Positions 1 to 64,000 of a stretch of DNA of 64,000 bases are shown in pieces. Under the pieces are notes generated by a model, which was not told the DNA's origin, did not search any database, and was given only the letters and a program-made list of their open reading frames with translations. This DNA is from Candidatus Endomicrobiellum trichonymphae (GTDB lineage: Bacteria > Elusimicrobiota > Endomicrobiia > Endomicrobiales > Endomicrobiaceae). How positions within the stretch are numbered: the stretch's first letter is position 1; each line of letters opens with the position of its first letter. The stretch covers positions 124,001 through 188,000 of the forward strand of contig NZ_AP017459.1 of NCBI RefSeq assembly GCF_002355835.1, in the 5' to 3' direction. A program made the translations under genes and the position numbers.

Positions 1-451
1 TTGTGTAAGGTGCGGATATAGCCTTAATCATATTAATTCCGCCGGCGGCTTCCGCCGGGAAAAATTTTACGACTTCAAGTCCTAAGCTCAGAGCGGTTTC
101 TATATCGCTCGGCGTTGTGCAGCCCGGAATTATCGTAATATTTTTATCAACACAGTATTTTACAATTTCGCGGTTTAGTCCCGGACTTACTATAAATTTA
201 GCACCGGCAGCAATTGCTCTGTCAACCTGTTCTACGGTTAAAACCGTACCTGCGCCGACAAGCATCTCCGGCATTTTCTTAGAAATGATTTTTATCGATT
301 CCTCTGCAGCAGCAGTTCTGAAAGTTACCTCCGCGCATTCTAATCCGCCGGCATATAGCGCTTTTGCAAGGGACAAAGCATGGCTGCTCTCATCAAGCAC
401 GACAACCGGAACTATACCGATATTAGAAATTTCATTTAATAATTTATTCAT
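1..451 (-). CDS. eda: KDPG/KHG aldolase, 3' end beyond the window
   Basis: Class I aldolase that splits 2-keto-3-deoxy-6-phosphogluconate into pyruvate and glyceraldehyde-3-phosphate (Entner-Doudoroff and uronate breakdown), and often 4-hydroxy-2-oxoglutarate too. About 150 residues are visible, read from the complement. They include the EVTFR segment (equivalents of E. coli Glu45 and Arg49), the GAGTVL loop and VVKFFPAEA, whose Lys is the Schiff-base residue. The start ATG lies at 451-449 behind an AGGAG box about 12 bases upstream. The family is about 210 residues, so roughly the last quarter is off the left edge. No lesion is seen. It points away from the tRNA-Arg gene and is unrelated to the operons that follow. 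Confidence 0.9.
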   Translation of the reverse strand, partial: MNKLLNEISNIGIVPVVVLDESSHALSLAKALYAGGLECAEVTFRTAAAEESIKIISKKMPEMLVGAGTVLTVEQVDRAIAAGAKFIVSPGLNREIVKYCVDKNITIIPGCTTPSDIETALSLGLEVVKFFPAEAAGGINMIKAISAPYT

Positions 452-667
452 TATATATAAAGTCTCCTGATTTATAATTGTACAGAGATTCTGTATCTTT
501 GTTGTTTTTCATGGGATTATATCCACTTGACGATGATAGGGACAAAAGACAAATTTCTGTATTTTCATTATAGTTAAATAACTTTTATTTGAAAAATGCA
601 AGCACCGTTTTATGAAAATGATTTTCTTTATCCCCTTTTTTTTAAGTTGGGCGAAATAACGGTCAAT

Positions 668-696
668 TTGTCAGCAATTGCGGTATTTTGTAGAAT
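668..696 (+). promoter_or_regulatory. Sigma-70-type promoter for tRNA-Arg
   Basis: TTGTCA, a 17-base spacer, then TAGAAT: five of six matches at each box with ideal spacing. Transcription would start near 703, about 28 bases before the tRNA. The remainder of the 471-730 spacer holds no gene. Confidence 0.6.
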
Positions 697-730
697 TATT
701 CAACAATGTGTTAACAACGGTTTATAGACT

Positions 731-802
731 GCGCTCGTAGCTTAAAGGATAGAGCGCCGGCCTCCGGAGCCGGTAATTCCGGTTCAAGTCCGGACGAGCG
801 TA
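731..802 (+). tRNA. tRNA-Arg (anticodon CCG)
   Basis: Cloverleaf built by hand. The acceptor GCGCTCG pairs with CGAGCGT (first pair G-U). The D stem is GCTT/GAGC. The anticodon stem CCGGC/GCCGG has loop CTCCGGA, giving anticodon CCG, which reads the rare CGG codon. The T arm is TCCGG-TTCAAGT-CCGGA. The 3' CCA is not encoded. The gene stands alone. Confidence 0.95.
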
Positions 803-969
803 ATTGTCGCTTAAGTTTTCGGATTTGCATTTCTTTTAGGGATGAGTTATATTTTCGATTTTTATTTTTATTTTTACAAGCTATAATTGTTTTTTTTAAA
901 TCCCACGAACTCAGAGCGAAAAATTATTGATGGTTAAAAGTCCTAGAGACCGCAGGGTGTGATAAAATA

Positions 970-1855
970 ATGATTGATTTCAATAAAAAATATAGAAAAG
1001 CTTTATTCAAAGATGGATTAGGCGTTCTATATGTCCGAGGAAATGCAGTGCAAACAGGAATAAAGGTCAGAAAGGTTTTTGTAAAACTGCGGATAAGATA
1101 TTTGTCGCAAGTAGCAGTGTTCATATGGGTGAAGAACCGTCTATAAGCGTAAACAGTGGCTCAGTCGCAATTTTTTTTCAAACTGTACCTTAAACTATGT
1201 CTTTTGCCAGAATTATCCAATAAGACAGCTTGGCAACGGAAAAGAAGTTAGTTTTGAAGACTTAGTTGATATGATGCTTAATCTTCAAAACAGAGGCGTC
1301 CATAATATAAATTTTGTTACGCCTACCCAAATATAGTCCGCAGATTGTAAAGTCCACATATATAGCCCACAAAAAAGGTTTAAGAGTGCCTATTAATATA
1401 CAATTGCAGCGGATATGAAGATATGGAAACTTTAGAACTTCTAGAAGGAACTGTTGACATATATCTTCCCGATGTAAAATATTCTGACGATGAAATAGCT
1501 TTTAAGTATTCCGGAGTTAAGGATTATGTTGAAGTAAATCGAGTCGCTTTAAAAGAAATGAAAAGACAGGTCGGCGATTTAACGGTTGATAGCGAGGGTG
1601 CGGCGCAGAAAGGTGTTATTGTGAGGCATTTGGTTTTACCGGGAAATGTTGAAAATACCAAAAAAGCTTTAGAATTTATCGCAAAAAATTATCAGAAAAT
1701 ACTTTTATAAGTTTAATGTCGCAGTATCATACGGCATATAAATCAAATAATTTAAAGAGTTGTCGTGCTCTTTAACCAAAGAAGAATACGAAGAAGCGGT
1801 AAGTTATCTTAAACTGTTAAATCTGGAAAACGGCTGGCTGCAGACTTTGCAATAA
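970..1855 (+). pseudogene. Decayed PflX-like radical-SAM protein (COG1313 type)
   Basis: Translated pieces of one PflX-like protein (a homologue of pyruvate formate-lyase activating enzyme) lie in order but in different frames. From 1032: CPRKCSANR, then HMGEEPSIS. From 1205: CQNYPIRQLGNGK, then GVHNINFVTPTQ, ending at a stop. From 1423 a stretch continues through VDIYLPDVKYSDDEIA and KRQVG to RHLVLPGNVENT. The last piece ends LNLENGWLQTLQ at 1855. At least four frameshifts or stops separate them. The cysteine-rich N-terminus is split from the rest, so no active Fe-S enzyme can form. The 1423-1710 fragment looks intact only because it is an undamaged slice. The 5' limit is uncertain. Confidence 0.85.
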
Positions 1856-2242
1856 GGTTTTTTTATATACTGAGTAATTATACAATAAGAAACGGTCATA
1901 AACAGAAGCAAAATATCCCATTGAGTGTGATTTTATCTATGCAAAAAATAAACTGTAGCAATTCCGAACTGAATTTGATCACCTTGCATAATTTGAGCGT
2001 GGGAGTCGGTGAAAGAGTTGTAGCGACAGCATCACAAACAATGCCGGAAATTAAAAAGCAACGAGAAAAGACGAGAGAATTTAGGATAGAAATATCTAAG
2101 GGTGTTGATAATTGCGGGAATAAGATGTTCTATCATTTAGTATATAGAGAAAAAAAGAAGGAACGAGAATATATTATAACGTCGAAAGCTATCCTTTTTA
2201 TTTTAATAGCAAATTTTTTACACTATAGCTGAGCTAAGTGAC
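1856..2242. other. Intergenic stretch without a recognisable gene
   Basis: One open frame of 103 codons (TTG start at 1921, stop at 2232) crosses this stretch. It has no clear ribosome-binding site and no motif I recognise, so I do not call it a gene. It could be further debris next to the PflX pseudogene. Confidence 0.5.
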
Positions 2243-2271
2243 TTGACAAAAAAATGTAAATATAGTAAAAT
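2243..2271 (+). promoter_or_regulatory. rRNA operon promoter P1
   Basis: Perfect TTGACA at 2243-2248, 17-base spacer, TAAAAT at 2266-2271 (five of six). It lies about 400 bases upstream of mature 16S and is the best promoter match in the window. Confidence 0.7.
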
Positions 2272-2394
2272 AATTGAAATGTAGATGAAGTACTGAAGTG
2301 TGGATATGTTTATTAAAGAGTTTACAAAGTGCTTGATAAAATAATATGAATATTATATTATAATTATAAGCTAAAGTAAGTCAGAAAAAAGGAC

Positions 2395-2423
2395 TTGACT
2401 TATTTAGAAAAATTTTGTTTAAT
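2395..2423 (+). promoter_or_regulatory. rRNA operon promoter P2
   Basis: TTGACT at 2395-2400, 17-base spacer, TTTAAT at 2418-2423. With P1 it gives the tandem arrangement common for rRNA operons. The leader up to 16S contains small hairpins (GCCTC/GAGGC near 2545 and an AT-rich inverted repeat near 2600) that could belong to antitermination or processing signals. Confidence 0.6.
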
Positions 2424-2672
2424 CATTTGATTATGTTTATGTAATGAAACCTTTGCTAAAGTTAAAAATGCGGAAAGCAAAGAAGATAGAGTTTTTCTCT
2501 TTCTTAAAGTTCTTTGAAAGCTAAATAACACGCAGACAAGCGCCTCGCAGAAGAGGCAATCATTTAATTCAAGAGTCATTTGTAAAGAATTGATTCAAAT
2601 GAAAAATTTAAAAATTTTCATCTAGCAGTGTTAATAATTATGAGCTTATTGACAAAAACTCTATAAAATTAT

Positions 2673-4192
<1,520 letters not shown>

Positions 4193-4350
4193 TTAAGGAG
4201 TAAACATGCGTTTTAAGTAAACTTAAAATGAGATGTTAATGGTCGATTCTTGGATTGTATAGTCGAATTCAGCGGGGCGTTTATTTGTGTGTTATTGAAG
4301 CTATTTTATGCGTCGGTGACTATATCTTAAAGGGCGTGAGTTGTATAAAC

Positions 4351-4424
4351 GGGCCTATAGCTCAGTTAGTCAGAGCGCACCCCTGATAAGGGTGAGGTCT
4401 GTGGTGCAACTCCACATAGGCCCA
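4351..4424 (+). tRNA. tRNA-Ile (anticodon GAT) with an abnormal T loop
   Basis: It sits in the 16S-23S spacer, the classic place for tRNA-Ile. The acceptor GGGCCTA pairs with TAGGCCC. The anticodon stem CACCC/GGGTG carries loop CTGATAA, giving anticodon GAT. The T stem is TGTGG/CCACA with loop TGCAACT. The expected loop begins TTC, so the base at position 55 (normally pseudouridine) is G here. All stems pair, so the gene is otherwise sound. CCA is not encoded. Confidence 0.93.
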
Positions 4425-4483
4425 CTAACTGATGCGTAGTGTCAATACAAGGCAGTGTGCGGCAGGTTGCAGAAGAGGGGGGG

Positions 4484-4556
4484 GGGGATATAGCTCAGCT
4501 GGGAGAGCGCCTGCTTTGCAAGCAGGAGGTCGTCGGTTCAAATCCGTCTATCTCCA
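4484..4556 (+). tRNA. tRNA-Ala (anticodon TGC)
   Basis: Second tRNA of the rRNA spacer. The acceptor GGGGATA pairs with TATCTCC. The anticodon stem CCTGC/GCAGG has loop TTTGCAA, giving TGC. The T loop TTCAAAT is normal. Its first four bases are the end of an 11-base G run (4477-4487) that covers the 5' processing site. CCA is not encoded. Confidence 0.95.
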
Positions 4557-4880
4557 TAAAAAGATTATTTCAGATATTAGTATCTGTGAATATACAATAA
4601 ATTGCTAAGTATTTTGTGTTCTGATGCTTTTGCATGGTGGTAAAATGATAAAAAATGTTTTTTTCTTTTTTTGTCATTCTCCGGATATCTTAACCGGCAA
4701 TCTTATTAATTGAAGTAAGCCGTGCAAAGGAATCATAAATGCAAAGGATTAAGCAATAAGCTCATTGAAAACTTAATAGTTGTAAAGGTAAATCAAGCGT
4801 CTTCAAATTAATTTTTGAAAATAGAAGTAGAAGTTGTAAAGTCATATTTAAGGTTTTGGAAGAAACGGATTAGATAATGT
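4557..4880. other. tRNA-Ala to 23S spacer
   Basis: About 324 bases of AT-rich spacer. It should carry the 5' strand of the 23S processing stem. I see no gene or clear promoter. Confidence 0.6.
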
Positions 4881-7761
<2,881 letters not shown>

Positions 7762-8071
7762 GCATTTTCTAATCTTTTTGTACTTTACCTTTTACGTTCA
7801 AAACTTTTTTATTCAGTGGAGTTTTCTGTTTTATAAATTGTTGCTGATATTTCCCTGAACAATAAATATTTCGTACAAAAAGTGATTGAATTTGTCGATG
7901 CAGATTTATCTTATATTTTGTCGTTGCAAAAGACGGGGCGGTTTTGTCGTTATTGAGAATTCTGATTTTTATTATTTTAAAAAATTATTCTTTAAAAACC
8001 CATCTTTTCAGCATGATAAAACATTATTAAGTTTTTGATGTGATCTTTAAATGATCTTTAAATAAAATTTT
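7762..8071. other. 23S-5S spacer of about 310 bases
   Basis: AT-rich, with no gene, no tRNA and no convincing promoter or terminator. In most bacteria this spacer is well under 150 bases, so it is long for its position. Confidence 0.6.
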
Positions 8072-8187
8072 TCCGGTGGTTATTCCGATGGTGTCACACC
8101 CGATCCCATTCCGAACTCGGAAGTTAAGCCCATCAGGGCCGATGGTACTTGGACCGCAGGGTCCTGGAAGAGTAGGTCGCTGCCGGA
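8072..8187 (+). rRNA. rrf: 5S ribosomal RNA
   Basis: About 116 bases. TCCGGTGGT at the start pairs with GCTGCCGGA at the end (helix I). Helix III and loop motifs CCGATCCCATTCCGAACTCGG and AAGTTAAGCCC are typical. It binds L5, L18 and L25 in the central protuberance; the L5 and L18 genes are in this window. Confidence 0.95.
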
Positions 8188-8320
8188 TTAAACTTCACTC
8201 AGCAGATTTTATTTTGTGGGGAAAGATTTTTCTGTATATTATTATTTATACTTATACAATTATAAATATGCAGTCCTGAAAAATCTGAATAATTAGCATG
8301 GCTTATAAAAAAATATAAAG

Positions 8321-8388
8321 TCAAAGACAGTAAGATATTGCAAGATATTAAAAAAGATGATAAGTCCTTTTCTTACCGAGACGAAGAA
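8321..8388 (+). ncRNA. Ribosomal protein L10 leader (autoregulatory RNA)
   Basis: The 5' untranslated region of rplJ contains AAAGACAGTAAGA and, downstream, TCTTACCGAGACGAA. The GTAAGA and TCTTAC parts pair and flank a variable stem. This AGACAGTA...TACCGAG signature is that of the L10 leader family, where L10 with L7/L12 binds the RNA and represses its own operon. A terminator-like hairpin follows directly, so control here is probably by transcription attenuation. I recognised this by eye, not with a covariance model. Confidence 0.75.
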
Positions 8389-8405
8389 TTTGTTGTTTTG
8401 AATCT

Positions 8406-8431
8406 AAACTTCTCTCGCGGGAAGTTTTTTT
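8406..8431 (+). terminator. Attenuator hairpin before rplJ
   Basis: AAACTTC and GAAGTTT form a 7-bp stem around an 8-base loop and run into a T tract, ending about 34 bases before the rplJ start. Its place just after the L10 leader suggests conditional termination. Confidence 0.65.
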
Positions 8432-8464
8432 GTTATATGCAAGATGTAGTACAGGGAGTAAAGT

Positions 8465-8980
8465 ATGCCGAATGTGAAAAATCAGGAAATTGTAAAAAGT
8501 TTAACTGAAAAATTTAAAGACATGGAAGGTTTGATATTAACAGAATACCGCGGTCTTACGGTGGAAGAGATTTCAGATCTTCGTTTGAAACTTCGCCCAT
8601 TTGGCAGCGAATATGTTGTTGTTAAGAATACTTTGAGTAAAATAGCGTTTAATGGAACCGGCATTGAAGCATGTGAAAATTTTTCGGGATCTACGGCTCT
8701 TGTCATTGAAAGCGGAGATATTATATCTCCGGCAAAAGTCGTTGTGGAATTTGCAAAAACGCACGCAAAGTTGAAGATCAAATCAGGTTTTCTAGAAGGA
8801 AAGTTTGTCAACGTGGCAGTCGTTGAGCAGCTCGCGGCGCTTCCTTCAAAAGAAGTGCTTATCGCGAGAATGTTGGGCAGTATGAATGCTACTGTAACAG
8901 GTTTTGTGAATGTGTTGGCGGCAAATATCAGAGGGCTTGTAACGGTGTTGGATGCAGTAGCTAAAAAACAAGCGGTGTGA
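8465..8980 (+). CDS. rplJ: 50S ribosomal protein L10
   Basis: L10 (171 residues; E. coli 165) forms the base of the ribosomal stalk. It binds 23S rRNA at the GTPase-associated centre through its N-terminal globular half and holds the L7/L12 dimers on its C-terminal helix. The N-terminal segment LTEYRGLTVEEISDLR and the central YVVVKNTLSKIA are typical of the family. The start has the RBS AGGGAG upstream. Unusually, rplK, rplA, nusG and secE, which often precede it, are not here: the 5S gene is the upstream neighbour. Likely autoregulated through the leader RNA just upstream. Confidence 0.95.
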   Translation: MPNVKNQEIVKSLTEKFKDMEGLILTEYRGLTVEEISDLRLKLRPFGSEYVVVKNTLSKIAFNGTGIEACENFSGSTALVIESGDIISPAKVVVEFAKTHAKLKIKSGFLEGKFVNVAVVEQLAALPSKEVLIARMLGSMNATVTGFVNVLAANIRGLVTVLDAVAKKQAV

Positions 8981-9061
8981 TTGTATAGTTATTCTGACTG
9001 CCGTTCACATTTTTAGAGATTAGGTGTGTGTAAGAAGCGTCTTGGTTTTAATGTAGAGATA

Positions 9062-9138
9062 AGAAAGGAACAGATGTTGCTGAAATGAACGGATATAGAC
9101 ATCTTTTCTCTATACTTGAAAGCGAAGGTTCCTTTTTT
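9062..9138 (+). terminator. Long hairpin with T tract between rplJ and rplL
   Basis: AGAAAGGAAC and GTTCCTTTTTT close a stem over a 56-base loop that holds an inner stem (AGATG/CATCT). The T-rich end makes it terminator-like. It fills the centre of the 327-base rplJ-rplL spacer, so it may reduce or time read-through, or mark a processing site that sets the 1:4 protein ratio. The rest of the spacer holds no gene. Confidence 0.5.
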
Positions 9139-9307
9139 GTTTCTCAATCTCTTTAGGGGAAAGTAAACATAAAATAAGGTGTAAATAACTGCGATTGAAA
9201 ACTTTGGCTTGTAAAGTTCAGTTTAAATATGACACTCTAGAAGCAAAGAAAGCAGAGAGCCTACTGACAAAAATTAAAAAGAGTCAATAATCGGAGGATA
9301 GAGTATA

Positions 9308-9688
9308 ATGGCAGGATTATCAAAAGACCAATTAATTGAATCAATCTCTTCAATGTCGGTTATCGAGCTTTCAGAGCTTGTAAAAGCATTAGAAGAAAAG
9401 TTTGGCGTATCAGCAGCAGCTGCACCGGCGCCGGCAGTCGTAGCAGGGACGTCACCGGCGGCAGCGACAGAAGAAAAGACAGAGTTTAATGTTATTCTTG
9501 GAAGCGTTGGTACGAGCAAAATAAATGTTATTAAAGTTGTAAGAGAAGTTACGGGGCTGGGGCTTAAAGAAGCAAAAGATCTTGTTGACGGTGCTCCCAA
9601 AACAGTAAAAGAAAATGTTGCAAAAGCCGAAGCTGAAGAAATAAAGAAAAAGTTTACCGAAGTGGGTGCAACTGTTGAACTTAAGTAA
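9308..9688 (+). CDS. rplL: 50S ribosomal protein L7/L12
   Basis: Stalk protein of 126 residues, present as several dimers per ribosome, which recruits and activates EF-Tu, EF-G, IF2 and RF3. Three parts are visible: an N-terminal dimerisation domain (residues 1-34), an Ala/Pro-rich hinge (about 35-56) and the C-terminal factor-binding domain with [20 protein letters not shown] (about 72-91). RBS GGAGG lies upstream. It partners with the L10 gene before it; rpoB follows after 111 bases. Confidence 0.96.
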
Positions 9689-9799
9689 ACCTGAAAAAGT
9701 GTTTAAAGAATCAAAAAACATTTGACAAATGATATTTATTATGTATAATAAATGTTTATTTGTCATTTGTGTATAAATAAAAAAACAGGTTGAAAAATA

Positions 9800-12700
9800 A
9801 TGAATAAAGTTAACTTTGGAAGAATTAGAATTCCGATAGATCCACCACCTCTTTTGAAAATGCAGAAAGATTCTTTTTCTGAATTTTTGCAGCAGAATGT
9901 TGCTCCTGAAAAAAGGAAGCTTCAAGGTCTTGAAAGTGCTTTCAGAGATATATTCCCCTTGACAAACTCCGATGGAAATCTTGTTTTGGAGTATGTTTCT
10001 TATGCTTTTGGCGAACCTAAATATTCTGTTGAGGAGTCCATTACCAGAGATGCTACCTATGCACTTCCTCTGAAAGTAAAGTTAAGACTTATATGTAAAA
10101 AAGAAGACGATATAGAGAAAGAACTTTCAGAGCAAGAAGTGTATTTCGGAGATATTCCCTTGATGACCGATACGGCTACGTTTATTATAAATGGAGCGGA
10201 GCGCGTCGTCGTAAGCCAGATTCACCGTTCTCCAGGAGTAATTTTTGAAGAAGATGAAGAAAAAAGAGTTACCGTTTTGGGCAAGCCTTTATACTTTGCA
10301 AGAATGATACCTTACAGAGGTGCATGGGTTGAGTTTGAATTTGATCAGAACGGTATTCTATATGTTAGAATTGACCGCAAAAGAAAAATATTTGTAACCA
10401 CTTTCCTGCGTTCGCTGGGTTTCAGAACCGACGAAGAAATTTTAAATCTCTTTAAAGAGGTTAAAGAAGTATCGCTGGATGCGGCTCTGACTTCTCTTAC
10501 GGGCGAATATATTGCCGAAGATATTTCCGACGAAAATACGGGTGAAATAATTGCGGATACCGGAAGAGAACTGCAAGAAGATCTTATAAAAAAACTTTGG
10601 GCAAAGGGTTTTACTAAAGTAACGGTTTTTAAAGATGTTTCAATTCTTTTGACCCTAAAGAAAGATACTATAAAAAACCAAAAAGAGGCTATTAATTACA
10701 TATATAAAGTTTTAAAAACTCAAGAATTTGTTGTACAGGAAAGAGCACAGGTGTTTTTGGAAGAACTTCTCTTTAAATCCGTCCGAAGATACGATTTGAC
10801 TAAAATCGGAAGATATAAAATATTAAAAAAACTTGCTCCAATTTTTAAATATTACGAAAAGAATTTTAATTTAAACATTCCTCCGGGAACTAAAAGAACT
10901 CTTACGAAAGAAGATGTAGTGGTGACGCTGAAATATCTTTTGATGCTTTATAGTGGAGAGACTGAATTTACCGAAAATGGACAGACTACTAAAATAGTTT
11001 TAGACGATATAGATCATTTAGGTAACAGACGCGTGAGATCGGTAGGAGAATTGCTGGAAAACCAGATAAGAATAGGACTTGTCCAGATGGCAAGGACTGT
11101 AAGAGAGCATATGAATAATCAGGACAAATTCAATGTTACTCCTAGATCTCTTATAAATATTACGCAGTTTATAGCCCAGATAAGAAAGTTTTTCGGAACT
11201 TCGCAGCTCTCGCAGTTTATGGACCAGATAAATCCTCTGGCAGAACTTACTCATAAGAGAAGACTTTCCGCTTTGGGCCCCGGTGGTTTGAATAGAAAAA
11301 GGGCAGGATTTGAGGTAAGAGATGTTCATCATACACATTACGGCAGAGTTTGCCCTATTGAGACGCCTGAAGGACCGAACATCGGGTTAATAACGTCTCT
11401 CTCGGCTTTTGCAAGTGTAAATCCTTATGGTTTAATAGAAACTCCTTATAAAAAAGTGAAAAACGGCAGGGCAACAGACAAAATTGAATATCTGACCGCG
11501 GATAAAGAAGATGAGTTCTTTGTTGCGCAGGCAAACACTCCTTTAGATGACAAAGGAAATATTTTGTCGGATTTGGTGCAAGGACGAAAATGGGATGATT
11601 TCTTATTTCAATCTCCCGCTAAGGTTGATTATATGGATGTTTCTCCTATGCAGGTGATATCCATTTCAGCCGCATTGATTCCTTTTTTGGAACACGATGA
11701 TGCCAACCGTGCTTTGATGGGTTGCAATATGCAGCGGCAAGCAGTGCCGTTGCTGTTAGCGGAAGTCCCTTTGGTTTCAACCGGCATTGAAAAAAAAGTT
11801 GCAGAAGATTCAGGCGTGGTTGTAGTTTCAGACTCCGACGGCGAAGTCGTGTCTGTTTCTTCTGATGAAATAATGATTTATTCCCAAAGTAAGAAAATAG
11901 AAGTATATGAATTGAAAAAATATCTGCGCTCCAATCAGGACACGTGCATAAACCAAAAACCTTTGATAACTTTGGGCGATATTGTTAAAAAGGGACAGAT
12001 AATAGCAGATGGTCCGGCGACAAGCGATGGGCAGTTGTCTCTGGGACAGAATATTCTGGTTGCTTATATGCCATGGGATGGATATAATTTTGAAGATGCA
12101 ATGTTGCTGTCGGAGAAATTAATACAAGATGATAAATTTACTTCGATTCATATCAGAGAGTTTAAGACTGAAGCAAGAGAGACAAAAGAACGTCCTGAAG
12201 AAATAACGAAAGATATTCCAAATGTTGGTGCGGAAGATCTTTTGGATCTTGATGAATACGGAATAATTAAAGTTGGGTCGATGGTTCAAAGAGGTGATAT
12301 ACTTGTTGGAAAAACGGCGCCTAAAGGTGAACAGCAGATGACTCCCGAAGAGAGACTGCTTAGAGTGCTGTTCGGCAAAAAAGCAGAAGATGTGCAGGAT
12401 GTATCGCTTAGAGTGCCGCCGGGAATATCGGGTAAAGTTATAGGTGTAAGAGTTTTCATAAGACTTGAAAAAATTACAGACAAAGAAAAGAAGAAAAAAC
12501 AGAAAGAAATGTACAGTGTTTATGAAGCGGCAAAAGCAAAACTTTGTAAAGATAAAAAAGAACAACTTGAAATTGCAAAGAAATCTGAAACTGCAAAGAT
12601 AGAAGCTATTTATGCGACAAAAGAAGAAATTTTAAGACAGAATTATGAATCTGAAAAAGAAAAATTAAAAAAAGGCGATGATCTGCCGGTTTCGGTAAAT

Positions 12701-13573
12701 AAGACGGTAAAAGTTTATATTGCGGCAAAACTTAAAGTTCAGGTGGGCGATAAACTTGCGGGAAGACACGGAAATAAAGGTGTTGTTGCAAGAATACTTC
12801 CCGTCGAAGATATGCCGCATCTTCCAGATGGAACGCCGGTTGACTGCGTTCTTTCGCCGCTTGCAATTCCTTCGCGTATGAATGTGGGACAGCTTCTCGA
12901 AATTATGCTGGGATGGTCCGGAAAAGAGCTTGGAGTGCAGATGATAACACCCGTATTTGACGGTGCGAGCGAGGAACAGATAAAAGATTATGTAGAAAAG
13001 GCTAAAGCTAAAATATTGGATAAAAAGAAAAAACTGCTGATTGATCACGGGTTAGAAGGTGTAGAACTTGAAGAATCTTTGAGTAAGTTTGCCGATGAAA
13101 GTCTGCCGACGAGCGACTGTAAAATTAAGCTTTATGATGGAAGAACCGGCGAGCCGTTTATGGAAAAAGTAACGATAGGTGTTATGTACGTTATGAAGCT
13201 CAATCATCTTGTGGAAGATAAGATGCATGCAAGATCTACCGGTCCTTACTCTCTTATTACTCGGCAGCCTCTGGGCGGAAAAGCACAGTTTGGTGGACAG
13301 AGGTTTGGAGAAATGGAAGTATGGGCTATAGAAGGTTACGGTGCAGCTCATATACTGCAGGAATTTTTAACCGTAAAGTCTGATGATGTTGAAGGAAGAG
13401 TGAAAATGTATGACTCAATCATAAAAGGCGAGTCGATATCCAAACCCGGCGTTCCTGAATCGTTTAAAGTTTTGGTAAGTGAGCTTAAGTCTTTAGCCCT
13501 TAACGTTGAGCTTTTCAACGGCAAACGCCAGAAGGATAACCATGAGAAAATGAAAGGTGTCGATAAAAAATAA
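9800..13573 (+). CDS. rpoB: DNA-directed RNA polymerase subunit beta
   Basis: Catalytic beta subunit, 1257 residues (E. coli 1342). Seen in order: the beta lobe region, the rifampicin region at about residues 468-497 (SQLSQFMDQINPLAE then THKRRLSALGPGGL), the EGPNIGLI segment, a Lys/Glu-rich coiled coil at about 890-965, RHGNKGVV and the C-terminal GGKAQFGGQRFGEME clamp segment. Equivalents of E. coli Asp516, His526 and Ser531 are unchanged, which predicts rifampicin sensitivity; Asn518 is Ile. Its TAA stop shares its last A with the rpoC ATG, so translation is probably coupled. Confidence 0.98.
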   Translation: MNKVNFGRIRIPIDPPPLLKMQKDSFSEFLQQNVAPEKRKLQGLESAFRDIFPLTNSDGNLVLEYVSYAFGEPKYSVEESITRDATYALPLKVKLRLICKKEDDIEKELSEQEVYFGDIPLMTDTATFIINGAERVVVSQIHRSPGVIFEEDEEKRVTVLGKPLYFARMIPYRGAWVEFEFDQNGILYVRIDRKRKIFVTTFLRSLGFRTDEEILNLFKEVKEVSLDAALTSLTGEYIAEDISDENTGEIIADTGRELQEDLIKKLWAKGFTKVTVFKDVSILLTLKKDTIKNQKEAINYIYKVLKTQEFVVQERAQVFLEELLFKSVRRYDLTKIGRYKILKKLAPIFKYYEKNFNLNIPPGTKRTLTKEDVVVTLKYLLMLYSGETEFTENGQTTKIVLDDIDHLGNRRVRSVGELLENQIRIGLVQMARTVREHMNNQDKFNVTPRSLINITQFIAQIRKFFGTSQLSQFMDQINPLAELTHKRRLSALGPGGLNRKRAGFEVRDVHHTHYGRVCPIETPEGPNIGLITSLSAFASVNPYGLIETPYKKVKNGRATDKIEYLTADKEDEFFVAQANTPLDDKGNILSDLVQGRKWDDFLFQSPAKVDYMDVSPMQVISISAALIPFLEHDDANRALMGCNMQRQAVPLLLAEVPLVSTGIEKKVAEDSGVVVVSDSDGEVVSVSSDEIMIYSQSKKIEVYELKKYLRSNQDTCINQKPLITLGDIVKKGQIIADGPATSDGQLSLGQNILVAYMPWDGYNFEDAMLLSEKLIQDDKFTSIHIREFKTEARETKERPEEITKDIPNVGAEDLLDLDEYGIIKVGSMVQRGDILVGKTAPKGEQQMTPEERLLRVLFGKKAEDVQDVSLRVPPGISGKVIGVRVFIRLEKITDKEKKKKQKEMYSVYEAAKAKLCKDKKEQLEIAKKSETAKIEAIYATKEEILRQNYESEKEKLKKGDDLPVSVNKTVKVYIAAKLKVQVGDKLAGRHGNKGVVARILPVEDMPHLPDGTPVDCVLSPLAIPSRMNVGQLLEIMLGWSGKELGVQMITPVFDGASEEQIKDYVEKAKAKILDKKKKLLIDHGLEGVELEESLSKFADESLPTSDCKIKLYDGRTGEPFMEKVTIGVMYVMKLNHLVEDKMHARSTGPYSLITRQPLGGKAQFGGQRFGEMEVWAIEGYGAAHILQEFLTVKSDDVEGRVKMYDSIIKGESISKPGVPESFKVLVSELKSLALNVELFNGKRQKDNHEKMKGVDKK

Positions 13574-16500
13574 TGGTTAAAATAAATTTTCAAATCAAAA
13601 AGAAAAAGTCAAACGATCCCAATTTTATTGGTTTTGACGCTGTAAGAGTGTCCGTTGCAAGTCCTGATCAGATAAAAACATGGTCTTACGGTGAGGTTAA
13701 AAAGCCGGAAACTATAAATTATAGAACGTTTAAGCCCGAGAGAGACGGTTTGTTCTGCAACAGAATTTTCGGTCCTACAAAAGACTGGGAATGTCATTGT
13801 GGAAAGTATAAATATATAAAATACAAGGGAACGATATGCGACAGATGCGGCGTTGAGGTGACTGAGTCTAAAGTGAGAAGAGAGAGGTTCGGTCATATTA
13901 ATCTTGCGGTTCCCGTAGCCCATTTGTGGTTTTTGAGGAAACCGCCGTCAAGAGTCGGAATACTTTTAAATATGAAAATTTCCGATTTGGAAAAGGTTAT
14001 TTACTATGCGAAATATATAGTAATGGGAGATTTAAAAGATCGATCGGGAATTTCTTTTTTTGCCAGGAAAGGCATGCTCATGGGAGGAGAAGATTTTAAT
14101 TTGTTTAAGTGCGGAATAAACAATCCCATAGTAAAGGAAGAATTCAAAAATATTTTTGACGGTATTGTTTGTGAAGAAATAAAGCTCGATTCCAATTTGA
14201 CAAAAGCTTTGAAACAGCTTAAAGTTTTAGTGAAAGGTCAAGCTGATTCGGCGGGAATATCTACCGAAGAAGCCGCAAAAAAGATTCTTGAAAATGTCAA
14301 AAAAGGTGACATTTATTATAAAGTTTATTTTAAACCTCATTCAGTGTATTATTATATTGATTTGGATCCATCAAGCCACGGAGAAATAAAAAAAATTCTT
14401 TCTGAAAAGTTTGAAAAAAGTTCTACGGTTTCAATAACGGAGACTGATAAAAAAATTAGGATAGAATTTTTTGATATTGAAAAAGACAAAATTTACAATG
14501 ACCTCAGAAAAGATTCCTTCGCTCTAAAAAAATATGAAGGGTGTCTTAGAATTGAGATATTAAAAAATAAAATTCCTTTTATAGAGAATTTTTCAAGGTC
14601 TGATAGTTTTGTTCTGCTTGAGGAAAGCGATATAAATAATATTCAAAATGGTTTCGGGGACAGTTTAAAAGTTAATATCGGAGCGGAGGCAGTGAGAAGT
14701 CTTCTGGAAGAAATTAATCTGGACGATGAAATGAAAAACATTTATGCGGAGATTAAAAAGACAAAATCGGATGCAGAAAGAGCGAGGCTTCTCAGAAAAC
14801 TCAGAGTAGTCGAAGGATTTTTGAATTCTCAGACAAGACCGGAGTGGATGATTTTGACCGTTCTTCCGGTAATCCCTCCCGATTTGAGACCATTGGTTGC
14901 TTTGGACGGTGGAAGATTTGCAACTTCTGATTTAAACGATTTATACAGAAGAATAATAAACAGAAATAACAGACTGCGTCACATTGAGCAACTGAAAGCT
15001 CCCATCGTTATGATAAATAATGAAAAGAGACTTTTGCAGGAAGCGGTCGACGCTTTAATAGATAATGATTCGAGGATAAGACCAGTGACGGGCGCCGGCA
15101 ACAGAACACTCAAGTCTCTGTCTGACACGCTTAAAGGCAAGCGGGGACGTTTCAGACAGAATTTGCTGGGGAAAAGAGTCGATTATTCTGGAAGAAGTGT
15201 CATAGTGGTGGGACCTAATCTGAGATTAAATCAGTGTGGGATTCCCAAAGAAATGGCTTTAGAACTTTTCAAGCCTTTTATTGTAAAAGAGTTGATAAAA
15301 CAGGAAAATATAACGCTGAGATCCGCTAAGAGAATGCTTGAAAGAGGTGATTTAAAAGTATGGAACATACTTGAAAAAGTTACGCAGAGTCATCCCGTTC
15401 TTTTAAATAGAGCTCCTACACTTCACAGGTTGGGCATACAGGCTTTTGAACCTGTTTTGGTTGAAGGGAAGTCAATACAGCTTCATCCTCTTACATGTTC
15501 CGCTTTTAATGCAGATTTTGACGGGGACCAGATGGCGGTTCATCTGCCCATATCTCTTGAAGCGCAGCTTGAAGCGAGAGTTTTGATGATGGCTACCAGA
15601 AATATACTATCACCAGCTTCCGGAAGACCTATTGCCGTTCCGTCGCAGGATATGGTTTTGGGGAACTGCTATCTTACAAAAGAAAAATACGGGGTCGTGG
15701 GTGAAGGAAAAGTTTTTTCGTCGGTAAGCGAGGCTATTAGCGCCTATCAAGCAGAGAAAGTAGATTTGCAGGCGAGAATTAAAGTCGCTGGAATTACAAG
15801 TATAAGAGATAAAAACCTTAATAATGATGACGAACAACCAGATGTTACAAAATGGAAAAACTGCAAATCTGAAGACGACACAGAAATTATTAATTATACG
15901 ACTGTGGGAAGAATCATATTTAATGAACAGCTTCCTAAAAATGACGATGGTTCGTACGCTTTAGAATACCAGAACAAGAGTATGACGAAAAAAGAACTCG
16001 TCGCACTTGTCGATAGATGTTATAAAGAGCTGGGGCAGTTTAAAACTACTGTTCTTTTGGACGAGATAAAGAGGATAGGTTATAAATACGCAACCCTTGC
16101 CGGTATTTCTATTTCTATAGACGAAATGAAAGTTCCGACTGAAAAAGAAAAGATGGTGAGAGAGGCAAAAACAAAAATCAGCGAAATTGAAAAACAAGCT
16201 AAGCTCGGCTTGATAACCGAGTCGGAACGTTACAACAGAATCATTGATATTTGGACGAGAGTTACCGACGAAATCTCGGATATAATGTTTGACGAAATGA
16301 GAAAAGAGGAAACGAAAGCCTATAAGCCGGGACAGAATCGTTTCAATTCGATATTTATGATGGCGGATTCCGGATCAAGAGGTTCAAGACAGCAGGTAAG
16401 ACAGCTTGCGGGTATGCGCGGGCTTATGGCAAAGCCTCAAAAGAAGCTTACGGGAGGTATCGGTGAAATTATCGAAACTCCTATTATCTCCAACTTCAGG

Positions 16501-18354
16501 GAAGGTCTTACGGTGTTGGAGTACTTTATTTCAACTCACGGAGGACGCAAAGGTTTGGCTGATACTGCTTTGAAAACCGCAGAAGCGGGTTATCTAACAA
16601 GAAGACTTGTCGATGTAGCGCATGATGTTGTCGTAAGAGAAGAAGACTGCGGAACAGTAAACGGAGTATTTATCGGGACACTGTGCTGCGGCGATGAAAT
16701 AATTGAAAAAATAGACGAACGTGTCGTTGGCAGAACAGCTCTTGACAACGTTGTGGATATCGTTCATGACGATCTGATAATAAAGAGGGGAGAACTTATT
16801 ACTCCTAAAAAAGCTGAGAAGCTTGTTGAAGCGGGTATTGATAAGATTGGTATCAGAAGTGTTTTGACGTGCGAGTCGGAACACGGCGTGTGCGCAAAAT
16901 GTTACGGCGTAAATCCCGCTACCGGAGAACAGGTTGAGATGGGCGAAGCAGTGGGTATTCTGGCGGCGCAGTCAATCGGCGAACCCGGCACACAGCTTAC
17001 TCTAAGGACATTCCATATCGGCGGAGCCGCAAGCCGCGTTGTTCAGCGTTCGGAAGTTTACGCTGAAAACAATGGGACAGTCAATTATTATAACTTAAAA
17101 ACCATTCAGAATAAAGATGGCGAAACTATAGTTTTAAGCAGAAATGCGGAACTTGTATATACGGAATACCCAGTTTACCGTAAACAGATCTATCAGATAC
17201 CGTATGGTGCGGTAATTAAAATTTATGACGGGCAGACAGTTGAAATTAGAGTTAATCCCATCACAGGAATGAAGAAAGACATATTGATAGCAAAGTGGGA
17301 TCCGCATTCAAAGCCGATTATTTCGGAATTTGCCGGAACGGTGAATTTTGTTGATGTAAAAGACGGCGTAACTCTTCAGAGAGAAAAATCAAAAATAACC
17401 GGGCAGATAGAAAGAGTTATTATTGAGCATTCTTCTGATAGGAGAAGTCCCAGAATTGTTGTTAAAAAAGACGATGGAAGTGTCGTGGAATATCCGCTTC
17501 CGGTGGATACGACTCTTGTTGTACGCGACAAAGACAGGGTTAAATCCGGCGATATTTTGGCAAAAATTCCGCAGGAAATTTCAAGAACAAAAGATATTAC
17601 TGGCGGTCTACCGAGAGTTGCGGAACTGTTTGAAGGAAGAAGACCCAGAAACGTCGCGGTTGTTTCAGAGATCGACGGTATAGTTCATTTAGTCGGACCT
17701 ACTGTAAAAGGTAACGTAAAAGTTGAGGTTGAAAATCCTGAAACAAAAATGAAAAAGAGTTATCTTGTGCGTGCAGGTCGACATCTTGTTGTTTACGAAG
17801 GTGATAGAGTTAAAGAAGGTGAAGCGCTTTCCGACGGAGCGATAAATCCGCACGATATTCTTAAAGTTAAAGGTCCTAAAGAAGTTCAAGAATATCTTGT
17901 CAACGAAATTCAGCAGGTTTACAGGCTTCAGGGTGTGTCAATTAACGATAAACACATTGAAATAATAGTAAGACAGATGTTATCTAATGTAAGAATAACT
18001 GATTCAGGAGACAGCCACTACCTTAACGGTGAAATTGTTTCAAGGTACAAATATGAAATTGACAGAAAAGCCATTAAAGGGAAAAAAGGAAAAGCTCCAA
18101 TTGCTCATTCTATTCTTTTAGGCATAACAAAAGCTTCATTGTCTTCAGATTCATTTATTTCTGCCGCGTCTTTTCAGGAAACAACGCGAATTTTAACTGA
18201 AGCTGCTATTTCAGGGCAGGTTGACTATTTGAAAGGATTAAAGGAGAATGTTTCTATAGGTCGACTGATACCTGCAGGAACAGGACTTGCGGCGGTTGAT
18301 ATAGGCGATAACAATAAATTTTATTCGAGGGAACAAAACGATGCCAACAATTAA
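13573..18354 (+). CDS. rpoC: DNA-directed RNA polymerase subunit beta'
   Basis: Catalytic beta' subunit, 1593 residues (E. coli 1407). The N-terminal zinc site has Cys74, Cys76, Cys89 and Cys92; the Mg-binding active site NADFDGD is at about 646-652; the second zinc cluster (CGTVNG, then [11 protein letters not shown]) is around 1025-1110; the trigger-loop region [20 protein letters not shown] follows. Between about residues 155 and 365 there is an insertion of some 170 residues relative to E. coli, at the site where Thermus beta' also carries an extra domain. The 3' end overlaps rpsL by 14 bases. Confidence 0.98.
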
Positions 18355-18736
18355 TCAATTGATAACGAATGGAAGAAAAGGCATAATAAAAAAAACAAAA
18401 TCGCCGGCGCTTAAGAATTGTCCGCAGAGAAGAGGCGTCTGCACAAGAGTTTATACGGTGACTCCTAGAAAACCTAATTCTGCTTTGAGAAAAGTTGCAA
18501 GAGTAAGACTTACGTCGGGGTATGAGATTTCTTCATATATACCGGGAGAGGGACATAATCTTCAGGAACATTCTCTTGTGCTTATCCGTGGCGGACGTAT
18601 AAGAGATCTGCCGGGTGTACGTTATCATATTATAAGAGGAACTTTAGATACAGCCGGGGTTGACGGACGCAAACAGGGAAGGAGCAAGTACGGGGCTAAA
18701 AAGGCTAAAGTGGCTAAAACAGCTTCAGCGAAGTAA
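18341..18736 (+). CDS. rpsL: 30S ribosomal protein S12
   Basis: S12 (131 residues) lies at the decoding centre and helps set accuracy. The core [19 protein letters not shown] and [13 protein letters not shown] are typical. At the two classic streptomycin positions the E. coli lysines 42 and 87 are both Arg here (TPRKPNS and GGRIRDLPG). In E. coli and Mycobacterium such changes give streptomycin resistance. It starts inside the end of rpoC, placing the str genes in one unit with rplJL-rpoBC. S7 follows after a 347-base spacer. Confidence 0.97.
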
Positions 18737-19083
18737 TGCTCTGTGTTATTTTATTGCGCTTATTGGTTTTTGTTTTGTTTATGGGCAGAGACGGTGTTGA
18801 TGTTGCTGACAAATGCAAGTTTGTGGCAGGAAAGAGTTGGAAGTGCCCGAGGAAAGAAGCAAGGATGATTATTGCTGAAAATGTTTGTGGTAGGGTAGCA
18901 CTTTGTTTTGGGTGCTTCATATGTTTGTGTCGATGATAGTTGAGTGTGTGAATACTTATCCGCTCGAATATCACAAGATAAGAGTTGTAGTGTGAAAGAT
19001 ATAGAAAAATAGTATACTTAATTGGGTTTGGCATGATGAATAATATAAATATATAGAAATAAATTAGGTAATAAGAGGACAAT
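18737..19083. other. rpsL-rpsG spacer
   Basis: 347 bases. A 66-codon frame begins at the rpsL stop, but it lacks an RBS and recognisable features. rpsL and rpsG are normally less than 100 bases apart. I see no clear terminator or promoter. Confidence 0.5.
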
Positions 19084-19563
19084 ATGCCACGCAAAGCGTT
19101 AAAACCGAAAGAAAAAAGAGGTCTGCCGGAACCGGATTCAAAGTTTGGTTCGGTGCAGATAGCCAGATTTATAAGTAAACTCAATTTTGAAGGTAAAAAA
19201 AGTATAGCAGAATCAATTATGTATGGTTCTTTTGATATAATAAAAGAAAGAACGGGTGAAGATCCCGTTTCGGTTTTTAACAGAGCTTTAGAGAATATAA
19301 GACCGCTCCTTGAAGTAAGACCGCGCAGAGTCGGCGGAGCTACATATCAGGTTCCTATGGAAGTTCCCGTAATTCGCTCTACAACTCTTGCTATTAACTG
19401 GCTTATAGGGATTGCAAGAAGTAAAACCGGAAAACCGATGAGAGAAAAACTTGCTCAGGAAATTATTGACGCCAGCAAGAAAGAAGGTGCTGCGGTAAAA
19501 AAGAGAGAAGATACGCACAAAATGGCGGAAGCGAATAAGGCGTTTGCACACTACCGCTGGTAA
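19084..19563 (+). CDS. rpsG: 30S ribosomal protein S7
   Basis: S7 (159 residues; usual about 156) starts assembly of the 30S head and binds the 3' major domain of 16S rRNA near the E site. [14 protein letters not shown] and the C-terminal [21 protein letters not shown] are diagnostic. RBS AGAGGA lies upstream. In E. coli S7 is the autoregulator of the str operon; no matching RNA target was identified here. Confidence 0.97.
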
Positions 19564-19707
19564 TTTTTACTTTGATATTTTTTTTGTTATATTTCGATAC
19601 TAATATGTAAACTTCGGCGTAGCAAGCCTCGGTTCTTGTGCTATGGTTGGAATAATGAATAATCTTAGATTGGGAATGACGAAGCAAAGTGTTTTGTAAA
19701 GTTATTG

Positions 19708-19763
19708 ATAAACCAAATACTATTGCAATGCAGTGTGGTTTCTGAATATTTGGTTTATTTTTT
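19708..19763 (+). terminator. Terminator between rpsG and fusA
   Basis: ATAAACCAAATA (19708-19719) and TATTTGGTTTAT (19747-19758) are a perfect 12-bp inverted repeat with a 27-base loop, followed by T tract 19758-19763. It lies in the 357-base rpsG-fusA spacer and would split the str cluster into two transcripts. A TATAAT at 19893-19898, without a good -35, may restart transcription before fusA. The rest of the spacer is empty. Confidence 0.7.
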
Positions 19764-19920
19764 GTATGGTAAAAGGCGAGACTATTTTACTCGCTTAGCG
19801 GACAGTGTTGTTGAATCGTACGGCAAAGTCGGTAATTTTGATAGTATAAACAAAATGCAAATGAAAATATAGTTCAGTACAGATAAAAAGTGTATAATAA
19901 AAATATAAAGGTTTATAAAT

Positions 19921-22005
19921 ATGGCTAGGGAATATCCGTTAAATAAAGTTAGAAATTTTGGAATTGCGGCTCATATTGATGCTGGTAAGACGACGACGAC
20001 GGAAAGAATTTTGTACTATACGGGAAGAACGCATAAAATTGGCGAGGTTCATGAAGGCGCTGCCACTATGGACTGGATGGAACAGGAAAAAGAAAGAGGT
20101 ATCACAATCACTTCTGCCGCTACATACTGTAGATGGCAGGATATGCAGTTCAATATTATCGATACACCTGGGCATGTTGATTTTACCGCGGAAGTTGAAA
20201 GATCTTTAAGGGTTTTGGACGGAGCGGTTGTTGTGTTTGATTCAGGAAACGGAGTTGAACCGCAGTCTGAAACTGTCTGGAGACAAGCTGATAAATACGG
20301 CGTTCCGAGAATTGTTTTCTCAAATAAAATGGATAAAGTAGGTGCGGATTTTTTTATGGTTGTAAACGATATAGAAGAAAAGCTTGGGGCGAAGCCTATT
20401 CCTGTTCAGATTCCTATAGGTGCGGAATCGAGTTTTCAGGGTATAGTTGATTTAGTGACTATGAAAGCTCATATATGGTCGGGCGAAGAACTTGGTGCAA
20501 AATTTGACATAACGGACGTTCCAAAAGAACTGGAAGAAAAGGCTCATGCTGCGCGTAGCGAGATGATAGAGCTTATCGCGGATTACAGCGACGATATAAT
20601 GAATAATTTTATGGAAGGAAAAGAATCTACGGCAGTTCAGATAAAACAGGCAATTAGAAATGCGACTCTTCAAATAAAATTAATTCCGGTGCTTTGCGGG
20701 ACGGCTTTTAAGAATAAAGGCGTGCAGCCTATGCTTGATGCAGTTTGCGATTACCTGCCTTCGCCGCTTGACCGAAAAGCATTTAAGGGAATAAATCCGG
20801 TGACCAGTGAAACAGACAGTAGAGAAGTTGACGACAAAGCACCTTTCAGCGCGCTTGCGTTTAAAATTCAGGCGGATCCTTATATAGGAAAACTTACGTA
20901 TCTTAGAGTGTATTCCGGAACTTTGGAAAGCGGTTCGTACGTTTACAATCCCATAAAAGATGCAAAAGAGAGAATTTCGCGAATAGTCCGTATGCATTCA
21001 AACAACAGAGAGGAAGTAAAATCGGTTAATACGGGGGATATTGCAGCAGCTGTAGGTTTAAAAAATACGGGCACCGGAGATACTCTGTGCGATGAGGAAA
21101 AACCGATACTGCTAGAATCTATGGATTTCCCGGTTCCGGTTATCGATGTCGCAATTGAACCAAAATCTAAAGCCGATGAAGAAAAACTTGGCATAGCTTT
21201 AAACAGGCTCTCTGAAGAAGATCCTACTTTCAGAGTGAGAACGAACGAGGAAACTAATCAAACGATTATAGCGGGAATGGGAGAACTTCATCTTGAAATT
21301 CTCGTTGACAGAATGAAAAGAGAATTTAATGTGCAGGCAAATGTGGGAAGACCGCAGGTTGCCTACAGAGAGACAATAAGAAAAGTGCAAGAAGCCGAAT
21401 CAAAGTATATAAGGCAGACCGGAGGACGCGGACAGTATGGACACGTTGTTCTAACTGTTGAGCCGCAGGATCCCGGCAAAGGTTATGAGTTTGTAAATAA
21501 AATCGTAGGTGGAGTAATACCGAGAGAATATATACCGGCGATAGACAAAGGCATTAAAGAAGCGATGACTTCGGGAACTTTGGCGGGATACCCCGTAGTG
21601 GATGTAAAAGTGGTTGTTATCGATGGTTCGTTCCACGAAGTTGATTCGTCAGAAATGGCATTTAAAATTGCGGGTTCTATGGCTTTTAAAGACGCCTGCA
21701 GGAAAGCAAGTCCCGTTATTTTAGAACCTATAATGAAAACCGAAGTGATTGTCCCGGAAGAATATATGGGCGACGTAATAGGTGATTTGAACTCAAGGCG
21801 CGGCAAAATTGTCAGTATGGAATCAAAAAATAAGGTGCAGCAGCATATCAAAGCGAACGTACCTCTCGCGGAGATGTTCGGATATTCAACTACGCTACGT
21901 TCTCTTACTCAGGGTAGGGGAAATTACAGTATGGAACCTTCGCATTATGAAGAAATTCCAAGTCAGATTGCTGATAAAATATTAGAAAGAACGACTAGAG
22001 GATAA
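19921..22005 (+). CDS. fusA: Elongation factor G
   Basis: Translocase GTPase of 694 residues that moves tRNAs and mRNA after peptide transfer. G motifs are complete: [14 protein letters not shown] (P-loop), a normal switch [25 protein letters not shown] and NKMD. Domains II-V follow, with the domain IV segment GGRGQYGHV and the C-terminal [20 protein letters not shown]. Codon use is ordinary for this window. It probably begins a separate unit after the upstream terminator. tuf follows 14 bases downstream. Confidence 0.98.
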
Positions 22006-22019
22006 GAGGGGAAATAAAA

Positions 22020-23219
22020 ATGGGAAAAGAGAAATTTGAGAGGAGTAAACCGCACGTAAATATAGGGACAATAGGGCATGTAGATCACGGTAAGACGACG
22101 TTAACGGCGGCGATAACGAAAGTATTGGGTGATAAAGGGTTAGCGAAGTACATTAGTTATGATGAGGTGGCGAGGGCGTCAGAATCGCAAGGGAGAAGAG
22201 ATGCGTCAAAGATAGTGACAATAGCGGTGAGTCACGTGGAATATTCAACGGTGAATAGGCATTATGCACATATAGATTGTCCTGGTCATGCTGATTATGT
22301 AAAGAACATGATAACGGGAGCGGCGCAGATGGATGGTGCGATACTGGTGGTGAGTGCGCTTGATGGTCCGATGCCGCAGACGAGGGAGCATATATTGCTT
22401 GCAAGGCAGGTGAATGTGCCGGCAGTGGTAGTATTTCTGAATAAATGTGATGCGGTGGAGGATAAGGAGTTGTTGGATTTAGTGGAGATGGAGGTTAGGG
22501 ATTTGCTGACGAAGTATAATTTTCCTGGGGAGAGCACGCCGATAATAAGAGGGAGTGCATTAGGTGCGTTGGAAGGGAAGCAGGATGGAGTGGATTCGAT
22601 AATGAGTTTGATGGAAGCGGTAGATAATACGATACCGTTGCCTGCGAGGGATGTTGACAAGCCATTTCTGATGAGTGTTGAGGATGTATTTTCGATAACA
22701 GGGCGAGGGACGGTAGCGACGGGGAGAGTAGAAAAAGGGAGAGTGAGAGTAGGAGAGAATGTGGATATAGTGGGGATACAGGAGACGAGGAAATCGGTGG
22801 TGACGGGTATAGAGATGTTCAGAAAGCTGCTTGATGAAGCGCAGGCAGGGGATAATATAGGGATGCTGTTGAGAGGGATAGAGAAGAATCAGGTGGAGAG
22901 AGGACAGGTAATAGCGTATCCGGGTTCAATAAAGCCGCATAAGAAGTTTAGAGGACAGGTATATGTGCTGACTAAAGAAGAAGGAGGGAGACATACGCCG
23001 TTTTTCAATGGGTATCGTCCGCAGTTTTATTTTAGGACGACGGATGTGACGGGAATAGCGCATTTGCCTGAAGGTGTGGAGATGGTGATACCTGGGGACA
23101 ATGTGACGATGGATATAGAGTTGATAATGCCTGTGGCGATGGAGACGCAGTTAAGGTTTGCGATAAGGGAAGGTGGGAAGACGGTAGGTTCTGGGGTTGT
23201 TACCGAGATAGTTGAATAG
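22020..23219 (+). CDS. tuf: Elongation factor Tu, with altered switch I
   Basis: GTPase of 399 residues that delivers aminoacyl-tRNA to the ribosomal A site. The P-loop GHVDHGKT (residues 19-26), DCPGH (86-90), NKCD, and the beta-barrel domains ([13 protein letters not shown], then [20 protein letters not shown]) are normal. The switch I effector loop is not: in place of the usual KARGITI there is [10 protein letters not shown] (59-68), with about five extra residues upstream. The Thr equivalent to E. coli Thr61 is kept (Thr67), but Arg58, Gly59 and Ile60 become Lys, Ile and Val. The gene favours G-ending codons (GTG, GCG, ACG, GAG, AGG, GGG), unlike fusA beside it. Confidence 0.97.
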
Positions 23220-23302
23220 AGAGAGGTTTTTTTTTGATTATGTTTGTGTGAGTGAAAGATTTGGGTGGAGAAATTATTAGATTTAATAAGAAAGAAGCTT
23301 TA

Positions 23303-23330
23303 TTGTTTGGATACGACTTGAATGTAAAAT
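23303..23330 (+). promoter_or_regulatory. Possible promoter of the S10 genes
   Basis: TTGTTT, 16-base spacer, TAAAAT, ending 58 bases before rpsJ in the tuf-rpsJ spacer. The -10 box is good and the -35 box fair. Confidence 0.4.
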
Positions 23331-23388
23331 AATCGACGCTTAAGTATTATGTTATAAAACGGAGATTAAATAAACAGGATTAAAATCT

Positions 23389-23715
23389 ATGGTAAATGAA
23401 AAAGCAGTCCCGACTCAACGTTTGAGAATTAAGTTGCGGTCGTATGATCATAAAATATTAGATGATTCTCTTGCAAAAATTGTAGAAACGGCAAGGCGTA
23501 CTGGTGCGGCTGTAACAGGACCTGTGCTTTTGCCTACTAACATAAAGAAATATACAGTTAATAGGTCCGTTCATACTGATAAAAAGTCGCGTGAGCAGTT
23601 TGAAATGAGAATTCACAAAAGATTAGTCGATATTTGTGAACCTTCTTCAAAGACTGTGGATGAACTTATGAAACTTGATTTGCCAGCGGGCGTTGATATT
23701 GAAATCAAAGTGTAG
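23389..23715 (+). CDS. rpsJ: 30S ribosomal protein S10
   Basis: S10 (108 residues) is in the 30S head and, as NusE, joins NusB in antitermination of rRNA transcription. [15 protein letters not shown] at the N-terminus and [17 protein letters not shown] in the middle are family hallmarks. It is the first gene of the S10 cluster, which runs in the standard order rpsJ, rplC, rplD, rplW, rplB, rpsS, rplV, rpsC, rplP, rpmC, rpsQ. Confidence 0.97.
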
Positions 23716-23747
23716 TCTTTAAAAATATTTGATTGCAGAGAAAAAAT

Positions 23748-24431
23748 ATGTTAAAATTTATCATTGGAAAAAAAATAGGTATGACACAGGTTTTTGATGT
23801 AAAAGGAAATCTCGTGCCTGTGACAGTAGTGGAAGTGGGACATTGCGTCGTTACGGATGTACGCACGGTTGAAAAAAACGGTTATTCTGCTGTTCAACTT
23901 GGTTTTGGGGAAATAAAAGAAAAAGGACTTAACAAAGCTCAAGCAGTCTTTTTTAAGAGAAATAATCTTTCATACAAAAGAACCCTCAAAGAGTTCAGAG
24001 TTTCTGAAGTAGCTGGATTTTCTGTCGGTCATGAGATAAAAGCGGATGCGTTTAAAGCCGGTGATTATGTTGATGTTTCTGCAGTTACAAAAGGCAAAGG
24101 TTATGCCGGAGTTATTAAGAGACATAATTTTGGCATGCAGCCCGTCTCTCATGGTCAGTCTGACAGAACTCGGTCGAGAGGTTCAAGCGGTGCGCAGGGT
24201 CCTCAGAAAGTTTTAAAGGGACTGAAAATGTCCGGACATATGGGCAATGAATATGTTACGGTGCAGAAACTGCTGATTGTAAATGTTGATGCCGAAAAAA
24301 ATGTTTTGCTTATCAAGGGTTCAGTTCCTTCTGCTAATAGGGGAACATTATTTATAAGCAGTACGCTTAAAAAAATTCCGAAAGTTCTTGTCGCGGTGGC
24401 ACATAAAGGAACAAAGGTTAAGAAAAAGTAA
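23748..24431 (+). CDS. rplC: 50S ribosomal protein L3
   Basis: L3 (227 residues from this start) is an early assembly protein whose long loop reaches toward the peptidyl-transferase centre. FIIGKKIGMTQVFD at the start and RHNFGMQPVSHGQSDRTRS in the loop are typical, including the Gln that is methylated in E. coli. I prefer the ATG at 23748 to an in-frame TTG at 23733 because it gives the conserved N-terminus. A 411-base spacer, unusual between L3 and L4, follows. Confidence 0.96.
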   Translation: MLKFIIGKKIGMTQVFDVKGNLVPVTVVEVGHCVVTDVRTVEKNGYSAVQLGFGEIKEKGLNKAQAVFFKRNNLSYKRTLKEFRVSEVAGFSVGHEIKADAFKAGDYVDVSAVTKGKGYAGVIKRHNFGMQPVSHGQSDRTRSRGSSGAQGPQKVLKGLKMSGHMGNEYVTVQKLLIVNVDAEKNVLLIKGSVPSANRGTLFISSTLKKIPKVLVAVAHKGTKVKKK

Positions 24432-24842
24432 CACTATTGCCGCATACTACTTAATTTAATTTAAGATTTGCAGTTAAGTACATTTTAAGACGTTTTGCAG
24501 TAATAGTTGCGCGACATATTTTCCCGATTTGTCAGTTCACAGTCCTGTTGTCAGTGGTCAAAAAGATAGATATGACCTAAAGCATAGACGACATATAACA
24601 CTTTTGGAATGTCTCCCTTTCTTTTTGCAAAAGAGTAAGCTGCAAGGCGGAAGGTGCGGGAGAGATGTTAAATTGGCAGTTGAAAGATTTGGCTTGATGT
24701 AAAAGATGAATATGCGTTTGACAGATTTCAATGGTGCTGCAGTAAACATAGTTTAGGATTTAAAAAAGTGGTTTCTCATATTAAAAGTGGAATAATTTTT
24801 CCCCGGAAAGCGTTCGGGAAAAGATAAGAGAGAGAAAGAAAA
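24432..24842. other. rplC-rplD spacer of 411 bases
   Basis: No gene recognised on either strand. A TTGACA near 24718 has only a poorly placed TAAACA downstream (19-base spacer). Just before rplD, TTTCCC and GGGAAA can form a small leader hairpin. These two genes are normally almost adjacent. Confidence 0.5.
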
Positions 24843-25463
24843 GTGGAAACAACAGTTTATGATGCAAAGGGTGAGGAAAAAGGTAAAATAGAGCTTCCTG
24901 ATTTTTTTGGTAAGAAAGTGTCAGTCGCACTTTTGCACGAAGTTACGATGGCGTATTTAAATAACCTAAGAGCCGGTACACATAAAACAAAAACGAGAGG
25001 CGAAGTGTCTTTTTCAGGAGCAAAACCATGGAAACAGAAAGGCACAGGCAATGCCCGTGCAGGGCAAAAAAATTCCCCACTGTGGAGAAAAGGCGGTATC
25101 ATTTTCGGACCGCAACCCAGAAATTATTATACAAAAATATCAAAACGGAAAAAAAAGCTTTCTTTAGATATGGCATTTTCCGCGCAGCTTAAAAATGGCA
25201 ATATAATTGTTGTCGATTCGGTGAAAGTTAGCGAAGTTAAAACAAAAAAAGTAGCGGAACTCATAAAAAATCTTAAAGTTGGAGGCAAGAAAATTGTCTT
25301 TGCTATTCCCAGCGATACGGATTTTAAAGTTGCGGCAAGAAATATAAAAAACGTCATAGTTGAAAATATTAAAAATATCAACGCATATCAAGTTCTTTGG
25401 GCTGATAAACTGGTTATTACTCCCGAAGCAGTTGATTTAATAAAGGAAAGACAATCCGCATAA
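24843..25463 (+). CDS. rplD: 50S ribosomal protein L4 (GTG start)
   Basis: L4 (206 residues) lines the polypeptide exit tunnel with a long loop and, in E. coli, represses the S10 operon. The tunnel loop region is visible: HKTKTRGEVSFSGAKPWKQKG and GNARAGQKNSPLWRKGG (residues about 45-80). The start is GTG behind GAGAGAAAG. The long spacer upstream would leave room for an L4-type leader, but I cannot identify one. Confidence 0.96.
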   Translation: METTVYDAKGEEKGKIELPDFFGKKVSVALLHEVTMAYLNNLRAGTHKTKTRGEVSFSGAKPWKQKGTGNARAGQKNSPLWRKGGIIFGPQPRNYYTKISKRKKKLSLDMAFSAQLKNGNIIVVDSVKVSEVKTKKVAELIKNLKVGGKKIVFAIPSDTDFKVAARNIKNVIVENIKNINAYQVLWADKLVITPEAVDLIKERQSA

Positions 25464-25501
25464 GTTTGAGATAAGTTATATTTTGTTATTTAGGGAATAA
25501 A

Positions 25502-25792
25502 ATGGATATCAGAAACATTATTAAGAGACCGATAGTAACGGAAAAAGCTGTACTTATGAAAGAAAAAAGCAATAAATATACTTTTGTGGTAGATAAAGGC
25601 GCAAATAAGTTTCAGATAAAGTATGCTGTCGAAACTCTATTTAATGTAAAAGTAAAGAGTGTGCATACTTCAAACTGCATGGGAAAAAGCCTGAAAGTCG
25701 GCAGGTATGCTGCTGGCTACAGGAGCGATTGGAAAAAAGCAATAGTAAAACTCGGCAAAGGGCAGGAGATTCAATTAGCCGACAAAGTCTGA
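25502..25792 (+). CDS. rplW: 50S ribosomal protein L23
   Basis: L23 (96 residues) sits at the tunnel exit and is the docking site for trigger factor and SRP. RPIVTEKAVLMKEKSNKYTFVV and the central ANKFQIKYAVETLFNVKV are typical. It lies 38 bases after rplD. Confidence 0.96.
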   Translation: MDIRNIIKRPIVTEKAVLMKEKSNKYTFVVDKGANKFQIKYAVETLFNVKVKSVHTSNCMGKSLKVGRYAAGYRSDWKKAIVKLGKGQEIQLADKV

Positions 25793-25983
25793 TAGATCTG
25801 ATTTCAGGCAGGGTTTTATGAAGTAATACAAATGTATTGTATTTTTCAAAATCTCATTTTACATGTGCAGGTAGGCGCGGAGTTTGAGGTATTGGAAGCA
25901 TAGCAGAGTAAAACAGCATTTGTTTTTAAAGAAGCAAATATGGGCGTAGGTAAAATAAAAGTCCCGATAATAGGAAAAAAGCA

Positions 25984-26811
25984 ATGCCGATTAAAACATT
26001 TAAGCCGTATACGCAGTCAAGAAGACATATGTCAGTTTCAAGTTTTTCGAATATTACAAAAACAAGTCCTGAAAAGTCATTGACAAAAATAATAAAGAAA
26101 AAAGGCGGCCGCAATAATACCGGACAAATAATGGTTCGTTTTAGAGGCGGTGGTCATAAAAGATTTTATAGAATTATTGATTTTAAGCGTGATAAATTTA
26201 ATATTCCGGCGGAAGTAATGTCAATAGAGTACGATCCTAACCGTTCAAGCAGTATAGCTCTTCTGCAGTATCTGGACGGTGAAAAAAGATATATACTTTA
26301 CCCCTTAGGCGTAAATGTCGGGGATTTACTTGTGTCCGGCCCGGATGCAGGTATAAAACCGGGAAATTCTCTTCCTATTTCAAATATCCCGGTGGGTACT
26401 TTTGTGCATAATTTGGAGCTTGTGGAGGGTAAAGGGGGACAGTTTGTCCGTTCTGCCGGCGTTGCAGCGCAGATTCTTGCTAAAGAAGGCGATTACGCTC
26501 ATGTAAGAATGCCTTCCGGTGAGATAAGACTTATCCGTGTGAAGTGTTATGCGACAATCGGTCAGGTGGGAAATTTAGACCACGAAAATATTACACTGGG
26601 TTCTGCGGGAAGAAGCCGACACATGGGCAGAAAGCCTCATGTGCGCGGAACTGCAATGAATGCCGTCGACCATCCTCATGGAGGTGGTAGAGGTAGATCA
26701 AAAGGCAATAACCAGCCCAGAAGTCCTTGGAACCAGCCTGCTAAAGGTTTTAAGACAAGACCTAAAAAAATCTGGGACTGGGTAATAATTAGCCGCCGTA
26801 ATAAAAGTTGA
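25984..26811 (+). CDS. rplB: 50S ribosomal protein L2
   Basis: L2 (275 residues) binds 23S domain IV and is needed for subunit joining and peptidyl-transferase assembly. [17 protein letters not shown] opens the protein. The C-terminal [18 protein letters not shown] contains the conserved His (E. coli His229 equivalent). A 191-base spacer separates it from rplW. Confidence 0.97.
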
Positions 26812-26838
26812 GAATTAATCAGGATAAGGGGGAGTAGA

Positions 26839-27123
26839 TTGAGTCGTTCAACAAAAAAAGGACCTTACGTAGATGAAAAGCTTTTTGAGAAAATGCAAAA
26901 GCTTAATAAAACCGGCGACAGAAAAGTTGTTAAAACTTGGGCAAGAGCAAGTGTTATAACTCCGGAATTTGTCGGACATACGATAGCGATACATAATGGC
27001 AAAAAGTTTTTTCCGATATTTATATCAGAACAAATGGTAGGGCACAAATTAGGGGAATTTGCTCCGACAAGGACTTTTAAAGGTCATGGCGGAATGACAA
27101 AGCAAGAGACTTCTCTTGTATAA
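26839..27123 (+). CDS. rpsS: 30S ribosomal protein S19 (TTG start)
   Basis: S19 (94 residues) is in the 30S head, where it pairs with S13 and contacts the 50S subunit. [16 protein letters not shown], then [18 protein letters not shown] and the [15 protein letters not shown] end are diagnostic. The conserved N-terminus requires the TTG at 26839, which has the strong RBS AAGGGGGAG a few bases upstream. Confidence 0.96.
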
Positions 27124-27232
27124 ACAAGCGTGAACGAAAATGTGCGACTGGGCTGTGCTACTCTTTCAGAGATGCGGTGTTAGTTGTCGTCTGCACACGT
27201 GCTGTTATTGTTAAATATAAAAGGATGTTGAG

Positions 27233-27580
27233 ATGGAAGCAAAAGCAACGGCAAAGTTTGTCAGATATACTCCAAGGAAGGTAAATCAGGTTCTTGCGCT
27301 TATAAGAAACAAAAAAGTTGAGAAAACGCTTGAAATTCTCTCTTTTCTTCCAAAATCTACGGCGGTGCTTGTTAAAAAAGTATTGAAAAGTGCGACAGCA
27401 AATGCGGGGAAGTTTGAGGATTATTCGGGTCTTAAAGTGAAAGAAGCATGGGTCGGAAACGGTCCGATATTAAAAAGAATAAGAGCGGGCTCGAAAGGAA
27501 GAAGTATGCCTATAAAAAAAAGAACGGTTCATCTCACGATAATTGTTACAGATGCTAGCACATATCTGCGGAAAAAATAA
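27233..27580 (+). CDS. rplV: 50S ribosomal protein L22
   Basis: L22 (115 residues) reaches into the exit tunnel next to L4 and contacts all 23S domains. AKFVRYTPRKVNQVLALIR and the hairpin-loop region RIRAGSKGRSMPIKKRTVH are typical. It follows rpsS after 109 bases, which hold no gene. Confidence 0.96.
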   Translation: MEAKATAKFVRYTPRKVNQVLALIRNKKVEKTLEILSFLPKSTAVLVKKVLKSATANAGKFEDYSGLKVKEAWVGNGPILKRIRAGSKGRSMPIKKRTVHLTIIVTDASTYLRKK

Positions 27581-27658
27581 AGGAAAAAGCAATTAAAAAC
27601 GAAGTTGAAGCGAAAAAAGCGGAGTGAGATAAAATTTTTTTAGGAAAGGTAAGGCAAA

Positions 27659-28354
27659 ATGGGTCATAAAATACATCCCAAAAGCATAAGATTAGGATAT
27701 ATCAAAGATTGGGAATCAAAATGGTTTAACTTGAAAGAGATGCCTAATTTTATTGAGGAAGATTACCGTATAAGAGTTTATTTAAAAAATAGACTTAAAT
27801 TAGCTTCCGTGTCAAAAATTGTGATTGAAAGACCCGGCAAGTATTTACGCGTGAGTATTTATACAGCTCGTCCGGGAATTGTAATTGGAAAAGGTGGACA
27901 AGGCATTGAAAGTTTAAGAAAAGAAATTGAAACTATGACGGCAAAGAAAACCTTTGTGAACATTATGGAAATTAAAAGACCTGAAATCGACGCTCAACTT
28001 GCCTCCGAGAACATTGCATTTCAGCTGGAAAAGCAAATTGCTTTCAGAAGAGTGATGAAGAGAACAATAGAGAAAGCAATGATGTCGGGAGTGCAGGGGA
28101 TAAAGGTGATGGTTTCTGGCAGGCTTGGTGGAGCAGAAATTGCGAGAACCGAATGGCTTAAAGAAGGAAGAATTCCTTTGCAGACTTTCAGAGCCGATAT
28201 TGACTACGGTTTCTCGGAAGCTTGTACGCCTATGGGTCATATAGGTGTAAAAGTATGGATATTTAAAAAAGAATTTTTTAAAAAGACGGCTAAAGAATTA
28301 GCTGAAGATGCAAAAGTTGTCGTTGACTTAGATACGGCAGTAAAACAGGGGTAG
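27659..28354 (+). CDS. rpsC: 30S ribosomal protein S3
   Basis: S3 (231 residues) lies at the mRNA entry site. The N-terminal GHKIHPKSIRLG, the KH domain with the loop VIGKGGQGIESLRKEI (about residues 75-90) and the C-terminal domain with SGRLGGAEIARTEWLKEGRIP are clear. RBS GGAAAGG lies upstream. Confidence 0.97.
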   Translation: MGHKIHPKSIRLGYIKDWESKWFNLKEMPNFIEEDYRIRVYLKNRLKLASVSKIVIERPGKYLRVSIYTARPGIVIGKGGQGIESLRKEIETMTAKKTFVNIMEIKRPEIDAQLASENIAFQLEKQIAFRRVMKRTIEKAMMSGVQGIKVMVSGRLGGAEIARTEWLKEGRIPLQTFRADIDYGFSEACTPMGHIGVKVWIFKKEFFKKTAKELAEDAKVVVDLDTAVKQG

Positions 28355-28430
28355 GCAGTCAGGTAACGCGACGGACACTGGCGGAAGAATCTAAACAGAC
28401 TAAAACATAAAATCAGAGGATATTTATATA

Positions 28431-28844
28431 ATGTTGATGCCCAAAAGAGTTAAATATAGAAAAATGCATAGGGGAAGAATGAAAGGCAAAGCTAAAGGTG
28501 GAGTTTCTTTAGCTTTCGGCAAGTATGGACTTCAGGCTCTTGAACCTGTGTGGATAAACAGCAACCAGATAGAAGCAGCTCGTATCGCGCTGGCGAGGTC
28601 TATAAAAAAAGGTGGAAAAGTTTGGATAAGAATATTTCCTGATAAGCCTGTCACAAAAAAGCCTGCTGAAACAAGAATGGGTAAAGGTAAGGGCGATCCG
28701 CAGTTTTGGGTTGCGGTAGTAAAACCCGGAAGAGTAATGTTTGAAATGGAAGGTATTCCGGAAGCAGAGGCAAAAAAAGCCCTGAGGCTTGCTTCAAATA
28801 AACTTCCTATACATACAAAGATTTTAGTCAGAGCCGATATTTGA
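28431..28844 (+). CDS. rplP: 50S ribosomal protein L16
   Basis: L16 (137 residues) is near the A site and helps tRNA accommodation and late 50S assembly. [19 protein letters not shown] starts the protein and [18 protein letters not shown] is diagnostic. RBS AGAGGA is about 10 bases upstream. Confidence 0.97.
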
Positions 28845-28851
28845 GGATGCT

Positions 28852-29055
28852 ATGAAAAGTAAAAATTGGAATGAGATGAAAAATATGTCGAGAGTTGAGT
28901 TAAATGAAAAACTTAGCGAGTTACAGGATAAAATTTTCAGATTAAGATTCCGTCATTTGACAGTTCCTGTAAAAAATCCTCTTGAAATAAGAGAAATAAG
29001 AAAAGATATAGCGAGAATTAAAACTCTTATTGCTCAGAAGAAAAAGACTAAGTAA
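28852..29055 (+). CDS. rpmC: 50S ribosomal protein L29
   Basis: L29 (67 residues) is a two-helix protein beside L23 at the tunnel exit. MSRVELNEKLSELQDKIFRL, then REIRKDIARIKTLI are the two helices. It starts 7 bases after rplP, with its RBS inside the end of that gene. Confidence 0.94.
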   Translation: MKSKNWNEMKNMSRVELNEKLSELQDKIFRLRFRHLTVPVKNPLEIREIRKDIARIKTLIAQKKKTK

Positions 29056-29090
29056 AGACTTTGAATAAGAAAAAATAACAGGAAGGAATA

Positions 29091-29354
29091 ATGGCAGAAC
29101 GTGGAAAACGCAAGTTTCGTACGGGCATAGTTGTAAGCGATAAAAGCAATAAGACAAGACAAGTCTCTGTTGAGAGAACATATCGCCATTCTTTATACGA
29201 CCGTGTGCTTCGCAGTAAAAGTAAATTTATAGTACATGATGAAAAAAATATTTCTCATGTAGGAGATACGGTCAAAATAATGGAGTCTAGACCGTTGTCT
29301 AAGATGAAAAGATGGGTATTGGTTGAAGTTGTAAATAAAACGTCAGAAATCTAA
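29091..29354 (+). CDS. rpsQ: 30S ribosomal protein S17
   Basis: S17 (87 residues) is an OB-fold primary binder of 16S r[21 protein letters not shown] and the C-terminal [16 protein letters not shown] are typical. It marks the end of the S10 set; rplN follows after 25 bases. Confidence 0.95.
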
Positions 29355-29379
29355 AATAAGTTTTTCGAAGGATAACGTA

Positions 29380-29748
29380 ATGATTCAGGAAAGAACTATT
29401 TTGAACGTTGCAGATAATTCAGGAGCAAGAAAAATCCGTTGCTTCAGAGTTACTAAGGGGTTAAAACGCCGGTATGCCAGCATAGGTGATGTAATCCATG
29501 CGTCGGTTCAAGATGCATTGCCGCATGCAAATGTTAAGAAAGGCGATGTCGTTAAAGCTGTAGTGGTGCGCACGGTAAAAGAGATACGCCGCGCAGACGG
29601 AACTTATATTAAATTCGACGACAATGCAACTGTTATTATCAATGACGAAGGTGAACCGAAAGGAACTCGTATTTTCGGACCAGTTGCAAAAGAACTCAGG
29701 GAAAATAATTATCTTAAAATAATTTCTTTGGCGCCGGAAGTGATATAA
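29380..29748 (+). CDS. rplN: 50S ribosomal protein L14
   Basis: L14 (122 residues) lies at the subunit interface (bridges B5 and B8). [19 protein letters not shown] and the C-terminal [12 protein letters not shown] are diagnostic. It heads the spc set. The 200-base spacer to rplX contains AACAGTCA and TGACTGTT as a possible long-range hairpin (about 29853 and 29910). Confidence 0.97.
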
Positions 29749-29948
29749 ATGTTTGTGCTTTTTATTTGTCTTTGCCTATGCCCGGTTATTGTAAATTATA
29801 AATTGTAGAATGCGGATTTCTGTCTGTCATCATCATTGTGAATGACGAAGTGAACAGTCAGAAAAAGCAGAAGATGCGTAAAAATGTCAGGGTATTCCTG
29901 AAATGACTGTTTTCTCAACATGTAGACGAAGAAAGGGAAATATAACAA

Positions 29949-30260
29949 ATGCTTAACATTAAGAAAAAAGATAAGGTATTAATTTTATCGGGAAAAGACA
30001 GAGGAAAAAAAGGCGAAGTCATTTATGTTTCCCCTGATAAGGGCAAGGTTATCGTTACAAAAATAAATGTTGTCAAAAGACATACTAATCCTACTCGTAA
30101 AGATCTGGGAGGAATTCATAAAAAAGAAGCTCCTATTGCCATAAGTAAAGTTATGCTTATATGTCCGAAATGCAGTCGGGGTTCAAGAGCTAAATTTGAT
30201 AAGCTTTCGGATGGTAAGAAGATAAGAGTATGTCGTCGTTGCGGCGAGGTGATAGTTTGA
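29949..30260 (+). CDS. rplX: 50S ribosomal protein L24, zinc-ribbon form
   Basis: L24 (103 residues) starts 50S assembly and lies near the tunnel exit. The KOW motif KDKVLILSGKDRGKKGEV (residues about 6-23) is clear. The C-terminus carries CPKC and CRRCG, a four-Cys zinc ribbon found in many but not all bacterial L24 proteins. The stop is followed by 157 bases before the true rplE start. Confidence 0.95.
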   Translation: MLNIKKKDKVLILSGKDRGKKGEVIYVSPDKGKVIVTKINVVKRHTNPTRKDLGGIHKKEAPIAISKVMLICPKCSRGSRAKFDKLSDGKKIRVCRRCGEVIV

Positions 30261-30417
30261 TGCGTTGTCTTTTGGGTTTTTTGAACTGCGAAGTTTTTCC
30301 CGTCTGCAATTTTTAGTGGACTTTTTCCGGTTTTGCTTGGCAGAAAAGAAAGCTCAAAGCATTTTGTATTGCCGTAAAACAGGCGAAAGTATAAAGGAAA
30401 TATATAAGGAAAGAATA

Positions 30418-30981
30418 ATGAATCAGCCTCGTTTAAAAGAGTTTTATCATAAAAGTATAACGGCAGAACTTAAGAAACAGTTTAGCTTTAAAAATGTTCA
30501 CCAGATCCCCAGACTTACGAAGATTGTCGTAAATATTGGACTGGGCGAAGCAAAAGAAAACATTAAAGTTTTGGACATCGCAACTGAAGAGCTTGCGGCA
30601 ATTACTGGACAGAAACCTTTGATTTGTCGTGCAAAAAAATCGTTGTCAAACTTTAAAATACGGCAGGGAATGCCTATAGGTATTAAAGTAACGCTCAGAA
30701 GCGCTATGATGTATGAATTTTTAGACAGGCTTATTAACGTTGCAATACCGCGTATAAGAGACTTCAGGGGTATTGAATCTAGCAGTTTTGACGGGAAAGG
30801 CAATTTTAATTTAGGTCTTGCCGAGCAGTACATTTTTCCTGAAATAAACGTTGAAAAAACAGATAAAGCTAGAGGAATGAATGTTACTATAGTGACAACG
30901 GCGGAAAAAGACGATCATGCAAAAGTATTGCTTGAGTCTTTCGGTATGCCGTTTAAGAAAGGGTTGATAAACAACAAATAA
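30418..30981 (+). CDS. rplE: 50S ribosomal protein L5
   Basis: L5 (187 residues) binds 5S rRNA and contacts the P-site tRNA. PRLTKIVVNIGLGEAKEN, KKSLSNFKIRQGMPIG and the RDFRGIESSSFDGKGNFNLG loop are family marks. A longer frame begins at 30265, but the ATG at 30418 gives the normal N-terminus and has RBS AAGGAAAG just upstream, so I use that. Confidence 0.96.
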   Translation: MNQPRLKEFYHKSITAELKKQFSFKNVHQIPRLTKIVVNIGLGEAKENIKVLDIATEELAAITGQKPLICRAKKSLSNFKIRQGMPIGIKVTLRSAMMYEFLDRLINVAIPRIRDFRGIESSSFDGKGNFNLGLAEQYIFPEINVEKTDKARGMNVTIVTTAEKDDHAKVLLESFGMPFKKGLINNK

Positions 30982-30999
30982 ATTAAAGGATATTTTTCT

Positions 31000-31185
31000 A
31001 TGGCAACAACTTCAGCAGAAGCAAAGATGCGTAAACCTCAGAAATTCGCAACGCGGTATAGGAACAGATGTCGTCTGTGCGGAAGACCGCGTGGCTACTA
31101 TAGAGATTTCGGAATTTGCAGAATATGCCTGCGCAAATTAGCGTACAATGGCGAAATACCGGGCGTCACAAAATCAAGTTGGTAA
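31000..31185 (+). CDS. rpsN: 30S ribosomal protein S14, zinc (C+) type
   Basis: S14 (61 residues) of the short zinc-binding form; two pairs of Cys are visible in [31 protein letters not shown] and the C-terminus IPGVTKSSW are typical. The longer cysteine-free paralogue used under zinc limitation is not in this window. It lies between rplE and rpsH as in most bacteria. Confidence 0.96.
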
Positions 31186-31215
31186 TAACTTTTAAAAGAA
31201 GAGGTCGGTTAAAAA

Positions 31216-31617
31216 ATGATCATAGATCCAATATCAGATATGTTTACGCGCATTCGTAATGCAAATTTAAAACTGCACGAAAAAGTCGATGTTCCGTCTT
31301 CAAAATTGAAATTGGGAATTGCAAAGATTTTAAAGGAGGAAGGATATATCTCGAATTACGAAATCAAAGGCATTGAAAACCAAACTCAGAGTGTTTTGAG
31401 GATTCATCTTAGGTATACATCTAAAGGCAAAGTGGTTCTTCAAGGTATAAAAAGAATTTCAAAATCAAGCTTGAGGATATATAAGGGTCATGCTGATGTG
31501 CCTAGAACCATTGGCGGTTTGGGCGTTACCATTATTTCTACATCTAAAGGTTTGATGACTGACGGACAGGCGAGAAAAGATAAGATCGGCGGAGAAGTAA
31601 TAGGATGCGTTTGGTGA
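31216..31617 (+). CDS. rpsH: 30S ribosomal protein S8
   Basis: S8 (133 residues) binds 16S helix 21 and, in E. coli, represses the spc operon at L5. DPISDMFTRIRNANLKLHEKV and the C-terminal STSKGLMTDGQARKDKIGGE (STSxG loop) are diagnostic. RBS AGAGG lies upstream. Confidence 0.97.
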   Translation: MIIDPISDMFTRIRNANLKLHEKVDVPSSKLKLGIAKILKEEGYISNYEIKGIENQTQSVLRIHLRYTSKGKVVLQGIKRISKSSLRIYKGHADVPRTIGGLGVTIISTSKGLMTDGQARKDKIGGEVIGCVW

Positions 31618-31718
31618 GGTGTATGACAGGAAAGTGACGGTACGATTGTAGTTGTGAAGGATAAAAAATCTTGAAAGATCCGGCGGTTTGGCAAGAAATC
31701 TATATTGAGGATCAAATA

Positions 31719-32285
31719 ATGAGTCGCTTAGGGAAAAAACCGGTTTATATGCCGGAAAAAGTGAAAGCAGAATTTAAAAAAGGAATATTAGAAGTAACGG
31801 GTCCTGGTGGAAAGCTTTCGCAGGTAATTGATAAGAAGATGAACGTGAAAGTTGACAAAAGCACTATTCTTGTCGAGGCTCTGGGAGATTCACGCCGGCA
31901 CAATATGTTGCATGGTCTTACAAGAGGTCTTGTTGTTAATATGGTTGAAGGCGTTACAAAAGGTTTTAAAAAGGAACTTGAAATAATAGGACTTGGTTAC
32001 AAAGCAAATGTAGAAAGCGGGAAAAATTTGATTATGGCTGTGGGTTTCTCACATCTGGTAACTATTCCTATACCTTGCACGGTAAAAGCTAGTGTACTTC
32101 TTACGCCCGATAAAAATACTTTAATTACGGTAACGGGAATTGATAAATATGAAGTTGGAGCATTTGCCGCTCGGATAAGAGCTGTAAAACCGGCTGAGCC
32201 TTATAAAGGTTTTGGTATAAAATATTCAGGTGAGAATATTATAAGAAAAGCCGGAAAAGCTGCAGCAGGTGCAGGCAAGAAATAG
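31719..32285 (+). CDS. rplF: 50S ribosomal protein L6
   Basis: L6 (188 residues from this start) lies near the factor-binding site by the sarcin-ricin loop. Two similar folds are present. MSRLGKKPVYMPEKVK is the usual N-terminus and AVKPAEPYKGFGIKYSGE the C-terminal signature. A frame opening at 31671 adds residues with no family match; the ATG at 31719, with TTGAGGA upstream, is preferred. Confidence 0.96.
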   Translation: MSRLGKKPVYMPEKVKAEFKKGILEVTGPGGKLSQVIDKKMNVKVDKSTILVEALGDSRRHNMLHGLTRGLVVNMVEGVTKGFKKELEIIGLGYKANVESGKNLIMAVGFSHLVTIPIPCTVKASVLLTPDKNTLITVTGIDKYEVGAFAARIRAVKPAEPYKGFGIKYSGENIIRKAGKAAAGAGKK

Positions 32286-32293
32286 AGGATTAA

Positions 32294-32653
32294 ATGAAAG
32301 ATTCAAATAAAAGATTTGATTATCGCGTAAAAAGAGTCAGAAGTAAAATTAACGGAACTCATGACAAACCGCGTCTAAGCGTTTACCGCGGACATAAACA
32401 TATTTATGCACAGATTATTGACGACAGCAGAGGCGTCACCCTTGCCTCGGCATCAACATTGTCGCCGGAGCTTAAGGGGAAATTGGGAATTAACGATACT
32501 GTTGAAGCCGCTAAATCTGTCGGCGGTTTGATTGCAAAAAAAGCAGTTGAAAAAGGTGTAAAGAAAGTTGTTTTTGATCGCAGGGGATATGAATATACGG
32601 GCAAGATTAAAGCGCTTGCAGATGCTGCAAGAGAAAGCGGACTTAAATTTTAG
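32294..32653 (+). CDS. rplR: 50S ribosomal protein L18
   Basis: L18 (119 residues) carries 5S rRNA into the 50S subunit with L5. [18 protein letters not shown]-like sequence and the C-terminal [20 protein letters not shown] are typical. It follows rplF after 8 bases, but its usual neighbour rpsE is 718 bases away. Confidence 0.96.
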
Positions 32654-32944
32654 AAGCTTTTATTTTCTATTGCCTTTATTTGCATAAAACTTCATTCCGT
32701 TTATATACTTATCAAAAAATTAAAGAGTTATTAAGTGAAATGTTCTTTCTTATTTTTTACAACCCAAGGATAGTCTTTTTTATAATACGACTGCTCTTCA
32801 TACGATTTTTAAATAAATGTTAAACCGTCTGGTTTGAAGTTTTACTTTGTGCTGATATCTAATCAATTGCTCAGAGCGTTCGTCCTCTAAATTTCAAATT
32901 ATTTTTTACCGTCAGAGCAGAAATTGAAGCAACATTTTTTATAG
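32654..32944. other. First part of the long rplR-rpsE spacer
   Basis: AT-rich, with no gene recognised on either strand. The spacer continues to 33371 and contains the promoter-like and structured elements listed separately. These genes are nearly always adjacent in other bacteria. Confidence 0.5.
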
Positions 32945-32973
32945 TTGTGGAAAATATAGAAAAATGATAAAAT
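32945..32973 (+). promoter_or_regulatory. Possible promoter upstream of rpsE
   Basis: TTGTGG at 32945-32950, 17-base spacer, TAAAAT at 32968-32973. It lies about 400 bases before rpsE, inside the long rplR-rpsE spacer. Confidence 0.45.
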
Positions 32974-32994
32974 AAAAAAATAATTTTAATTAAA

Positions 32995-33371
32995 TAAGAG
33001 AAGGATATAATATTATATTCAGTTGCTGCAATACATTCTAAGGAATGTAATAATTTCATCTCTTTTCTCTTTTGCCTAGGGTGATGAGCGGACGGAAACG
33101 GCGAGTAAGACTTGTACTCGAATTTACTTTAACCGCGGGAATGGATTTGAGGGGACAGACATATATAAAGTATTGAGAATTTTTATAACTGCAGCGGAAA
33201 TAAATTATTGTAGTAATTTAATTATTTAGTGGTGAAAGTGGCGATCGTTTGTTAAAGCAGAGTGAACTGCGACTGTCTTGACAGAGTCGAGTCGACAGGT
33301 CGTAACGGGGTAAATTATAGAGGATAATCATATTGTAGAGATATAATATGCAGTTTTAGGAGGAGGATAAG
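32995..33371 (+). other. Possible structured leader RNA of rpsE
   Basis: Downstream of the candidate promoter, several short stems lie close together: AAGAGAA (about 32995) with TTCTCTT (about 33065), enclosing ACATTC-TAAG-GAATGT; then GAGTA/TACTC around a 7-base loop (about 33101-33120); then CGACT/AGTCG around 33269-33290. The spacer ends in the very strong RBS AGGAGGAGG. No protein frame is supported. It may be an r-protein leader or an unrelated small RNA; I do not recognise a known family. Confidence 0.3.
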
Positions 33372-33872
33372 TTGGCTGAACAATCGGCAATACAACAGCA
33401 AAGTGACAGCAGCTTAAAAGAAACGGTTATTACCGTTAACAGAGTTGCAAAAGTTGTTAAAGGCGGCAAGAGATTTTCTTTTAACGCTTTGGTTGTGGTA
33501 GGTAATGGATCTGGAAAAGTGGGTTGCGGACTCGGTAAAGCAAATGAAGTACAGTCGGCAATTCAAAAGGGCAGTATGTATGCTTCAAAACATATGATTT
33601 CTGTGCGGCTTAAAGGAAATACTATTCCCCACGAAATAATCGGTGTTTCAGGATCGGGAAAGGTTTTGTTGAAACCTGCTGCTCCCGGAACGGGTGTTAT
33701 TGCGGGAGGAATGGTAAGAGCAGTGCTTGAAGCGGTAGGAATAAAAGACATTCTTACAAAGTCAATGCGTTCTTCAAATCCTTTTAATGTAGTTTATGCG
33801 ACTGTTGAAGCTCTTAAAAAACTTCGCTCAAAGGAAGATGTGGCTAAAATCAGAATGAAAGAGGTTGTATGA
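33372..33872 (+). CDS. rpsE: 30S ribosomal protein S5 (TTG start)
   Basis: S5 (166 residues) is at the mRNA entry and helps accuracy and unwinding. The N-terminal double-stranded-RNA-binding fold has [18 protein letters not shown]-type sequence (about residues 19-36); the C-terminal half has [22 protein letters not shown]. Start is TTG with AGGAGGAGG about 6 bases upstream. Its end overlaps rplO by four bases (ATGA); rpmD, normally between them, is missing. Confidence 0.96.
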
Positions 33873-34318
33873 TAGGTTTGAATAATTTAAAACCTGCGAA
33901 GGGTTCAAAACACAGAAAAAAAATTGTTGGACGCGGGGTAGGTTCTGGTCACGGACGCACCTCTACGCGTGGTTGTAAAGGGCAAAAATCGCGTTCGGGA
34001 GATGGGTCGAAAAAAATAGGTTTTGAAGGCGGGCAGACGCCTATTTTCAGAAGGATTCCTAAAAGAGGTTTTAGGAATAATCATTTTCGCGGAGAATATG
34101 AAATTGTCAACGTTGACAAATTAGATAAGTTTGAGACGGGTGCTGAAATTACTCCGACATCATTAAAAGAAGCGGGATTTGTTGCTAAAACTAGACTTGT
34201 GAAAATTTTGGGCGGTGGCAATGTTAAAAAGTCTTTTACGGTAAAAGTCGCTGCTTTTTCAAAATCTGCACTTGATAAAATTAAAGCAGCCGGCGGAAAG
34301 GCTGAAATTGTTAAGTAA
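33869..34318 (+). CDS. rplO: 50S ribosomal protein L15
   Basis: L15 (149 residues) is a late-assembly protein with a long basic N-terminal arm: [19 protein letters not shown] and [17 protein letters not shown]. The start overlaps the rpsE stop, so translation is probably coupled. secY follows after 32 bases, the standard order. Confidence 0.96.
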
Positions 34319-34350
34319 GAAATGGTAAAGATGTGCTGTAATTGTAAATA

Positions 34351-35709
34351 ATGGGAAACAATATGCTGAATAATTTTGCTGATATATTTAAAGTACCGGA
34401 ACTTCGGAAAAAAGTTTTATTTACATTGTTTATAATTATTGCCTATAGAATAGGAGCTATGGTTCCTATTCCTGGTATTAATGTGGAAGCATTAAAATCT
34501 TTTTTTGCTACACAAAATAACGGTCTTTTGGGTTTTTTGGATATGTTTTCAGGTGGCGCTCTCAACAGGATGTCAATTTTTTCTATGGGTATTATACCTT
34601 ATATTAACTCGTCTATTATAATGAGTTTGTTGCAGGGCGCTCATATGATTCCTTATTTAGATAGGCTTGGAAGAGATGGAGAACAGGGTAGAAAAAAGCT
34701 TACGCAGATTACGCGGTATGGAATGGTACTGTTGGGTATGTTTCAGTCTTTTGGTTGGATGATGATGATAATCAGAATACATTCTCCGTCTAGAATGCCT
34801 GTGGTTGTTGATCCGTCATGGCCATGGATTATTTTAGCGGGTTCGACTCTTGTCGCCGGTTCTGTCTTAATTATGTGGCTTGGCGAACAGGTCACGGAAA
34901 GAGGTATAGGCAATGGCATTTCTCTTATAATTTTTTCGGGTATTGTAGAAAGACTTCCTCATACAGTACTTAGTATTGTAAAGCTTATACAAATGGAAGA
35001 ACTTTCGGTAGTCTTTGCATTAATGCTTGCTGTTGTTGTGATAATAGTTTTAGTTTTAGTCGTCTGGATTGAAACGGCGCAGAGAAAGATCCCTATTCAT
35101 TACGCAAAAAGAGTGATTGGCAGAAAAATGTACGGCGGTCAGGCATCTTTTCTGCCGATAAAAGTTGATCAGTCGGGCGTTATTGCCGTGATATTTGCAG
35201 TTTCTGTTTTATCTGCTCCTTTAATTCTGGTTCAGTTTACTACGGAATGGACGGTATGGAATTTTCCTATAGTCAGAAAAATTACTGAGTGGCTTAGCGG
35301 CACCAATTCTGTAATATACAGTTTGGTTTATGCCTCTATTATTATTTTCTTCTGCTATTTCTATAACTCTATATCTTTTAATCCTAAAGATTTGGCGGAC
35401 AGTATGAAAAAATCAGGCAGTTTCATACCAGGCATAAGACCTGGTGAATCGACTTCCATATATATACAAAAAGTTTTGGAAAGGGTTACTCTTGTCGGGG
35501 CACTGTTCATTGCCTGTATCGCCGTTTTGCCGGATTATTTAAGGTCGGCGATTGGCAGTCCGTTTTTTTTCGGTGGAACATCGCTGCTTATTGTTGTAGG
35601 TGTTTCGCTTGATACTGTCGGGCAGATAGAATCACATCTTATTATGTGCCATTATGAAGGATTTATTAAAGACGGGCGTGTAAAAGGAAGATGGTTTAAA
35701 GTAAAATAG
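34351..35709 (+). CDS. secY: Preprotein translocase subunit SecY
   Basis: Membrane channel of 452 residues through which SecA-driven and co-translational export runs. Ten hydrophobic segments can be traced. MVPIPGIN in the first periplasmic region, the FSGGALNRMSIFSMGIIPYI plug-side segment, the WLGEQVTERGIGNGIS loop and the cytoplasmic loop GGQASFLPIKVDQSGVIAVIF and RPGEST are family marks. It acts with SecE and SecG, whose genes are not in the window. adk follows after 3 bases. Confidence 0.97.
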   Translation: MGNNMLNNFADIFKVPELRKKVLFTLFIIIAYRIGAMVPIPGINVEALKSFFATQNNGLLGFLDMFSGGALNRMSIFSMGIIPYINSSIIMSLLQGAHMIPYLDRLGRDGEQGRKKLTQITRYGMVLLGMFQSFGWMMMIIRIHSPSRMPVVVDPSWPWIILAGSTLVAGSVLIMWLGEQVTERGIGNGISLIIFSGIVERLPHTVLSIVKLIQMEELSVVFALMLAVVVIIVLVLVVWIETAQRKIPIHYAKRVIGRKMYGGQASFLPIKVDQSGVIAVIFAVSVLSAPLILVQFTTEWTVWNFPIVRKITEWLSGTNSVIYSLVYASIIIFFCYFYNSISFNPKDLADSMKKSGSFIPGIRPGESTSIYIQKVLERVTLVGALFIACIAVLPDYLRSAIGSPFFFGGTSLLIVVGVSLDTVGQIESHLIMCHYEGFIKDGRVKGRWFKVK

Positions 35710-35712
35710 ATT

Positions 35713-36351
35713 ATGAATTATATAATTTTAGGACCTCCCGGAGCAGGTAAAGGCACTCAGGCAAAAAAGATTGCCGTAAAGTTCGGTATACTTCATTTAT
35801 CTACTGGCGATATGTTTAGAGAAGCAAAAAAGTCGGACGAATCTATAAGCAAACTTCTTTCGTCGGGACAGCTTGTTCCTGATGAAATAGTTGTCAATAT
35901 GGTAAGAAAACGGCTTGAAAAAAATAATATAAAAAAAGGATTTCTTTTAGACGGATTTCCTAGAACCGTAAAACAGACTGGAGAATTAGACAGAATGCTT
36001 ATGTCCGAAAATATAAAAATAGATAGGGTTTTTTTGATAAGCGTGCCTTTTGAAGAAGCGGCTAAAAGAATAGCGGGAAGAATAGTTTGTGCGTGTGGGG
36101 CAAGTTATCATACAATGTTGCTTCCTCCGAAAGAATTCGGAAAATGCGACTGTTGCGGCGGAGTACTATTTCATAGAAGCGATGATAAAGAAGAAGATAT
36201 CATCAGGGATAGATTTAGTGTTTATGAAAAGCAGACTAAGCCTTTAATTGAATATTATAAAGAGAGTGGACTACTTATTTATATAGATGGTTTGAAGAGC
36301 GAAAGCGACGTATTTGAACAGATAAGCGGTTGCATTATAAATGGGGAATAA
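35713..36351 (+). CDS. adk: Adenylate kinase with cysteine-type lid
   Basis: Converts ATP and AMP to two ADP; 212 residues. P-loop [10 protein letters not shown] (residues 7-16), AMP site [17 protein letters not shown] and the lid are visible. The lid carries Cys residues ([10 protein letters not shown] and KCDCCGG) as in zinc-binding kinases, but the first pair is C-x-C where the family usually has C-x2-C. Its 3' end overlaps map by 11 bases. Confidence 0.95.
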
Positions 36352-37132
36352 ATTGTTTTTTGAGAAACGAAACATAGAATTAAAAACGATGAAAGAAATT
36401 GAGAGAATGAGAACTGCCAGCAGTGTTGTAGGAGAAATTCTGCAAAAGCTTTCCGAGATAATAAAGCCTGGAATAACGACAAAAGATATAGATATTTTCT
36501 CGGAAAAGTATATAAGGTCGCTGAATATGGTACCGGCATTTTTAGGCGTGAAAGGAATAAGTTGTCCTTTTCCAGCTTCGGCTTGTGTATCGGTAAATGA
36601 CGAGGTAGTTCATGGAATTCCGAATACTTCGCGTGTACTCAAATCAGGCGATATAGTTTCCGTAGATATGGGCGTGATTCACGAAGGTTATTATGGCGAT
36701 GCGGCAATGACTTACGCGGTAGGAGATATCTCCACTTCCGCCGCAAAACTTCTTGAAATTACTGAATTATCTTTGCAGAAAGGAATTGAACAGGCGTTAT
36801 CGGGGAAAAGACTTGGTGACATTTCTTATGCGATTCAGAAAACGGCGGAAGATGCCGGCTTTTCCGTCGTAAGGGATTTTGTCGGACACGGGATAGGAAG
36901 ATCTTTACATGAAGAACCCCAGATTCCAAATTTTGGCAGAGCTTGTGTGGGTATTAAGTTGCTTCCAGGTATGGTGCTTGCGATAGAACCTATGGTAAAC
37001 GCCGGAAGTTATGAGGTCTGTATGTTAGATGATAGTTGGACGGTTGTTACAAAAGATGGCGGATTAAGCGCCCACTTTGAACATACCGTCGCAATAACTG
37101 AAAATGGCTGTGAAATTTTAACAAAGGTGTAG
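36341..37132 (+). CDS. map: Methionine aminopeptidase, type I
   Basis: Removes the N-terminal Met from new proteins; 263 residues. The five metal ligands can be placed: two Asp in [20 protein letters not shown], His in [13 protein letters not shown], and Glu in [10 protein letters not shown] and [11 protein letters not shown]. No extra N-terminal zinc domain is present. It is translationally coupled to adk, and infA follows after 1 base. Confidence 0.96.
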
Positions 37133-37133
37133 A

Positions 37134-37352
37134 ATGGGCAAAGAAGAAAAGATTATTGTTGATGGAAAAATTTTAGAATCTCTATCGAATGCGTTGTTTA
37201 AGGTAGAAATTGAGGGGAAGCATATAGTTTTGGCGCATATATGCGGTAAAATGAGAATGCACTATATAAAAATCCTTCCCGGCGATAAAGTAAAAGTTGA
37301 ACTTTCTCCCTATGATTTAAAAAGAGGCAGGATAACATATAGAGAAAAATAG
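37134..37352 (+). CDS. infA: Translation initiation factor IF-1
   Basis: S1/OB-fold protein of 72 residues that blocks the A site during initiation. [20 protein letters not shown] and the C-terminal [13 protein letters not shown] are characteristic. It lies between map and rpmJ, the standard order, with its start next to the map stop. Confidence 0.96.
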
Positions 37353-37630
37353 AAACCGCTTTGGATTTTATTATAGTTGAAATATAGACAACTATTTATA
37401 TATTCCTATTTCCTAGTAGTTTTCTACTGTTGTGAGAAAGGGGATTTGTGTCAGGCAGTAGTCGTCGTCAAAACTGAATGCTATTGCAGACAGCTTTAGG
37501 TGCTGTATGATTCTTATTGTCAAAACTTGTTTGTAGATATCGCGTCAAAAGCAAAGAGTCTCTTTTTTTCCCTCTCTAGCAGGAGTTATAGAGAGGGGAT
37601 ACCAGATATAGAAATAAAGCGGAGTATAAA
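37353..37630. other. infA-rpmJ spacer with hairpin
   Basis: 278 bases without a gene. CCCTCTCTA (37570-37578) and TAGAGAGGG (37589-37597) form a perfect 9-bp stem with a 10-base loop, about 34 bases before rpmJ. No T tract follows, so it is not a plain terminator; it may be a leader element. Confidence 0.5.
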
Positions 37631-37744
37631 ATGAAAGTCAAAGCGTCAGTAAAACCGATTTGTCAAAAATGCAGAGTGGTAAAACGCAAAGGCGTTGTAA
37701 GAGTAATATGTCAGGATCCCAGACACAAACAGAGACAAGGATAA
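37631..37744 (+). CDS. rpmJ: 50S ribosomal protein L36, zinc type
   Basis: Only 37 residues, so easily missed. [20 protein letters not shown], then [12 protein letters not shown]: the C-x2-C, Cys and His zinc ligands are all present. It is the last protein of the spc set and binds 23S domain VI. A 9-C run (37802-37810) lies between it and rpsM. Confidence 0.95.
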
Positions 37745-37882
37745 ATAGAGACAGATTTAAGAGGGCAGAATTGACAAACGTCGACGAAAGCTGTAGCATG
37801 TCCCCCCCCCAATCCCAATAGGGGAAGGGAAATCAGCAACATCAGAATTATTTCCGATAAACCGATTTGGAGGAATAGATAA

Positions 37883-38275
37883 ATGGCTCGCGTAGCTGGA
37901 ATAGATTTACCGAATAATAAAAGACTTGATATAGCATTAAGATATATTTACGGTATCGGACCTGCCATATCAGACGAAATCATTAAGGAACTTTCTTTAA
38001 ATCCTGCAAAGAGAGTTAAGGATTTAACAGAAGAGGAAGTCGGCAGGATAAATAATCTTATAACGAAAAACCTTAAAGTTGAGGGGGATCTCAGAAGGGA
38101 AGTCCAATCAAATATTAAGAGACTTATAGAAATAAGAAGTTACAGAGGTTTGCGACATAGAAGAAATCTTCCTGTAAGAGGGCAGAGAACTAAAACCAAT
38201 GCACGCACAAGGCGCGGTAAGAGAAAAACTGTCGGTGCGGGTAAGTCGACGTCTTCCATAAAGAGGGTTAAGTAG
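37883..38275 (+). CDS. rpsM: 30S ribosomal protein S13
   Basis: S13 (130 residues) forms inter-subunit bridges from the 30S head and contacts P-site tRNA with its basic tail. [20 protein letters not shown] and [20 protein letters not shown] are diagnostic. RBS GGAGG precedes it. First gene of the alpha set (rpsM, rpsK, rpsD, rpoA, rplQ). Confidence 0.97.
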
Positions 38276-38586
38276 TATGGCAGAAACAAGTAGTTTCCTG
38301 TCTATCGTTCATTGTGCGGACAAAATAAAGCGTCTGGTTATTTATCTGTATTTCAGACGAACGGACATAGCGAAGTAAAGAATGCAGAAAAAAGAAGTTG
38401 TCGGGAGAGAGAATAAGAAAATCTCTGTACTGTGGAAATGGCAGTTTGCTCCAAATAATCCGGCCGTCTGTAGAGCTTTGTAGAAGTTATAATCAGTTAT
38501 TTGTTTCCTTACACATTTGAAAGCTTGAAAATCTTGAACAATTTAATATAGGATAGGAATAATAAATAAAATATGGAGGAAGAAGT
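38276..38586. other. rpsM-rpsK spacer of 311 bases
   Basis: No gene. It contains CGTCTG/CAGACG as a stem (38331-38359), directly continued by GACGAACGGA, a short motif also found after a hairpin in the trpD-trpC spacer. Confidence 0.5.
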
Positions 38587-38979
38587 ATGGCAGGCGAAAA
38601 GAATGCCGTCGGATCTAAAAAGAAGAAGTATACCGGTGGAGTGGCAAAAGCTTATATATTATCGACGTTTAATAATACGATTGTTAATATAACAGACGAA
38701 AAAGGAAATACTCTGGCATGGGCGTCGGCAGGCGTCTCTGGATTTAAAGGCACAAAAAAGGGGACTCCTTTTGCGGCGCAAATGACGGCGGCTTCAGTCG
38801 GCAGAAAAGTTATGGGCATAGGCGTAAAACAGATTGCGATTTTTATAAAAGGACCCGGACCCGGAAGGGAGACGGCGATAAGGGGTTTGCAGAGTTCAGG
38901 TCTTGGTATAACGACTATAAAAGATATTACTCCCGTTCCTCATGACGGCTGCCGTCCGCCGAAACTTAGAAGGGTATAA
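38587..38979 (+). CDS. rpsK: 30S ribosomal protein S11
   Basis: S11 (130 residues) lies on the platform by the E site. [20 protein letters not shown] and the C-terminal [15 protein letters not shown] are typical. RBS GGAGGAAG lies upstream. Confidence 0.97.
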
Positions 38980-39062
38980 TTTAAAAACGATGTTCGGCAA
39001 GCAGCGGATTGCTGTCGGGTATTTATTTAGAGTAATGTAAAGAATCTGGAGGATTTTGATAG

Positions 39063-39689
39063 ATGTCACGTTATTTAGGGTCAGTATGTAAGTTGTGTCG
39101 CCGTGAAAAAGAAAAACTTTTTCTGAAAGGAGAGAGATGTTCTTCAAATTGCGCCCTTAACAGAAAAAGAGGTAAAAACAGTCCCGGACAGCACGGAGCT
39201 TCGAAAGTTAAGATGTCTGATTACGCAAAACATTTACGTGAAAAACAGAAAGCTAGAAGAATGTACGGTTTAACCGAAGAGCAGTTCAGCAACTATTATA
39301 AAACAGCAGAAAAAATGAAAGGTTCTGCCGGCGATAATCTGCTTAAACTTCTTGAATTGAGACTTGATAACGTAGTTTACCGTCTCGGACTTGCTTCGTC
39401 AAAAAAAATGGCAAGACAGATTGTAAATCACGGCAATATTTTGGTTAACGAAAAAAAAATAGATGTTCCGCGCTACCGATTAAAAATCGGCGATGTTATA
39501 ACGTTTCCTGAGAAGTATAAATCAAATGTGATTATAAAAAAACTTATTGAAAAAATGGTGTCAAGTATTCCTGCATGGCTCAGTTTTGATAAAAGCCGTA
39601 TTGCCGGAACAGTAGTAAGCGAGCCGCTTGCTGGCGAGACTTCTCATCCCATAAACAGCCAGCTTATTGTAGAATATTATTCGAAATAA
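39063..39689 (+). CDS. rpsD: 30S ribosomal protein S4, zinc (C+) type
   Basis: S4 (208 residues) nucleates 30S assembly and in E. coli represses the alpha operon. The N-terminal zinc site has Cys9, Cys12, Cys26 and Cys30. The S4 RNA-binding domain has LELRLDNVVYRLGLASSKKMAR and VNHGNILVN. It follows rpsK after 83 bases. Confidence 0.97.
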   Translation: MSRYLGSVCKLCRREKEKLFLKGERCSSNCALNRKRGKNSPGQHGASKVKMSDYAKHLREKQKARRMYGLTEEQFSNYYKTAEKMKGSAGDNLLKLLELRLDNVVYRLGLASSKKMARQIVNHGNILVNEKKIDVPRYRLKIGDVITFPEKYKSNVIIKKLIEKMVSSIPAWLSFDKSRIAGTVVSEPLAGETSHPINSQLIVEYYSK

Positions 39690-39729
39690 ACTAACCGCCG
39701 AAAGGTTTATTGAGTGAGGTTATTGAAGA

Positions 39730-40701
39730 ATGAAAGCATTGGATTTAGAAAAATTACGTAAACTTATTTTAGACGAAAAAACTGCTACGAAATTTTACGG
39801 CCATTTTAGTGCGGGTCCTTTTGAACGCGGTTATGGACACACAATAGGCAATTCGTTGAGAAGAATTCTTCTTTCAAGTCTTGAAGGAGCTGCTATTACT
39901 TCCGTAAAAATTGCGGGAGCTTTTCATGAATTTGCGGTTTTGAAAGGCGTTAAAGAAGATGTAGCGCAGATTGTTTTAAATTTAAAAAGAATCAAAGTAA
40001 AACTCCACTCTGAAGGTCCGGAAAAGCTTTATTTAAAAGTTAAAAAAGCCGGAACAGTTACCGCAAAAGATATTGAAGCAAACGCAAGCGTCGAGATAAT
40101 GAATCCTGAGCAGGAAATTGCGAATATAGACAACGGAACAACTCTTGAAATGGAATTAGAAGTTTCTCTGGGCAAAGGATACGTTCTTGCCGAAGAAATG
40201 AAATCAAACGGATATTCATCAGGAACGATAATCCTTGATTCATTGTTCTCTCCGATAATAAAAGTTAATTACGAGGTTGAAAATACACGCGTGGAACAGA
40301 CTCTCAATTATGACAAGCTTATTATAGAAATATGGACAGATGGATCGGTATCTCCTAAAGACGCTTTAATGCGGTCTGCAGAAATACTGAGAAAAATTCT
40401 TGTAATTTTTACAGACAACGCATTTAGGACTGAAGAAGTTTCCGCTGATAAAGAAGAACAAGATGGAATTTTAGGCAAGCCGGTGAGCATTATGGATATT
40501 TCAGTCAAAACCCTGAAAAGCTTAAAAAGCGCTGGCATTGAGACCGTAGAGGATCTTGTTAAGATAAAAGAAGAAGATTTATTGAATTTTAATAATCTAA
40601 GCAAACGGTCGTGTGAAAAAATTAAAAATAGAGTTAAAGAGCTAGGTTTATCTCTTGGAATGAAAATTGAGGATGGAGAAGTGAATGATAAAAACTTATA
40701 A
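39730..40701 (+). CDS. rpoA: DNA-directed RNA polymerase subunit alpha
   Basis: Alpha subunit of 323 residues, forming the dimer on which RNA polymerase assembles. The N-terminal domain (about 1-230) has FERGYGHTIGNSLRRILLSS and LKGVKEDVAQIVLNLK. The C-terminal domain (about 250-315), which contacts activators and UP elements, has LKSAGIETVEDLVKIKEEDL. The last 17 bases overlap rplQ. Confidence 0.98.
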   Translation: MKALDLEKLRKLILDEKTATKFYGHFSAGPFERGYGHTIGNSLRRILLSSLEGAAITSVKIAGAFHEFAVLKGVKEDVAQIVLNLKRIKVKLHSEGPEKLYLKVKKAGTVTAKDIEANASVEIMNPEQEIANIDNGTTLEMELEVSLGKGYVLAEEMKSNGYSSGTIILDSLFSPIIKVNYEVENTRVEQTLNYDKLIIEIWTDGSVSPKDALMRSAEILRKILVIFTDNAFRTEEVSADKEEQDGILGKPVSIMDISVKTLKSLKSAGIETVEDLVKIKEEDLLNFNNLSKRSCEKIKNRVKELGLSLGMKIEDGEVNDKNL

Positions 40702-41038
40702 TGGAAGCAAACTCGGAATTACAAGTTCGCATAGGAAGGCGTTGCTTCGCAATTTGGCAGCAGCGTTGTTTCTGTATGAAAAAATAACGACTACGCTGTC
40801 TAAAGCAAAAGAACTTGTAAGTTATTCTGAAAAACTTGTAACAAAAGCGAAAAAAGCCGATTTAAGTGCTATGAGAGCAATAAACGGCGAAATAAATAGT
40901 AAGGCTGCTGTAAAGAAAATTTTTGATATTTTAGTGCCGCGCTACAAAGAGAGAAGCGGCGGCTATACGCAGATTTTAAAAGTTGGAACGAGACGCGGTG
41001 ACAGTGCGGATGTTGCTATAGTTAAACTTGTTACTTAA
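40685..41038 (+). CDS. rplQ: 50S ribosomal protein L17
   Basis: L17 (117 residues) lies next to the tunnel exit. SHRKALLRNLAAALFLYEKI is its hallmark N-terminal segment and GGYTQILKVGTRRGDSADVA the C-terminal one. It is the last gene of the ribosomal protein locus. The start lies inside rpoA. Confidence 0.96.
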   Translation: MIKTYNGSKLGITSSHRKALLRNLAAALFLYEKITTTLSKAKELVSYSEKLVTKAKKADLSAMRAINGEINSKAAVKKIFDILVPRYKERSGGYTQILKVGTRRGDSADVAIVKLVT

Positions 41039-41206
41039 AAACAGAATTGAGAATGTAAAAAGAAATTAAAGGCAGCTCTGTATAAAACGGTTTAGGATTT
41101 TTTGTATCTTTTTCGCTTTTGAATAATATGTGTTTCTTATTCGTTGACCGTCAGCTATTGTGGTTTGCTCCGCTTTTTATTTTCTTTTTTTCGCATTGAG
41201 GAAAAA

Positions 41207-42235
41207 ATGTTCAATTATATTTTCGGATTGTTTTCAAATGATATGGGTATAGATCTCGGAACGGCTTCCGTTCTTGTTTTCATTAAAGGGCAGAATATCG
41301 TCTTAAGAGAGCCGTCTGTCGTGGCTATGGAACGCGATACAAAGTGCGTTTTAGCTATCGGCGTGGAAGCAAAAAAAATGCTCGGCAAAACTCCCGCGAA
41401 TATTATTGCCGTAAGACCTTTGAGAAACGGAGTTATTGCGGATTTTGAAGCAACCGAGAAGATGATAAGATATTTTATAAGAAAAGTTCACAAAAAAAGA
41501 ACGTTGCTTCATCCCAGGATAGTTATAGGCGTTCCTTCCGGAATTACTGAAGTTGAAAGAAGAGCTGTCAGAGAATCCGCAGAACAAGCTGGTGCAAGGG
41601 AAGTTTATCTTATCGACGAGCCTATGGCTGCTGCAATCGGTGCTGGTATACAAATTCAGGAGCCTGAAGGGAGTATGATAGTTGATATCGGCGGAGGTAC
41701 GACCGAAGTTGCCATTATATCTTTGGGTGGTATGGTTATTGCAAAGTCGCTTGATATTGCGGGCGATAAAATGGACGAAGCCATAGTTCAGTATTTCAGA
41801 CGGAAATATAATCTTACTATAGGTGAAAATACGGCGGAGGGAGTTAAAATGAAAATAGGTTCCGTATTTCCGCTTGAAGAAGAACTATCTGTGGATGTAA
41901 AAGGCAGGGATCTTCTTACTGGTCTTCCTAAAACGGTCAATATTAGTTCGGAGGAAGTCAGGGTTGCATTGTCGGAGCCTATCAAAAAAATAACGGAAAT
42001 TGTAAAAAATGTCCTTGAAGAAACTCCGGCGGAACTTTCCGCAGATCTTATTGACCGTGGAATAATATTGAGCGGAGGCGGCTCTCTTGTAAAAGGACTT
42101 CCGGATCTCTTATCAAAAGAAACTGAACTTCCCGTAAATCGGGCAGATGATCCGCTAGGCTGTGTTGCAAAAGGAACAGGTTCATATTTAGATGAACTGG
42201 ATAACATAAAAAATTCCAGGAAAAGACGCATGTAG
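41207..42235 (+). CDS. mreB: Rod-shape determining protein MreB
   Basis: Bacterial actin of 342 residues that forms membrane-bound filaments and guides side-wall peptidoglycan synthesis. Actin-fold motifs: phosphate 1 [13 protein letters not shown], phosphate 2 [18 protein letters not shown], and the adenosine loop [13 protein letters not shown]. An in-frame upstream start at 41144 exists, but ATG 41207 with TGAGGA upstream gives the usual N-terminus. First of the mreBCD-mrdA-rodA group. Confidence 0.97.
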
Positions 42236-42290
42236 TTGAATTATCTGGCTGTGCAAATCTTTTTTTTGTTCTGCAGCGGGTTTTGATAAA

Positions 42291-43124
42291 ATGTGCCAAC
42301 ATCAAGAATCAAAATATGAAAATATCATCTTTGTATTTCTTCTTTTAATTGGGTTTTTTTTAATAGCCGGCAGACTTACTTCTCCTGTAAAACTTATAAA
42401 AAATCTTGTTTACTACATTTCTTATCCCACTCTCAGAACGGCGGATTGTATCTTTCGTTCCATGGAAACTTTTGCCGACAATGTTAAAGCAATAGTTTAT
42501 ACGCATCGGGAAAATATTGTCTTTAAACAAAAAAATCAGGAACTTACTGATAAACTTCGCAGTTATGATGCAATATCTGAAGAATGTAATAACCTATCAA
42601 GACTTTTAAAATTAACAAAAATAAAAAATATCATATGCGTTTTTGCTGGAATTTCCTTTGGAGCGCTGGATGAACGGTACCAGTGGTATATCTTAGATAA
42701 AGGTGGAGCTGACGGTTTATACAATGAACTTCCAGTGGCAATGCTTAATAAAGAAAACGATATATTATGTGTTTCGGGGAAAATAATAGAAACTTATAAG
42801 ACTTCGTCAAAGGTTGTTTTGATAACAAATTCAATTTCTATACTTCCTGTGGAAATTAAAGATAAAGGCATTAATTGTCTTGCCGAAGGATCCAATTCAA
42901 GCTTATTAAAGATTACCTATATTCCATTCGATGCTGATGTTAAACCCGGCGATGAAATTGTTGTAAGCGGATTGAGCGCGGTTTTTCAAAAAGGTATGCC
43001 TGTGGGCGTTATTACGGCAGTATCGGAAGGAGTTTCTGCGGATTTTAAAACTGCAACGGCTAAAGTTTTTTATGAAAATAATATTCTTAATAAAGCAGTT
43101 GTTCTTGTACCGCAAAAAGAATGA
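42291..43124 (+). CDS. mreC: Rod-shape determining protein MreC
   Basis: Bitopic membrane protein of 277 residues that activates PBP2-RodA. One N-terminal membrane segment (about residues 12-28), a helix predicted to coil (about 60-105), then the beta-rich periplasmic domain with DKGGADGLYNELPVA and KPGDEIVVSGLSAVFQKGMPVG. The stop overlaps the mreD start (ATGA). Confidence 0.94.
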   Translation: MCQHQESKYENIIFVFLLLIGFFLIAGRLTSPVKLIKNLVYYISYPTLRTADCIFRSMETFADNVKAIVYTHRENIVFKQKNQELTDKLRSYDAISEECNNLSRLLKLTKIKNIICVFAGISFGALDERYQWYILDKGGADGLYNELPVAMLNKENDILCVSGKIIETYKTSSKVVLITNSISILPVEIKDKGINCLAEGSNSSLLKITYIPFDADVKPGDEIVVSGLSAVFQKGMPVGVITAVSEGVSADFKTATAKVFYENNILNKAVVLVPQKE

Positions 43125-43627
43125 AAAAGTTAATTTTTTATTTTTTCCTTTATTTTATTTTTTGTATGCTTCAGTTTTTTTTTGGCAGATACATAAATAT
43201 TTACGGAATTTTCCCAAACTTTATACTGATTTTTGTTGTATACCTTGGTTTTTCAAAAGGAATAATAAATACGCAGTTAATGGGTTTTCTGTTTGGCTTA
43301 ACATGGGATGTTTTCTCAACGGACATTTTCGGCATAAGAACGGTAATGTTTACAGTTATAGGATACCTTGCCGGCAGATTTTGCAAAGACTTTGATAGAG
43401 AAAAGATTTTTACGCAGATTGTGATAATGTTTTTTGCAGGTACTATTTATTGGTTAGGCTTCGGTTTAATTTATTTTATTTTTGGGGATAATGGAAATTG
43501 TGCGTTTTCTTTTAGTATTCTTTCGGTTTCTTCAAAAATTCTTGTCACAGCGACGTTTACTCCCTTAGTATTTTATATTTTAGAAAAGATGGATATTATC
43601 TGGCACCGCGATACAACTGAAAGATAG
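43121..43627 (+). CDS. mreD: Rod-shape determining protein MreD
   Basis: Small integral membrane protein of 168 residues with about five hydrophobic segments and little other signature: LYFIFCMLQFFFGRY, then GFLFGLTWDVFSTDIFG and TVIGYLAGRF. Assigned mainly by position after mreC, four-base overlap, length and hydropathy. Confidence 0.88.
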   Translation: MKKLIFYFFLYFIFCMLQFFFGRYINIYGIFPNFILIFVVYLGFSKGIINTQLMGFLFGLTWDVFSTDIFGIRTVMFTVIGYLAGRFCKDFDREKIFTQIVIMFFAGTIYWLGFGLIYFIFGDNGNCAFSFSILSVSSKILVTATFTPLVFYILEKMDIIWHRDTTER

Positions 43628-43706
43628 AAAAAAGGAACGACTAAAAATGAAATAATAATAATACTTTTAATTTAGGGTTGCTGCTGTTTACGTCTCATGA
43701 AAAGCC

Positions 43707-43755
43707 GAGAGAGTTTTATTAAACATCAACAAAGAAGCTGATAGCAGCTCTCTTG
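43707..43755 (+). repeat. Direct repeat, copy 1
   Basis: A 49-base unit that begins GAGAGAGTT and ends AGCTCTCTTG. About 80 percent of positions match copy 2 at 44116-44163 by eye. Its ends (GAGAG and CTCTC) are inverted, so each copy could fold on itself. Confidence 0.6.
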
Positions 43756-44115
43756 GGGTGGTATCCCCCCCCATTTGCGTACGAATATAAATCATGCCAT
43801 GCAGTTGCGGTGATAGTTTAGGCTTTATCGTTGTTTGGAAGGGTAGAAAATGGATTTATAAAAGAATATCTGGGTCTAAAAAAGATATGAGTGTTTTCAA
43901 GAAATTAGATGGTTATGTTAATTGAAACGATTACTCTAAAGAGGATGTATTTTAGCTGATGAGGAAATGACTCAGTTATTGTACCTTTATAAATGTTGCA
44001 AGCGAGGATAAAAGGATGAGTTTTAAACTGAAAAGAAGGCTGATCATTGTTAATGCAATGCAGGACATAGAAATTAAGGACGCAAAAATGAAAGAAATAA
44101 GCTGGTGGTATAGCT

Positions 44116-44163
44116 GAGAGAGTTATTAAAATAGCAACAAAGAGGTTGATAGTAGCTCTCTTG
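44116..44163 (+). repeat. Direct repeat, copy 2
   Basis: Second copy of the 49-base unit, in the same orientation 409 bases downstream of copy 1, with the shared AGCAACAAAGA-like core and AGCTCTCTTG end. It is part of the longer decayed frame 44100-44306. Confidence 0.6.
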
Positions 44164-44448
44164 TAACTGCTGGTAGATAAAGAGAAACTAGAACAAGTAT
44201 TAATAACAACTTTAAAAGAGCCTGCCTTATATGTTTCTTTAGGTATAGTCCAGAGGGCACTGGCAGTATTGGCATCGTCTGGTGTTGTCGTTAAAGCTGT
44301 TGCTTAGTATGCTTAGAGAAATCGTTGGGTGTTTCTTTGTTAGTTACCAAAGTGCTATTAAAAAAAGGGAGCAGTGTTCACAGAGTTTCGCTATGGAGTA
44401 AACTGTTGCTCATTTTAAAAACTATTAAAAGCGTAGGTGTACATATTT

Positions 44449-44583
44449 ATGAAAAAAATAATTAGTATTTATGTTTTGATGTCTTTAGTGTTGCTTTAGC
44501 GGTTGAAGATAATACAGTCCGTCTATGATATCAGGGATGAAGTTGCGAATTTGCAATCAATGTCAGTTAGAAATATTACCTAA
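44449..44583 (+). pseudogene. Broken small exported-protein gene
   Basis: ATG at 44449 opens MKKIISIYVLMSLVLL, a signal-peptide-like start, then meets a stop. In the next frame the sequence reads FSVALAVEDNTVRL. The original frame resumes as IRDEVANLQSMSVRNIT before TAA at 44581. Two frame changes would restore one short secreted protein. Family unknown. Confidence 0.4.
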
Positions 44584-44600
44584 TAAAGGTGGTTGCGTAA

Positions 44601-46382
44601 ATGGTGTGGCAGAAGGAAGATATATCTGCTTATGAAGCTTTTCTTAAAAAACACAAGATGATTCTTGTGTTTTTTATTTTTTTATTTATTTGTCTTTCTA
44701 TGCGGCTTTTTTATCTTCAGATTGTCAAGGGTAGCAGCTACCGAAAAGTTTCGGAGCAGCAAAGGATACATAATACGTACGAACGCGCTCCAAGAGGAGT
44801 AATTTATTCTGCGGACAACGCCATACTTGCGGAAAATGAATTCTCTTACGTTGCTTTATTTTATCCTTTTGAGCAGCAGTGGACTTTGTCAGACGAGAGT
44901 ATAAAGGAACTCAATAAAATTTTAGGAAGAAATATAAAATTTACTGCAGATAAAAATTGGAGATACGGCACATTTATAAAACTTGCAGATAACATTACGA
45001 TTGAAGAGATGTTTAAAATAAAAGAAAAAAAGTTGATTTTAAAAGATATTTCCGTCATAAAAAAGCCGCATAGAATTTATTATTATCCGGAAGTTGCAAG
45101 TCATATAATAGGTTATATAGGTGAAATAAGAGCTGACGAAATTGAAGAATTGTCGGAACAGGGATATAAAGTAGGAGATTATATAGGCAGAGGGGGCGTA
45201 GAACAGTCCTATGACAAGTACTTGCAGGGCAGAGACGGCGACTGGCAGACTGAAGTAAACGCAAAAGGATATAAGGTAAAGTCGTTTAAATATGTTCCGC
45301 CGGAAATCGGGGCAAGTGTTTACTTAACGGTGGATTTAAAACTCCAGAAAGTCGCTTACGATGCGTTAAAAAACAGCAGTACCGGCAGAGGAGCAGCGGT
45401 AGTGCTTGACACAAGAACCGGTGCTGTAAAAGCGTTGGTTTCGTGTCCGGGTTTTGATACAAATAGAGTTGGCACTAAAGATTTTGGGATATATTTAAAA
45501 GATAAAAAGCTGCCGCTTTTTAACAGATCGCTTCAAGCCCTTTATCCTCCGGGATCCGTATTTAAAATAATAACGTTTGTCGCAGCCGTAGAACTTCTAA
45601 ATGTTGATGCTGAAAAAACAATGCATTGTGACGGCAGTTTTGAACTTGGCGACAGGCATTATTCCTGCTGGTATAAGCCGGGCCACGGCGAAATGAATCT
45701 TATTTCCGCGACGGTGCAGTCGTGCAATATTTATTTTTATCAGTTAGGGCTAAAACTTGGTATAAAAAATCTTGAAAAATATGCAAAAAATTTTTATCTC
45801 GGACAAAAAACGGAAATAGACTTGCCTAATGAAAAAAGGGGTTTTGTTCCCAGTCCGGAGTGGAAAAAATTGAAATCAAAAGTGTCATGGCTTCAAGGCG
45901 ACACGGTTATATTTGCAATAGGTCAGGGTGCGCTTTGGGCAACGCCTCTTCAGATGGCATATATAATAGCTGCTGTTGCAAATAAGGGTGTATATTATAA
46001 ACCTTATATTGTGGATAGAGTTATAGATTTTAACGGCAATGAAGTTTATAAACATACGTTAGAATGCGCTGGGCGGACAGATGTGTCGGACAGGACATGG
46101 GATCTGTTGTATAAAGCGCTTTTGGAAGTCGTTGAAAGCGGTACGGGAAGAAGAAGCAGACTTTCCGGTATTAAAATTGCAGGTAAAACTGGAACAGCCC
46201 AAAACCCGCATGGAAAAGACCATGCTTGGTTTATTTCCTATGCGCCTGCCGATTCTCCTGAAATTGCAATAGCGGTTATTGTTGAAAATGGTGGTGGCGG
46301 CGGACTTAACGCTGTTCCCGTAGGCAGGAAAATATATGAAGCTTATTTTAATGTAGAGTCGGAAAAGGAAGAACAGCAGTGA
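44601..46382 (+). CDS. mrdA: Penicillin-binding protein 2 (elongasome transpeptidase)
   Basis: Class B PBP of 593 residues that cross-links new side-wall peptidoglycan with RodA. One N-terminal membrane segment (about residues 16-35), then the dimerisation domain with RAPRGVIYSADN and IGRGGVEQSYDKYLQG. Transpeptidase motifs: SVFK with catalytic Ser319, SCN at 374-376, and KTGT from Lys529 followed by HAWF. The stop overlaps the rodA GTG start (GTGA). Confidence 0.95.
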   Translation: MVWQKEDISAYEAFLKKHKMILVFFIFLFICLSMRLFYLQIVKGSSYRKVSEQQRIHNTYERAPRGVIYSADNAILAENEFSYVALFYPFEQQWTLSDESIKELNKILGRNIKFTADKNWRYGTFIKLADNITIEEMFKIKEKKLILKDISVIKKPHRIYYYPEVASHIIGYIGEIRADEIEELSEQGYKVGDYIGRGGVEQSYDKYLQGRDGDWQTEVNAKGYKVKSFKYVPPEIGASVYLTVDLKLQKVAYDALKNSSTGRGAAVVLDTRTGAVKALVSCPGFDTNRVGTKDFGIYLKDKKLPLFNRSLQALYPPGSVFKIITFVAAVELLNVDAEKTMHCDGSFELGDRHYSCWYKPGHGEMNLISATVQSCNIYFYQLGLKLGIKNLEKYAKNFYLGQKTEIDLPNEKRGFVPSPEWKKLKSKVSWLQGDTVIFAIGQGALWATPLQMAYIIAAVANKGVYYKPYIVDRVIDFNGNEVYKHTLECAGRTDVSDRTWDLLYKALLEVVESGTGRRSRLSGIKIAGKTGTAQNPHGKDHAWFISYAPADSPEIAIAVIVENGGGGGLNAVPVGRKIYEAYFNVESEKEEQQ

Positions 46383-47725
46383 TTGATAAAAAACAGTTTT
46401 TTCAGCATCTTATTTCAGATATAGATTGGCGGCTTATTTCTGTGCTTTTGATTTTAATGTTGATAAGTTTTATTGCAATATATTCTGCAGGCGTTAATTA
46501 CAGAATTTCGTTTAAGTATCTTTCAGTTCAGATTTTAGCGTTTGGAATAGGTTTTATATGGCTTTTTCTTTTTGCGAGTTTTAATTACCAGCATTATAGG
46601 CGTTTTGATAAGTTTATTTATATTTCGTCTCTTGCTCTTTTGGTTTCTGTTTTGATTTTTGGTTCAGTAAAAAGGGGGACGAGAGGCTGGTTTGATTTCG
46701 GATTTATATCTTTTCAGCCTGTAGAAATTGCAAAAGTAATGTTTATTTTGGCACTTGCTTCTTTCCTTGATAAGAGAGCAGAAGAATCGAGAAAAATATC
46801 TTTTTTAATTTACGCATTTACAATACTTGCGGGTCATTTGGTGCTTATAGTGATGCAGCCTGATTTTTCTTCCACACTTTCTTATTTTCCTGTCACTTTA
46901 GTTCTTCTTTTTATGGCAGGCGTTAACCCTTTTTATCTGCTTTGCAGCACTGTTTTAGGAAGTCTAGCCGCAGGCATACCTCTTTTAGAGACATTTCTGG
47001 ATATGCCTCTGAAATCTTTAGGAAGCGAAACATTTTTAACGAGTTTGGGAGTTTCTTTAAAGACTGGCTGGACCGGCATTTATATTATTGCGGCAGTATT
47101 GTTTCTGATAGCGGGCGGATGGTATTTACTGTGGAAGTTTCGGGTTAAAATTCCTATTATTTATCCGGCTGTTTTGTGTGGCGCGATACTGATTGGTTGT
47201 GCGGCTTCTATACCTGTGGAAAAGTCGTTAAAAGACTATCAAAGGAAAAGACTTGTGGTGTTTTTAAATCCCAAGGTTGATCCGCGTGGAGCGGGTTACA
47301 ATATAATACAGTCTAAAATAGCCATAGGTTCAGGCAGATTTACGGGAAAGGGGTTTAAAAGAGGAACGCAAACTCAGCTGGGCTTTTTACCGGAGCAGCA
47401 TACGGATTTTATTTTCTCGGTTATTGGCGAAGAAGGCGGTTGGATTATATCGCAGCTTACTCTCTTTTTATATATATTTTTTATTTGGCGGGCTCTTGTT
47501 ATAGCAAAGGAAGCTCGTGACAGATACGGATCTCTTGTTGCGGTGGGATTTGCCGCGATGTTTACGTTTTATGCAGTGATCAACATAGGCATGGTTATGG
47601 GTATAATGCCTGTAACGGGTATGCCTCTGCTTCTTCTCTCTTACGGCGGTTCATCAATTTTTTCATCACTGTGTGCTGTTGGTATTTTGTGCTCTATTCA
47701 CATAAGGAGACATATCTATTATTGA
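46379..47725 (+). CDS. rodA: Peptidoglycan glycosyltransferase RodA (GTG start)
   Basis: SEDS-family polymerase of 448 residues with about ten membrane segments, somewhat longer than usual (about 370-420). Family motifs: KRGTRGWFDFGFISFQPVEIAK in the N-terminal half, KVDPRGAGYNIIQSKIAIGSG including the essential Asp region, GFLPEQHTDFIFSVIGEEGG and the C-terminal PVTGMPLLLLSYGGSS. The GTG start overlaps the mrdA stop, so the pair is translationally coupled. Confidence 0.95.
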   Translation: MIDKKQFFQHLISDIDWRLISVLLILMLISFIAIYSAGVNYRISFKYLSVQILAFGIGFIWLFLFASFNYQHYRRFDKFIYISSLALLVSVLIFGSVKRGTRGWFDFGFISFQPVEIAKVMFILALASFLDKRAEESRKISFLIYAFTILAGHLVLIVMQPDFSSTLSYFPVTLVLLFMAGVNPFYLLCSTVLGSLAAGIPLLETFLDMPLKSLGSETFLTSLGVSLKTGWTGIYIIAAVLFLIAGGWYLLWKFRVKIPIIYPAVLCGAILIGCAASIPVEKSLKDYQRKRLVVFLNPKVDPRGAGYNIIQSKIAIGSGRFTGKGFKRGTQTQLGFLPEQHTDFIFSVIGEEGGWIISQLTLFLYIFFIWRALVIAKEARDRYGSLVAVGFAAMFTFYAVINIGMVMGIMPVTGMPLLLLSYGGSSIFSSLCAVGILCSIHIRRHIYY

Positions 47726-47841
47726 TGTTTTTTCTTAGCTCTTTTCTCAAAATATGTGCCGTTTGTAGATAGGTTTGCAAAAATATAGTAAAAAATATAA
47801 AATTACTAATACAGTTAAAATACTAAAAGGAGAAATAAAAA

Positions 47842-48003
47842 ATGAAAAAACTGGTGTTATTTGTAGCATTAGCGGCAGTATTTGTTTTATCATTTGTATC
47901 TTGTAGTGGCAGTAAGTCAGAAGATACTTCAGCAGAAAATGGCAATGTTGAAAGCGGTGTTCAAGAGCCTGGTGGCAGTAATGCAGATGTGCTGCAGCAG
48001 TAA
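47842..48003 (+). CDS. Small lipoprotein
   Basis: A 53-residue protein: positively charged start MKKL, a hydrophobic segment VLFVALAAVFVLSF, and a lipobox ending FVSC (Cys at residue 21), then a short Ser/Glu/Gly-rich tail of low complexity. RBS AAAGGAG lies upstream. It would be lipid-anchored to a membrane. No family recognised; it may be an envelope entericidin-like peptide or a remnant. It does not obviously belong to the rod operon. Confidence 0.65.
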   Translation: MKKLVLFVALAAVFVLSFVSCSGSKSEDTSAENGNVESGVQEPGGSNADVLQQ

Positions 48004-48238
48004 GGGTATAAGATTATCATAGATGAATGTATCATCAGAAGCAGCTGCAAGACTAGTTTATCGGCTTTTCTTGTAATATCTATACATTTTATTTCTTTCT
48101 CTGATAACTTGACAGAGATATTGCCTTTAAAAGATGAGATTGTTTTTATGTAAGGGTACTTTTAGGTGTAAATTACATCGAAATGAAACGTAGGTAAACG
48201 CTGAAGTTCTGTGAGAAGTTGTTTACGTCTCAAATAAA
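48004..48238. other. Spacer after the lipoprotein gene
   Basis: About 235 bases with no gene. It leads into the hairpin at 48239-48279, which would end transcription of the lipoprotein gene. From 48280 to about 48495 the DNA is likewise empty. Confidence 0.5.
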
Positions 48239-48279
48239 AAATAAAGAGACTGTCTGTTTGACAGACAGTCTCTTTATTT
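48239..48279 (+). terminator. Perfect 19-bp hairpin, probable bidirectional terminator
   Basis: Arms 48239-48257 and 48261-48279 are exact inverted copies (core GAGACTGTCTGT / ACAGACAGTCTC) around the 3-base loop TTG. Both outer ends are A/T rich, so it could act on either strand. Confidence 0.8.
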
Positions 48280-48513
48280 ATGCTGTAGTATTTTATAGCT
48301 TAAAAAGTGATGGAAATTCTTATTCCATTTAACTAAAGCTGATAATTTTCTGTCTTGATTTCTAAAATACTAGATAACTGGAGCTATAGAGACGTAGTCA
48401 TTTACCGCAAAGTTATAATACAATTCTAATTCTATTTGTATTTCGTTGCTATTTTTGTAAGTTTTTAATAGTATACATCTATCCGACTGCAAAACCTGTT
48501 ACATCATTTATTC

Positions 48514-48702
48514 TTGACCATTTTAAGCCTTTTATCTGAGCGTCGATATTCCATAAAAGAAATGGAAGATCTATTTGCCGCAATTAAATCTGCAAAAGAA
48601 ATTAGAAAAAACAATAGAGGAAATTTAAAAGTCCCAAAGGAATTTAATATAAATATAGTAGCGGATAAAACTTTTGTGGTAAAAAATGGAGGTTGTTGTT
48701 AA
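48514..48702 (+). CDS. Unrecognised ORF, possibly the C-terminal fragment of a lost gene
   Basis: 62 codons from a TTG, ending LKVPKEFNINIVADKTFVVKNGGCC-like sequence with a Gly-Gly-Cys-Cys terminus; the N-terminal part MTILSLLSERRYSIKEME looks like mid-protein helix. The frame is open upstream as far as a stop near 48474. There is no convincing RBS. The patterned, coding-like sequence suggests a truncated gene rather than chance. Family not recognised. Confidence 0.35.
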   Translation: MTILSLLSERRYSIKEMEDLFAAIKSAKEIRKNNRGNLKVPKEFNINIVADKTFVVKNGGCC

Positions 48703-48717
48703 GTGTAGCGGGCTATA

Positions 48718-48746
48718 TTGACATTGAAATTGTTTTTTTATAACAT
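48718..48746 (+). promoter_or_regulatory. Promoter of the trp operon
   Basis: Perfect TTGACA at 48718-48723, 17-base spacer, TAACAT at 48741-48746. Transcription would start near 48753, just before the T-box leader. Confidence 0.6.
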
Positions 48747-48752
48747 AATTAA

Positions 48753-49041
48753 AATGGTTTTATTTGCTTGCTTGAAGTCGTTGATGTGGAAATAGCGGTA
48801 ATTGTGCAGTTACAGAGAGCGGGCGCAGCTGAGATCCTCGTACGATGCAGATTATCAAATGGACCATGAATGACGCGGCCAAAAGGATTACGGTTTATGA
48901 CTCTATCCGGCTGTAATATCCCTAGTATTCCGCGACGCATAGCAGTCGTTATTTGCGATGTGGGTATCAGCGCTCTTAAAAAGTTCGGATTTGGTTTTTG
49001 CTATTCCCGTAAATCAAGGTGGTACCGCGGATAATTTTATA
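48753..49041 (+). ncRNA. T-box riboswitch (tRNA-sensing leader) of trpE
   Basis: The signature AAGGTGGTACCGCGG lies at 49016-49030, a near match to the T-box consensus AGGGTGGNACCGCG. Upstream is the AGAGAGC...GCTGAGA pattern of Stem I (about 48814-48834). TGG followed by ACC at 48860-48865 fits a Trp specifier codon. A further stem (GGATTACGG with CTGTAATATCC) is at about 48885-48921. Uncharged tRNA-Trp would pair at the specifier and at TGGT and favour the antiterminator. TGGT would pair with A73, or by wobble with G73. Boundaries are approximate. Confidence 0.85.
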
Positions 49042-49090
49042 CGTCCGTCCTTGACATATATTTTTATGTCATGGACAGGCGTTTTTTTTT
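49042..49090 (+). terminator. T-box-controlled terminator before trpE
   Basis: Arms 49042-49058 and 49065-49081 pair over about 17 positions with two mismatches, around a 6-base loop, and run into nine T (49082-49090). The 5' arm contains GTCCTT, which can instead pair with AAGG of the T-box to form the antiterminator. Confidence 0.85.
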
Positions 49091-49110
49091 ACTTTACATA
49101 GGAGAGAAAA

Positions 49111-50586
49111 ATGATTAGACCTTCGTTTGAAGAGGCGAAAAAGTTTTTTGAGGATTGCACTATAGTTCCAGTATGTACAGAAATTTTTGCGGATATCAGA
49201 ACGTCTGTTGAAATCCTCAAAATTTTTACGTCGGCAAATAAAAAATGTTATCTGCTTGAAAGCGTCGAGAGTTTTGCTTTCGGAGAGACTTGGGGAAGAT
49301 ATTCTTTTCTTGGCTGCGACCCGAAATTTACCGTCAGATGCAACAATAATAAAATTTTTATAGACAACGGCGCAAAGAAAGAAATAACAACGGATAACCC
49401 TGTAAAAATATTGAGAGATATCATTTCGGAATATAAAAGTCCTAAGATAGAGTATATGCCTCCGTTTACGGGTGGATTAGCGGGATACTTTTCTTACGAT
49501 TTTGTTAAGTACGGTAAGAAATCTTTAAATCTTTCAAATTTAAATGACGAAAATTTTGATGATTTTTATCTTATGCTCTTTGATACGATTATAGCTTTTG
49601 ATCATTTAAAACAAAAAATTTTTATTGTAGTAAACGTTCCCGTGAGAGATTTTGAAAAGAATTTTATAAAAGCGGAAGAAAAACTCAAGAAAATGGAATA
49701 TCTTATAAGGAACGGCGTGGCAAAAAAAGAGCAAAAGTCAGAACTTAAGTCGGACTTCAAAATGCTTCATGATAAAAAAGAGTTTATTAATATGGTTGAA
49801 AAAGTGAAAGGACATATACGCGAAGGCGATATTTTTCAGGCTGTGATATCAAACAGAGCTGAGGCGGATTTCAGTGGCAGTCTTATACAGACATACAGAG
49901 TTTTAAGAACTACAAATCCGTCGCCGTATATGTTTTATTTCAATTTCGGAGATATTGAGATTGCTGGTGCTTCGCCTGAGACGCTTGTTACTTTAAAAAA
50001 TAAAAAAATAACAAATTATGCTCTAGCTGGAACGTGCAGACGCGGAGCGAACGCCGCCGAAGACGAATTTCTTATTTCGCAGCTTTTAAACGACGAAAAA
50101 GAACTTTCGGAACATAATATGCTTGTGGATTTAGGAAGAAATGATTTAGGCAAAGTCAGCGAGTTCGGTTCTGTAAAGGTAACGGAATATATGAAAATTT
50201 TGAAATTTTCGCATGTAAGTCACATAGCGTCGGTACTAAGTTCAACTATAGAGGACGGTTATGATCATCTCGACGCTTTGTCAGCGGTTCTTCCAGCGGG
50301 AACTTTATCCGGCGCTCCCAAAAAGAGAGCCTGCGAGATTATAAACGATTTGGAGAAACATAAACGCGGGACTTACGGCGGTGCGATAGGGTACATAGAT
50401 TTTACAGGAAATATGGATATGTGTATTGCAATAAGAATGGTAAAACTGCAAAACGGGAAAGTTTATGTTCAGTCCGGTGCTGGTGTTGTTGCAGACAGCG
50501 ATCCGGAAAAAGAATATAACGAGTGTAGTCAAAAAGCGCGTGCAGTTATTAATGCGCTTCAAATTGCACAGGAGGAGAAAATATGA
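49111..50586 (+). CDS. trpE: Anthranilate synthase component I
   Basis: Converts chorismate to anthranilate with ammonia from TrpG; 491 residues. The N-terminal LLES motif (YLLESVESF) is the tryptophan feedback site. The catalytic half has GDIFQAVISNRAEADF, SPSPYMFY-like NPSPYMFYFNFGDIEIAGASPE, ALAGTCRRGANAAEDE, HNMLVDLGRNDLGKV and GAPKKRACEII. RBS AGGAGAG precedes the start. First gene after the T-box; its stop overlaps trpG (ATGA). Confidence 0.97.
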   Translation: MIRPSFEEAKKFFEDCTIVPVCTEIFADIRTSVEILKIFTSANKKCYLLESVESFAFGETWGRYSFLGCDPKFTVRCNNNKIFIDNGAKKEITTDNPVKILRDIISEYKSPKIEYMPPFTGGLAGYFSYDFVKYGKKSLNLSNLNDENFDDFYLMLFDTIIAFDHLKQKIFIVVNVPVRDFEKNFIKAEEKLKKMEYLIRNGVAKKEQKSELKSDFKMLHDKKEFINMVEKVKGHIREGDIFQAVISNRAEADFSGSLIQTYRVLRTTNPSPYMFYFNFGDIEIAGASPETLVTLKNKKITNYALAGTCRRGANAAEDEFLISQLLNDEKELSEHNMLVDLGRNDLGKVSEFGSVKVTEYMKILKFSHVSHIASVLSSTIEDGYDHLDALSAVLPAGTLSGAPKKRACEIINDLEKHKRGTYGGAIGYIDFTGNMDMCIAIRMVKLQNGKVYVQSGAGVVADSDPEKEYNECSQKARAVINALQIAQEEKI

Positions 50587-51161
50587 TTTTGATTATAGAT
50601 AATTACGACAGTTTTTCTTATAACCTTTACCAGTATGTCGGAACTATAAATAAGGACGTAAAAGTTATAAAAAATGATGAAATGACGGTTAAAGAGATAG
50701 AGGAATTAAATGCGACAAATTTAATTATTTCGCCGGGTCCGGGAAGACCGGATGCCGCGGGAGTATGTGAAGAAACGATAAAATATTTTAAAGGGAAAAT
50801 ACCGATACTGGGAGTTTGTCTGGGACATCAGGCGATATGTGAGGTGTTTGGAGCAAAGATTACGTATGCAAAAACGTTAAAGCACGGCAAAACCAGCGAT
50901 ATACATATTGCTAACGGCAGCCCTGTTTTTAAAGGACTTTCTCCTGTTCTTAGAGCCGCAAGGTATCATTCCCTAATTGCAGACAGAGCGACTATTCCCG
51001 ATGAGCTGCTTGTGATAGCCGAAGATGAAGAATCGCAGGTAATGGGCGTAAAACATCAGGACTGCGATCTTTACGGACTGCAGTTTCACCCGGAGTCGGT
51101 GCTTACAAAAAATGGAATGACGATAATTGAAAACTTTCTCAGTTTGAGGGGGACAAGATGA
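50583..51161 (+). CDS. trpG: Anthranilate synthase component II (glutamine amidotransferase)
   Basis: Class I glutaminase of 192 residues that supplies ammonia to TrpE. The triad is visible: nucleophile Cys in LGVCLGHQAI, and His and Glu in GLQFHPESVL. The oxyanion segment is SPGPGRPDAAG. It overlaps trpE by four bases and trpD by four bases, so the three are coupled. In some bacteria the same protein also serves p-aminobenzoate synthesis. Confidence 0.96.
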   Translation: MILIIDNYDSFSYNLYQYVGTINKDVKVIKNDEMTVKEIEELNATNLIISPGPGRPDAAGVCEETIKYFKGKIPILGVCLGHQAICEVFGAKITYAKTLKHGKTSDIHIANGSPVFKGLSPVLRAARYHSLIADRATIPDELLVIAEDEESQVMGVKHQDCDLYGLQFHPESVLTKNGMTIIENFLSLRGTR

Positions 51162-52168
51162 TACGGGAAGCTATTTATGAAATCGTAAACAGGAATAATC
51201 TTACAATAGATAAAACAAAAGAAGTAATGAATCGGATAATGGACGGCGGAGCTACCGATGCGCAGATTGCGTCTTTTCTTACGTCATTGAGACTTAAAGG
51301 CGAGACTATTGAAGAGATAACGGCTTGCGCAATGGTTATGAGGGAAAAATGTCAGAAATTAAATCCCGAATTTGACGTGCTTGATATTGTGGGAACAGGC
51401 GGCGATGAACTTGCGACGTTTAACATTTCAACAATATCGTCTTTTATCATTGCGGCGGCTGGCGTGCCGGTTGCAAAACATGGCAACAGAAGCGTATCGA
51501 GCAAATGCGGAAGCGCGGATTTGCTTGAAGTTTTAGGAGTAAATATAATGCTTAGCCCGCAGCAGTGCGAAGCGATATTAAAAAAAGTCGGAATGTGCTT
51601 TTTAATGGCGCAGACATTTCATTCGTCAATGAAATATGTGGCTAAAGTGAGAAAAGAGCTTGGTATAAGAACGATATTTAATATTTTAGGACCTCTTGCA
51701 AATCCGGCGAAAGCAAGTTATGAGCTTATCGGCGTTTACGATGAAAATCTTGTGGAGCCTATAGCGAGTGTACTTGTAAATCTAGGTGTAAAAAGAGCGA
51801 TGGTAGTACACGGGCATGACGGACTTGACGAAATAACATTGTCTGACACTACGACTATTTGCGAAGTAAATCGCGGCAGATTAAACAGTTTCTTTATTAC
51901 GCCGGAACAGTTTGGATTAAAAAGATGCAGCTTATCTGAATTGATAGGCGGAACGCCTCAGGAAAACAGAGAAATAGCGTTAAATATTTTAAACGGCGAG
52001 CAGGGAGCTAAAAGAGATACCGTTGTTTTAAATTCCGCTGTGTGCTTATATATGTTTTATGATAATATGACGCTTAAGCAGTGTTTGAGAATGGCTCAGG
52101 ATATGATTGACAGTAAAAAAGCGTTAAATAAACTTGACGAGTTTATAAAGGCGTCGCATGAGACTTAA
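51158..52168 (+). CDS. trpD: Anthranilate phosphoribosyltransferase
   Basis: Joins anthranilate to phosphoribosyl pyrophosphate; 336 residues. DIVGTGGDELATFNIST carries the PRPP loop, KHGNRSVSSKCGSADLLE the anthranilate site, and FNILGPLANPA with VHGHDGLDEI are further family marks. No fused amidotransferase domain, since trpG is separate. The 331-base spacer after it breaks an otherwise compact gene run. Confidence 0.97.
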   Translation: MIREAIYEIVNRNNLTIDKTKEVMNRIMDGGATDAQIASFLTSLRLKGETIEEITACAMVMREKCQKLNPEFDVLDIVGTGGDELATFNISTISSFIIAAAGVPVAKHGNRSVSSKCGSADLLEVLGVNIMLSPQQCEAILKKVGMCFLMAQTFHSSMKYVAKVRKELGIRTIFNILGPLANPAKASYELIGVYDENLVEPIASVLVNLGVKRAMVVHGHDGLDEITLSDTTTICEVNRGRLNSFFITPEQFGLKRCSLSELIGGTPQENREIALNILNGEQGAKRDTVVLNSAVCLYMFYDNMTLKQCLRMAQDMIDSKKALNKLDEFIKASHET

Positions 52169-52499
52169 AGGAAAAGGAATGTGCTTGATAGCGGTTTGTC
52201 TTGCTTGTCCGTTTGAGAGATGTTGTCCGGTCGGTGTAATTCGGACGAACGGAGCACAGTCAAAGGCAGCGGGATTTAATCGTTGCGGAGTGTGATTCTC
52301 TTATTTCTTTTTCCTCATATCGTGGAGTGAATTGAGGTAAAGGTCGGAAAGTGCAGGTAATCAAAGATTAAAAGCTGAAGGTCAAGGGATATAAAGAAAT
52401 TGATGATAAGTTGTCGTTTTTCCATTGTCCTGAAAAGCATAAAATGTTTGAACGTGAGATTTATTTTTGTAAAAGTGTTAATGAGGTATAATAATAAAA
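52169..52499. other. trpD-trpC spacer of 331 bases
   Basis: No gene recognised. It holds GTCCG/CGGAC as a small stem near 52225-52248, followed by GACGAACGGA, like the rpsM-rpsK spacer. No clear terminator is seen, so the operon could read through. Confidence 0.5.
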
Positions 52500-53276
52500 A
52501 TGATATTGGATAAAATTGTCGCGGCAACAAAAGTAAGAGTGGAAAAAGCAAAACTTCAAAAATCTTTTAAAACAGCGAAAAGAGAAGCCTTATTAAATAA
52601 AAAAAAGAATTTTGTTTCTTTTAAAAAAGCATTATCAAAAGCGGGAATAAATTTTATCTGCGAAGTTAAAAAGGCATCGCCGTCAAAAGGATTGATTTCA
52701 ACTGACTTTAAATATAAAGAAATTGCTCTGGAATATGAAAAAACTGGAGCCGCCGCGATTTCCGTTCTCACTGAACCGAATTTTTTTCTTGGCAGCATAA
52801 GGTATTTGCAGGAGATAAAAAGTATTGTTAAAATACCTGTTTTGCGCAAAGATTTTATAATAGATTCTTACCAAATATATGAATCGAGAGTCATCGGCGC
52901 GGATGCAGTTCTTTTAATATGTGCTGTTTTATCATACGATGTTTTAAAGGAATTTTTGGAGACGGCGCAGGGACTCGGTATGTCTTGTCTTGTTGAAGCT
53001 CACAATGAGGAAGAAATTGAGACAGCGTTGAAAGCCGGTGCGGAGATAATAGGCGTAAATAACAGGAATCTTAGAACTTTTGAAGTTGATTTTGGCAACA
53101 GTATGAAACTCCGCAGACTTGTGCCGGTCGATAAAATTTTTGTTTCAGAAAGTGGAATTAAAACGAAAAAACATATAGATATTCTTAAAGCAAATGATGT
53201 CAATGCGGTTTTGATAGGCGAAGAACTTATGAAAAGCGGAAATATTGCGGAACGTCTTAGAGAATTGAAAGACTGA
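52500..53276 (+). CDS. trpC: Indole-3-glycerol phosphate synthase
   Basis: TIM-barrel enzyme of 258 residues that closes the indole ring. CEVKKASPSKGLI has the substrate-binding and catalytic Lys, PVLRKDFIIDSYQIYESRVIGADAVLLI the second Lys region, CLVEAHNEEE the catalytic Glu, and GVNNRNLRTFEVD plus FVSESGIKT the phosphate site. It is not fused to TrpF, unlike in E. coli. Confidence 0.97.
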   Translation: MILDKIVAATKVRVEKAKLQKSFKTAKREALLNKKKNFVSFKKALSKAGINFICEVKKASPSKGLISTDFKYKEIALEYEKTGAAAISVLTEPNFFLGSIRYLQEIKSIVKIPVLRKDFIIDSYQIYESRVIGADAVLLICAVLSYDVLKEFLETAQGLGMSCLVEAHNEEEIETALKAGAEIIGVNNRNLRTFEVDFGNSMKLRRLVPVDKIFVSESGIKTKKHIDILKANDVNAVLIGEELMKSGNIAERLRELKD

Positions 53277-53489
53277 AAAAGAACTGACTGCCGTCTGTCG
53301 CCGGGTCTGATAAATCTATCGGTGTGGGGATGGGTAGAAAATAATAAACGGTTTCTGCCTGACATTTGAGACAATAGCGGGTCTTTTCGCAGTTTTTGCG
53401 GCAAGACTTGCCGGTTTGATTTGATACAAGACGACGAAGGCCGGGACGTCAGGTTTTAAGTGATAAAAATCAGCGGAGAATTGCAGTTA

Positions 53490-54092
53490 ATGCCGAAAAT
53501 AAAAATATGCGGACTTAAAAGAGAAGAGGACGTAAGTTTTGTAAACATTGCAAAGCCGGATTATGCCGGTTTTGTTTTTGCAGGCGTAAAAAGAAAAATA
53601 GATTTTAACACTGCTGTAAGATTCAGATCTTTACTTGATGATACAATTCAGTCGGTCGGCGTTTTTGTAAACGATAAAATTGATAATATTGTAAATTTGT
53701 GTGAGGATAAAACCATAGATTTGGTTCAGCTTCACGGCGGAGAAGATGAGTCTTACATAGGCAGATTAAAAGAGAGAATTAAAAAACCGGTTGTAAAAGC
53801 CGTGAGGGTAAAAGATAAAATTTACAGCGCCGCGACAAAAGCGGATTTTATGCTTTTTGATACGTATAGCAGCTTCGAATACGGCGGCAGCGGAAAAATT
53901 TTTGATTGGGATTTGCTTAAAGAGTTCAGAAACCCATTTTTTCTTGCTGGTGGACTGAATAGAGATAATATTGCGGAAGCGTTAAAAAAGTTGAATCCTT
54001 ATTGCGTTGATTTAAGCAGCGGCGTTGAAACGAATGGCGTAAAAGATTTGAATAAAATTATTGAGACGGTAAAAATTTTAAGAAGTTTATAA
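53490..54092 (+). CDS. trpF: Phosphoribosylanthranilate isomerase
   Basis: Amadori isomerase of 200 residues, a TIM barrel. KICGLKREEDV carries the general-base Cys, and FDTYSSFEYGGSGKIFDW the general-acid Asp and phosphate-binding Gly. FFLAGGLNRDNI and VDLSSGVETNGVKD complete the site. The frame opens at a GTG (53460), but ATG 53490 with GGAGAA 10 bases upstream matches the family start better. Confidence 0.95.
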   Translation: MPKIKICGLKREEDVSFVNIAKPDYAGFVFAGVKRKIDFNTAVRFRSLLDDTIQSVGVFVNDKIDNIVNLCEDKTIDLVQLHGGEDESYIGRLKERIKKPVVKAVRVKDKIYSAATKADFMLFDTYSSFEYGGSGKIFDWDLLKEFRNPFFLAGGLNRDNIAEALKKLNPYCVDLSSGVETNGVKDLNKIIETVKILRSL

Positions 54093-54233
54093 AAACCGGA
54101 TGCAGAGTTCTTTGTCTGTCATTATAAGGCTGGCAGCGACGTTGCGGATGGAATAATCCGGATTTTATAGTTTTAAAAACACCTTCAGGCTTTTGTTTTT
54201 CAGAATGACAATCATAGAGGAAGGAGATAGATA

Positions 54234-55418
54234 ATGTCAAAAGGAAAATTTGGGATTCATGGCGGCCAGTATATTACGGAAACTCTTATGAGTGCCGTGA
54301 ACGAACTTGAATCGGCTTATAACAGTTTTAAAAATGACGGGCATTTTAACGAGGAGCTTACTGCTCTGCTCAACGGGTATGCTGGAAGACCTTCGGAGTT
54401 ATATTATGCTAAGAATGTTACCGAAAAACTCGGCGGGGCAAAAATATATTTAAAAAGGGAAGATTTAAATCATACCGGATCGCATAAAATAAACAACGTT
54501 TTGGGGCAGACTCTGCTTGCCAAAAAAATGGGCAAAAAAAGAGTTATAGCGGAAACTGGAGCGGGGCAGCACGGAGTTGCGACTGCGACAGCCGCTGCAC
54601 TGCTTGGCATGGAATGCGAAATTTTTATGGGCGAAGAGGATACCGAAAGACAGGCTTTAAATGTTTTCAGAATGCAGCTGCTTGGCGCAGAAGTTCATCC
54701 TGTAAAAAGCGGCACGAAAACTTTAAAGGATGCCGTAAGCGAAACTATGAGAGAGTGGAGCAAAAGGGTTGATGATACATTTTATGTTTTGGGTTCGGTA
54801 ATGGGACCACATCCATATCCGCAGATTGTGAGGGATTTTCAAAGTGTTATAAGCAAGGAAATAAAAGAACAGTTGATGAAAAGAGAATCTATTCTTCCGT
54901 CCGCTGTTATAGCCTGCGTCGGAGGAGGGTCAAATTCAATAGGCGCTTTTTACAATTTTATAAACGATAATGAAGTCAGGCTTATAGGCTGCGAAGCTGC
55001 TGGCAAAGGCGTTGACACTTTTGAAACCGCTGCTACAATTGCAAAAGGCAGGCTTGGAATATTTCACGGAATGAAATCGTATTTCTGCCAGACGGAAAAA
55101 GGACAAATTGCGCCTGTATATTCGATTTCTGCAGGACTTGATTATCCGGGCATAGGTCCGGAACATGCGTATCTGCACGATACAAAAAGAGCGCAGTATG
55201 TTCCCGTTACCGATGATGAAGCTGTCGGAGCATTTGAATTTTTATCAAAAACCGAAGGAATTATTCCCGCAATAGAATCTGCGCATGCAATGCATTATGC
55301 AATTAAGATTGCCCCTGAAATGAAAAAAGACGAGATAATAGTTGTCTGTATTTCTGGCAGAGGCGATAAAGATGTTGCAATGATTGCCAAATACAAGGGG
55401 GTAAATATTAATGAATAA
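54234..55418 (+). CDS. trpB: Tryptophan synthase beta chain
   Basis: PLP enzyme of 394 residues that condenses indole with serine. [10 protein letters not shown] contains the PLP Lys85, [20 protein letters not shown] the channel region with the catalytic Glu, and [10 protein letters not shown] the phosphate loop. It has the N-terminal layout of the standard TrpB1 form. RBS GGAAGGAG lies upstream. The 3' end overlaps trpA by 8 bases, as expected for subunits of one complex. Confidence 0.97.
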
Positions 55419-56223
55419 TATCCGTTCTTCTACTGCTGCCTCAAAAAGCAGGTGGCTTATCACAGAAATATTTAAAAATGGAAAGGCTCTGATAACATAT
55501 CTTACGGCTGGAGATCCGTCTCTTGATAAAACTGAAGACTACGTTTTGACAATGGCTGAAAATGGATCTGATTTAATAGAAATAGGCATACCTTTTTCGG
55601 ATCCTGTGGCAGAGGGTGAGACGATACAAAATGCAATGACAAGAGCATTGTCAAAAAATATAGATTTAGATGATATTTTTAATGTTGTTGAAAACGTCCG
55701 AAAAAAGTCAAATGTTCCGCTTGTATTTATGACGTATTTAAATCCTTTGTTTTCTTATGGATATGAAAAGTTTTTTAAAAAGTGCGCCAGTACGGGAATA
55801 AACGGCATAATCGTTCCAGATATGCCTTTTGAAGAGCAGGACGAAATCAAAAGTTTTACTGATAAATACGACATAACGATTATTACGCTCATAGCTCCTA
55901 CGTCTAAAGAGAGAATAAGTGTTTTGGCAAAGCAGGCGGAAGGTTTTATATATCTTGTTTCATCGCTTGGCGTTACGGGAGTGAGAAGCAGGATAACCAC
56001 CAATATTGACGCTATAGTCTCTGAAATAAAGAAAGTGACGGATACGCCTGTTGCTGTAGGATTTGGGATTTCTACTCCCGAGCAGGCAAAAAAAGTGACA
56101 AAGTCTGCCGACGGTGTGATAATAGGAAGCGCTGTTGTAAAAATAATTGCAGAGTATAAAGAAAGCGCCGCTTCCAAACTTGCGGAATATGTTTCAGAAA
56201 TCAAGAGAGTTATACAGGACTGA
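55411..56223 (+). CDS. trpA: Tryptophan synthase alpha chain
   Basis: Splits indole-glycerol phosphate and passes indole to TrpB; 270 residues. [24 protein letters not shown] and [10 protein letters not shown] are the usual motifs. Catalytic Glu (E. coli Glu49) is Glu57. The second acidic residue (E. coli Asp60) is Glu68 here, a conservative change. FGISTPEQ and GVIIGSAVV form the phosphate site. Last gene of the operon. Confidence 0.95.
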
Positions 56224-56669
56224 GATTAAAATATGCCGGAAAAATGTTTTTACCCGACTTTCATGGTTTGAAATATCAATAGCTTTAAAGAGAAGAGATG
56301 TTTCCTGCCAAAAGACTATGATAGCTCCTGCCATAGACTTTTTCTTTTGAGGGAAGGAAAAAGCGAAAGTTGTTGTTTTAGGAAAAGACAAGATAGGGTT
56401 GACGTAACAAAAAAGAATTTCAACAGATAAGTTTAGGATTATTTCAGTCGCCGTATTATTCTTGTGATAGGCAGAACTAAAATTCTTACCTCTTGCCATA
56501 TATTTTTGATAAAAGCGGATTTCTTACTTTTGCAGAAATGACACTTTTTTAACTGTTTCTACTATTCCAACAGTTTGTAGAATATTGTTTCAGAAGTTTT
56601 CATTGTCGGACAGCCAAATAGCATACCTTAAATAATATTTCAAGTTAGATTTAGAATAGTGCTATACTA
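56224..56669. other. Spacer between the trp operon and the defence island
   Basis: About 446 bases. A minus-strand frame (56194-56499) crosses the end of trpA but shows no family signal and no RBS, so I do not call it. No strong terminator after trpA is evident. Confidence 0.45.
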
Positions 56670-57911
56670 TCAACAATTTTTTAAATTCATAAAAAGAAAG
56701 TATTGGGGAATTAATTTTTTTAAAAAAGAAGCAAACACTTTATTTGTTATCATAAAGGGTTTAATTTTATAACTAGAATCTACAATTAGATTCTGACTTT
56801 TAAAAAATCTTATATAATCCCCCTTTATATAATCAATTCGTTTTTGAAATTTTTCAGCAGATTTCTTTTCAAAGAAAAATCTTTTCTGTTCCATACTAGC
56901 TTCAAAAATAGAGCCTACTTTTTGTAAGAATTTGCACTCAATAACATAGATATCTCTATTTTTATATCATAATCTCCTAAATCATTAGGATGATTGCCTG
57001 CACTATCTCTAGAATGTAATTCTAACATATTGAAACTGTTTCTTTTTTAAAACGTCAACAATATCTACGACTATTTGTTTTTCATATCTTTTTTTCCACC
57101 TGCTTATTAAATAAAAAAGCAGACATCCATATATTTAATAGATTATGAAGCGTAACCGGAGAAAAAATAATATTGTCATCAATTTCTAATATAGACTTTA
57201 TTTAAAATCTGTTATCTCTTTTTTCTCGCTCCCAAACAAGGAAGAACCTCAAAATTTTTGCCTTCTATTTGTCTTATTTTATCTGTTGAAATGCATAAAA
57301 AATTAAGTATTTTATCAATATTAACTTCATCAATATTTAAGTCTGGAAGATTAATAATATCGTTAATTAATTTTGAAAGTATATTGCTGGCAATTTCATA
57401 GCCGTTTTTAGTATATTCGGTAGGTAATTCAATCATATTACACATTTCTTCAAATTTAATATCAGTATCTTGAAAGAAAGCTTTTTTTGCTTCTTCAATA
57501 AAATTTTTATCGATTTCATCATTTTTGATTGGGTAAATTGCATTAGGATCAGGACGCTGCTTATATTTTTCTAAAAAATTCTTATATTTCGTACTGTTTT
57601 CAGTATTAACACGATAATCTGGTGTTACTTCGATAAAACAATCAAATTCGTTATGGTAAAAAATCAGCATTATTCTGCAGTTCTGATAACCAATGAGCAA
57701 AACACAATAGATAATCAAAATTTTCTTGATTACATTTTATAGTAGTATTTTTTTCTCGTCTTAGACTTAAATTAGTTTCTATTAAGTAAATAAGACCTCT
57801 GGAAACTAATCGTCTAATTTTTTGTTCAGTCTTATACATTCTATTATTCTTAAATATCTCTATAGCAGAAGCTGAATAAAAGCTGAGTGCTTTTATATGC
57901 AAATCAGACAT
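56670..57911 (-). pseudogene. Decayed PD-(D/E)XK-like nuclease gene
   Basis: Read from the complement. Coding-like pieces in different frames: an N-terminal part from 57911 (YKTEQKIRRLVSRGLIYLIE), a long middle piece (57718-57212), EKQIVVDIVDVLKKKQFQYV, then LELHSRDSAGNHPNDLGDYD, and in another frame IYVIECKFLQKVGSIFEASM followed by FQKRIDYIKGDYIRFFKSQN. Asp in GDYD followed by E-C-K gives a plausible PD-(D/E)XK nuclease site. At least four frame breaks are present. Its 5' end overlaps the divergent mod start by about 15 bases, so the true start may be internal. Family name not known to me. Confidence 0.6.
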
Positions 57912-59581
57912 TTCATAACGGATGAAATAATAAACAAATTATCAAAACATTCAAACCTAAAAGAGCAGATAAAAGAATGGCAAGAATTGGGAATGGTAGA
58001 TAATAATTTTAGTTTCTCCGAAAGATCAGAAGCGCATAAATATTTGTCGATAGATACAAAACGTTTCAAAGATTTAGAATTAGATATTTTAGCCTTATTT
58101 GATAATTTAGACGAAGCGTTGGACGGCAGGTTAATACACAGCGAGAACTATCAGGCTCTTAATACTTTGCAGGAAAGATACAAAGAAAAAATACAGTGTA
58201 TTTATATCGACCCGCCTTACAATACAAATTCATCTCCTATAATATATATTAATAATTATAAGGATTCATCATGGCTAACTATTATACATAATAGAATGGA
58301 GTTATCCAGGAAGTTACTAAAAGATAATGGAATAAACATAACAGCTATTGACGATATTGAATTAAGATATTTAACATTTTTGCAAGATAATGTATTCGGT
58401 AAAAATAACTATATAACAACCATTATAACAAAGTGCAATCCTCAAGGAAGAGTCGCTGACAAAATTTCTAAAACATACAGAATTTCATATACTGCACTCA
58501 GGTAAATTGTTCATTAAGAAAAATGACGAAAAAAAGCCATTTCCATTGAAAAGAGGCGGAACAAACTCAAAAAGAGTAGAAAGACCAAATAGATATTATC
58601 CAATACTTGTTAAAGATAATAAAATATATATGATAACAGATGAAGAATATAGCAAAATTTATAATAGAGAAAAACAGCTGTTTAACGACAATTTCGTAGA
58701 AAGTCTGAAAAATAAATATGAAAGTCAGGGGTTTTCTTTTATTTTATCTATAAATCAGAGAGACGAAAAAGTAGTTTGGCAGAGAAAATTCGAAAGAGTA
58801 AAAGAAGAGAAAGAAACTTATATTGTCAAAAATAATATTATTTCTACATCATCCTCTGATGTAGAAATACCAAAAACTCTATGGCAAGACGCTAAATTCT
58901 CAAACCCCCAATATGGAAGTTCATATCTAAAAGATATTTTAGGACACAATAAGTTCGAAACTCCTAAAAGTATAAATACAATAAAGCAATTTCTTTCAAT
59001 GTTTGAGTCTACTGGAATTTATTTAGGGAACTACCGCAGAGGCTATAATAAGTGCAAATAAAGAGGATGATGGTGATAGAAAATATATCATTATTGAATT
59101 AGGAGCGCATATTGATACTATTATTATTCCAAGAATAAAAAAAATTATTTTTTCTGATTGTTGGAAAAATGGAATAAGTCAAAATGGGAAAGGAGTTTCT
59201 CAATTTTTCAAGTATTATTCTTTAGAACAATACGAAAATACTTTAAGAAATATGAAGTATTCAGAAAATATTCCATCTACTCTATGGGATACCAAAAACC
59301 CATTTGAAACTTATACTTTTAAAGCAGACCAAAAATTTGCCGATGTATTAAGCATAGAAAGCGAAATTTTGGAAGTTGATTTTAACAAATTATACAAAGA
59401 TATAGATTTTGCGGAAACAATATCTAATCTTAAGGGATTACCTATAAAGAGAATAACTAAAACAGGCGTATTATTAGACGGCGAAAACAAAGAGATGAAA
59501 ACTAATTATAAAGATATGGCGAATTCTGAAAAGATTGAATTTATAAGACTGTTAAAACCCTTACTTTGGTGGGGCGAATAA
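57897..59581 (+). pseudogene. mod: Type III restriction-modification DNA methyltransferase (Mod), broken
   Basis: Three consecutive frames make one Mod protein, an adenine-N6 methyltransferase that also gives a type III system its sequence specificity. Frame 1 (57897 to about 58470) has the catalytic DPPYNT (Asp105) and ends in QGRVADKISKT. Frame 2 continues EFHILHSGKLFIKKNDEKKP through PFPLKRGGTNSKRVERPNRY to FETPKSINTIKQFLSM. Frame 3 resumes at GTTAEAIISANKED, then IELGAHIDTIIIPRIKKI, ending LLWWGE. The second break falls in the S-adenosylmethionine motif (expected FxGSGTT), which is lost. The order DPPY before FxGxG is the beta class. Confidence 0.88.
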
Positions 59582-59605
59582 CAGATATAGGAGATATAAA
59601 GAACA

Positions 59606-61793
59606 ATGATTAGTAGAATAAATAAGATAAAAGATTTTGGGGGTTTTAAAAACTTTGAAAATAATGGCGAAGTTCCAGAGTTTAAGAAATTCAATCTTAT
59701 TTATGGCTGGAATTATTCAGGCAAAACTATGCTTTCAAGAGTGTTTAGATGTTTAGAAAAGAGCGAAAAGCACCGTGATTACGCAGACGCAAAATTTGAA
59801 CTCGAAATATCAGGGAAGAAATATGACAATAATTTTTCATCGCCGAAACCCAATATCCGCGTTTTCAATTCCGATTTCATGAAGGAAAATCTAAAGTGGG
59901 ATATAGATGATATTATTGAACCCATAATACTTATGCTAGGCGAAGAAAACATTAAACTGCAAACAGAGTTAAGAAAAAAAGAAGAAACATTAATAAAAAT
60001 CCGCGAAGAAAATGGAAGAAACAAAAAAGACATAGATAAGGCAGCTACATATAAAGCAAAAGAAATTAAAAGTATACTAAGTTTAAGCAATTTTGACAAG
60101 AAATATTTGGAAAAAATTATTGAAAAGGTAAAAAACGATACTTCAGGATATATTTTAAAAACTGATTTTGATAAATATAAAACGCGAGCGCTGTCAACAG
60201 AACAAAAACCGATTATTGAGAATATAACATTTAATATTAAAGATCTGGAAATACTAAGAGAAAAATCTGAAGAAAAATTATACCGGCAAATATCTTCTAA
60301 TAAAATTGAAGAATTACTTAAAGATCCACAAATTAACAGTTGGGTAGAAACAGGCAAAAATCTGCATGAGGTAAAACAGTTTGTGAATTTTGCGGAAACC
60401 CGCTGCCAATAGATCTGCTGCCTAAATTAAATGAACACTTTTCTAGAGATTATGAGTTATTAAAAAATGATATTGAAACACTGCTGGAAGAATTAAATAT
60501 CTTTGAAATAAAATTAAATTCTTTGCCTGAGGAAATTGCTTTTTATACAGATATTCAACCAGATTTTAAAAAAGCCAAACCTATTCTTGAAAAAGAAATT
60601 CATAATTTTAACGATGCTGTAGAGATTTAAAAACAAAGCAAGAAAAACCTTTTGATAAATTAGAAGTTACTCGATTTGTAAATAACACAAAAGAATTAGA
60701 AAAAGCTTTAGCAGACTTCAACGCTATCATAAGAAAAAATAATGATAGAACAGATAATTTTGAGAGAGAGAAAAATGCCGCAATTGCAAAATTAAAAGAG
60801 CATTTTGCAGCAGAGTTTGAAAAGATAGAAAAGTATTCTGAAAGGCAAATGCTATTAGAAAGTGAACGAACAAAAATTGAGAAAGATAAAGAAGAAATCG
60901 GCAAAATAAAAGCACAGTTAGATGAAAGTGGTAAAGGCGCTGAAAAAGTAAATGAATACTTAAAAATATTTTTTGAAAAAGACAATATTAAGATTGAACC
61001 AACAGAGGATAAAAAGTTTAAGCTGGTTCGCGGAACGGAAATAGCAAAGAATTTAAGTGAAGGAGAGAAAACAGCAATTTCATTCGCCTATTTTGCGGCG
61101 AAACTTGAAGAACAAAATAACAATATAGCTGATACAATAGTTTATATTGACGATCCGGTTTCAAGTTTGGATTCAAATCATTTGTTCAATATTTATTCTT
61201 TTATAAGAGATATATTTTATGAGTACAAAAATAAAAAACATATTTGCAAATGCAAGCAGTTATTTATTTCAACACATAATATTGAATTTTATAATTTATT
61301 TTGCGATTGGTCTGAAAAGCAAGGGTATTTAATTAAAAGAATAAAAAAATCACATTGTGACGAATCTATATTAACTAAAAGCGAGGATGTGATTGAGAAA
61401 TATAAGTCTGAATATGTTTATTTATTCTCATTGATAAATAAATTTAATAACGATCCCGAGCCAAAAGACACTTTTGAACATCTATATTATTTACCTAATG
61501 TCTTAAGGAGGTTTGTTGAAACATATTTGAGTTTTAAATATTTGTCCCGTAAAAGTATTGAGGAGAACATTCATGATTTGATTTCTAATCGGGTTGATTG
61601 TGAAAGAGCAAGAAAATTTATGCATTATCACAGTCATAGTTTGACGATCAATAACTTAATAGGATTCCCGGATTTAGCCGAAAGTACTGATATAATAAAA
61701 GCCGTGAAAAAAGATGATTCAACGCACTATAATTCATTAGTTAAAGCAGTAAATAATATAACTAGAGAAAAAAATAATGAAAATCACTCTTGA
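59606..61793 (+). pseudogene. AAA_13 ATPase resembling RloC/PrrC anticodon nucleases, broken
   Basis: ABC-type ATPase head split around long coils. Frame 1 (59606-60380): Walker A YGWNYSGKTMLSR at about residues 33-45, then coils. Frame 2 (60382-60625): CEFCGNPLPIDLLPKLNEHF, a C-x2-C centre like the zinc hook of RloC. Frame 3 (60627-61793): coiled coil, signature NLSEGEKTAISFAYF, Walker B TIVYIDDPVSSLDSNHLF, then a C-terminal domain with LRRFVETYLSFKYL (Arg-x3-Glu) and a His cluster at 61620-61640, a spacing near the Arg-Glu-His site of PrrC. Two frameshifts interrupt it. It lies 24 bases after mod and overlaps res by 17 bases. Confidence 0.75.
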
Positions 61794-64000
61794 AAAGATT
61801 TTAGAACAGATAGATTATGCCCAGTTGAACAATTGGCAGCTTCCTAGTATTTCTTGTTTTTCTGAAAATAAAAATTTAGAGGGGTTTCCATATCAAAAAC
61901 AAGCGCTTAAAAATATAACAAAAGCGCTTTATTTGTCTTTTAAAACTTTTCAAAACGGCAATGCAAGTCCCGATAAACAAACTCTCCATACAAAATCGGA
62001 CTTAAAGACAAAGCCTTTGCTGTACGTAAATTTACAAACAATAAAGATAAAAGCATAGGCAATACAAGCGGCAGATTTAAGTTTTTTCAAAATTATTCAA
62101 AAGATTATAAAGTTTTAGGGGGAGGAACTGAAGAATATGTCGCAGATGCCGCTTTTTTAAACAGGGCTTGTTTTTGGATGTCGACAGGTTCGGGGAAAAG
62201 TATTGTTTTGATAAAAACTATTGAACTTTTAGATTATTTACAGAAACAAAAACTTATCCCGAGAAAAGAAATAATGCTGCTTCCAAGAGAAGACTTGATA
62301 AAACAGTTTAAAAGAGAAATAGAAGAATTCAACAAAAGCAGAGAAAGAAAAATTGAACTTATAAATCTCATAAACTATGAGGATGATAAACAAGGCTTTA
62401 ATTACGACCATTCCATAAAGGTTTATTATAGAAGCGATTTGTTAAGAGATGAGCGCAAAGAAAGTATTTTAGACTACAGAAATTACGATAACGAAGGAAA
62501 CTGGTATATATTTCTAGATGAAGCGCATCGCGGAGAAAAAGAAAATTCTTCAGCGCAAAATTATGTTTCTGTTTTATCAAGAAACGGGTTTTTATTTAAT
62601 TTCTCTGCAACTTTTACGGAGAATATAGATTACTCGACAACTTGTTTTAATTTTAATCTTGAAAAATTTATCTCAGAAGGCTACGGAAAAAACTTATATT
62701 TAAGTCATGCTTGTTTTACTTTTGCAGCCGAAAAAAACGAATTAAGCGAGATAGAAAAACAGCAACAAGTCTTAAAATCTTTACTAGCTTTTACTTTAAT
62801 CAAGAAATCAAAAAAACAAGGATATTATCACGATCCTCTGCTTATAACTCTAGTAAATTCAATAAATACAGCCGACTCTGACTTACTTTTATTTTTTAAG
62901 AAGATAGAAGAGATAGCAACCGACAGTATCGCATATCAAATTTTTGATAAAGCAAAAGACGAGTTTGAACAAGAATTATCAGACAACAAAAAATATATAT
63001 TTGGGCAAGAAAAATTTTCTTTTGATAAAGAATTATTTGACAAAATTATTCTTAAGGATTTGTTAGAAAATATTTTTAATACTAAAAAGCCCGGCAAAAT
63101 TGAACTTTTAGAAGGCGAAAAGGAGAAAGAAATAGTATTAAAATTAGAAACAACAGATAAACCGTTTGCGCTCATTAAAATAGGCGATGCTAAGAAATTT
63201 CAAAGGGAAAAATTAGGCGGTAATTATCAATATGTAACTTCTCCTGAAAAAAAGACTGTATTTCAAGGGATAAATGATAATGAGGATATAAATCTTTTGC
63301 TTGGAAGCCGTAGTTTTTATGAGGGCTGGGACAGTAATAGACCGAATGTAATAAATATGATAAATATCGGCGGAAAAGAGGCTAAAAAGTTTGTTTTACA
63401 AAGCATAGGACGAGGCGTTAGAATAGAGCCTGTGAAAGGCAAAAGAAAGAGATTACCTGAAAATGATACAAATAAAAATAGACTTTTAGAAACGCTTTTT
63501 ATTTTTGCAACCGATAAGAATTCTATAGCCAGCATTTTTGAAACAATTGAAGAACAGAAAACAAAAGACGAAGAGTTAAAAGGTATTTTTAAAAACACTC
63601 CTCATTATGAGGAAGAAGCGCCAAGAAATAATTTTGCAAAGTTTAATATTTCAGAGCAAACAAAAGAAAACATTAGAGAATATATTAAAGAATTCAATAA
63701 AAACCTTTTATTATTATCTTTAGAAAATCTCAATCTTTTACTTGAGAAAATTGACGACGATAATTTTTTTCAAATAAAAGAGGATAATGTTTATAATGAT
63801 ATGGATTTTTTGTTTAACAAATTGATTTCTCATACTGCTGTAAAAAATAAAAAATTTTCTGGACTTAAAAAACTTGAGGACGAAATAATACATTTTAAGC
63901 ATATAAAAATATCTAATTTAGAAACTGAAAATGTTGAATTGTTAAACTCAGAAATTGAAGATGTAAAAATAGGCAAAAAGAAAGAGGCTGAATTTAGAGA
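61777..64000 (+). pseudogene. res: Type III restriction subunit (Res), frameshifted, runs off the window
   Basis: ATP-dependent translocase and endonuclease partner of Mod. Frame 1 (61777 to about 61995) reads MKITLEKILEQIDYAQLNNW and FPYQKQALKNITKAL. The protein then continues one frame away: YKIGLKDKAFAVRK, FLNRACFWMSTGSGKSIVLI (Walker A), WYIFLDEAHRGEKE (DEAH box, about 62515-62530), FNFSATFTENIDY, SRSFYEGWDSNRPNVINM and LQSIGRGVRIEP (motif VI). From the break to the window end about 670 codons are open, with no stop found by eye. The nuclease domain would lie beyond 64000. Confidence 0.85.

What the first reader, a model, noticed from the sequence alone, without database searches (positions are those of the whole stretch)
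56880..57050. Nuclease-like signature in an unassigned minus-strand pseudogene beside a type III system
Read in two frames, LELHSRDSAGNHPNDLGDYD is followed by IYVIECKFLQKVG. The Asp and E-x-K spacing fits PD-(D/E)XK nucleases. A third nuclease-type component next to mod, ATPase and res may define a larger composite defence locus that I do not recognise.
Basis: partly seen in the sequence, partly recalled or inferred. Interest (0 to 1): 0.5.

Follow-up and report, generated by a model that had tools for sequence, protein, structure and literature searches.

The report
Wreck of an Upx-like antiphage nuclease gene
The nuclease signature is real, but it is the tail end of a broken, apparently imported gene related to the known one-gene antiphage protein Upx, which happens to sit beside a decaying restriction system rather than forming a new composite defence system with it.

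Summary
On the minus strand, about 57920-56712, six fragments in changing frames match, in order, positions 775-1178 of a 1197-position profile built only from homologues elsewhere (i-E down to 5.8e-20; best of 20 randomised windows 0.0026). The family is Upx-like: eight intact homologues are single proteins of 1167-1279 aa. The only PDB sequence match is 9wuf, 'Cryo-EM structure of Upx', also the top fold match of a whole homologue (Foldseek E 4.5e-18; next 0.014). The composite-system idea is not supported: 0 of 16 homologous loci gave a mod or res match; 0 of 40 other congeneric genomes gave the gene a match; the nearest congener examined has long open mod and res frames without it. The window copy lacks about its first two thirds, changes frame five times, and groups with Bacillota copies: a dead, probably laterally acquired relic. 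A looser tie to defence genes (4 of 10 loci; hand-picked scan, no control) remains a lead.

The parts
56712..57920 (-). Remnant of an upx-like gene: profile positions 775-1178 of 1197 (upper end by BLASTP to the Christensenella homologue), in six fragments with five frame changes; about the first two thirds are missing
56963..57025 (-). Fragment carrying HPNDLGDYD, the Asp part of the PD-(D/E)XK site
56712..56963 (-). C-terminal fragment carrying the ExK part (IECK) and the end of the nuclease domain; 44% identical over 86 columns to the Christensenella homologue
57218..57658 (-). Largest fragment (profile 831-985)
57876..59578 (+). Broken mod-like DNA methyltransferase; DNA matching the congener's mod begins at 57916, about 300 codons into the congener's 819-codon frame
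59600..61790 (+). AAA_13 ATPase, in three open stretches
61762..63998 (+). res-like helicase subunit, in two open stretches, reaching the end of the window
55411..56223 (+). trpA (named from recall), the gene upstream; DNA matching a congener without the island (G024) continues in pieces to 56543

Best explanation
The finding is the degraded 3' third of a gene for an Upx-like protein, a large single-gene antiphage nuclease. Intact relatives are about 1,200 residues long: a long N-terminal and middle part whose job is unknown here (probably sensing or positioning on phage nucleic acid; inferred) and a C-terminal PD-(D/E)XK domain that would cut nucleic acid with the conserved D and ExK residues (predicted fold and residues shown; activity inferred). 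In this genome the gene probably came in by lateral transfer with low-GC DNA beside the trp operon (inferred from the tree, its absence from other congeneric genomes searched, and base composition). It has lost its 5' two thirds and changes frame five times, so it very probably makes no functional protein. Its neighbours mod, AAA_13 and res are a separate system that shares the island.
For: Collinear profile match across six fragments. Eight intact homologues of 1167-1279 aa with HPx[D/W]LGDYD...ExK. PADLOC Upx profile matches 3 of 9 homologues scanned at E up to 0.01 (L024 E 1.4e-7; L025 0.005; L026 scanned as L014, 0.0083), at similar positions in protein and profile. Profile-profile match to Upx members found with that model: probability 98.8, E 8.3e-17, 518 columns. 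PDB sequence search at E up to 1: only 9wuf, E 1.7e-9 with a profile free of Upx-model hits, 9.4e-5 with the C-terminal homologue profile. Fold: C-terminal model mean pLDDT 81.5, top match 9wuf, Z 14.1 over 265 residues; full-length homologue, Foldseek E 4.5e-18 and Z 19.2 over 750 residues to 9wuf, next 0.014 and Z 7.0. Lateral origin: groups with Christensenella and Lachnospiraceae copies (97/97), not with the Elusimicrobia copy; no match in 40 other congeneric genomes; GC 27% against 39% in the trp genes.
Against: The window fragments themselves match no PADLOC or NCBIfam model and only sub-threshold unrelated Pfam models, so the assignment runs through homologues. 6 of 9 homologues scanned are missed by the PADLOC Upx model; the Virgibacillus one instead has a short weak match to PDC-S02 (E 5.8e-4, 74 residues), and the PDC-S12 and E2 matches of L021 and L024 fall on their N-terminal SEC-C motif. 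The 12 rows of this family separate from the three Upx-model rows with 100/99 support: a divergent clade. The full-length model is moderate (mean pLDDT 69.7) and its rmsd to 9wuf is 25.7 over 750 residues, so N-terminal similarity is less certain than C-terminal; the homologue-Upx profile match also starts only at position 609. No activity was tested.
Confidence: 0.93

Rival explanations
1. The gene is a real third component of a composite type III locus (mod - ATPase - res - nuclease), now decayed.
For: It lies head to head with mod in the same low-GC stretch. Some homologues lie near restriction or defence genes: 4 of 10 related loci.
Against: 0 of 16 homologous loci gave a match to this mod or res (single-sequence queries; the five Upx-model loci have flanks of about 1.5 kb at most, L020 is a 6.3 kb contig). 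G142 has long open mod and res frames at the same place without it, and gave no match elsewhere, though that genome is only 81% complete. Homologues are self-contained Upx-like proteins.
Confidence: 0.04
2. It is a PD-(D/E)XK nuclease of another family (for example a type II enzyme or a NERD-like protein) that only shares the motif with Upx.
For: The C-terminal domain alone also resembles other nucleases such as Can2, Card1 and FokI (Z 8 to 9.4).
Against: Homology to Upx extends beyond the motif: 518 profile columns and 750 aligned residues, with 9wuf far ahead of the next match.
Confidence: 0.03
3. Sequencing or assembly errors make an intact gene look broken.
For: Five frame changes in 1.2 kb could in principle be read errors in AT-rich DNA.
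Against: The trp genes beside it are open in the same assembly. No match to the first 774 profile positions was found anywhere in the own genome, which read errors would not explain.
Confidence: 0.02

Closest known systems
Upx (PADLOC PDLC02221; PDB 9wuf 'Cryo-EM structure of Upx'; first described by Gao et al. 2020, recalled; the citation seen in PMC10855318)
   Same: Homologues have similar size, a C-terminal PD-(D/E)XK domain at similar positions, and match by profile (second half) and by predicted fold.
   Different: Divergent clade that the PADLOC model missed in 6 of 9 proteins scanned; LGDYD instead of the LGDVD/LGDID of three of the Upx-model hits aligned; two members carry an N-terminal SEC-C motif; the window copy is truncated and frameshifted.
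Effector nucleases such as Can2 and Card1
   Same: Fold of the C-terminal domain (Z 8.1-9.4). That these are PD-(D/E)XK enzymes is recalled.
   Different: Pfam scans of 8 homologues showed no CARF-type sensor domain.
Type III restriction-modification (mod/res)
   Same: Physical neighbour in this window.
   Different: Not homologous, absent from the same site of G142 beside mod and res, and not seen at other upx-like loci.

Membership tests
Upx | C-terminal PD-(D/E)XK nuclease domain with conserved D and ExK | tested here: met
   Residues present in the window fragments and invariant in 14 aligned rows; fold predicted for a homologue's domain
Upx | Sequence homology to known Upx beyond the nuclease domain | tested here: met
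   Homologue profile against Upx-model hits: 518 columns, E 8.3e-17; 9wuf the only PDB match at E up to 1
Upx | Match of the window fragments themselves to the PADLOC Upx model | tested here: not met
   0 families at E up to 1 for the X-joined fragments; 3 of 9 homologues match
Upx | Overall fold like 9wuf | tested here: met
   For the intact homologue L018 only: Foldseek E 4.5e-18, Z 19.2 over 750 residues, rmsd 25.7; model of moderate confidence
Upx | Single open reading frame of about 1,200-1,270 codons | tested here: not met
   Met by 8 intact homologues; not by the window copy, which starts at profile position 775 and has five frame changes
Upx | Antiphage activity | not testable with these tools
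   Computation only
Component of a composite type III locus | Recurrent linkage of homologues to mod/res | tested here: not met
   0 of 16 loci with a mod or res match at E 1e-3, single-sequence queries, flanks short at five or more of them

The most novel reading that the evidence does not exclude
The place beside mod in these islands may be a slot in which unrelated stand-alone nuclease-like proteins are exchanged: an upx-like gene in the window, and a 516-residue SEC-C protein with a nuclease-like stretch (my reading by eye, untested) in the nearest congener examined. Together with SEC-C motifs fused to two upx-like proteins, this would point to a divergent, zinc-motif-linked branch of Upx that a standard defence-gene model mostly misses and that travels with restriction islands.
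Probability: 0.15. Interest if true: 0.4.

Novelty: new member of a known kind. Interest (0 to 1): 0.2.

Why it matters
It shows that a motif read by eye in broken frames was a true nuclease relic, and it points to a branch of Upx that the PADLOC model missed in 6 of 9 proteins scanned. For this genome it adds one more dead, apparently laterally acquired defence gene to a symbiont whose restriction systems are reported to be abundant and implicated in genome rearrangement (passage seen in PMC11257099; the organism is a recalled identification). The window copy itself is unlikely to do anything.

Tried and rejected
Direct family scans of the fragments gave nothing useful (Pfam only sub-threshold unrelated models; NCBIfam and PADLOC none). 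Searches in viral contigs and phage records found no relatives; plasmids gave only Lactococcus pFI430 and a weak Deinococcus match. The Upx model searched in the genomes of seven homologue loci found nothing, although the L024 protein itself scores 1.4e-7; I take this to be the first filter of that search. A draw of 294 genomes of the phylum with the C-terminal part of the G056 protein found only G056 itself and missed the window copy, so misses in such searches are not proof of absence. A paper on the Upx structure was sought in the held library and not found (other Upx searches); Gao et al. 2020 was not read, only its citation seen. Two papers that may discuss these relics, Izawa et al. 2016 and Zheng et al. 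2016, are not held, so I cannot say whether this pseudogene was annotated there. Repeats around the junctions showed nothing convincing.

Considered and rejected: composite type III locus; another nuclease family; assembly error (see rivals).

Full report
Observation. To test whether this exceeds chance, I built a profile from ten homologous proteins, none of them from the window, and searched all stop-to-stop stretches of 18 residues or more in six frames of the window. Six minus-strand stretches match in order, from profile position 775 to 1178 of 1197, with i-E values from 8.2e-5 to 5.8e-20; their aligned parts follow one another almost without gap from 57833 to 56712. A seventh stretch (57264-57205) is at noise level (0.32), and nothing else in the window reached E 1. 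Of twenty Markov-randomised windows five gave any hit, the best i-E 0.0026. BLASTP to the Christensenella protein carries the first fragment up to about 57920.

How the family was found. Direct scans gave nothing useful. A search of 59 genomes, own included, with the X-joined fragments returned one hit besides the own genome, G056, in an open frame of 1282 codons. Contig length and reading frames agree with L026, Elusimicrobia bacterium UBA5214. A plasmid search gave a second member on Lactococcus pFI430. An alignment of the three was used for the genome-contig scan, which confirmed 10 loci, L017-L026, out of 383 pattern matches. Eight have an intact frame of 1167-1279 codons; L017 is split over two frames and L023 is cut by the contig end. 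In the 10-row C-terminal alignment H-P, L-G-D-Y-D and E-x-K are invariant; with the pFI430 row and three Upx-model hits added, L-G-D-x-D, E and K stay invariant.

What the family is. PADLOC's Upx model matches 3 of 9 homologues scanned: L024 (E 1.4e-7), L025 (0.005) and the G056/L026 protein (0.0083); the other six do not match it, and L018 has a short weak match to another model, PDC-S02. With that model, 5 of 398 genomes of the phylum around G297 gave hits, the best at E 6.8e-174 over profile positions 38-1252 of 1271. Profile against profile, the homologues and these hits align over 518 columns in their second halves, probability 98.8, E 8.3e-17; a three-row subset gives E 1.1e-13. Among 177,635 distinct PDB sequences the only match at E up to 1 is 9wuf_A: E 1.7e-9 with the homologue profile, 9.4e-5 with the C-terminal homologue profile, and 2e-26 with a profile that includes Upx-model hits. 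The PDB title is 'Cryo-EM structure of Upx'.

Fold. The C-terminal 303 residues of the Christensenella homologue were modelled at mean pLDDT 81.5. The best PDB match is 9wuf (Foldseek E 3.2e-7; Z 14.1, 265 residues, rmsd 5.9), followed at Z 8-10 by proteins that include Can2, Card1, Cdn1 and FokI. The D of LGDYD and the ExK lie on neighbouring strands of the model, as known PD-(D/E)XK cores have them (recalled). The whole Virgibacillus homologue was modelled less well (mean pLDDT 69.7), yet 9wuf is again first, with Foldseek E 4.5e-18 against 0.014 for the next, and Z 19.2 over 750 residues against 7.0; the rmsd of 25.7 means that domain placement is not reliable.

State of the window copy. 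A profile search of the whole own genome matched only this remnant, at profile positions 831-1177; no match to the N-terminal part was found. The remnant begins within a few bases of the point (57916) where DNA matching the congener's mod begins. It is most similar to the Christensenella protein (44% over 86 columns for the last fragment), and in a 15-row tree it groups with Christensenella and Lachnospiraceae (97/97), apart from the Elusimicrobia copy. No match was found in the 40 other congeneric genomes searched, of which 13 are at least 90% complete and at most 5% contaminated. The GC content is 27% in 56244-57914 and 29% in 57915-64000, against 39% in the trp genes. This fits lateral arrival and decay (inference).

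The type III neighbour. Pfam identifies a DNA methylase and AAA_13 in the window, and the G142 proteins match mod, AAA_13 and res pieces. In the congener G142, whose trpA is 95% identical, the order after trpA is: a 516-residue SEC-C protein, mod (819 codons), AAA_13 (an open frame of 575 codons that lacks the first 163 positions of the Pfam model, so perhaps broken too), res (924 codons). DNA matches between the two genomes stop at window 56243, resume at 57916-58218, and again from 59204 on. G024 shows no mod or res frame beside trpA in the stretch fetched, and its DNA matches the window in pieces to 56543. G142 shows no upx-like match, but is only 81% complete. With the G142 mod, AAA_13 and res as single-sequence queries against 16 homologous loci (L016-L026, L028-L032), there was no mod or res match and one weak AAA_13 match at L019 (E 2.1e-4); five of these loci carry at most about 1.5 kb of flank and L020 is a short contig. 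The composite-locus idea is therefore not supported, though distant relatives could be missed.

Neighbourhoods. Among the 10 loci, four have a recognised defence gene nearby: Avs4 at L019, a PDC-S11-like gene at L024, a type IIG enzyme at L025 and a type I HsdR at L026. The Upx-model locus L028 has a PDC-M55C-like neighbour. Neighbours were hand-picked for these scans; those tried at L022 (one) and L023 (three) gave no PADLOC match, and those of L017, L018, L020 and L021 were judged only from the starts of their reading frames. There was no control set, so this is a lead and not a demonstrated linkage.

Organism. G056 is of the same phylum and agrees with an Elusimicrobia record; size and gene decay fit 'Candidatus Endomicrobium trichonymphae', a recalled identification. 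Of papers, I saw passages of PMC8809381, PMC7608387, PMC11257099, PMC10855318 and PMC12629846 and search listings only for the rest. [quoted passage not shown] PMC10855318 lists Upx under nucleic acid degradation, citing Gao et al. 2020.

Mechanism. Shown: homology of the family to Upx, predicted nuclease fold and conserved catalytic-type residues in homologues, and a truncated and frameshifted window copy. Inferred: intact members cut nucleic acid during phage infection; the long N-terminal part controls that cut; the window copy is dead. Verdict: an ordinary defence relic of a known kind, from a branch that a standard model mostly misses.

Noticed in passing
L053:2233-3783 (congener G142): At the place where the window has the upx-like remnant, the congener has an unrelated 516-residue protein with a C-terminal SEC-C motif; by eye its N-terminal part looks nuclease-like (untested).
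   Followed up: partly
L021:7826 and L024:4003 onward, first 22 residues of the upx-like proteins: Two upx-like proteins start with a SEC-C motif (Pfam PF02810, E 9.7e-10 and 6.1e-10).
   Followed up: no
window 58219-59203: The middle of mod does not align with the congener's DNA while both sides do, as if the target-recognition part had been swapped.
   Followed up: no
window 59600-61790: An AAA_13 ATPase lies between mod and res, in three stretches; AAA_13 also holds the PrrC/RloC anticodon nucleases (recalled), so a tRNA-cutting partner is worth checking.
   Followed up: no
L026:2977-4671: A 564-residue protein without Pfam match or PADLOC match sits between an apparent hsdS (by eye) and hsdR.
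   Followed up: partly
L014:9679-11688: HerA-like ATPase convergent with the upx-like gene, with weak nuclease-like matches in its C-terminal part.
   Followed up: no
L016:10546-13224 (Lactococcus plasmid pFI430) and L017:8054-11549: Both Lactococcus copies also look damaged: the pFI430 protein lacks its N-terminal part just behind IS981, and the L. garvieae copy is split in two frames.
   Followed up: no

Follow-up and report, generated by a model that had tools for sequence, protein, structure and literature searches.

RloC, the closest described system, is defined as a protein of 658–897 aa with an ATPase into which a CXXC-bearing coiled coil is inserted, and with an Arg-X3-Glu-X36–52-His motif in which Ser often precedes the His (PMC2610378). 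Its nuclease domain has been assigned the HEPN fold (PMC3710099), and in 2008 linkage to type I or type III restriction–modification (R-M) systems was recorded for 8 of 73 RloCs (PMC2610378). The studied relatives are ATP-driven enzymes that shut cells down by cutting tRNA. PrrC, the EcoprrI-linked tRNA-Lys anticodon nuclease, likewise combines an ABC ATPase with an Arg-Glu-His triad and is embedded in an R-M operon, but it is half the size, has no zinc-hook coil, and belongs to a type IC operon. At stake between the two is the mode of control—PrrC is kept silent by its own R-M enzyme, whereas RloC is proposed to be under internal control of its zinc hook and ATPase.

The window analyzed here is a 64,000-nucleotide stretch of the 1.13 Mb genome G000, and two further genomes, G015 and G034 (Endomicrobium sp. 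Hs463_bin80), are from the same genus. The recorded name of G034 is the basis for placing the host among relatives of the termite-gut symbiont Endomicrobium. All-frame translation of the window revealed one AAA_13 gene, here called rloC1, split over three reading frames (59606–61793, plus strand). We are reasonably confident that it belongs to the RloC family in decayed form and is the middle gene of a mod-rloC-res type III operon, with nuclease activity and latency ascribed by analogy with characterized relatives. The window copy itself is a pseudogene, and no function can be claimed for it. The operon has the following features (values are those of profile matches):

57897–58505, 58507–59061 and 59252–59581, plus strand: mod pseudogene (type III DNA methyltransferase) in three pieces; MTase_III at 9e-58, 3.5e-5 and 2.5e-7, N6_N4_Mtase (PF01555) at 1.9e-9
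59606 to about 60378, plus strand: rloC piece A, with the ABC N-lobe and the first arm of the coiled coil; PF13166 at 1.5e-37, profile positions 5–252
About 60379 to 60627, plus strand: rloC piece B, with the apex of the zinc hook and the beginning of the second arm, in a different frame; PF13166 at 2.4e-7, profile positions 258–335
About 60621 to 61793, plus strand: rloC piece C, with the second arm, the ABC C-lobe and a C-terminal nuclease-type domain, in a third frame; PF13166 at 2.4e-70, profile positions 343–691
59705–59728, plus strand: Walker A, G-W-N-Y-S-G-K-T, from translation; G-x-N-x-S-G-K invariant in 34 open relatives
60382–60393, plus strand: C-x2-C zinc-hook motif, C-E-F-C, from translation; neither Cys varies among the true relatives aligned
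61050–61076, plus strand: ABC signature, N-L-S-E-G-E-K-T-A, from translation; conserved in relatives
61143–61172, plus strand: Walker B, Y-I-D-D-P-V-S-S-L-D, from translation; D-D-P invariant in relatives
61506–61520, plus strand: Arg-x3-Glu of the predicted anticodon-nuclease triad, R-R-F-V-E; Arg invariant, Glu or Asp in relatives
61623–61637, plus strand: His cluster, H-Y-H-S-H, from translation
61632–61637, plus strand: Ser-His, predicted third triad residue, x38 after the Glu; S-H invariant in 37 of 37 sequences (alignment A3)
61777–61793, plus strand: 17-base overlap of the rloC stop with the res start (res ATG at 61777)
61777–63998, plus strand: res pseudogene (type III restriction helicase); ResIII (PF04851) at 6.2e-17, frame break near 62.06 kb, running past the window edge

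Type III identity follows from the presence of both mod and a ResIII helicase, and the open mod of G015 matches MTase_III at 2.6e-183. Searched apart, the three rloC1 pieces match the 713-position PF13166 profile in colinear order and almost without gaps; this order, the coverage, and the strength of the matches exclude chance. The first-pass annotation had seen an AAA_13-type ABC-ATPase here, and its positions for the zinc-hook Cys pair and Arg-x3-Glu proved exact; the Walker motifs, signature, and His cluster that it named are present, and the position between mod and res with a 17-base overlap was also borne out, with the refinement that mod and res are broken too. Together the pieces total about 730 aa, and they were joined with X for one alignment and the tree, no base being restored. 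Piece A shares 70% amino acid identity with the open rloC1 of G015. The PADLOC profile PDC-S06, a candidate defense family that carries a name but no mechanism in the library, matches the window gene at 2e-50 and 3e-76 and the open homologue over its full length at 4e-162. A search of NCBIfam returned weak RecF/SMC matches only, with no RloC or PrrC model among them, and a PDB sequence search (piece C; alignment A2) gave chance hits or Rad50/AriA, with no PrrC or RloC chain.

The assignment to RloC is by match to the published definition rather than by residue-by-residue comparison with the assayed proteins of Geobacillus and Acinetobacter. Open copies from the genus are 748, 772, and 778 aa long, within the RloC range; C-E-F-C lies between the two ATPase halves; and the 748-aa protein of G015 carries C264/C267 and R661-x3-E665-x38-S703-H704. 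Across 34–37 aligned relatives, the hook Cys, Walker, signature, Arg, and Ser-His columns are invariant, the PrrC-like ATPase motifs as a set being invariant or nearly so, and the Glu position holds Glu or Asp (Asp in five relatives). The PADLOC PrrC profile matches piece C at 5.3e-12 in a span that covers the triad, and the open G015 protein at 4e-16 over residues 430–716, which hold R661, E665, and H704. The RloC-like identity proposed by the first-pass annotation is thus supported by the profile match, by zinc hook and size, by the spacing of the triad, and by the G015 homologue that is open between mod and res, and the alignment on which it hinged showed no misplacement of the triad residues. 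The locus resembles the RloCs of Geobacillus kaustophilus and Acinetobacter baylyi and the Campylobacter "restriction linked orf" in size class, hook-split ABC head, and R-x3-E-x36–52-(S)H, and in lying at times within R-M loci of type I or III; unlike them, the window copy is a pseudogene and lies strictly between mod and res. Identification as PrrC itself, to which profile similarity runs from 5e-12 to 4e-16, was rejected, given the hook and a length of about 750 aa, against 341–416 aa for PrrC without a coiled-coil/zinc-hook insert.

Within the class, only 5 of 96 genomes gave a match to piece C. In G015, mod (864 aa) and res (852 aa) are open on either side of the open rloC1 with short junctions, except that the C-terminal PD-(D/E)xK end of res has shifted to another frame; in G034, mod and res are open around a frame-broken rloC1. 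The window operon is flanked by trpA and a radical-SAM gene, that of G034 occupies the same site, and that of G015 adjoins the radical-SAM gene, which suggests one insertion inherited by all three genomes. This conserved operon place speaks for the RloC reading, as do dN/dS values between copies of mostly 0.24–0.52. The genus has two more AAA_13 genes (G048, G050), both outside R-M operons.

A second mod-rloC-res operon was found in the genome of the window (C1:34358–41321; L016:2359–9322), with mod in two pieces, res in three, and rloC2 open (778 aa; C1:37–39 kb)—within this genome, the only copy found that could still work. The first-pass annotation had pointed to related genomes as the place to look for intact operons, and G034 provides one, its second operon being open in all three genes (mod 637, rloC 772, res 889 aa). 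RloC1 and RloC2 share 28% identity, and the mod and res genes of the two operons can be aligned over short stretches only. In a tree of 37 sequences, RloC1 falls beside two Bacteroidota proteins (58–59% identity) and RloC2 stands apart; a search for close relatives of RloC2 found none. Strongly supported branches of this tree force two changes of the type III label, so RloC joined type III operons at least twice.

Comparison of G000 with G034 gives a dN of 0.145 for rloC2 against 0.025–0.036 for res2 and the N-terminal part of mod2, a protein change several-fold faster in rloC2 (L016:5049–7385, L020:5177–7495) that peaks in the distal coiled coil (residues 301–400). Both mod lineages show a divergent center between genomes, with 12–44% or 22–54% identity against mostly 82–96% in the flanks (L018:9410–12004 versus L019:2857–5316; L020:3225–5138 versus L016:7422–9322), a usual sign of target-recognition-domain exchange and pointing to it here. 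Pfam ResIII matches the res of the window (61777–63998) and that of G034 (L019:7529–10303), whereas the PADLOC REase_III models do not; the open G034 protein ends in a PD...IDPK motif, and by sequence these may represent an undermodelled group of type III Res.

Around relatives outside the genus, a tblastn survey with Endomicrobium mod and res queries, often with 1.5 kb of flank and liable to miss very different type III systems, returned no complete mod-rloC-res in 38 contig loci, about 400 Bacteroidota and about 400 Bacillota genomes, and six plasmid loci. The sole type III neighbor among the relatives fetched there is on a Porphyromonadaceae contig (L056), where mod-res is followed by a truncated rloC. 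Other relatives adjoin type I HsdS/HsdM genes (L024, L029, L032, L043, L055), type IIG genes (L031, L045), or AlwI (L036); further ones lie in other N6-methylase operons or have no related gene adjoining, and none of the six plasmid copies adjoins R-M genes. RloC thus behaves as a module common to many R-M types. A link with R-M systems is already known but rare, and here it arose twice within one lineage.

Several of these loci have further features. At L036:7993–9975, the RloC-like gene lies directly behind an AlwI-type restriction endonuclease gene, and L057 has the same layout. RloC-like genes at L029:12444–14954 and L030:2536–5049 adjoin an HD-CE + HATPase (paraMORC-like) gene, a possible further defense partner of RloC. 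Closely similar RloC-like genes occur in Lentisphaeria and Methanosarcinales metagenome-assembled genomes (L033, L034, L038), either by recent transfer or by binning error; in L033 and L034 the gene comes right after a short gene, which in L033 matches a dual-specificity phosphatase.

By analogy with the characterized proteins (PMC2610378, PMC3874168), the working form is most likely an anticodon nuclease that silences itself under the control of its zinc hook. Hook and ATPase together would hold the nuclease latent, the Rad50-like part would sense a cue of DNA damage or foreign DNA and release it, and the freed nuclease would cut the tRNA anticodon loop and stop translation; RloC would thereby serve as a second line of defense behind restriction, carried along with the restriction genes.

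How such a nuclease relates to the genes around it admits several readings. The one that survives best, to which we give about an even chance, is that RloC is a mobile accessory defense gene that enters R-M operons of any type because it is expressed and transferred along with them, while being physically uncoupled from them. The variety of settings—type I, type IIG, AlwI, and other N6-methylase operons, plasmids, or alone—is what this predicts, and RloC and the R-M genes decay independently in G000, G015, and G034; still, a strict place between mod and res, taken twice, is slightly more than "anywhere nearby" would give, and the tight or overlapping junctions suggest co-translation. Those same junctions (short in G015, overlapping in the window), the position of rloC between mod and res, its adoption by two separate RloC lineages, and the precedent of PrrC with EcoprrI (PMC2610378, PMC12707154) would also suit a PrrC-like arrangement, in which RloC is kept silent by physical contact with the type III Mod/Res complex until a phage factor inhibits that complex and so frees the nuclease. 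We regard this as doubtful. The open rloC2 of G000 stands between a mod and a res that are each frame-broken; G015 keeps rloC1 open even though its res has lost the frame at the nuclease end; in G034, the converse holds, with rloC1 broken beside open mod and res; and the relatives fetched outside the genus offer no complete type III operon, the rloC of L056 being truncated. Because RloC stays open beside a broken Mod/Res in G000 and an out-of-frame Res end in G015, failure of restriction in cis, the trigger suggested in the first-pass annotation for a guard that kills or arrests the cell, need not unleash it, and strict cis silencing by the operon's own Mod/Res is disfavored, although the model could be rescued if another system silences RloC in trans, if expression is low, or if RloC carries an undetected missense lesion. 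It is also unlikely, somewhat more so, that mod-rloC-res constitutes a recurrent functional three-gene defense unit, which would parallel EcoprrI-PrrC among type III systems and have been put together independently on at least two occasions, with Mod/Res and RloC regulating each other.

A reading that would remove the nuclease altogether, and that we consider improbable, is a Rad50/Lamassu-like DNA-binding ATPase with a non-nuclease C-terminal domain. The AlphaFold2 model of G015 RloC (pLDDT 83) shows an ABC head, with long helices on either side of the C-x2-C loop and a bundle of helices at the C-terminus, and its nearest folds are indeed Rad50, SMC, and Lamassu LmuB; a fold search with the C-terminal domain alone (PDB, BFVD) gave no significant match (best E 0.53). 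The HEPN entries 2hsb, 7ae6, and 8xeh rank 4th, 6th, and 11th with non-significant E of 1.7–3.4, and a HEPN assignment for the modelled bundle is tentative, though compatible with the search. Rad50 and LmuB share the ABC head and long coiled coil, and LmuB is not known to have a C-terminal triad region. Rad50, too, is without one (PMC2610378). Against the non-nuclease reading, conservation outside the ATPase motifs is among the highest at Arg, Glu/Asp, and Ser-His, the PrrC profile covers these residues, and their spacing fits the mutagenized triad of Geobacillus RloC, R692, E696, and H737 (PMC2610378).

The mod-rloC-res region has at least five breaks in about 6.5 kb that affect all three genes, and res breaks again past the window edge. 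Since the long ribosomal, rpo, and trp genes of the preceding ~48 kb (about 8.5 to 56 kb) are open, we interpret the breaks as operon decay and not poor sequence. That they are sequencing errors in an otherwise intact rloC1 is very improbable: frameshifts do sometimes arise from assembly errors, but here they cluster beside long open genes, and mod is additionally truncated by about 298 codons at its N-terminus (tblastn with the open G015 mod matches from residue 299). Where the missing 5′ part of mod belongs, two overlapping minus-strand ORFs (57212–57911; 168 and 86 aa) were observed; neither matches a family above cut-off, and the other fetched genomes lack a counterpart.

A RloC-type gene in a type III operon is thus of an ordinary kind in an uncommon placement, mildly informative through its independent recurrence and its decay separate from the R-M genes. 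Two independent operons in which RloC is open next to a broken Mod/Res, or the reverse, amount to natural experiments on the control of these nucleases, and they favor self-silencing. In this gut-symbiont lineage, reductive genome decay removes restriction and its accessory nuclease separately.
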